This document shows positions 1 through 22,517 of a DNA stretch of 22,517 nucleotides, in pieces (position 1 is the stretch's first letter; each line of letters opens with the position of its first letter). This DNA is from a virus: positions 1 through 22,517 of IMG/VR virus record IMGVR_UViG_3300046009_012131, one strand, 5' to 3'. Made by a program: the position numbers and the translations under genes. The notes beneath the pieces were generated by a model. It was not told the DNA's origin and made no database searches. It saw nothing but the letters and a program-made list of their open reading frames with translations.

Positions 1-25
1 ATATATACATTTAATTACAATACTT

Positions 26-388
26 GGGGATGTCATAGAATAGATTCATAGAGTAATGGTAGTTATGCAGGTGTCGGATTGTCAAATACCCGACTAATAA
101 ATTAGATGGTAAAAGTCGTAAATGGCAAAACAAATGAAGTAGGAACTCGTGAAGATTTAGTAGCGGCCCTAAAAGCAATTGGAGCTAAAACTCCAGAGTT
201 AGTTTAATAAGAGAAACTAATCAAAAAAATTCTCCGACTGTATCACACAGACCAAATGTGAAAACCATTTTGTTAGATTTTGGGTTAAAACCAACTATTT
301 TGTAAGTTTAGAAAAACTTTCTAAGCCTGTGAATGAATAATTATTGTTAACTAGGGAAGACACGATGGGCAGTACATCGTCATCTCCA
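26..388 (+). ncRNA. ssrA: Transfer-messenger RNA (tmRNA), phage-encoded
   Basis: This is a tmRNA of normal length (363 nt), which rescues stalled ribosomes and tags the nascent peptide. The 5' GGGGATG (26-32) pairs with 3' CATCTCC (381-387) as a 7-bp acceptor stem. It includes the G3-U70 wobble (G28/T385) and discriminator A388, the alanine identity elements. A T-arm-like hairpin (362-367/375-380, 7-nt loop) abuts the acceptor strand exactly as in tRNA. A long interrupted H2 helix is visible: 53-57/340-344, 60-66/333-339 and 67-71/326-330. A PK1-like stem is 73-77/90-94 and another hairpin is 308-314/318-324. The segment AGTCGTAAATGGCAAAAC (114-131) resembles the resume region of Bacteroidetes tmRNAs. 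The tag reading frame then runs to tandem stops TAATAA (205-210). The tag is much longer than usual and ends PELV instead of ALAA. CCA is not encoded (CTA follows). It is followed by a terminator. Confidence 0.87.
118..210 (+). other. tmRNA tag reading frame with tandem stop codons
   Basis: Counting from GTA at 118 (directly after AGTC, as in E. coli), the frame reads V-N-G-K-T-N-E-V-G-T and continues through REDLVAALKAIGA to KTPELV, then TAA TAA. If the resume codon is GGC at 124, as in Bacteroidetes tags that begin GETN or GENN, the tag is 27 codons. With GTA it is 29. Both candidates have an A four bases upstream, so sequence alone does not decide. The beginning (GKTN) resembles host tags, but the usual YALAA end is replaced by a long helical-looking extension ending in LV. 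Confidence 0.65.
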
Positions 389-396
389 CTAAAATT

Positions 397-420
397 AAGT
401 CCACTTCGGTGGACTTTTTT
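397..420 (+). terminator. Rho-independent terminator of the tmRNA
   Basis: A perfect 8-bp stem (397-404 with 409-416) closed by a UUCG tetraloop (405-408) is followed by a T run. It lies 9 nt after the tmRNA 3' end. It also shows why the next gene should start at 442 and not at the in-frame ATG at 409, which lies inside this hairpin. Confidence 0.93.
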
Positions 421-441
421 ATTTTATATCATATAATAGAT

Positions 442-963
442 ATGAGTTATATCAATTCTTTTAGAGGTCGATTTGTTTTCCTTTCTAACTTTTATCCTTG
501 TAAAATTGAACATAAGGGTATTACTTACCCATCTGTTGAGCACTACTATGTTGCTTTAAAAGTGACTGGAATGCAGTTTATTGATGGTGTTTATTATACT
601 GCTCCTGATTTTAGAGAATTAGTTGCTAGAATCCCAGATGCTGGTGATGTTAAGAAATTGGGTAGAAGAGTAAAAGTTAGATCGGACTGGGATGAGAAGA
701 AGTTGAATTTTATGGAATGGGGTATTAGAGAAAAGTTTAAAGATCCTAATTTATCCGAAATGTTACTTTCGACTGGGGATTTAGAGTTAATAGAGGGTAA
801 TGATTGGCACGATGTTTTTTGGGGTCAGTGTTCTTGTCCAAGATGTAGAGGAGGAGGTCAAAACTATTTAGGAAAGATATTAATGAAAGTTAGAGAAGAA
901 TTAAAACAACAAAATATAAGACCTTCTTTGGAGGATCAGATTAGAAAAGATTCTTCGAAATAG
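442..963 (+). CDS. NADAR-family N-glycosidase (YbiA-like)
   Basis: This 173-residue protein has the NADAR/YbiA fold signatures: FxxxxxFLSNFYPC (7-20), YPSVEHYYVALK (29-40) with the conserved Glu33, DVFWG (124-128) and GGQNYLGKILMKVRE (138-152). The family cleaves N-glycosidic bonds in ADP-ribose-like or riboflavin-pathway compounds. Some members have been reported to remove ADP-ribose from guanine in nucleic acids. In a phage the likely role, by inference, is undoing a host ADP-ribosylating defence. An insert CSCPRC (130-135) before the glycine-rich loop has three Cys and may bind metal. I chose the ATG at 442 because the upstream ATG at 409 lies in the tmRNA terminator and adds 11 residues unlike the family. 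The box CATATAATAG sits immediately upstream of the start. The 3' end overlaps an opposing small gene by 23 nt. Confidence 0.88.
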   Translation: MSYINSFRGRFVFLSNFYPCKIEHKGITYPSVEHYYVALKVTGMQFIDGVYYTAPDFRELVARIPDAGDVKKLGRRVKVRSDWDEKKLNFMEWGIREKFKDPNLSEMLLSTGDLELIEGNDWHDVFWGQCSCPRCRGGGQNYLGKILMKVREELKQQNIRPSLEDQIRKDSSK

Positions 964-1108
964 ATTCTTCTAAAAAATCTTTAACTTTTATATTATTTAA
1001 TTTACAATATTCTTTTACTTTTTGATGAAGTTCTTTAGATATTTGAAAGGTGGATAGATTTGAATTATATTTTCTTTTAGATTCTAAATATTTTTCGTTT
1101 TTTTCCAT
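941..1108 (-). CDS. Small ribbon-helix-helix-like protein
   Basis: A 55-codon minus-strand reading frame begins MEKNEKYLES and ends SISKNLF. Residues 18-24 (LSTFQIS) look like the DNA-contacting beta strand. Residues 25-38 and 42-53 look like the two helices of an Arc/MetJ-type ribbon-helix-helix domain, with a polar turn (LNNIKV) between them. Such proteins are dimeric DNA-binding regulators or antitoxins; the function here is inferred from this pattern alone. It ends inside the 3' end of the NADAR gene, on the opposite strand. Its start is 55 nt from the divergent HNH gene, so the two could share a control region. No partner toxin is seen next to it. Confidence 0.6.
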   Translation of the reverse strand: MEKNEKYLESKRKYNSNLSTFQISKELHQKVKEYCKLNNIKVKDFLEESISKNLF

Positions 1109-1124
1109 AGGAAATAATTATTTT

Positions 1125-1135
1125 TTAATATATAG
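1125..1135 (+). promoter_or_regulatory. TATATA-box, putative late promoter of the HNH gene
   Basis: TTAATATATAG occurs here 28 nt before the HNH gene start. The same 11-mer, or a one-base variant, recurs before several other genes in the window (minus strand near 8487, 12233 and 12965; plus strand 10722). Its function as a late promoter is inferred from recurrence and from the presence of a gp55-like factor. Confidence 0.5.
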
Positions 1136-1163
1136 ATTATAGATAAAAAATAATTTATGTTTT

Positions 1164-2075
1164 ATGATACTGGATAAAACTATTATAACCACAATATCTC
1201 ATATGAATATTGAATATTACAAATCAATAGGATATGTTGATATAAAATGTAATCAAAAAATTGAGATACCAATTACAGATTTACCGATGGAATCTAATTT
1301 GAAAATAAATGTCAAATGTGATGTGTGTGGTGATGTAAAATTATTATCATATCAAAAGTATAATAAAAATGTGAAAAAATATAACATTTATACTTGTAAT
1401 ACTTCATGTGCTCAATTTAAAAATAGACTTACACTTAAAGAATTATATGGTAGTGAAAATTTTAACAGAACTGAAGAGAATAAATTAAAAACAAAAGAAA
1501 AGTATGATAAGATAACTGAAGAAATTGAAGAAAGAGGTTATATAAATTGTAGAAAATGTTTATGTGATTTCAACTTATCCAATTTCTTAATGAAAAATGA
1601 TAGATACATGAAAATATGTAAATCGTGTAGAGATAGTGATAGAAAAATTAGAAATTTTAAAAGAATTGATGATAAGAGAGAAAAGGATAGAGAAAGATAT
1701 AGAAAAAATATACACATTCATGCCTGGAGACAATTATTGAAAAATTATTTAAATAGAAAGAATATTAAAAAATCAGATAATACTTACCAATTATTAAAAT
1801 ATACACCAGATGAATTAAAATATCATTTAGAGAGTAAATTTATAGATGGTATGAATTGGAATAACTATGGTGAAAAATGGCAAATTGATCATATAGTACA
1901 CGTTTCACTATTCAAAGATACCACACCTCAATATGTAGCTAACTCATTAGATAATTTAAGACCTCTTGATAAAATCATAAATATATCAAGAGGTAATAAA
2001 ATTGATGATGATTGTTTAGTAATGATGTCAAGATATACAGAATTTATAAAAGATGATTATATAAACTTTTGTTAG
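1164..2075 (+). CDS. HNH endonuclease, probably a free-standing homing endonuclease
   Basis: 303 residues. The C-terminal third holds an HNH nuclease domain: NWNNYGEKWQIDHIVHVSLF (231-250) with Asp242-His243, then NSLDNLRPL (260-268) and NISRGNK (273-279), the usual W-x-IDHI...NLRPL...N-x-x-KGNK order. Two Cys clusters lie before it: C52/C55/C78/C82, and C129/C132/C134/C152/C155, probable zinc-binding structures. A basic helical linker (160-200) likely contacts DNA. Such genes are common mobile elements of T4-like phages and spread by cutting alleles that lack them. The gene is flanked by short AT-rich spacers, and its Lys/Asn/Ile-rich composition and AAA/AAT/ATA codons are even more AT-biased than the neighbours. 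No intron or intein is visible around it, so it stands alone. Confidence 0.85.
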   Translation: MILDKTIITTISHMNIEYYKSIGYVDIKCNQKIEIPITDLPMESNLKINVKCDVCGDVKLLSYQKYNKNVKKYNIYTCNTSCAQFKNRLTLKELYGSENFNRTEENKLKTKEKYDKITEEIEERGYINCRKCLCDFNLSNFLMKNDRYMKICKSCRDSDRKIRNFKRIDDKREKDRERYRKNIHIHAWRQLLKNYLNRKNIKKSDNTYQLLKYTPDELKYHLESKFIDGMNWNNYGEKWQIDHIVHVSLFKDTTPQYVANSLDNLRPLDKIINISRGNKIDDDCLVMMSRYTEFIKDDYINFC

Positions 2076-2125
2076 AATAAAATCTATAAAAATAGATAGA
2101 AAATAAAAATAATAAATATTTAGAA

Positions 2126-3070
2126 ATGAGTGTAATAGGATATTTCGGTGGTAAGAGTTCAAGCGTCTTCCATGATTTTATAAATAAAAAAATACCAAAA
2201 AATGGGATTAAAACATACTTAGAACCATTTTCTGGTTCGATGGGAACTTATATGGATGATGATTCATTGGTATTTGATACAGTTATCTATAATGATAAAA
2301 ATCGTCACCAAGTAAACCTTTATAAGTGTTGTGCACAACCAGAAGAGTTTTTGAAATATTTAGAAAAATTAAAACAAACACTTTTATATACATCTGAGTT
2401 GGATCCTGTCAAAAAATGGGACTTTTACAAAAAAGTATACCATGAATATACTAAAAATGATTTTTTAGATGATATGAATTTTGAGATTGGTGATTTTGAG
2501 AAGGCTGCTATTTACGCATTCTTAATTACATCAAGTTTTTCGAGTGTGTATCCGAGAGGTGGTGGTTTTTCTGGTTATAAAAAAGATAAAGATAGACTTA
2601 AATTAGAAGTTCTTATTGATAAGTTAAAGAAGAATAAGTACACTAAGAAGTTACAATCAATCACAGACTATACAAACATTGATTTTGAAGAGTTAATTAC
2701 AAAATATGATAGTGAGGATACTTATATCTATTTAGATCCACCATATGCAAGATTTAATGAAGATAAAGGTGATGATGATGGTAAAAGATTATTTTGGTAT
2801 GGTTCTGATAAAGAAGGTGTATTTGGACCAGCTTCACATAGAAGACTTTTAGAATTGATTAAGAAATCAGAAGCTAGATGGTCATTATCATATTACTATT
2901 TTCCACTTTTAGAAGAGTTATTACCAAGAGATAAATACTTTTGGACAGAGAAAGAAGTATTTAGAAGTTCCGCTCAAGGTGGAAACAATTCTGATTTAAA
3001 ATCTGAACAAGCTAAAGGTGTTGAGTTGTTGATTATGAATTATGACCCAAAAACTGGAATTAAATTATAA
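2126..3070 (+). CDS. DNA N6-adenine methyltransferase (Dam / D12 class)
   Basis: 314 residues with the D12-class motif order. The SAM-binding segment is GYFGGKSS (5-12) and EPFSGSMG (33-40). YNDKNRHQVNLY (55-66) follows, and the catalytic motif IV is DPPY at 204-207 in YIYLDPPYARF. The enzyme transfers a methyl group from SAM to adenine N6 in DNA. Phages use these to evade host restriction, or as orphan modification enzymes. No restriction endonuclease partner is next to it, so an orphan role is likely. The target site cannot be read from the sequence. The length is slightly above E. coli Dam (278), mainly from an insert around 210-235 (EDKGDDDGKRLFWYGSDKEG). Its stop overlaps the next start (TAATG), so translation is probably coupled. 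Confidence 0.85.
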   Translation: MSVIGYFGGKSSSVFHDFINKKIPKNGIKTYLEPFSGSMGTYMDDDSLVFDTVIYNDKNRHQVNLYKCCAQPEEFLKYLEKLKQTLLYTSELDPVKKWDFYKKVYHEYTKNDFLDDMNFEIGDFEKAAIYAFLITSSFSSVYPRGGGFSGYKKDKDRLKLEVLIDKLKKNKYTKKLQSITDYTNIDFEELITKYDSEDTYIYLDPPYARFNEDKGDDDGKRLFWYGSDKEGVFGPASHRRLLELIKKSEARWSLSYYYFPLLEELLPRDKYFWTEKEVFRSSAQGGNNSDLKSEQAKGVELLIMNYDPKTGIKL

Positions 3071-3297
3071 TGGCTTTTATACAACAAAATATGTTTAATG
3101 TTAATAACGCATCTGGTGATTCTGTTTTTAAAATAGACCCGGATGGTTATTGTGTTATAAAAAAATTAGCACTACTTGATGATGTTACTGGTAATAAATG
3201 GGAAATTAGAATATCAAATGGTGAGTTGATTGTAGAGCCTGTGGAGATAGAAGATAAAAGAGAGTTTAAAATTAATAAAGTTTTAAAAAATGATTGA
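3070..3297 (+). CDS. Small conserved phage protein, unknown function
   Basis: 75 residues, not recognised. The start overlaps the stop of the methylase by one base, and the end overlaps the next gene by 8 nt, so the three genes form a coupled operon. The N-terminus (MAFIQQNMFNVNNASGDSVFKIDPDGYCVIKKLALLDD) reads like the short beta-rich head segments of phage fibre or trimeric appendage proteins (N-x-x-GD-x-VFKID-x-DG). The C-terminal part is a strand-rich stretch (KWEIRISNGELIVEP) with a charged tail. A structural role is possible, but no homology is claimed. Confidence 0.6.
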   Translation: MAFIQQNMFNVNNASGDSVFKIDPDGYCVIKKLALLDDVTGNKWEIRISNGELIVEPVEIEDKREFKINKVLKND

Positions 3298-3637
3298 TCA
3301 TTTAGATAGAATAACAAATTTAGGATTCGATGTCAATTTAACTTGGAATAAGAGTATCGAGATAACTTATTATTTAGAAGATAATCCTAATCCTAATGAA
3401 TTAGATATTAGAGTATTATATTGTATGTATGACTCATTTTCTGAACCTTCTTTTGAAGATATACTTGAAACCACTTGTGATTTCTTTTATATGTGGTATA
3501 ATAGAAACTTAGAATTACTAAAAGACTATGAACTGAACAATAAAAGTGAATACTATGATAAATTAACTGATTCTTGTTTGGGTGATATCACTCAGCAAGT
3601 ATATAGAGATTTTAATATAGATAGTTTGTTAGATTAG
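3290..3637 (+). CDS. Hypothetical protein
   Basis: 115 residues, not recognised. It is acidic (many Asp/Glu), with aromatic helices such as CDFFYMWYNRNLELLKDYEL. It has no signal peptide, membrane segment or cysteine motif. The start lies inside the last codons of the preceding gene (8-nt overlap, different frame), which favours translational coupling. The stop is 1 nt from the end of a convergent minus-strand gene. Confidence 0.6.
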   Translation: MIDHLDRITNLGFDVNLTWNKSIEITYYLEDNPNPNELDIRVLYCMYDSFSEPSFEDILETTCDFFYMWYNRNLELLKDYELNNKSEYYDKLTDSCLGDITQQVYRDFNIDSLLD

Positions 3638-3638
3638 T

Positions 3639-4355
3639 CTACCAATCTTCTTCTTTATTGTTACCACCGAATCCTGATTTAATTGTATTTACTATACTTG
3701 ATATCTCTTTATTTATTGAAGAAACGAAGTTAGGATTTTCAGATAATGCTTGTTGATATGTTAAATTATCTTTTTCTACATTCTGATTCTGATTCATAGA
3801 ACCTGAGATTGTCCCTGCTGTTTGTCTAACAGTTCCTTGTAATATTGGATTTCTTATTTGACTTGTTAATACTGATGTTGCTAATCCAGTCATTTGTCTT
3901 TTGGTATTTTGTCCTATTTGTTGAGAAACTGTTTGTGGTTGTTGTCCAATATAGTCAAAATAAATATCATAAAAATCAATTTTATACTTACCATCTTTAA
4001 ATGATATTTCCATATTACCATATGATGAACCACTTGAGTTTTCTGGTTTTGAATTAAATGTAACTAAACAAACTATTTTATCTTGAGTATTTGATGTTAT
4101 TCTAACACCTGGTATTCTACTTAACTGATTATAAACAATTTTTTGAATATCGGACTTTTTCATAGTTGAATCAACATGAATTACTTCTGAAAAATCATCT
4201 ATGTTTGTTTGGGATATTTCTGTTTGATTTGGTTCTTTTGCTGATGCTTGTGATGGACTGACTAATGCTAATCCAGCTCCTAATGCTACTCCAGCTAATG
4301 TTTTTTTAAGGTTTATTTCCTCGTTAAATTCTTCATATGATTTTATATTTCCCAT
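3639..4355 (-). CDS. DUF4468-like protein with N-terminal tag and signal-like segment
   Basis: 238 residues. Residues 3-15 (NIKSYEEFNEEIN) match the short tag shared by several proteins in this window. They are followed by a signal-peptide-like segment: LKK, then an Ala/Gly/Leu-rich core (20-32) and ASA at 37-39 before KEPN. Residues about 55-135 resemble DUF4468, a TBP-like fold found mostly in Bacteroidetes exported proteins (VIHVDSTMKKSDIQKIVYNQL ... ISFKDGKYKIDFYDI). The C-terminal third is Gln/Ser/Asn-rich with little predicted structure. Function is unknown; export or incorporation in the virion are both possible. A TATATAG box ends 3 nt before the ATG and overlaps the stop codon of the upstream gene (4366). 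Confidence 0.68.
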   Translation of the reverse strand: MGNIKSYEEFNEEINLKKTLAGVALGAGLALVSPSQASAKEPNQTEISQTNIDDFSEVIHVDSTMKKSDIQKIVYNQLSRIPGVRITSNTQDKIVCLVTFNSKPENSSGSSYGNMEISFKDGKYKIDFYDIYFDYIGQQPQTVSQQIGQNTKRQMTGLATSVLTSQIRNPILQGTVRQTAGTISGSMNQNQNVEKDNLTYQQALSENPNFVSSINKEISSIVNTIKSGFGGNNKEEDW

Positions 4356-4358
4356 AAA

Positions 4359-4369
4359 CTATATATTAT
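4359..4369 (-). promoter_or_regulatory. TATATAG box immediately upstream of the start codon
   Basis: On the minus strand AATAATATATAG is followed by TTT and then ATG (start at 4355). The TAA stop of the upstream gene (4368-4366) forms part of the box. If it is a promoter -10 element, transcription would begin at or inside the start codon. Confidence 0.5.
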
Positions 4370-5085
4370 TTTCTTTTACCATATTTTATTTGATTAGACC
4401 TTATTCTTCCTATATGATTTTTAAGAACTTTATATTTATCATCAATTTCATTTCTAACATCAAAGAAATCACTCAATGATGCTTTCATCATTTCGCTATC
4501 TCTTTCCTCTCTTGTTTTAAGTTTGGTTTCCCATTGTTGAGCAAGTTTATTTGGATCATATTTATTCTTTGGGTGTTGTGAGTAAAGAAATCTAGGAAGC
4601 ATTTCTAAATGTATTCTATGAACTTTAACAATCAAAGAAGCATCAAATTCTACTATTGAGTATTCTAATGCTACTTTTTTTAATTCATTATACATTCCTT
4701 TATTTGTTACTGGTAAGAATGAATTTTTATCAAAGTCTGATTCTTTGATAAATTTATCAAATATTCTCTCTCTTAGTTGTAGTGGCATAAAGTTAAAATT
4801 AACCCCTCTTAATATTTTTTTATTACTGAAATTTAATTCAGTAGGGTTCGACTTTGGTGTGTCTGTTATAAAAACAGGAGCCAAACTCATCCAGTTTGAT
4901 TTGTCTTGGTAGTGTAGAAAATAAAATCCACCCTCTCTTATCTTTTCAATTTTGGTTATCTCTACAAAATTATCAGATGTTTTGTATTTTTCAAAAAAAA
5001 ATAATGTATTTAGTTTAAAGAAGTCTGGTATATTACCACCATTAACCATCATATTTAATTTCACTCTATCACTTAAACCACCCAT
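4366..5085 (-). CDS. T4-like morphogenesis protein, possible DNA-end protector (gp2-like)
   Basis: 239 residues. Residues about 72-115 contain LAPVFITD ... ILRGVNFNFMPLQLRERIFDKFI. This is close to a signature I recall from T4-like cyanophage and pelagiphage proteins (x-FPLV-x ... GxNLHYLPPxLRAxLxD), which are usually annotated as DNA end protector or as an unassigned structural protein. That label is from memory and uncertain. The C-terminal half is helical and basic, ending in RSNQIKYGKRK, as expected for a DNA- or capsid-contacting protein. It diverges from the head-completion gene gp4; in T4, genes 2 and 4 are also neighbours, which supports a head-completion role. Confidence 0.5.
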   Translation of the reverse strand: MGGLSDRVKLNMMVNGGNIPDFFKLNTLFFFEKYKTSDNFVEITKIEKIREGGFYFLHYQDKSNWMSLAPVFITDTPKSNPTELNFSNKKILRGVNFNFMPLQLRERIFDKFIKESDFDKNSFLPVTNKGMYNELKKVALEYSIVEFDASLIVKVHRIHLEMLPRFLYSQHPKNKYDPNKLAQQWETKLKTREERDSEMMKASLSDFFDVRNEIDDKYKVLKNHIGRIRSNQIKYGKRK

Positions 5086-5130
5086 AATATAAAATACTTT
5101 CTTTTATATATAAAATAAAAATATACACTT

Positions 5131-5658
5131 ATGTTAAACTCTAAACCTAACAATAAGAATTACAATCAGGGAAATTATATTCCAAAAAATAAAGATAAAG
5201 TTATTAAATTAAATAACTATAGTGGTGTTTATTTTAGAAGTTCCTGGGAGAAAAAAATAATGACTTGGTTAGATCATAATGAGAAAATAACAAAATGGGG
5301 AGCTGAGTGTATGAAAATACCTTATCAAATGACTCATTTTGATAATGGTGATGTGAAAATCAAAGAACATTGTTATTATCCTGACTTTTACTATGAAATG
5401 AGATTAAGTGATGGTAGGTTAAAACAAGTTGTTGTTGAGGTTAAACCTATGAAAGAATATAATATGGTGATTGCTTTAAATGAAGGTAAGTTACAAATTC
5501 CAGAAAAAGGAACAAAGAAGTTAAAGAACTTTGAGTATGACCTAAAAATGGCTTATAAGAATAAGAATAAATGGGACACCATGATAGCATGGTGTAATAA
5601 GAAGGGTTATGAGTTTATTATCATAACCGAAGACCATTTAAAGAAGTTTAATGTATAA
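5131..5658 (+). CDS. Head completion nuclease (T4 gp4-like)
   Basis: 175 residues against about 150 for T4 gp4. The core has the family pattern: GVYFRSSWEKKIMTWLDHN (32-50), then KWGAECMKIPY, CYYPDFYYEM (81-90) and VVVEVKPMKEY (100-110). Asp85, Glu103 and Lys105 fit a PD-(D/E)xK nuclease active site. In T4, gp4 acts at the packaged head before tail joining; here a head-finishing role is inferred from this homology. The N-terminal 25 residues are Asn/Lys-rich and probably flexible. It diverges from the gp2-like candidate with 45 nt between starts, where TTTTATATATAAAAT could serve as a promoter in both directions. The last 21 nt overlap a convergent membrane-protein gene. Confidence 0.82.
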   Translation: MLNSKPNNKNYNQGNYIPKNKDKVIKLNNYSGVYFRSSWEKKIMTWLDHNEKITKWGAECMKIPYQMTHFDNGDVKIKEHCYYPDFYYEMRLSDGRLKQVVVEVKPMKEYNMVIALNEGKLQIPEKGTKKLKNFEYDLKMAYKNKNKWDTMIAWCNKKGYEFIIITEDHLKKFNV

Positions 5659-5970
5659 AGTAATTATTAAAACTATAATATGAAATGGTGGTGTAAGTCG
5701 ATATAATAGACTATATACCTTTTTGTTTATATAAAACATTGGGAATTTTAAAATAGAAGGTGAAACTATAAGTAATAAAATATAGTTATAATCTATTATT
5801 AACCCAGTAATAATCCAAATCCAAAATAAAACCTTGGTTATGTAATAGATAAGATCTATTTTAGAGTTTCTTTCTCTTTGAGAGAATCTTTTATCTAGTC
5901 TATTATAATTTAGTAGATAATATGTATTCGACCAAATGAATATTATTGATAGTAGATAAAAAATAATCAT
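5638..5970 (-). CDS. Small multi-pass membrane protein, unknown
   Basis: 110 residues, not recognised. Hydrophobic segments at about 1-20, 45-65, 65-82 and 92-108 suggest three to four membrane spans. Between the first two is a basic loop (NRLDKRFSQRERNSK), which by the positive-inside rule would be cytoplasmic. Its ATG overlaps the TGA of the upstream gene (ATGA at 5967-5970), so it is probably translated by coupling. No lysis function can be assigned: it has more spans than a typical holin, though a holin cannot be excluded. Confidence 0.6.
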   Translation of the reverse strand: MIIFYLLSIIFIWSNTYYLLNYNRLDKRFSQRERNSKIDLIYYITKVLFWIWIITGLIIDYNYILLLIVSPSILKFPMFYINKKVYSLLYRLTPPFHIIVLIITLYIKLL

Positions 5971-6260
5971 GCTGGAATTATTTGTTTTAAGTTCATTAGA
6001 TTATTAAATTCTACTTCAGATAATCTAATACTTTTTTCTTCATCTATTATATTCCATATATTTTCTGGAACTTGTATAAAGGATTCTATTCCTGAAATTC
6101 TTTCATATGATTTTGGTATATCATTATAAGACCTATCTACATAAGTATCTTTTACAAACTCGTCTCTGAAAGTCTTGTCTAAGTGTAAAGAGCAACCATC
6201 TGATATTATAGAGTTATCAGAGTTAGATACTTCCCAAAGTTGTATTGTAGCTATTTTCAT
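5967..6260 (-). CDS. Hypothetical protein
   Basis: 97 residues, not recognised. It begins MKIATIQLWEVSNSDNSIISDG, a strand-like start, and is acidic overall with no membrane segment. It is the first gene of a two-gene unit with the membrane protein downstream (4-nt ATGA overlap). Upstream, on the minus strand, TATACCTTTATATAAAATAC may act as its promoter: TACCTTTA is one base off the Bacteroidetes -7 consensus TAnnTTTG. Confidence 0.6.
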   Translation of the reverse strand: MKIATIQLWEVSNSDNSIISDGCSLHLDKTFRDEFVKDTYVDRSYNDIPKSYERISGIESFIQVPENIWNIIDEEKSIRLSEVEFNNLMNLKQIIPA

Positions 6261-6390
6261 AATAAATTTTATGTATTTTATATAAAGGTATAAAAAAATG
6301 TTTAAAAAAAATATAAAATGAAAAAAAAATATTAGATAGTGATTTTTATTTTTATATATTAAACAAAAAAACCACTTAAATTAAGTGGTT
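6261..6390. other. AT-rich intergenic spacer
   Basis: About 130 bases, almost entirely A and T. It holds the promoter-like sequence of the gene ending at 5967 near 6285-6297, and the terminator of the gene above it at 6366-6393. I see no further gene here. Confidence 0.6.
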
Positions 6391-6393
6391 TTA
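6366..6393 (-). terminator. Rho-independent terminator
   Basis: The inverted repeat CCACTTAA/TTAAGTGG (6372-6379 and 6381-6388) is flanked by A and T runs. On the minus strand the T run (6371-6366 and beyond) follows the stem, so it ends the small gene 6391-6603, whose stop codon lies within it. Confidence 0.85.
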
Positions 6394-6603
6394 TAAACTA
6401 TGACACCCATCTAAAATGTAGTCTGTCTTTAAATCTCTTTGATATTTAATTGTTTCATCAATATCTATTATAGATATAGTTCTTTGTGTTGATAATCCTT
6501 CAAATTTGTAATAATCTCCAGAGTAATGATATTCTATTGATAGAACTCTTCTTGGAGTTGATTCACCTTTTAATATCACTAAGTCGTTTTGTCTTATAAT
6601 CAT
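6391..6603 (-). CDS. Small hypothetical protein
   Basis: 70 residues, not recognised. The sequence is strand-rich (NDLVILKGESTPRRVLSIEYHYSGDYYKFEG), like a small beta-barrel such as an SH3- or KOW-like fold, but no family is claimed. It stands alone between two terminators (6366-6393 and 6626-6658). The box TATTTTTG at 6618-6625 on the minus strand matches the Bacteroidetes -7 element TAnnTTTG and lies 15 nt before the start, so it may have its own early promoter. Confidence 0.62.
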   Translation of the reverse strand: MIIRQNDLVILKGESTPRRVLSIEYHYSGDYYKFEGLSTQRTISIIDIDETIKYQRDLKTDYILDGCHSL

Positions 6604-6617
6604 AAATTAATTTTTTA

Positions 6618-6625
6618 CAAAAATA
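6618..6625 (-). promoter_or_regulatory. Bacteroidetes-type -7 element (TAnnTTTG)
   Basis: The minus strand reads TATTTTTG, 14 nt before the ATG at 6603. No clear TTG -33 element is seen upstream, because that region is the terminator of the preceding gene. This makes the call tentative. Confidence 0.35.
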
Positions 6626-6658
6626 AAAAAAAGTCACCACATATTGATGACTTTTTTT
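6626..6658 (-). terminator. Terminator, usable in both directions
   Basis: GTCA (6633-6636) pairs with TGAC (6648-6651), extended by A8 on one side and T7 on the other, with an 11-nt loop. It directly follows the end of the gp55-like gene (6668) on the minus strand. Confidence 0.8.
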
Positions 6659-6667
6659 ATTTATTTT

Positions 6668-7033
6668 TTAAATCGAGTGTAATCCTTGTCCATCGTTACT
6701 ACCCTCTATGGATAATAACTTAATTAGATTGTCGTTATCTCCTTTTTTCTTATAGATTTCATTAAATCCTTTAGCTATTCCTCTTTTAAATACCTCTGTA
6801 AAGTATGCAAAGGCATTTACAGATTTATCTTCATTGAAATTATACCAGTTTTGGAACATGTCTAATAGTCCTGATTGGTAGCAGTCCATTTTGTCGTCGT
6901 TCGACCAGTATCTCATTTTTTTAATTGTTTTTTTAGCGAGTAATTCTAACATTTTCTCAGCGTTTCTTGTTAATTTTCCTTGTGCTTTTGATACGATTAT
7001 TTCGATATATAAATCCTTGTTATTTAAATACAT
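6668..7033 (-). CDS. Late transcription sigma factor, T4 gp55-like
   Basis: 121 residues, shorter than T4 gp55 (185). The N-terminus YLNNKDLYIEI (2-12) matches the gp55 opening (YVNNKELLQAI). After a helical region comes the sigma region-2-like core: YWSNDDKMDCYQSGLLDMFQNWYNFNEDKSVNAFAYFTEVFKRGI (42-86), comparable to gp55 RDEMISDGIE...LHNFDExKxxNPxAYxTQ. It would direct host RNA polymerase to simple late promoters, possibly the TATATA boxes seen throughout this window. The C-terminal extension of T4 gp55, which contacts the sliding clamp, is largely absent: the protein ends LLSIEGSNDGQGLHSI. The leader has a nested stem structure (7038-7079). Confidence 0.78.
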   Translation of the reverse strand: MYLNNKDLYIEIIVSKAQGKLTRNAEKMLELLAKKTIKKMRYWSNDDKMDCYQSGLLDMFQNWYNFNEDKSVNAFAYFTEVFKRGIAKGFNEIYKKKGDNDNLIKLLSIEGSNDGQGLHSI

Positions 7034-7037
7034 TAAT

Positions 7038-7079
7038 ATAGCTTATTTTTTTTTTAAGAGCTAAACTCTTTGAAGCTAT
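7038..7079 (-). promoter_or_regulatory. Structured leader of the gp55-like gene
   Basis: An outer stem ATAGCTT/AAGCTAT (7038-7044 with 7073-7079) encloses a hairpin AAGAG/CTCTT (7056-7060 with 7066-7070, loop CTAAA) and an A10 run in the mRNA. The outer stem ends 5 nt before the ATG, so it could mask the translation start. A regulatory role is inferred. Confidence 0.4.
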
Positions 7080-7124
7080 TCACTTCATGTTATATATACC
7101 CTTTATAAAAAAGTTTATAAAATA

Positions 7125-7152
7125 AAAAACCCTCTAAAAAAGAGGGTTTTTT
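7125..7152 (-). terminator. Rho-independent terminator
   Basis: CCCTCT (7130-7135) pairs with AGAGGG (7141-7146), loop AAAAA, with flanking A and T runs. It lies 18 nt after the stop of the 7170-8453 gene on the minus strand. Confidence 0.9.
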
Positions 7153-7169
7153 AAATATTTAATAAGTTA

Positions 7170-8453
7170 TTATAATTTAACTCTTTCGTTATATTGTAAT
7201 TCTTTAATACCTTCTAATTCTGATTTAAGAACTCCTTCTCTTTTCTCTAAATTACTAAGAGCTGTTTTAAGAACTTCAGATTCACCAATCATTTGGATAG
7301 AACCTTTGATTTTTTCAATATTGAAAGAAACGTCTTCTAATTTAAGAGTGATTTCTCTTTCTTTATCTTCTAATTTTCTTTTAACAACCATTTCTTTAGA
7401 AAGTTTGTTTTCATAAAAATAAGTTAAATCGTAGTTTAATTCATTTCTTACTTCGTTAACTAATTCAATAGCTGATTCGTATTTAAAGAATGAGTTACCA
7501 TATCTTTCATCACATCTATAAAGATAAGTGTTGTTTTTATAATTGAATGCGAAACATTCTAAATATGGATTGATTAAATTCTCAATTTTTTTAACAACAT
7601 CTAATTCAACAAATTTATCTAAATTAGAAGAAACCTCCATTAAAATAGGATAAAAGTTTTTATTCACGATTGGAACGATTGGTGAGTTGAATAAAGATTC
7701 TAATGTTGTATCTTCATTTAATTCATCATCATTTATAAAGATTCCTCCTTTTTTACCAACTGATAAACCTAATGTAAGATATTCAGAGATTCTGAAATTG
7801 ATTCTATCTTCTAAGATAGTAGCATATTTCATAGCTGTCTCAAGTGTTCTTAAACTCATAAGATCTTTTTCATCTTTAATGTGGTTTTCTAAAAGAGTTT
7901 TCTCAATTGAATTCTCGTTTAAAAGAAACCAAGAGTCTTTAATTAAAGCGATGTGTCCATCTTCAACTTGTTCTACTAAAGAATAAACAGATTCTCCTTT
8001 ACCACCGCTTAAAAGATTACTTCTTTTCTCAGGTGATGTTGTTAAATTATGAACAAATAATTTAATTTCTGGAACCCAGTCATAAATCGCAAGCTCATTT
8101 AAAACTTTAGACATTCTATCTTGATCAGTCTCAAGATTGATAGTTTGTAAAAGAACGTTAATTGGTTGTCTATAAAGTTCCCCTTGATTTTTAGTATTAA
8201 GAACACTATATAGGTTTTTCAACTCATATAATAGTTCGTAAGTAGCCATATCATCATTAAGGTTCTCTAAAAGAGATTTAACACTTTTATCATATGTGTA
8301 TGGTTTAAGTCTCTCATTTAATGAGTTAACTATCATTTTCTCAGAGTGCTCATTGCAAGCATTCATGTGTCCTTCTATTATTACAGAAATCTCTTCTTGA
8401 TCAAGTGAAAGATTCTTTTTGAAGTTAAACAATTCTAGTTTAAGATTCTTCAT
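7170..8453 (-). CDS. Large conserved-looking phage protein with C-terminal coiled coil, unknown
   Basis: 427 residues, not recognised. The N-terminal 300 residues are mostly helical and mildly acidic, with no membrane segment and no nucleotide-binding motif. Residues 150-160 (SGGKGESVYSL) include a glycine loop but not a Walker A. Residues about 360-425 form a charged coiled coil (MVVKRKLEDKEREITLKLED ... LEKREGVLKSELEGIKEL). Codon use is more regular (GAA/AAA/TCT rich) than in small neighbours, as expected of a highly expressed virion or replication protein. It is a single-gene unit: a TATATAG box at 8482-8492 precedes it and a strong terminator follows. A virion protein is the most likely guess. 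Confidence 0.75.
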   Translation of the reverse strand: MKNLKLELFNFKKNLSLDQEEISVIIEGHMNACNEHSEKMIVNSLNERLKPYTYDKSVKSLLENLNDDMATYELLYELKNLYSVLNTKNQGELYRQPINVLLQTINLETDQDRMSKVLNELAIYDWVPEIKLFVHNLTTSPEKRSNLLSGGKGESVYSLVEQVEDGHIALIKDSWFLLNENSIEKTLLENHIKDEKDLMSLRTLETAMKYATILEDRINFRISEYLTLGLSVGKKGGIFINDDELNEDTTLESLFNSPIVPIVNKNFYPILMEVSSNLDKFVELDVVKKIENLINPYLECFAFNYKNNTYLYRCDERYGNSFFKYESAIELVNEVRNELNYDLTYFYENKLSKEMVVKRKLEDKEREITLKLEDVSFNIEKIKGSIQMIGESEVLKTALSNLEKREGVLKSELEGIKELQYNERVKL

Positions 8454-8481
8454 ATTTTAAAATATTATTTTTTCTTTAATA

Positions 8482-8492
8482 CTATATATTAA
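8482..8492 (-). promoter_or_regulatory. TTAATATATAG box, putative late promoter
   Basis: The minus strand reads TTAATATATAG 28 nt before the ATG at 8453, directly after the terminator hairpin of the upstream gene. The spacing leaves a conventional short leader, unlike the boxes near 4359, 11739, 12228 and 18783. Confidence 0.55.
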
Positions 8493-8514
8493 GGCAAAAA
8501 AGTCATTTTTTGCC
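8493..8514 (-). terminator. A/T-stem hairpin after the gp15-like gene
   Basis: GGCAAAAAA (8493-8501) and TTTTTTGCC (8506-8514) form a perfect 9-bp stem with a 4-nt loop, 8 nt past the stop of the upstream gene. There is no U tract after it on the minus strand; the T run lies within the stem. Termination is therefore probable, not certain. Confidence 0.6.
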
Positions 8515-8522
8515 ATTTTTTT

Positions 8523-9698
8523 TTAAGGTGTTGTTGGTGGATTTGAAGATCCATCATTCGCACTACTTGGGTCACCACCATTCGGGTTATTAGAACTAGC
8601 ACTTGACCTTTCCCTTGCTCTAAGTATATTATTGAACCACCTTGTTCTTTTTGGTGATACCATATAGTAGTCTGGGTCCGGAACACTTTGTCCATTTATA
8701 ATTGTTCTTGCTGCTCCTGATCCTCCTGGATCACCTGTTGCTGCCGTTGGGAAGAATGGATTGGTATTTGCTGGATTTGAATTTTGTGTTCCGCCAACTG
8801 TTGTGTTTAGTGGATTTAAAGTTGAGTTACTACCAGCGTTATTACCGCCTATATTACTTGGATTGTTACTACCTACATTACTACTACCTGTACTATTATT
8901 ACCTAGATTTCTTCCTCCTCCTCTTCCGGTTCCAAATGGTTGGTCAAAGAATTCTGAGAATCCACCTTCCATTGAGAATCCATTCAAATCAGACATTCCT
9001 GATCCATATTGTGATGGGTATCCAACATCATTCACTCTGTCTTTTCTAAATGCTGGATAGTAGGTTTGAACATCAAATGATGCTTTTAGTGTTATGTTAT
9101 TATCAGATGTTAGATTTTTATCTCTCGCCATTTGTATTTGATTGGTGTCCGGCATGATAATCACCGCATCTATATTCATAAAATTATGTTCAAAATACAT
9201 GAATTTATAAATCCAAAGAGTATCCATTATGGCTTGACTACATTTGAATGTGTCTATTTCACTGGTTAGTAAAATAGTTAGTTCATAACTAACCGTTATT
9301 GGAATAGCTCTTACTCTAGCTAATACCTTTCTTATTTCTACCTCATTTTCAACCACCATTTTCAACCAAACATTTGGGTTAGCAAACTCGTCTGATCTAA
9401 TGTTAAATCCGGTTAATGTTAAATGTCCTCTAGGAACGATATCTGTGTTTAATTCAACAAATCTGTTCTCTGATACGACATCATCTGAAAATGAATCTAA
9501 TAGAAATCTTTCATCACCGGTTAGTGAATAATAAAAAGGAACATTTACAGGAACATCTCCTGATGAAAACCTATTCACCCACCTTACTTGTCCTTCTAAA
9601 GTATCCAAAACACAAACTGTTAAGTCTCTAAAAAAGACATCTTCAAAGTTAAATTTTTCTCCAATCATATCCGGTATATATAAAAACTTATCTCTCAC
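8523..9698 (-). CDS. Tail sheath stabilizer/completion protein (T4 gp15-like) with low-complexity C-terminus
   Basis: 391 residues, starting with GTG at 9698 (ATG at 9700 runs directly into a stop). The first 230 residues follow the gp15 pattern: VNVPFYYSLTGDERFLLD, then ELNTDIVPRGHLTLTGFN, RAIPITVSYELTILLTSEIDTFKCSQAIMDTLWIY and ITLKASFDVQTYYPAF. These parallel T4 gp15 segments (IRVPITYASKEHFMM, ETILPRINLHLVDF, KMIYELSIFTRYEDDMFQIVEQIL, EWSLTFEVNGWMYPP). gp15 caps the contracted-tail tube and sheath and joins tail to head. Residues about 250-391 are Asn/Gly/Ser/Pro-rich and repetitive, an addition compared with T4 gp15 (272 aa). A second possible start is Met11. It diverges from the gp44-like gene. 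Confidence 0.65.
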   Translation of the reverse strand: MRDKFLYIPDMIGEKFNFEDVFFRDLTVCVLDTLEGQVRWVNRFSSGDVPVNVPFYYSLTGDERFLLDSFSDDVVSENRFVELNTDIVPRGHLTLTGFNIRSDEFANPNVWLKMVVENEVEIRKVLARVRAIPITVSYELTILLTSEIDTFKCSQAIMDTLWIYKFMYFEHNFMNIDAVIIMPDTNQIQMARDKNLTSDNNITLKASFDVQTYYPAFRKDRVNDVGYPSQYGSGMSDLNGFSMEGGFSEFFDQPFGTGRGGGRNLGNNSTGSSNVGSNNPSNIGGNNAGSNSTLNPLNTTVGGTQNSNPANTNPFFPTAATGDPGGSGAARTIINGQSVPDPDYYMVSPKRTRWFNNILRARERSSASSNNPNGGDPSSANDGSSNPPTTP

Positions 9699-9738
9699 AT
9701 TTGTCTATAACTTTCCTAAAATATTTGATATAAAATTT

Positions 9739-10704
9739 ATGAGTTCAGTAAATCAATTATTACTTTGGGAAAAATGGAGGCCTAAGAATTTAGAAGATGT
9801 AATTCTATTACCTAGAATTAGAAAAAATTTCGAAAATGGTATAAATGGTAATTACATATTTTATGGCCATTATGGCACGGGAAAAACTAGTTTGGCAAGA
9901 ATTTTAATAGGTAAGTATACTAAGGATAAACCATTTCTTGAATTAAACTCTTCTTTATTTACATCTATTGATGTTTTGCGTAATGAAATTGAGAATTTCT
10001 GTAAGTTCACTCCAATGATGTCATCTGAATCTGATATTAAGTATATATTTTTAGATGAGTTTGAGAGAGTTTCTTCTCAATTCCAAGATGCTTTTAAGGC
10101 TTTTATTGAGAAGTATAGTAAAAATGTTAGGTTTATAATAACAACCAATCATATAAATAAAATATCTGATGGTATAAAGTCTAGAATACCTCAAATAAAT
10201 TTCGATTGTATTAATTTAGATGAAGAAAAGTATCTAAAACAAGAAATCTACAAGAGAATTAACAATACAATACTCCCATCTGAGGCTAGAGAAATAAAAA
10301 AAGATGAACTAATCTCTATTATACAAAAGAAGTTTCCGGATTTTAGAAGTATAATGGTTGAGTTACAGACTTATTTAGATACTGGTGATTCTAGTTCTAA
10401 TTCTATTAATGTTTCTAATAAACTAAAATTAGATTTATATAATTTAATTTATGATAAAGGAACAAATTATGAAAATGTTTATAATTTTTTAATGTCTACT
10501 TTTACTAATGAGAAGATTGATGTTATGATTGGTCTATTAGGTAAACCATTTATAGATTGGTCTATTTCAGAGAGTAAAAACATAGATAAATTATTTGAAT
10601 GTAACTATATAATAGCCGACTATTCTTCTTTATTAGAGACAAATACCGACCCAATAGTTTTGGGAATGACTATAATAGGTAAATTTAGAGATATTCTTTT
10701 GTAA
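9739..10704 (+). CDS. Clamp loader ATPase subunit (T4 gp44-like, AAA+)
   Basis: 321 residues, almost the length of T4 gp44 (319). N-terminal LLWEKWRPKNLEDVILLP (7-24) is the clamp-loader opening. Walker A is GHYGTGKTS (43-51), Walker B IFLDEFE (103-109), sensor 1 TTN (135-137), and the SRC-type motif reads SRI (148-150), with Ile in place of Cys. Sensor 2 is around FRSIMVEL near residue 205. As part of the clamp loader it opens the sliding clamp and places it on DNA for the polymerase; in T4 the clamp also activates late transcription. The small subunit (gp62-like) is not in the window. Upstream GATATAAAATTT lies directly before the ATG. Confidence 0.9.
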   Translation: MSSVNQLLLWEKWRPKNLEDVILLPRIRKNFENGINGNYIFYGHYGTGKTSLARILIGKYTKDKPFLELNSSLFTSIDVLRNEIENFCKFTPMMSSESDIKYIFLDEFERVSSQFQDAFKAFIEKYSKNVRFIITTNHINKISDGIKSRIPQINFDCINLDEEKYLKQEIYKRINNTILPSEAREIKKDELISIIQKKFPDFRSIMVELQTYLDTGDSSSNSINVSNKLKLDLYNLIYDKGTNYENVYNFLMSTFTNEKIDVMIGLLGKPFIDWSISESKNIDKLFECNYIIADYSSLLETNTDPIVLGMTIIGKFRDILL

Positions 10705-10721
10705 TTGGGTAAAATTTATAT

Positions 10722-10732
10722 TTAATATATAT
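10722..10732 (+). promoter_or_regulatory. TTAATATATAT box before the gp25-like gene
   Basis: The plus strand reads TTAATATATAT, 4 nt before the ATG at 10737. It is the same box as elsewhere with one change at the last base. Confidence 0.45.
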
Positions 10733-10736
10733 CTCT

Positions 10737-11117
10737 ATGAGAGATAATTTTAATTTCATAGATTTTTATATAGGATATCCTGGTCATCCAAGATTCAGAA
10801 CAGCTGAGATTATAGAGGATGATGTTGTAAGAGTTATTGTTCAAAAGTATGAAATGATAATATTTACTAATAAAGGTGATTTATTATGTGATACTAATTT
10901 TGGAGCTGATTTAGTTAAACTTTTACATGAGACTAGACTCTCTGCTGAATCTATAGAAGGTGAAATAGTTTCACAAATAGTTGAATATATCCCGGAATTA
11001 GAAGGAGTTGAATATAAAGTTGAAGTTGCTTTCTATGAAGATCCTAATAGACACCAAGAATATATGGAAATATACTTTGAGTTAGCTGGTTATGAGGTTT
11101 ATGCTTCGGTTATTTAA
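10737..11117 (+). CDS. Baseplate wedge protein (T4 gp25-like)
   Basis: 126 residues against 132 for T4 gp25. The protein has the GPW/gp25 family layout: an N-terminal strand region, IIEDDVVRVIVQKYEMIIFTNKGDLLCDTNFGADLVKLLHE (25-65; the I-LLT-x-GER-x-x-x-x-x-G-L-x-x-L core), then helix SIEGEIVSQIVEYIPELEGVEYKVEV (74-99). gp25 is a conserved part of the baseplate wedge and of related contractile injection systems, where it joins wedge to sheath. It follows the gp44-like gene by 32 nt in the same direction. Its stop shares TTAA with the end of a convergent gene. Confidence 0.87.
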   Translation: MRDNFNFIDFYIGYPGHPRFRTAEIIEDDVVRVIVQKYEMIIFTNKGDLLCDTNFGADLVKLLHETRLSAESIEGEIVSQIVEYIPELEGVEYKVEVAFYEDPNRHQEYMEIYFELAGYEVYASVI

Positions 11118-11734
11118 TTTTGATTATTGATTGGGCCACTTGCTGTGTATATGTATTTATAATCCCTTTTTATTTTAACTTTTAAGCTTTCGGCTGTTGT
11201 TACTACATCTTCTAAACATTCAGAGTCCGCTCCTCCAACTATTGTTACTTCTTTTCCTTCTAAATCTTTTAATAGTTCATATAATTTAATTGGACAGTGA
11301 AACCAAACATGATTATTATTAATAAAAGTTATTATAGTTCCTTCTTTAGTTTTGAATATATCACCTTTTTTCAGACTTTTTTCTTCTTCTTTTTTACTTA
11401 TTTCTTCATAGACTTCTTTTGAAAGAATCTTTTTATAGAAATCAGCATCTACGTCATAGTTATATCTTTTTTCTATTAAATCTTTTTGATTTGGAAAATG
11501 ATAAAGGTCTTTATGTATTGGAATATCAGGATCTTCTTCGTAAAGATAATCTTTGTCTACTTTTCCTCCATCGACATGATTATCCCAAATTTGATAAACA
11601 CTTTGAAAGTTTTTACAATATTTTTTTAACTCATTGAGATATATTTCAGAAAAGAATTTACTGAATGATTCTTGAACATCAACTATTATTAATGTGTCGT
11701 TATTGTAACTTTCAAATGTCTTAAGGTATTTCAT
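11114..11734 (-). CDS. Isochorismatase-like cysteine hydrolase with N-terminal FESY tag
   Basis: 206 residues. Residues 1-10 (MKYLKTFESY) are the tag shared with the two downstream genes. From residue 14 the protein follows the isochorismatase/nicotinamidase fold: TLIIVDVQESF (14-24) with Asp19, IEKRYNYDVDADF (87-99) with Lys89, and VTIVGGADSECLEDVVTTAESLKVKIKRD (163-191) with Cys173. Asp-Lys-Cys is the family's catalytic triad. Members hydrolyse isochorismate, nicotinamide or other amides; the substrate here is unknown. Nicotinamidase-type action would touch NAD metabolism, but that is speculation. A hydrophilic insert (105-145) separates Lys from Cys. The TATATAG box ends 4 nt before the ATG and overlaps the stop of the upstream gene. 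Confidence 0.72.
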   Translation of the reverse strand: MKYLKTFESYNNDTLIIVDVQESFSKFFSEIYLNELKKYCKNFQSVYQIWDNHVDGGKVDKDYLYEEDPDIPIHKDLYHFPNQKDLIEKRYNYDVDADFYKKILSKEVYEEISKKEEEKSLKKGDIFKTKEGTIITFINNNHVWFHCPIKLYELLKDLEGKEVTIVGGADSECLEDVVTTAESLKVKIKRDYKYIYTASGPINNQN

Positions 11735-11738
11735 ATTA

Positions 11739-11750
11739 CTATATATTTAA
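11739..11750 (-). promoter_or_regulatory. TATATAG box abutting the start codon
   Basis: The minus strand reads TTAAATATATAG, then TAAT, then ATG (11734). The TAA stop of the upstream gene (11749-11747) is built into the box. Confidence 0.5.
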
Positions 11751-12223
11751 TTATCTCTATAATTTTTTTTATAACCCCATGTATAATCAAATTTTACAGG
11801 TGTTAAATTACCTATTCTATCTGTGTAATTAGCAACAACACTTGAATAAGGTATATCGGCTCTTTCTAAATGTCTATTTATATCAATATGAAAATTATCA
11901 AGTTTGTTAAAGTCTGACTCATCTATAAATGCTGTTATAATCATTTTATATCTCTCAGATTCTATTATAGATTCTTTTTTATCATAATCTATACCTTTCT
12001 TTAATTTATTTTCAGATAATTCAAATATTACCAATTCTTCATGATTTGAGTCTGGGTAAGGATATAAAAATGAAAAATAAACCATTTCTAATAATCCGTT
12101 TATGTTATTATGATCCATTGATGAAATGATAATATCCCTTAATAAATATGGATCAGTTTTAAATATATCTTCTAACTCTCTTTCGATAGTATTAAATGAC
12201 TCAAATAGATTTAGATATTTCAT
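11747..12223 (-). CDS. FESF-tagged hypothetical protein
   Basis: 158 residues. The N-terminus MKYLNLFESF (1-10) is the shared tag; the remainder is not recognised. It is helical up to residue 55 (RELEDIFKTDPYLLRDIIISSM), then alternating strands and helices with an acidic bias, ending in an aromatic-rich tail (FDYTWGYKKNYRDN). No catalytic motif stands out. It sits between two other tagged genes in the same direction, with a TATATAG box 4 nt before its ATG and a terminator of the preceding gene just upstream. Confidence 0.65.
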   Translation of the reverse strand: MKYLNLFESFNTIERELEDIFKTDPYLLRDIIISSMDHNNINGLLEMVYFSFLYPYPDSNHEELVIFELSENKLKKGIDYDKKESIIESERYKMIITAFIDESDFNKLDNFHIDINRHLERADIPYSSVVANYTDRIGNLTPVKFDYTWGYKKNYRDN

Positions 12224-12227
12224 ATAA

Positions 12228-12238
12228 CTATATATTAA
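12228..12238 (-). promoter_or_regulatory. TTAATATATAG box abutting the start codon
   Basis: The minus strand reads TTAATATATAG, TTAT, ATG (12223). It follows the terminator at 12241-12270 by 2 nt, so terminator, box and start codon are packed into under 50 bases. Confidence 0.55.
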
Positions 12239-12240
12239 TA

Positions 12241-12270
12241 AAAAAACCCATCATTTCTGATGGGTTTTTT
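12241..12270 (-). terminator. Rho-independent terminator
   Basis: CCCATCA (12247-12253) and TGATGGG (12258-12264), loop TTTC, with A6 and T6 flanks. On the minus strand it ends the AQPQ-repeat gene (stop at 12286). Confidence 0.92.
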
Positions 12271-12285
12271 GATATTTTAATTAGA

Positions 12286-12936
12286 TTAAGCTGGGAGTTC
12301 TTCATTTCCTTCTTTTTCTTCCTCTTCTTCCTCTTCTTCCTGAACTTGTGGTTGAGCTTGTGGCTGAGCTTGTGGCTGAGCTTGTGGCTGAGCTTGTGGT
12401 TGAGCTTGTGGTTGAGCTTGTGGTTGAGCTTGTGGCTGAGCTTGTGGCTGAGCTTGTGGCTGAGCTTGTCCTTGTGGTTCTTCAAATTCATTTGTTGTTG
12501 GAGCTTCTTGAGTAGCTTGAGGAACTTCTTGTGTACTTTGAGGAACTTCTTGAGTTTGTGCCTGTGGCATCTCTTCTGTGTTCTGAGTAGATCCAGGTTG
12601 AACTTGTGTTTGAGTTTGTGCTTGTGACTGACCTGTTAAAGCTCCTGTAGGTATTTTATCTAAGTCTAGACCTGCAGTTGTGATGTATTGTAAAAGTAAC
12701 TCAGCAATCTCTACGTCACCGAAGAATTGTCTTAGGTTTCTACCAGTTGTATCCTTTTCTTTCTTTACGTAAGAATTTATAAGTGATTGTGGTATGTCAA
12801 CCATAGATCTAACTTTATAAAGGTCACCAACCTGTAATACAGACTCGTTTATTGCTTGTTTAAATATCTCTGGATTAACAGATGCCAATTTCTTCTTTAC
12901 ACCTCTGTAAGATTCAAATGTTCTAATATACTTCAT
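12286..12936 (-). CDS. FESY-tagged protein with AQPQ tandem repeats and acidic tail
   Basis: 216 residues. The N-terminus MKYIRTFESY (1-10) is the shared tag. Residues 11-100 form a compact helical domain (LASVNPEIFKQAINESVLQVG ... RNLRQFFGDVEIAELLLQYITTAG). From about 105 the protein is disordered: Gln/Thr/Pro/Ala-rich with QEVPQ(S/A)TQE repeats, then ten AQPQ repeats, then a run of eight Glu and a short end. The domain is not recognised. Long disordered acidic tails of this kind occur in scaffold, internal-head or DNA-mimic proteins, but nothing decides among these. It has its own box (12960-12970) and terminator (12241-12270). Confidence 0.7.
   Translation of the reverse strand: MKYIRTFESYRGVKKKLASVNPEIFKQAINESVLQVGDLYKVRSMVDIPQSLINSYVKKEKDTTGRNLRQFFGDVEIAELLLQYITTAGLDLDKIPTGALTGQSQAQTQTQVQPGSTQNTEEMPQAQTQEVPQSTQEVPQATQEAPTTNEFEEPQGQAQPQAQPQAQPQAQPQAQPQAQPQAQPQAQPQAQPQAQPQVQEEEEEEEEKEGNEELPA
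12351..12470. repeat. Ten-copy 12-bp tandem repeat encoding AQPQ
   Basis: Ten consecutive units read GNTGAGCTTGTG on the plus strand, where N is C or T. The variable base is the third position of a Gln codon (CAG or CAA). In coding order the units run CAG x3, CAA x3, CAG x3, CAA x1, a six-unit (72-bp) higher-order pattern. All differences are synonymous. Confidence 0.95.
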
Positions 12937-12959
12937 TTTTCAATTATATTTTTTATATT

Positions 12960-12970
12960 GTATATATTAA
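12960..12970 (-). promoter_or_regulatory. TTAATATATAC box, putative late promoter
   Basis: The minus strand reads TTAATATATAC 23 nt before the ATG at 12936, giving room for a short A-rich leader. It overlaps the edge of the hairpin at 12967-12997. Confidence 0.5.
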
Positions 12971-12997
12971 GTAAAAAAATCACTTTTTTCCACTTAA
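12967..12997 (-). terminator. A/T-stem hairpin overlapping the stop codon of the spanin-like gene
   Basis: TTAAGT and A6 (12967-12979) pair with T6 and ACTTAA (12984-12997), with a TCAC loop and a small internal mismatch. The minus-strand stop codon (12996-12994) is within the stem. It resembles the hairpin at 8493-8514, which also precedes a TTAATATATA box. Confidence 0.45.
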
Positions 12998-13512
12998 TGT
13001 ATTAAAATAACCAACAAAATACCACTTATAATTCCAACTATTCCAGAAGCATAAGCTATGTTTCTTTTTCTTTTTAGTGTTTTTACTTCTTTATTTAGTA
13101 AATTTATTTGATCATCCTTTACTGATAATTGTTGATCACAGTTTAATGTATTGGATTCACTGTTTTTTAATCTTTCTTTTAGATTTGATATTTGATTATC
13201 CTTGTCTACTATTTGGTCTTTGTATAATTTAATATCTACTTCTAATAGATTAACTTGTTTTTCTAATTTATCTACTACTTTTATATAAGATATTATTACA
13301 CTATCGCATTCTGTTCCCTTTTTTTCTAATAGTTTTACTAACTCAAATGTATAATCAACTTTTTGAGCTTGTTCGTATGTCATAATAACAACTTTTTTAC
13401 CAGTTGAATCGGTTTCAATTCTAGGATATCCTGATTGTGAGAAAGCATTTGATAAAATGAAAATATTCATTACTATGAATAGGATTAATTTCTTTATGTT
13501 TGTTTTTTTCAT
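12994..13512 (-). CDS. Exported coiled-coil protein with C-terminal membrane anchor (spanin-like)
   Basis: 172 residues. An N-terminal signal peptide (KKLILFIVMNIFILSNAFS, cleavage near 25-27; no lipobox Cys) is followed by a periplasmic part with a long coiled coil (about 65-145: VDKLEKQVNLLEVDIKLYKDQI ... LLNKEVKTLKRKRN). A C-terminal hydrophobic segment (IAYASGIVGIISGILLVILIH, 152-172) follows. A protein spanning from the cell envelope surface to the inner membrane via a coiled coil fits a spanin, the late lysis protein of phages of Gram-negative hosts. A unimolecular spanin would normally carry a lipobox, which is missing here. It starts 4 nt after another membrane coiled-coil gene. Confidence 0.6.
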   Translation of the reverse strand: MKKTNIKKLILFIVMNIFILSNAFSQSGYPRIETDSTGKKVVIMTYEQAQKVDYTFELVKLLEKKGTECDSVIISYIKVVDKLEKQVNLLEVDIKLYKDQIVDKDNQISNLKERLKNSESNTLNCDQQLSVKDDQINLLNKEVKTLKRKRNIAYASGIVGIISGILLVILIH

Positions 13513-13516
13513 AATT

Positions 13517-13927
13517 TTATTTTAATTTTTCCTTCAAAGACTTAATTAGGTCATCATCTTCTCTTTTAATTGGGTTCTTTTTAAGATTTTCAATTTTTTT
13601 CTTAGTTTCTTCTAAATCTCTCTTGTTATTTGATAAATCTGATTTAGCTTCTTTTAAATCTTTCTTTAAATTTAAAATCTCTAATTCATTTTTAGCTATT
13701 TGATTATCTCTCTTATCAATTTCTTTTTGCATTTTATCAAAATCTGACTTCAATTTTAGGTTTATCATAACCAGAGAATCTCTTGTTTTTTGAATTTTTT
13801 CAAATTTCTGTTCTAATACTTTATATTCCTTTTTAGTATCAGATCCTTTTAAATACCAGATAGAAAAGAATAATATGCAAAAAAATGATAGAAATAATAT
13901 TAATAGTGTTTTTATATCCAGTTTCAT
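13517..13927 (-). CDS. N-terminally anchored coiled-coil protein (i-spanin-like)
   Basis: 136 residues from the ATG at 13927 (MKLDIKTLLILFLSFF). An upstream in-frame ATG at 14065 would run 46 residues through the promoter and into the divergent HAD gene, so I reject it. Residues 7-22 are a single membrane span. The rest is a charged coiled coil (EYKVLEQKFEKIQKTRDSLVM ... DLEETKKKIENLKKNP). This is the type-II layout of inner-membrane spanins (Rz-like), but also of many other anchors. The following gene, 4 nt on, encodes a signal-peptide coiled-coil protein, and the two could be a lysis pair. No endolysin is adjacent. Confidence 0.6.
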   Translation of the reverse strand: MKLDIKTLLILFLSFFCILFFSIWYLKGSDTKKEYKVLEQKFEKIQKTRDSLVMINLKLKSDFDKMQKEIDKRDNQIAKNELEILNLKKDLKEAKSDLSNNKRDLEETKKKIENLKKNPIKREDDDLIKSLKEKLK

Positions 13928-13990
13928 AACTTTTTTAAATTTTAGAATATATATAAAAACAATATTCTTTTTTATTTTAAAAAAAAGATA

Positions 13991-13998
13991 TATATTTG
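13991..13998 (+). promoter_or_regulatory. Bacteroidetes -7 element (TATATTTG) before the HAD-ClpS operon
   Basis: TATATTTG fits TAnnTTTG, 18 nt before the ATG at 14017. No TTG is seen at the -33 distance, where the sequence is a T run, so this may be a weak or modified host-type promoter. Confidence 0.45.
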
Positions 13999-14016
13999 TA
14001 AAATAAAAAACACTTA

Positions 14017-14598
14017 ATGAGTAAATTAATATCTTTTGACTTTGATGATACACTTTGTTTAACACCTATTGATGTTGATGGAAAATCTATCTGGAAGGAA
14101 AGAACCGGAACAGAATGGCCTTATAATGGTTGGTGGTCAAAGCCTGAGTCACTTTGGTTAAAAGACCCAGAGACTGGAAATAAAATATTTGATATTCCTG
14201 TTAATGAATGGGTTTATAAATATTATTTAAAATCAATTTCTGATGAGAATAATCATGTGGTTTTAGTTACGGGTAGAATAGAACCTCTTAGAAATGAGGT
14301 TAAAGAAGTTCTTCGTAATTTAAACTTATCATTCGAAGATGAGGATCTTTATCTTAATTGGGGTGGTGATACTTTTAAATTCAAAACAAAATTATTTACA
14401 AACCTTATAATAGAGGAAAAACCAGAGGAGTTTATTATGTATGATGATAGACAGGCTCACTTACCTATGTTTGTTGATTGGGCTTTGTTGGTTACTGAGA
14501 AATTTGAAGGTTTGAAAATTACGGTTGTTGATGTTGTTAATAAAACATCACAATCTATTGTTAATGGTGAAAAGGAAGATTTAATTTTTTTAAATTAA
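14017..14598 (+). CDS. HAD-superfamily hydrolase (Swiss-Army-Knife RNA-repair-like HAD)
   Basis: 193 residues. The HAD motifs are in order: ISFDFDDTL (5-13) with nucleophile Asp8 and Asp10, VLVTGR (82-87) with Thr85, Lys at 122-125, and MYDDRQAHLPMF (141-152) with Asp143/Asp144. The DDR-x-x-H-x-x-x-F ending resembles the HAD domain of bacterial and phage 'Swiss Army Knife' RNA-repair proteins, which process nucleic-acid 3'-ends. An end-healing phosphatase role is inferred; no ligase or kinase is next to it. It is the first gene of a two-gene unit with ClpS, 9 nt apart. Its start region has a host-type TATATTTG box. Confidence 0.78.
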   Translation: MSKLISFDFDDTLCLTPIDVDGKSIWKERTGTEWPYNGWWSKPESLWLKDPETGNKIFDIPVNEWVYKYYLKSISDENNHVVLVTGRIEPLRNEVKEVLRNLNLSFEDEDLYLNWGGDTFKFKTKLFTNLIIEEKPEEFIMYDDRQAHLPMFVDWALLVTEKFEGLKITVVDVVNKTSQSIVNGEKEDLIFLN

Positions 14599-14607
14599 TA
14601 TAATAAT

Positions 14608-14892
14608 ATGGCAACAATTACAAAGAAGAAAAAACAATCTCAAGTTAAAGAGATACTCTCTAAACCTTATCGTTTAGATTTACATAATGATGATTTCAAT
14701 TCATTTGATCATGTCATTTCTTGTTTAATGACTGTTTGTGGTCATGAGTATGAACAAGCAAATCAGTGCGCACATATCGTTCATTATAAAGGTATATGTG
14801 ATGTTAAGTATGGTGATTTTGAAACAATATCTACTATGAAAGAGAAGTTGCAAAATTCTGGATTATCCGTTACTATGGAATCTAACGGTTAG
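14608..14892 (+). CDS. clpS: ClpS-like adaptor of the Clp protease
   Basis: 94 residues, the normal ClpS length. The core matches ClpS: YRLDLHNDDFNSFDHVISCLMTVCGHEYEQANQCAHIVHYKG (21-62). Asn27-Asp28-Asp29 correspond to the N-degron-binding N34-D35-D36 of E. coli, and His59 to H66. The gate position (Met40 in E. coli) is Phe33, as in Bacteroidetes ClpS, which also has the EQA-x-QCA and VHYKG-x-CxVKxG features. ClpS delivers proteins with destabilising N-termini to ClpAP/ClpCP. A phage copy probably redirects host proteolysis; the close likeness to host ClpS suggests capture from a Bacteroidetes cell. The N-terminus is short and basic. The 3' end overlaps the terminase gene tail by 11 nt, tail to tail. 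Confidence 0.87.
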   Translation: MATITKKKKQSQVKEILSKPYRLDLHNDDFNSFDHVISCLMTVCGHEYEQANQCAHIVHYKGICDVKYGDFETISTMKEKLQNSGLSVTMESNG

Positions 14893-17017
14893 AATTAAAC
14901 CAATTTATTCCTGAATTTCCATTTTTGTATCTATTTTGATATTGTCTTCTTACTTTCAATACTTGAGCATAGTCTAGTCCTTCTGTATATTCTAAGTTAT
15001 TTAGACAATCATTTATATACTTATTAAATTCCTTATCTAATTCTTTATTAGAGAACTCATCCACCATCTCTCTAAAATCATTTTTTTGAAATATAGGAGT
15101 GGTGTTTACTATTGTCATCACGCAGTCATCATGCCCAACATCTGCTGCATATCTTGTATTACCAGCAGTTGTTGTGTGTTTGACGAATGTTGTTATTTCC
15201 CTTATAGTATCTTCGTTATTTATAGCAAATCCTCTAGAATACATTAAATCTTGATAATCTTTAACTAATAAGTTTTTATTTTCACCTACTTTTAGACCTA
15301 TTTTCTCTTCATTTGAATCAGATCTATGTTTAAATCTAAAGAATATAGAAGATCCGTATTGATTGTTCCCGTCAAAAACGTGAGGCATTTCAGCTAATAA
15401 AGTATTACCATAATTATTTAACTCTAATACTATTTTTACATTCTCTGGGTTTAAATATTCAAATGCTAAAACATAAAGAAACTCTGCTAATTGTTTTACT
15501 GATATTAAATTACTTCTGTATATCCCTATTTGTTCTAGTCTAAAGAAGTCAACTATTGTTTTATAAGATGCTTTTTGTAATTCTATCAACTCTCTTGGTT
15601 TTGGAGTTACTCTAAATATATTAATAACTGAATAATCTTGTCCTAATCCTTCTGATATATCGACTGATAGAACAACTTTATATGTCTTTCTTCTAACTGG
15701 TAAAAATAAATCTTCATCATCAACCCATTTTAAATCTTCGTGACTGAATCTAATTCTTTTTTTGAATTCATCTATTTCTTCATGAATATAGTTTTTCTTT
15801 CCTTTTAATAGGTCATCTATTATAGCCTCATTTAATAATGATTTAGATGCGTTAATAAATCTTAATCCATATTCTTGGTTAAAGGCATCTTCTCCTCCAA
15901 TATCTTTAATCGCTTCTTCTTTCCATGTTGTTACTTCAGCTAAAGCTCTTATTGGAACTTCATATCCTTTTGAGTCTATTAATGTTAAAGATTTTACTTC
16001 CTCATCAGCACAAAATTCATTATTATATACATGTATTATATCTTTCTGTAAATCAGAGTTATAGTCCATATCTAATTTTGTTCTAACTTCCCATTTTTCT
16101 CTACAAACTTCATATATGTCTTCTTTTGTTAGACCATGTTCGTATAATTTGTGATTGTTTAATCTAAAATATGTAACAAAGCGACCAGGAACCTGATACC
16201 AATAAACCCTCATTGCTTTATAGTTGTTTTTCTGAGGATCACCTTCTGGTCTTTCAGCATCTGTTAATAATTTATGAAATAAATTCATACCATTTGGAGT
16301 TGACGTTATAATAATCTTTGAGTTTTGAACGGCAGCGGTTGTTGGAAAGGCAGCCGTGTAGTATGGTTCTATAATATTTGAAGGAATATGTGCGAACTCA
16401 TCTAAGTAAAGAACGTCAATGGTAAAACCGATTGCTGGTGTCTTTGTTCTGGCTGATGTTTTTATTCTACATCCATTCTCAAATGTTAGTGATTTTTGAT
16501 TCCAAGTTTTTATACCTGGTTTTAAGAAGAATGGAAGTAGGGTATAGATAGATTTAATCTTATCTACAATCTCCACCGCTGTGTCTCCTTTGTTGGCAAC
16601 AATCATTATATTTTTATCATTATCAAAAAGAATTTTATGTAACATAAAAATAGCTGATGATATTGTCTTACCTACCTGACGAGACGCCATTAGGATATTA
16701 AATCTACTATTTACGAAATTATCAAGTATTTCTTTTTGGTAATCTCTTAGAAATATATTACCAACGGAACCGTCTTCTCTTTTTACTTTACAGTATTTCT
16801 CAACAAAGTAATGAACATCAAGAGCACATCTAACATATTCTTGTTGTTCATCTGGTGTCATTTTGAATGTAACACCTGCTCTTCTTAATCCAACTTCGCT
16901 CTTAAGCCAAGGGTTTTGATATCGTTTTAATACAATACCATCATTTATTTTATCTGTTGCTTCATCTACTAATTTTGTAGTGAAGACCATTTGTCTTTCT
17001 TCTTGCTTTAAACTCAT
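14882..17017 (-). CDS. Terminase large subunit (T4 gp17-like)
   Basis: 711 residues against 610 for T4 gp17. The ATPase domain has an adenine-binding Gln region (RDYQKEIL, 91-98), Walker A MASRQVGKT (110-118), Walker B VLYLDEF (202-208, Asp206/Glu207) and coupling motif ITSTPNG (237-243). The nuclease domain has VVLSVDISEG (448-457, Asp453), VLELNN (530-535, Glu532) and VGHDDCV (627-633, Asp630/Asp631). The enzyme packages and cuts concatemeric DNA at the portal. About 75 residues between VPGRF (276-280) and TTWKEEAI (363-370) have no counterpart in T4 gp17 as I recall it, and hold most of the extra length. The candidate small subunit diverges from it at 17066. Confidence 0.95.
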   Translation of the reverse strand: MSLKQEERQMVFTTKLVDEATDKINDGIVLKRYQNPWLKSEVGLRRAGVTFKMTPDEQQEYVRCALDVHYFVEKYCKVKREDGSVGNIFLRDYQKEILDNFVNSRFNILMASRQVGKTISSAIFMLHKILFDNDKNIMIVANKGDTAVEIVDKIKSIYTLLPFFLKPGIKTWNQKSLTFENGCRIKTSARTKTPAIGFTIDVLYLDEFAHIPSNIIEPYYTAAFPTTAAVQNSKIIITSTPNGMNLFHKLLTDAERPEGDPQKNNYKAMRVYWYQVPGRFVTYFRLNNHKLYEHGLTKEDIYEVCREKWEVRTKLDMDYNSDLQKDIIHVYNNEFCADEEVKSLTLIDSKGYEVPIRALAEVTTWKEEAIKDIGGEDAFNQEYGLRFINASKSLLNEAIIDDLLKGKKNYIHEEIDEFKKRIRFSHEDLKWVDDEDLFLPVRRKTYKVVLSVDISEGLGQDYSVINIFRVTPKPRELIELQKASYKTIVDFFRLEQIGIYRSNLISVKQLAEFLYVLAFEYLNPENVKIVLELNNYGNTLLAEMPHVFDGNNQYGSSIFFRFKHRSDSNEEKIGLKVGENKNLLVKDYQDLMYSRGFAINNEDTIREITTFVKHTTTAGNTRYAADVGHDDCVMTIVNTTPIFQKNDFREMVDEFSNKELDKEFNKYINDCLNNLEYTEGLDYAQVLKVRRQYQNRYKNGNSGINWFNSNR

Positions 17018-17032
17018 TCGATAAAAGAAGTA

Positions 17033-17056
17033 TTTTTTTATATATATTGTAAAAAA
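17033..17056. promoter_or_regulatory. Divergent TATATATA promoter region
   Basis: TTTTTTTATATATATTGT and A6 lie between the divergent starts of terminase (17017) and the gene at 17066. The central TATATATA is self-complementary and could serve both directions. Confidence 0.45.
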
Positions 17057-17065
17057 CCGCTTTCT

Positions 17066-17701
17066 ATGTCAAAGTCAGAAGAAGAGAGAAATAGATTAAA
17101 AGATGAATTCGACCAAATTCAATCAGAAGGAGGTGAATTTGATATATCAAAACATCTTGCAAAGGCAGAAGATTTACCAGATTTGGGTGAAATCGAAATA
17201 TATGATTATGATTCAGATTTAACTGTTTCGTCTCAACAATCAATGGATGTCTTAGAGACACTTATTGATCTTTATTTAAGTGATATACCTCAATTAAAAC
17301 AACATCCTTATATCGCTAATAAAATGAAAGAGGATGCTATGGTTTATGCTGAGGGTTTATTCTTAGCGAGAATGACTCGTAAGAATTTCTTAAATCAATT
17401 AAGACAAGTTGATAATGGTGATAACTCAGCAAGAATGCATGAAGTTGTTAATCAAACTATTGGTCAAATTAGAGAAAATTCTAAATTCCTAATGGGTCAA
17501 CGAACAGAATTAGAGAAGTTTTATAAAACACTTAGAAGAGATTTGGGATACCATGAGATTGATAATCCAGAAATTAAACAAGCAGAGTTAGAAAATAATA
17601 GTCAAGAATCTAGTGATGGTGGTGAGATAATGGATAATAGAAAACTAAACGAATTGATTAAAAATGCTATGATTAATAAAGATAATGATAGAAAAGGTTA
17701 A
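17066..17701 (+). CDS. Candidate terminase small subunit or other helical packaging-associated protein
   Basis: 211 residues. The N-terminus is acidic (EEERNRLKDEFDQIQSEGGEFD) and low in structure. The centre (55-170) is almost wholly helical: SMDVLETLIDLYLSDIPQL, MKEDAMVYAEGLFLARMTRKNFLNQLRQVDNG, MHEVVNQTIGQIRENSKFLMGQRTELEKFYKTLRRDLG. The C-terminus is polar. T4 gp16 likewise has a central coiled-coil region that forms rings, flanked by flexible ends. Placement directly divergent from the large subunit supports this role, but no sequence motif proves it. Its stop shares TTAA with the stop of a convergent gene. Confidence 0.5.
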   Translation: MSKSEEERNRLKDEFDQIQSEGGEFDISKHLAKAEDLPDLGEIEIYDYDSDLTVSSQQSMDVLETLIDLYLSDIPQLKQHPYIANKMKEDAMVYAEGLFLARMTRKNFLNQLRQVDNGDNSARMHEVVNQTIGQIRENSKFLMGQRTELEKFYKTLRRDLGYHEIDNPEIKQAELENNSQESSDGGEIMDNRKLNELIKNAMINKDNDRKG

Positions 17702-18543
17702 AACCTTAATCTAAATGATTCATAAGTTTTGATTATTCTATCAAAGTTTAATATAACTTCATATTTAATAAATCTATTAACCTTATTAAACGTTGATTTG
17801 TTTAATATTAATATTGGATGTTTTTTAACCACATCTTTAATCATTGGTTTTATAGATTCTTCTGAATTGTCTGTTAAAAACTTTAAAATATCATTAGATG
17901 TTCTACCTAAATCAATAGATTTCTGATCATCATCATAATAATAAATTATATCATATTTCTCTATCTCTTCATCAGTAAACCTATCAACTTCAGTTTTTAG
18001 ACCTATTAAATGTTGTATTAATAATTTAATTTTATTATTGTATAGTTTATTACTATCTTTAGTATAGAGGTTTTCATTGAAAAAATAGAAATTCTTTACA
18101 CTTATTCCTATCTCAAATAAGTTTTCTTCTAGTTTTTTTATTAACTTTTCGTATATTTCTTTGGAATTCTCTGGACAAATTATGTAGATATCATCATTTG
18201 TGTTTTTTAAATCTATAAAATGTTCTTTCCAAATTTTTGAATTTAAGTTTTCTATCACTTCTGGATTTATAAATTCTTGCATAGAGAAAGATAAAGATGT
18301 TATATCAATATTCATCTTTTTACATCTTACTTTAATATCATTAATAGTGTCTGTTGGTAGGTAGTATTTTTTATTTCCTAATTTTAAATACTCGTTATTT
18401 TTTTTAAATACTCCTTTTTTTATCAAATTGAAATCTGATAATGAAAGCTTTGCAATAGCATCGTTTGGATTTGTTTTTGAAACAATCCAAACCTCACTAT
18501 CTATTGTTATTAATGTGTTTATATCGAAAAAGTGTGCGTTCAT
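17698..18543 (-). CDS. Hypothetical protein ending in a KTYESF motif
   Basis: 281 residues, not recognised. The N-terminal 70 residues are strand-rich (EVWIVSKTNPNDAIAKL). The middle part (about 100-215) alternates strands and helices in a Rossmann-like way: DIYIICPENSKEIYEKLIKKLEENL, VKNFYFFNENL, YDIIYYYDDDQKSIDLG. The YYDDD segment could be a HAD or related metal site, but no full motif set is present. The last residues, IIKTYESFRLRF, resemble the N-terminal tag of other proteins in this window, here at the C-terminus. Its ATG overlaps the TGA of the upstream gene (ATGA), so it is likely coupled. Confidence 0.6.
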   Translation of the reverse strand: MNAHFFDINTLITIDSEVWIVSKTNPNDAIAKLSLSDFNLIKKGVFKKNNEYLKLGNKKYYLPTDTINDIKVRCKKMNIDITSLSFSMQEFINPEVIENLNSKIWKEHFIDLKNTNDDIYIICPENSKEIYEKLIKKLEENLFEIGISVKNFYFFNENLYTKDSNKLYNNKIKLLIQHLIGLKTEVDRFTDEEIEKYDIIYYYDDDQKSIDLGRTSNDILKFLTDNSEESIKPMIKDVVKKHPILILNKSTFNKVNRFIKYEVILNFDRIIKTYESFRLRF

Positions 18544-18779
18544 TGTTTATAATTTGTTACTTTGTATCTTATTTCGTGTGGACCACCTCCCCATCTGTCT
18601 CCTTCATATGTTTTATCTTTCCATTCTACACCACCACTTAGTTGATTATCGAAACTTTTACATTTTTTACATTCTTTTGGTTCTTGTAATCCATCTTCTG
18701 TTTTTATGTAATCGTTCTTTGTGAATTCAAATGAGCCTTTACACCAAGGATTTGAACATATTCTATTAAATACTTCCAT
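18540..18779 (-). CDS. Small zinc-ribbon-like protein
   Basis: 79 residues. CSNPWC (8-13) and CKKC (37-40) give four cysteines in a two-loop arrangement typical of a small zinc ribbon, with FEFTKNDYIKTEDGLQEPKE between. The C-terminal half is Gly/Trp-rich (GGVEWKDKTYEGDRWGGGPHEIRYK). Binding of nucleic acid or protein is possible. A TATATAG box ends 3 nt before the ATG (18783-18791). Its TGA overlaps the start of the next gene. Confidence 0.65.
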   Translation of the reverse strand: MEVFNRICSNPWCKGSFEFTKNDYIKTEDGLQEPKECKKCKSFDNQLSGGVEWKDKTYEGDRWGGGPHEIRYKVTNYKQ

Positions 18780-18782
18780 ATA

Positions 18783-18791
18783 CTATATATA
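18783..18791 (-). promoter_or_regulatory. TATATAG box abutting the start codon
   Basis: The minus strand reads TTTTTATATATAG, TAT, ATG (18779), the same arrangement as at 4359, 11739 and 12228. A terminator for the upstream gene lies 11 nt further on. Confidence 0.5.
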
Positions 18792-18797
18792 AAAACA

Positions 18798-18822
18798 AAA
18801 ACCCGTCAAATTGACGGGTTTT
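18798..18822 (-). terminator. Rho-independent terminator
   Basis: CCCGTCAA (18802-18809) and TTGACGGG (18811-18818), effective loop AAATT, with A4/T4 flanks. It follows the stop of the 18825-19280 gene on the minus strand. Confidence 0.9.
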
Positions 18823-18824
18823 AT

Positions 18825-19280
18825 TTATTTAATTAATTTTTTACTTATTGAGAATTCGTAGAGAACTGGTAAGTTTAAATATTTAATAAAATAGTTTCTT
18901 ATTTCTCCGAATGTCTTTGACCTGTTTACTGAATTTATAATTAAGAATCCAAATTCCTCTTGATATTCAAGATAACATTCACACCACGGTTTTGAATAAT
19001 GTTCCATATTTCTCCATTCGTTGTGACCTCCTGTTAACCAGAATAAACTTTTAGCTGGTATTATATTTTCTATATTGCCTTCAATTTTAAGATCCCAAAT
19101 TTTATTTCTATTATCACAAACTCTCATCATAATTGTTACCGCTTCTGCTAAGTCTGTTGTTATTTCTTTTCCTATTTCGAATATACATTCATCTCCAACT
19201 TTGTTTATTTTTAGTTTTTCGTCAGAGAATACTAGCTCAGATATTTCTGATTCTGCTAGTAATGTTTTCTTTCTTTTCAT
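18825..19280 (-). CDS. Hypothetical protein
   Basis: 151 residues, not recognised. It starts MKRKKTLLAESEISELVF, basic then acidic. Strand-rich segments follow (LKINKVGDECIFEIGKEI; WDLKIEGN), with an aromatic, Cys-containing stretch (LFWLTGGHNEWRNMEHYSKPWCECYLEY) and a helical end. No catalytic motif is evident. It is followed by a strong terminator and preceded by 20 nt from the next gene upstream, so the two may be co-transcribed. Confidence 0.6.
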   Translation of the reverse strand: MKRKKTLLAESEISELVFSDEKLKINKVGDECIFEIGKEITTDLAEAVTIMMRVCDNRNKIWDLKIEGNIENIIPAKSLFWLTGGHNEWRNMEHYSKPWCECYLEYQEEFGFLIINSVNRSKTFGEIRNYFIKYLNLPVLYEFSISKKLIK

Positions 19281-19300
19281 TTGTAGTGATTATTTTTTAT

Positions 19301-19600
19301 TTATGATGTCATAATTAACCTTTCTCCTTTTCCTTTGAAATATCCGTCTTCCCATATTCCATTAATCCAGTTTCCATAAAACCCTCCATTTTGAAATATA
19401 CCGTATTCCCAGTTTCCATATTGGAATATACCTTCTTTCCATATAATGGTTTTATTTTTAATTTCTATTACAGCATCATGTATTTCTGATTTTAATAACC
19501 AAATAAAACCTTCAACTTCTAGAATTCCTTTTATTGCATTCATCGATGTGTATGTTTTACCATCATACTGTAATTCTTTTATATCTAATAATGAATTCAT
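19301..19600 (-). CDS. Protein with MORN-like W-x-x-G-x-F repeats
   Basis: 99 residues. Residues about 50-92 are short glycine-aromatic repeats: IWKEGIF, NWEYGIF, NGGFYGNW, INGIWEDGYF. This gives a beta-hairpin ladder like MORN or related repeats, seen in Bacteroidetes and phage proteins. The N-terminal 50 residues (LDIKELQYDGKTYTSMNAIKGILEVEGFIWLL) are mixed strands. Such repeats usually mediate binding; no enzyme domain is attached. The start lies in a long AT spacer with the promoter-like TAATATATAATTTG. Confidence 0.7.
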   Translation of the reverse strand: MNSLLDIKELQYDGKTYTSMNAIKGILEVEGFIWLLKSEIHDAVIEIKNKTIIWKEGIFQYGNWEYGIFQNGGFYGNWINGIWEDGYFKGKGERLIMTS

Positions 19601-19740
19601 ATTGATTTAATAATTTTTACAAATTATATATTAGTTGATTTTTCTATTAAATTATATAAAGTGTGGATTTTTTAAAATATTCTAAAAAACAGATAAAAAA
19701 AATATTTTAAAATAAAAAAAACCAGTCAATTTGACTGGTT
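19601..19740. other. AT-rich intergenic spacer with a perfect inverted repeat
   Basis: The spacer contains TTAAAATATT (19672-19681) and AATATTTTAA (19701-19710), a perfect 10-bp inverted repeat with a 19-nt loop, beside the terminator at 19717-19742. No gene is seen. Whether the repeat is a protein-binding site, part of a double terminator or chance in AT-rich DNA is not decidable here. Confidence 0.5.
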
Positions 19741-19742
19741 TT
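19717..19742 (-). terminator. Rho-independent terminator
   Basis: CCAGTCAA (19722-19729) and TTGACTGG (19731-19738) with A and T flanks. It sits at the stop codon of the 19741-20241 gene (minus strand). Confidence 0.9.
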
Positions 19743-20241
19743 ATAACTTTTTAGATTCTTCGTCTAGATATTCTTTTTCTTTTCTTGTTAAAGAATTTAT
19801 TCCACAACTATGAATTTTTTCTAAAATCAAATCTATATCTAGTATTTCTTCTAAATCTGATATTAACAACTCATCAGATACTTCATCTGATACAACATCA
19901 ACTTTTTTAGTATCAGATTTTATTTCTTTTTGTGGTGTAGATTTTTTAAATTCTATGTTTGTTCCACTCATTTTAATTAAGATGTCTTTTTCTTTTTTAG
20001 TTAATGATGTATACTCTTCAGTTAAGAAAAGACCTTTATATGTTCTTGAGCATCTATTAATATCTTTGTGAATCACACCAATGAATGATCTTTTCTCTGA
20101 ATCAAAGAATGACTTGATAAAACCTTCTTTTTTAGCAGATTGAAGAGATCCGTCTAAAATACCTATAAATTCAGAAACTTTTGTTAACTGATCGTAATTG
20201 AATTTTCTAAGGTCTACACAAATAATATTTTTTGTATTCAT
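19741..20241 (-). CDS. Hypothetical protein with rhomboid-tail-like C-terminal domain
   Basis: 166 residues. The N-terminal 80 residues (NIICVDLRKFNYDQLTKVSEFIGILDG ... RSFIGVIHKDINRCSRTYKGLFL) are a compact mixed domain I do not recognise. The C-terminus DLILEKIHSCGINSLTRKEKEYLDEESKK (about 136-165) closely resembles the DxILDKIxxSGYxSLTxEEKEFLxxAS tail of Bacteroidetes rhomboid-type proteins (DUF6576-like, from memory). A second partial copy, YTSLTKKEKDILIKMS (77-92), occurs earlier. The protein has no membrane segment, so it is not a rhomboid protease. It has a clear Bacteroidetes-type promoter, suggesting early expression by host RNA polymerase. Confidence 0.62.
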   Translation of the reverse strand: MNTKNIICVDLRKFNYDQLTKVSEFIGILDGSLQSAKKEGFIKSFFDSEKRSFIGVIHKDINRCSRTYKGLFLTEEYTSLTKKEKDILIKMSGTNIEFKKSTPQKEIKSDTKKVDVVSDEVSDELLISDLEEILDIDLILEKIHSCGINSLTRKEKEYLDEESKKL

Positions 20242-20405
20242 CTTTAGTTTTTTTGTAGTGATTTATTATATACAAATATAGTATTAATATTTAATATAAA
20301 CAACAATTATTTATCTTTTTTATTTTTTATTATTTATATAATACAAATATAATAAAAATAGGCTAATTGAAATTAATATATAACAAAAAAATTATAACTT
20401 TTTTG
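20242..20405. other. Divergent AT-rich control region
   Basis: 164 bases between two divergent genes. It holds the minus-strand host-type promoter (20273-20303). I see no consensus promoter for the plus-strand gene at 20406; TTAATATATAAC at 20373-20384 is the best box. No other gene is seen. Confidence 0.55.
20273..20303 (-). promoter_or_regulatory. Consensus Bacteroidetes vegetative promoter
   Basis: The minus strand reads TTG (20303-20301), a 20-nt spacer, then TATATTTG (20280-20273). This is the -33 TTG / -7 TAnnTTTG arrangement of the Bacteroidetes primary sigma factor. It lies 32 nt upstream of the ATG at 20241. Confidence 0.75.
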
Positions 20406-22517
20406 ATGAAATATTTACATTCCAGAGATAATTATTTACACAAATCTTCCTTGAGAAATAGAGAAAAGCAAGAGGAGATATCTTATTATCAATATAAAAA
20501 AATATACGAAAATGTTCCAGGATCTGGGGCTTTAGGTAATGAAATTAACTGGGGTGACTCTTTATTGGGTCGTGCTTTTAATTCTTCATTTAGAAAGCTT
20601 GTAGAGGCAGCTAATACGGTTCAAATGGGATCACTTATTACTAGATTTAAATCACATTTTGATTGGATTGTTGGAAGTTCTGTTGTTTCTTCATTATCTG
20701 ATGAAGATAAGATTAAATTTGCTAAATATCAAGTTTCTGCATTGTTAAGAGCTCTTACTGAAGCTGTTGAGAAGGGTTTAAAAGTTGGTGAGATTAAAGC
20801 TATTTGTGACTCTGTTATTAAACAATTGAAAGAATTGGAAGTTGGCGATGAGAGTGAAAAAGCAAAATCAGATCTAATTGATAAATTGGTAGAGTTTAGA
20901 AAATGGTTAGACCAATTTAAAGATGATGAAGGTGATGTTGATTCTGAAAAAGAAGCAGAAAAAAAAGAAAAAGAAGCTGAATCGGAATCTGAATCAGGTG
21001 ATAGCTCACCTGAAAGTCTTTACCCAGTAATGGTTAAATCACTTAAGCAATTGTCTCTTATTTTACAATATTATGAATCAGTTAAATTAGAATCAGATAT
21101 AATTGACAAAAAAAATGTTGATAAATTAAAAATAACCTATATTACTGTTGATGGTGATACTATAAAGAAAATTGCAGATGATACTAAAGTTAATATAAAA
21201 AAATTAACTGCTAAAGATATAATTGGTAAAAATCAACAAGTTGTTCAAAATGGTCAGAAAGTTAGTTTATCTACTTTTTTTAAAGTGGGTACTGATAAAT
21301 CATTACAATCACTTCCAGCTGGTCTTTCATTAGTTTTAGAAAATTTAGACTTATTTGAAGCTTCTACTCTTGGTTCTGGTGCTGGAGATGAGAGACAAAC
21401 AATAAGAACAACAAATACTAAAGGAGAACAATTAAAAGTTGGTGAGGATCACCTTACACAATCTTATAATAAATTAAAAATAGCTTGTGAGACTTTAAAA
21501 GGAACTAAATATAAAAATATTGGTATTACTACTGATTTCTTAAATCAAATAACATCTAAGTCTAATGATGGTGAATCAAAGAAGGTTATTAAATCTTTAT
21601 TCATGGATATAAATAGGTATTTAGTTGGTGATAAAAGATCAACTTTACAAGAATTAGATCCTTTGTATAAAGAGAGTATAGAAATTATTTCCGATAATAG
21701 TAAAAAATTTATTGTTTCTGAGAAAATAGCTAGATTCACAAAAAGAGCACTTCAATTTGATGGTGAGAATTTATATTCTGGTTTAGGTGATTTAGGAAAA
21801 CCACTTAAAGAGTTTGTTGATTCTATGAAGATTTTAATGAAAATGAAATCTGTTGAGAAAAAAGAAGAGGAAACTAAAGAAGAACCTAAAGAAGAACCTC
21901 AAAAAGATTCAATTTTTATTAAATATGATAGATTTATGAAAGTCTATGAAGCTGATAATATTAAATCTGTTTCTCAACAAATTAAAGATTATTATAGTAA
22001 GAACTTTGATTTTACTGTTTGGTCTATTAAACAAGAAGAGGTTGATTTGTTAATTAAAAATTCAGAAGCTGCATCTAAAGGTAAAAAGATAATTATAAAC
22101 GGAATCGGACCTATCATTGAGATAATGAGATTTTTCAACAGAGCTTATAAAATACACACTAAAGCTCAAATTCCATTCTCCGGTAGAACTGATGCTAAGT
22201 TAAATGTCATGACAATGAACCAATGGACTGCTTTTGGTGGAGATGGAACTAAAGGTAAGGGTCAAGGTCCTTATAGAAATAATAAAATATTTAACCAATG
22301 GGAGAATGCTGTTTTTGATATCTTCGGTCAATATGAAGAAATTTTTGATAAAGGAACAATCTTAAGAATTGGTGATAGAGAGAAAAAAGAAGCGGGTACT
22401 CTTTTAAAATTAATGATGAATGATCTTTTAGATGGTGAGAAACTTTATAAAGGTGAAGGTTCTACAGGTAGTGCTGGTGTTCAAAAAACATTTTTAAATA
22501 AATACTTTGAAGATGTC
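20406..22517 (+). CDS. Large protein with LysM-like domain, cut by window end
   Basis: 704 codons are open from the ATG at 20406 to the window edge with no stop. The N-terminus MKYLHSRDNYL loosely resembles the MKYLKTFESY tag. Residues 40-170 are helical. About 177-200 is an acidic Glu/Ser/Lys stretch. About 240-290 resembles a LysM fold (ITVDGDTIKKIADDTKVNIKKLT ... NQQVVQNGQKVSLS). A second Lys/Glu/Pro-rich linker lies near 483-500, followed by IKYDRFMKVYEAD, similar to the tag but internal, and a globular part. Size, linkers and a possible peptidoglycan-binding module suggest a virion or cell-wall-contacting protein. No enzyme domain is visible in the part present. Confidence 0.8.
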   Translation, partial: MKYLHSRDNYLHKSSLRNREKQEEISYYQYKKIYENVPGSGALGNEINWGDSLLGRAFNSSFRKLVEAANTVQMGSLITRFKSHFDWIVGSSVVSSLSDEDKIKFAKYQVSALLRALTEAVEKGLKVGEIKAICDSVIKQLKELEVGDESEKAKSDLIDKLVEFRKWLDQFKDDEGDVDSEKEAEKKEKEAESESESGDSSPESLYPVMVKSLKQLSLILQYYESVKLESDIIDKKNVDKLKITYITVDGDTIKKIADDTKVNIKKLTAKDIIGKNQQVVQNGQKVSLSTFFKVGTDKSLQSLPAGLSLVLENLDLFEASTLGSGAGDERQTIRTTNTKGEQLKVGEDHLTQSYNKLKIACETLKGTKYKNIGITTDFLNQITSKSNDGESKKVIKSLFMDINRYLVGDKRSTLQELDPLYKESIEIISDNSKKFIVSEKIARFTKRALQFDGENLYSGLGDLGKPLKEFVDSMKILMKMKSVEKKEEETKEEPKEEPQKDSIFIKYDRFMKVYEADNIKSVSQQIKDYYSKNFDFTVWSIKQEEVDLLIKNSEAASKGKKIIINGIGPIIEIMRFFNRAYKIHTKAQIPFSGRTDAKLNVMTMNQWTAFGGDGTKGKGQGPYRNNKIFNQWENAVFDIFGQYEEIFDKGTILRIGDREKKEAGTLLKLMMNDLLDGEKLYKGEGSTGSAGVQKTFLNKYFEDV

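Follow-up and report, generated by a model that had tools for sequence, protein, structure and literature searches.

A long tmRNA tag in a lineage of Bacteroidota huge phages and its candidate reader, a phage-encoded ClpC-ClpP protease

In 2020, a survey of huge phages (Al-Shayeb et al., PMC7162821) reported tmRNA and SmpB as present in its genome set and predicted Bacteroidetes hosts for phages of over 634 kb. Mycobacteriophages, Bacillus phage G and marine Melnitz-like phages also carry a tmRNA in the phage genome; in the accessible text of the corresponding reports (PMC4131195, PMC9004378) the tmRNA alone is described, with no family that joins a phage SmpB to long tags. The usual assumption is that phage tmRNAs feed the host's own proteases. 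The bacterium Mesoplasma florum possesses a 27-residue tag, AANKNEENTNEVPTFMLNAGQANYAFA (PMC9097571), which is read by its own Lon protease (PMC8138137). Jumbo phages encode ClpP, ClpA or ClpX (Iyer et al. 2021, PMC7824862), genes that were interpreted there as serving host takeover or virion assembly, with no tie to tmRNA tags.

The stretch of viral DNA analysed here, 22,517 nucleotides at its full length and referred to as the window, carries a one-piece, ssrA-like tmRNA gene at positions 26–391 of the forward strand. The gene, supported by covariation in seven helices and by homologues, belongs to a lineage of Bacteroidota huge phages. With blastn, the same element was detected in the genomes of two huge phages, LR745206 (634 kb, 76%) and LR756502 (642 kb, 70%), and pattern scans detected it in more than 50 IMG/VR contigs; the 2020 survey contains this same phage group, with genomes of 634 and 642 kb. 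Full boundaries were read by eye for approximately ten loci, the window included. The acceptor 5′ strand GGGGATG (26–32), which supplies the G3 of the G3-U70 pair, is matched by the 3′ strand CATCTCC at the start of 381–391, where the discriminator A388 is followed by CTA in place of CCA; CCA is not encoded. Enclosed by the acceptor are the two strands of the H2 helix (45–72 and 325–358), PK1 stem 1 with its TCGG/CCGA core (73–94), and the PK2 pseudoknot (238–261), in which the TCAC/GTGA pairing covaries and the CTGT/ACAG pairing is read from the sequence.

The initial annotation had recognized a tmRNA by its acceptor stem with G3-U70, its H2 helix and its resume region, and covariation bears this out. 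In an alignment of 21 sequences, with 500 shuffles as the control, 97.7% of alignment cells were paired as compared to 88.5% in the shuffles, and 20 of 44 pairs had changed on both sides, as compared to 10.3; the observed covariation score was reached by none of the 500 shuffles and was lost when the pairing partners were slid. The covarying parts are the acceptor with G3-U70, H2, PK1 stem 1, PK2 and the T-stem. At the G3-U70 position of this alanine-type acceptor, 19 of the 20 rows with letters on both sides have G-U, the exception being an A-U in a misaligned row (L003), and H2 (helices 2–4), which closes the tRNA-like domain where a tRNA would have its anticodon arm, has 93–100% of its cells paired, with ten pairs changed on both sides. 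Among the pseudoknots, only PK2 and stem 1 of PK1 are backed by the alignment. Folding of the window as a single sequence was not significant (z −0.81), and the structural case therefore rests on covariation.

The T-arm (362–380) is atypical. Its 6-bp stem, ACGATG/CATCGT, covaries and closes the loop GGCAGTA, a type that characterizes the window's clade and departs from the canonical TTCRANY, a typical though perhaps not a defining trait of tmRNAs, in possessing neither TTC nor A58; the tmRNAs of sister phages bear T-loops such as TTCGAAA or TTCGATT. Neither ARAGORN nor Rfam RF00023 at its gathering cut-off returned a match in the window, while ARAGORN called the tmRNAs of relatives L036, L270, L273 and L275. 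The non-canonical T-arm of the window's clade likely accounts for the ARAGORN failure. The match of another relative, L021, to RF00023 was set aside as sole proof, since its 32.8 bits are no higher than some tRNA-sized matches in bacterial genomes, which reach 33.4 bits. Silence from both tools, a T-loop devoid of TTC and A58 and the L021 score would all fit a decayed or non-functional relic; we consider a relic hardly tenable, however, given the compensatory changes in the acceptor, H2, PK2 and T-stem, an ORF unbroken in 40 distinct copies, the retention of promoter and terminator, and the retention of SmpB in relatives. As the T-stem covaries, the altered T-arm is not a mark of decay, and alignment with the tmRNAs of related phages led us to reject a pseudogene on the strength of compensatory changes and an intact ORF. 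The analysis indicates that huge-phage tmRNA counts obtained from ARAGORN and Rfam are too low.

Judged by its flanking sequence, the tmRNA gene looks like a transcription unit of its own in a Bacteroidota-type host. The −7 promoter element of the Bacteroidota has the consensus TAnnTTTG. This motif occurs upstream of the tmRNA in 29 of 36 relatives, as compared to a mean of 2.0 in shuffles, and the window possesses TACATTTA; downstream, a hairpin (397–416) and T-run make up an intrinsic terminator (397–422). The ORF directly downstream of the tmRNA (409–963) has a match to phrog_1017 (unknown function, E 1e-40); its product resembles a YbiA/NADAR-type protein, with its start likely at the ATG at 443, past the terminator. 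An endonuclease VII/homing-endonuclease-like ORF (1164–2075; phrog_1035, E 3.5e-9) follows further on, ahead of a DNA methyltransferase (2126–3070). Further into the window, the reverse strand (12286–12936) encodes a protein with a long PQAQ tandem repeat, the N-terminus of which, MKYIRTFESY, recurs in similar form in the ORFs at 11114–11734 (MKYLKTFESY) and 11747–12223 (MKYLNLFESF).

The tag ORF occupies 124–207. Directly downstream of TAAAT (119–123), it starts at the resume codon GGC124 and runs for 27 codons (124–204) to a TAA at 205–207, with a second TAA at 208–210. In the 21-sequence alignment, TAAA(C/T) precedes this GGC, and no row departs from the T at −5 or the A at −4; the search pattern behind that alignment imposed positions −3 to −1 and left −5 and −4 free. 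The regular expression used for the larger tag set fixed −4 to −1, and counts from that set add only the T at −5. In Escherichia coli, the choice of resume codon is made by A86, the base at −4 (PMC2481249). ARAGORN starts the tag of relative L275 at the homologous GGC and predicts GNTNEVGSVEDLVFALRNNILKANRLAVA followed by a stop, and host-type Bacteroidota tmRNAs place TAAAT or TAATT before their GGC. From the invariant −5 and −4 bases, the E. coli precedent, the L275 call and the host-type context, we infer the tag to be GKTNEVGTREDLVAALKAIGAKTPELV. The initial annotation had left the length at 27 or 29 codons; the 27-codon reading from GGC124 stands, and the 29-codon reading from GTA118 falls because the A at its −4 position is not conserved, relatives having C or T there. 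A short tag in another frame likewise met with no support. The tag does end in PELV, without -AA, as had been proposed.

An in-frame tag of 27–30 codons is kept at 59 loci (40 distinct sequences), and its ORF is never broken. Residues E5, E10, V13 and L16 are invariant among the 40 distinct sequences, a set in which the search patterns predetermined part of the first codons. Between nearest neighbours, differences fall preferentially at third codon positions (154 versus 73 and 62), and the pooled pN/pS of the tag frame is 0.64, falling to 0.47 over codons 8–16, versus 0.83 and 0.89 in the other two frames. By these sequence measures, purifying selection on the tag peptide is moderate, not strong. 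Part of the tag is constrained by RNA structure, since a hairpin (179–196), whose sequence differs by clade subgroup, lies in the 3′ part of the ORF beside an H5-like hairpin (199–220; TTAGTTT/AAACTAA) that contains both stop codons. The amphipathic helix suspected in the tag extension found no backing: the hydrophobic moment of GTREDLVAALKAIG is not above that of its shuffles (fraction at or above the observed value, 0.53).

These data bear on the view that ribosome release is what counts, with a loosely constrained tag peptide in an ORF that stays open because the RNA must fold and must offer a stop codon. Tag function was not critical in phage propagation assays in E. coli (PMC2481249), the C-terminal part of the phage tag varies and holds covarying hairpins, and pN/pS is only moderately low. 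A merely open frame would not be expected to conserve its length, an inner segment with four invariant residues and a third-position bias, and we regard release as the sole function as rather improbable.

Among the 40 distinct tags, nine end in ELV, eight in ATV, three in ELA and the others variously, with -AA at the end of a single one; 14 ARAGORN-called tags from Bacteroidota and Balneolota are 9–10 residues long and end in -AA in every case. We sought distant tmRNAs using a tag-blind pattern for the 3′ part of the molecule and a covariance model built from that pattern. Several of the distant phage tmRNAs so found are called by ARAGORN, with tags such as AKVELSTWTVEDALAFVDGEYAVAA (L036), ANNVVELSTMTFEDVMALVSNEEMAVAA (L270) and ANVELSTWTFEDAMAFAEGELEMAA (L273). 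Tags of 25–30 residues are present in other SmpB-bearing phages as well, some of them still ending in -AVAA or -MAA; sister phage tags of similar length end in -AVAA, -EMAA or -ALAA, and those of intermediate relatives in -AVA, -SVA, -AFA, -ATA or -VAA. As distant phages with long tags keep -AA, long tags are either older than the loss of -AA or separate from it. The survival of -AVAA and -MAA on other long phage tags makes it probable that the -AA ending eroded in the window's clade. L036, L270 and L273, along with L274, form a second long-tag family (25–28 residues) with the core ELSTWTxEDAxAFV and a retained -AA end. Further tag types, AKSKTTATQVEELEIA, ALANILPVKEVAFA and VVSEKIDVLDALDSTESVQDGELVLAV, appear in the ARAGORN tmRNAs L276, L277 and L278, their tag starts being ARAGORN predictions.

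Two other fates for the tag can be weighed against these endings. It could be a weakened yet working host Clp degron, in which -ELV, -ATV and -LVA ends would slow turnover and the phage would tune degradation without redirecting it. The endings are indeed hydrophobic, some lie near known variants (-LVA, -AVA, -ALA, -VAA), and, for the E. coli tag, an engineered AAV variant undergoes slower degradation (PMC9382460). The commonest endings, ELV and ATV, nevertheless have neither of the terminal alanines. The tag also exceeds host tags threefold in length, and its conserved inner part would be superfluous for host ClpX; we therefore judge a weakened host degron to be unlikely. Alternatively, the tag may be no degron at all and may sort or protect the proteins that bear it, for example by directing them to a phage compartment or partner protein. 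Host tags have no conserved inner segment of this sort, and the non-AA ending would suit such a role, but in sister phages, tags of comparable length retain -AVAA, -EMAA or -ALAA ends, and the receptor or compartment is here purely putative; we find a sorting or protecting signal decidedly improbable. Protection, which the initial annotation had raised, is the least favoured reading of the tag, since degron-like ends (-AVAA, -EMAA, -ALAA or -AVA) persist on the tags of related phages.

Candidate partner proteins are encoded by the large relatives. SmpB is present in both complete named genomes (E 7e-53 and 8e-50) and in 7 of 37 tmRNA-bearing records, the remaining records being mostly smaller fragments; an SmpB relative is encoded by 212 viral stretches. 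The phage SmpBs keep the KGKK motif and mostly keep DKR. A tree was built from 144 SmpB sequences, 68 of them viral, and 40 of the viral sequences group together (support 89/87); a single phage clade was rejected, as the remaining viral sequences fall elsewhere in the tree with weak support. ClpP is encoded in 9 of 16 and in 11 of 15 records of two record sets. The ClpP of record W02 scores 406.5 bits against the cut-off of 361 of the NCBIfam ClpP equivalog PRK14514, and two further copies tested lie below this cut-off and score far higher with ClpP models than with ClpP-like head-maturation models. In the L083-group records W01, W02, G083 and G076, each phage encodes two or three paralogous ClpPs, including a shorter, divergent copy (about 92–94 bits to PF00574) that is perhaps a head-maturation protease.

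Both named genomes, like the majority of large records, encode a ClpC-like unfoldase of approximately 700 residues. Its best solved relative is Bacillus subtilis ClpC, with which it aligns from residue 145 on; the N-domain is missing, and a VGF loop is aligned with that of the B. subtilis protein. The VGF loop of ClpC has a role in ClpP docking. In the record of L067, the ClpC-like gene (L241, 1129–2301, reverse-complement strand) is seemingly interrupted by an intein, an intein-like sequence ending in YYTNGLLSHN abutting the ClpC P-loop region TQLAKVL. A search for the Lon domain Lon_C in eight large records found none, and Lon, the protease of the Mesoplasma case, was rejected as the phage protease on that basis.

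The window's 22.5 kb fragment shows no SmpB, ClpP or ClpC-like gene; G002 (L004, 134.6 kb), a relative with a PELV-type tag, encodes ClpP. The phage ClpP and ClpC genes show no linkage to the tmRNA; their products may serve to take over the host or to mature the virion. Clp genes are present as well in a phage whose tag ends degron-like (G037, tag end ASVA), so the match between tag and protease stays putative. A strict tie of the tag ending to the T-loop type or to ClpC was rejected as partial only: L002, L005, L013, L045 and L068 possess a non-canonical T-loop and a tag ending in -A.

We propose that a Bacteroidota huge phage makes its own ribosome-rescue system. The tmRNA would be transcribed as its own unit and charged with alanine, and together with phage SmpB, which the window's own phage is presumed to encode along with the Clp partners, it would free stalled ribosomes; the unfinished protein would gain Ala plus GKTNEVGTREDLVAALKAIGAKTPELV. 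The tag, which is longer than host tags, conserved in its inner segment and hydrophobic at its end, would be no host-type ClpXP degron and would be read mainly by the phage ClpC-like unfoldase and phage ClpP. In this way it would have shed its dependence on host ClpXP, a change resembling the switch of the Mesoplasma tag to Lon. Direction to a different protease, among the options first suggested, gains some indirect support from the presence of ClpP and a ClpC-like unfoldase in the same phages, and we consider it close to evenly balanced that phage tmRNA-SmpB rescue yields a tag read mainly by phage ClpC-ClpP and not by host ClpXP. That rescue and degradation form a private, host-independent line, with the rebuilt T-arm fitted to the phage's own SmpB and a new class of long degron read by phage ClpC-ClpP and not at all by host ClpXP, is possible but doubtful.

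Throughout the phage lineage, a long tag persists that has lost the host-type ending; it is accompanied by SmpB, and most large genomes add parts of a Clp protease. Searches of an open-access library turned up no report of the long phage tags, of their missing -AA ending, of the T-arm alteration, or of phage Clp being connected with tmRNA. If a phage protease reads the tag, viruses would possess an autonomous translation quality-control line, and the tag and its protease would constitute a new degron-protease pair usable as an orthogonal tool.

The phage RNA is similar to the one-piece tmRNA of the Bacteroidota (RF00023; tags GENNYALAA, GETNYALAA) in its G3-U70 acceptor, long H2, PK1 (stem 1) and PK2, TAAAT-GGC resume context and H5-like stop hairpin. 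Unlike that tmRNA, it encodes a tag of 27–30 codons without -AA and with a hairpin inside it, possesses a non-canonical T-loop on a 6-bp stem, and lies below the limits of Rfam and ARAGORN. The 2020 survey (PMC7162821) relied on ARAGORN, which misses the window's clade, and in its accessible text describes neither the long tags and their endings nor a link to phage Clp. The Mesoplasma tag ends in NYAFA and is read by Lon, whereas the phage tags end in ELV or ATV and their genomes offer a ClpC-like unfoldase and ClpP, with no Lon found. The Mesoplasma florum tag and its Lon are the nearest functional precedent, shared features being the 27-residue length, the host-unlike ending and, putatively for the phage, a dedicated reader protease.
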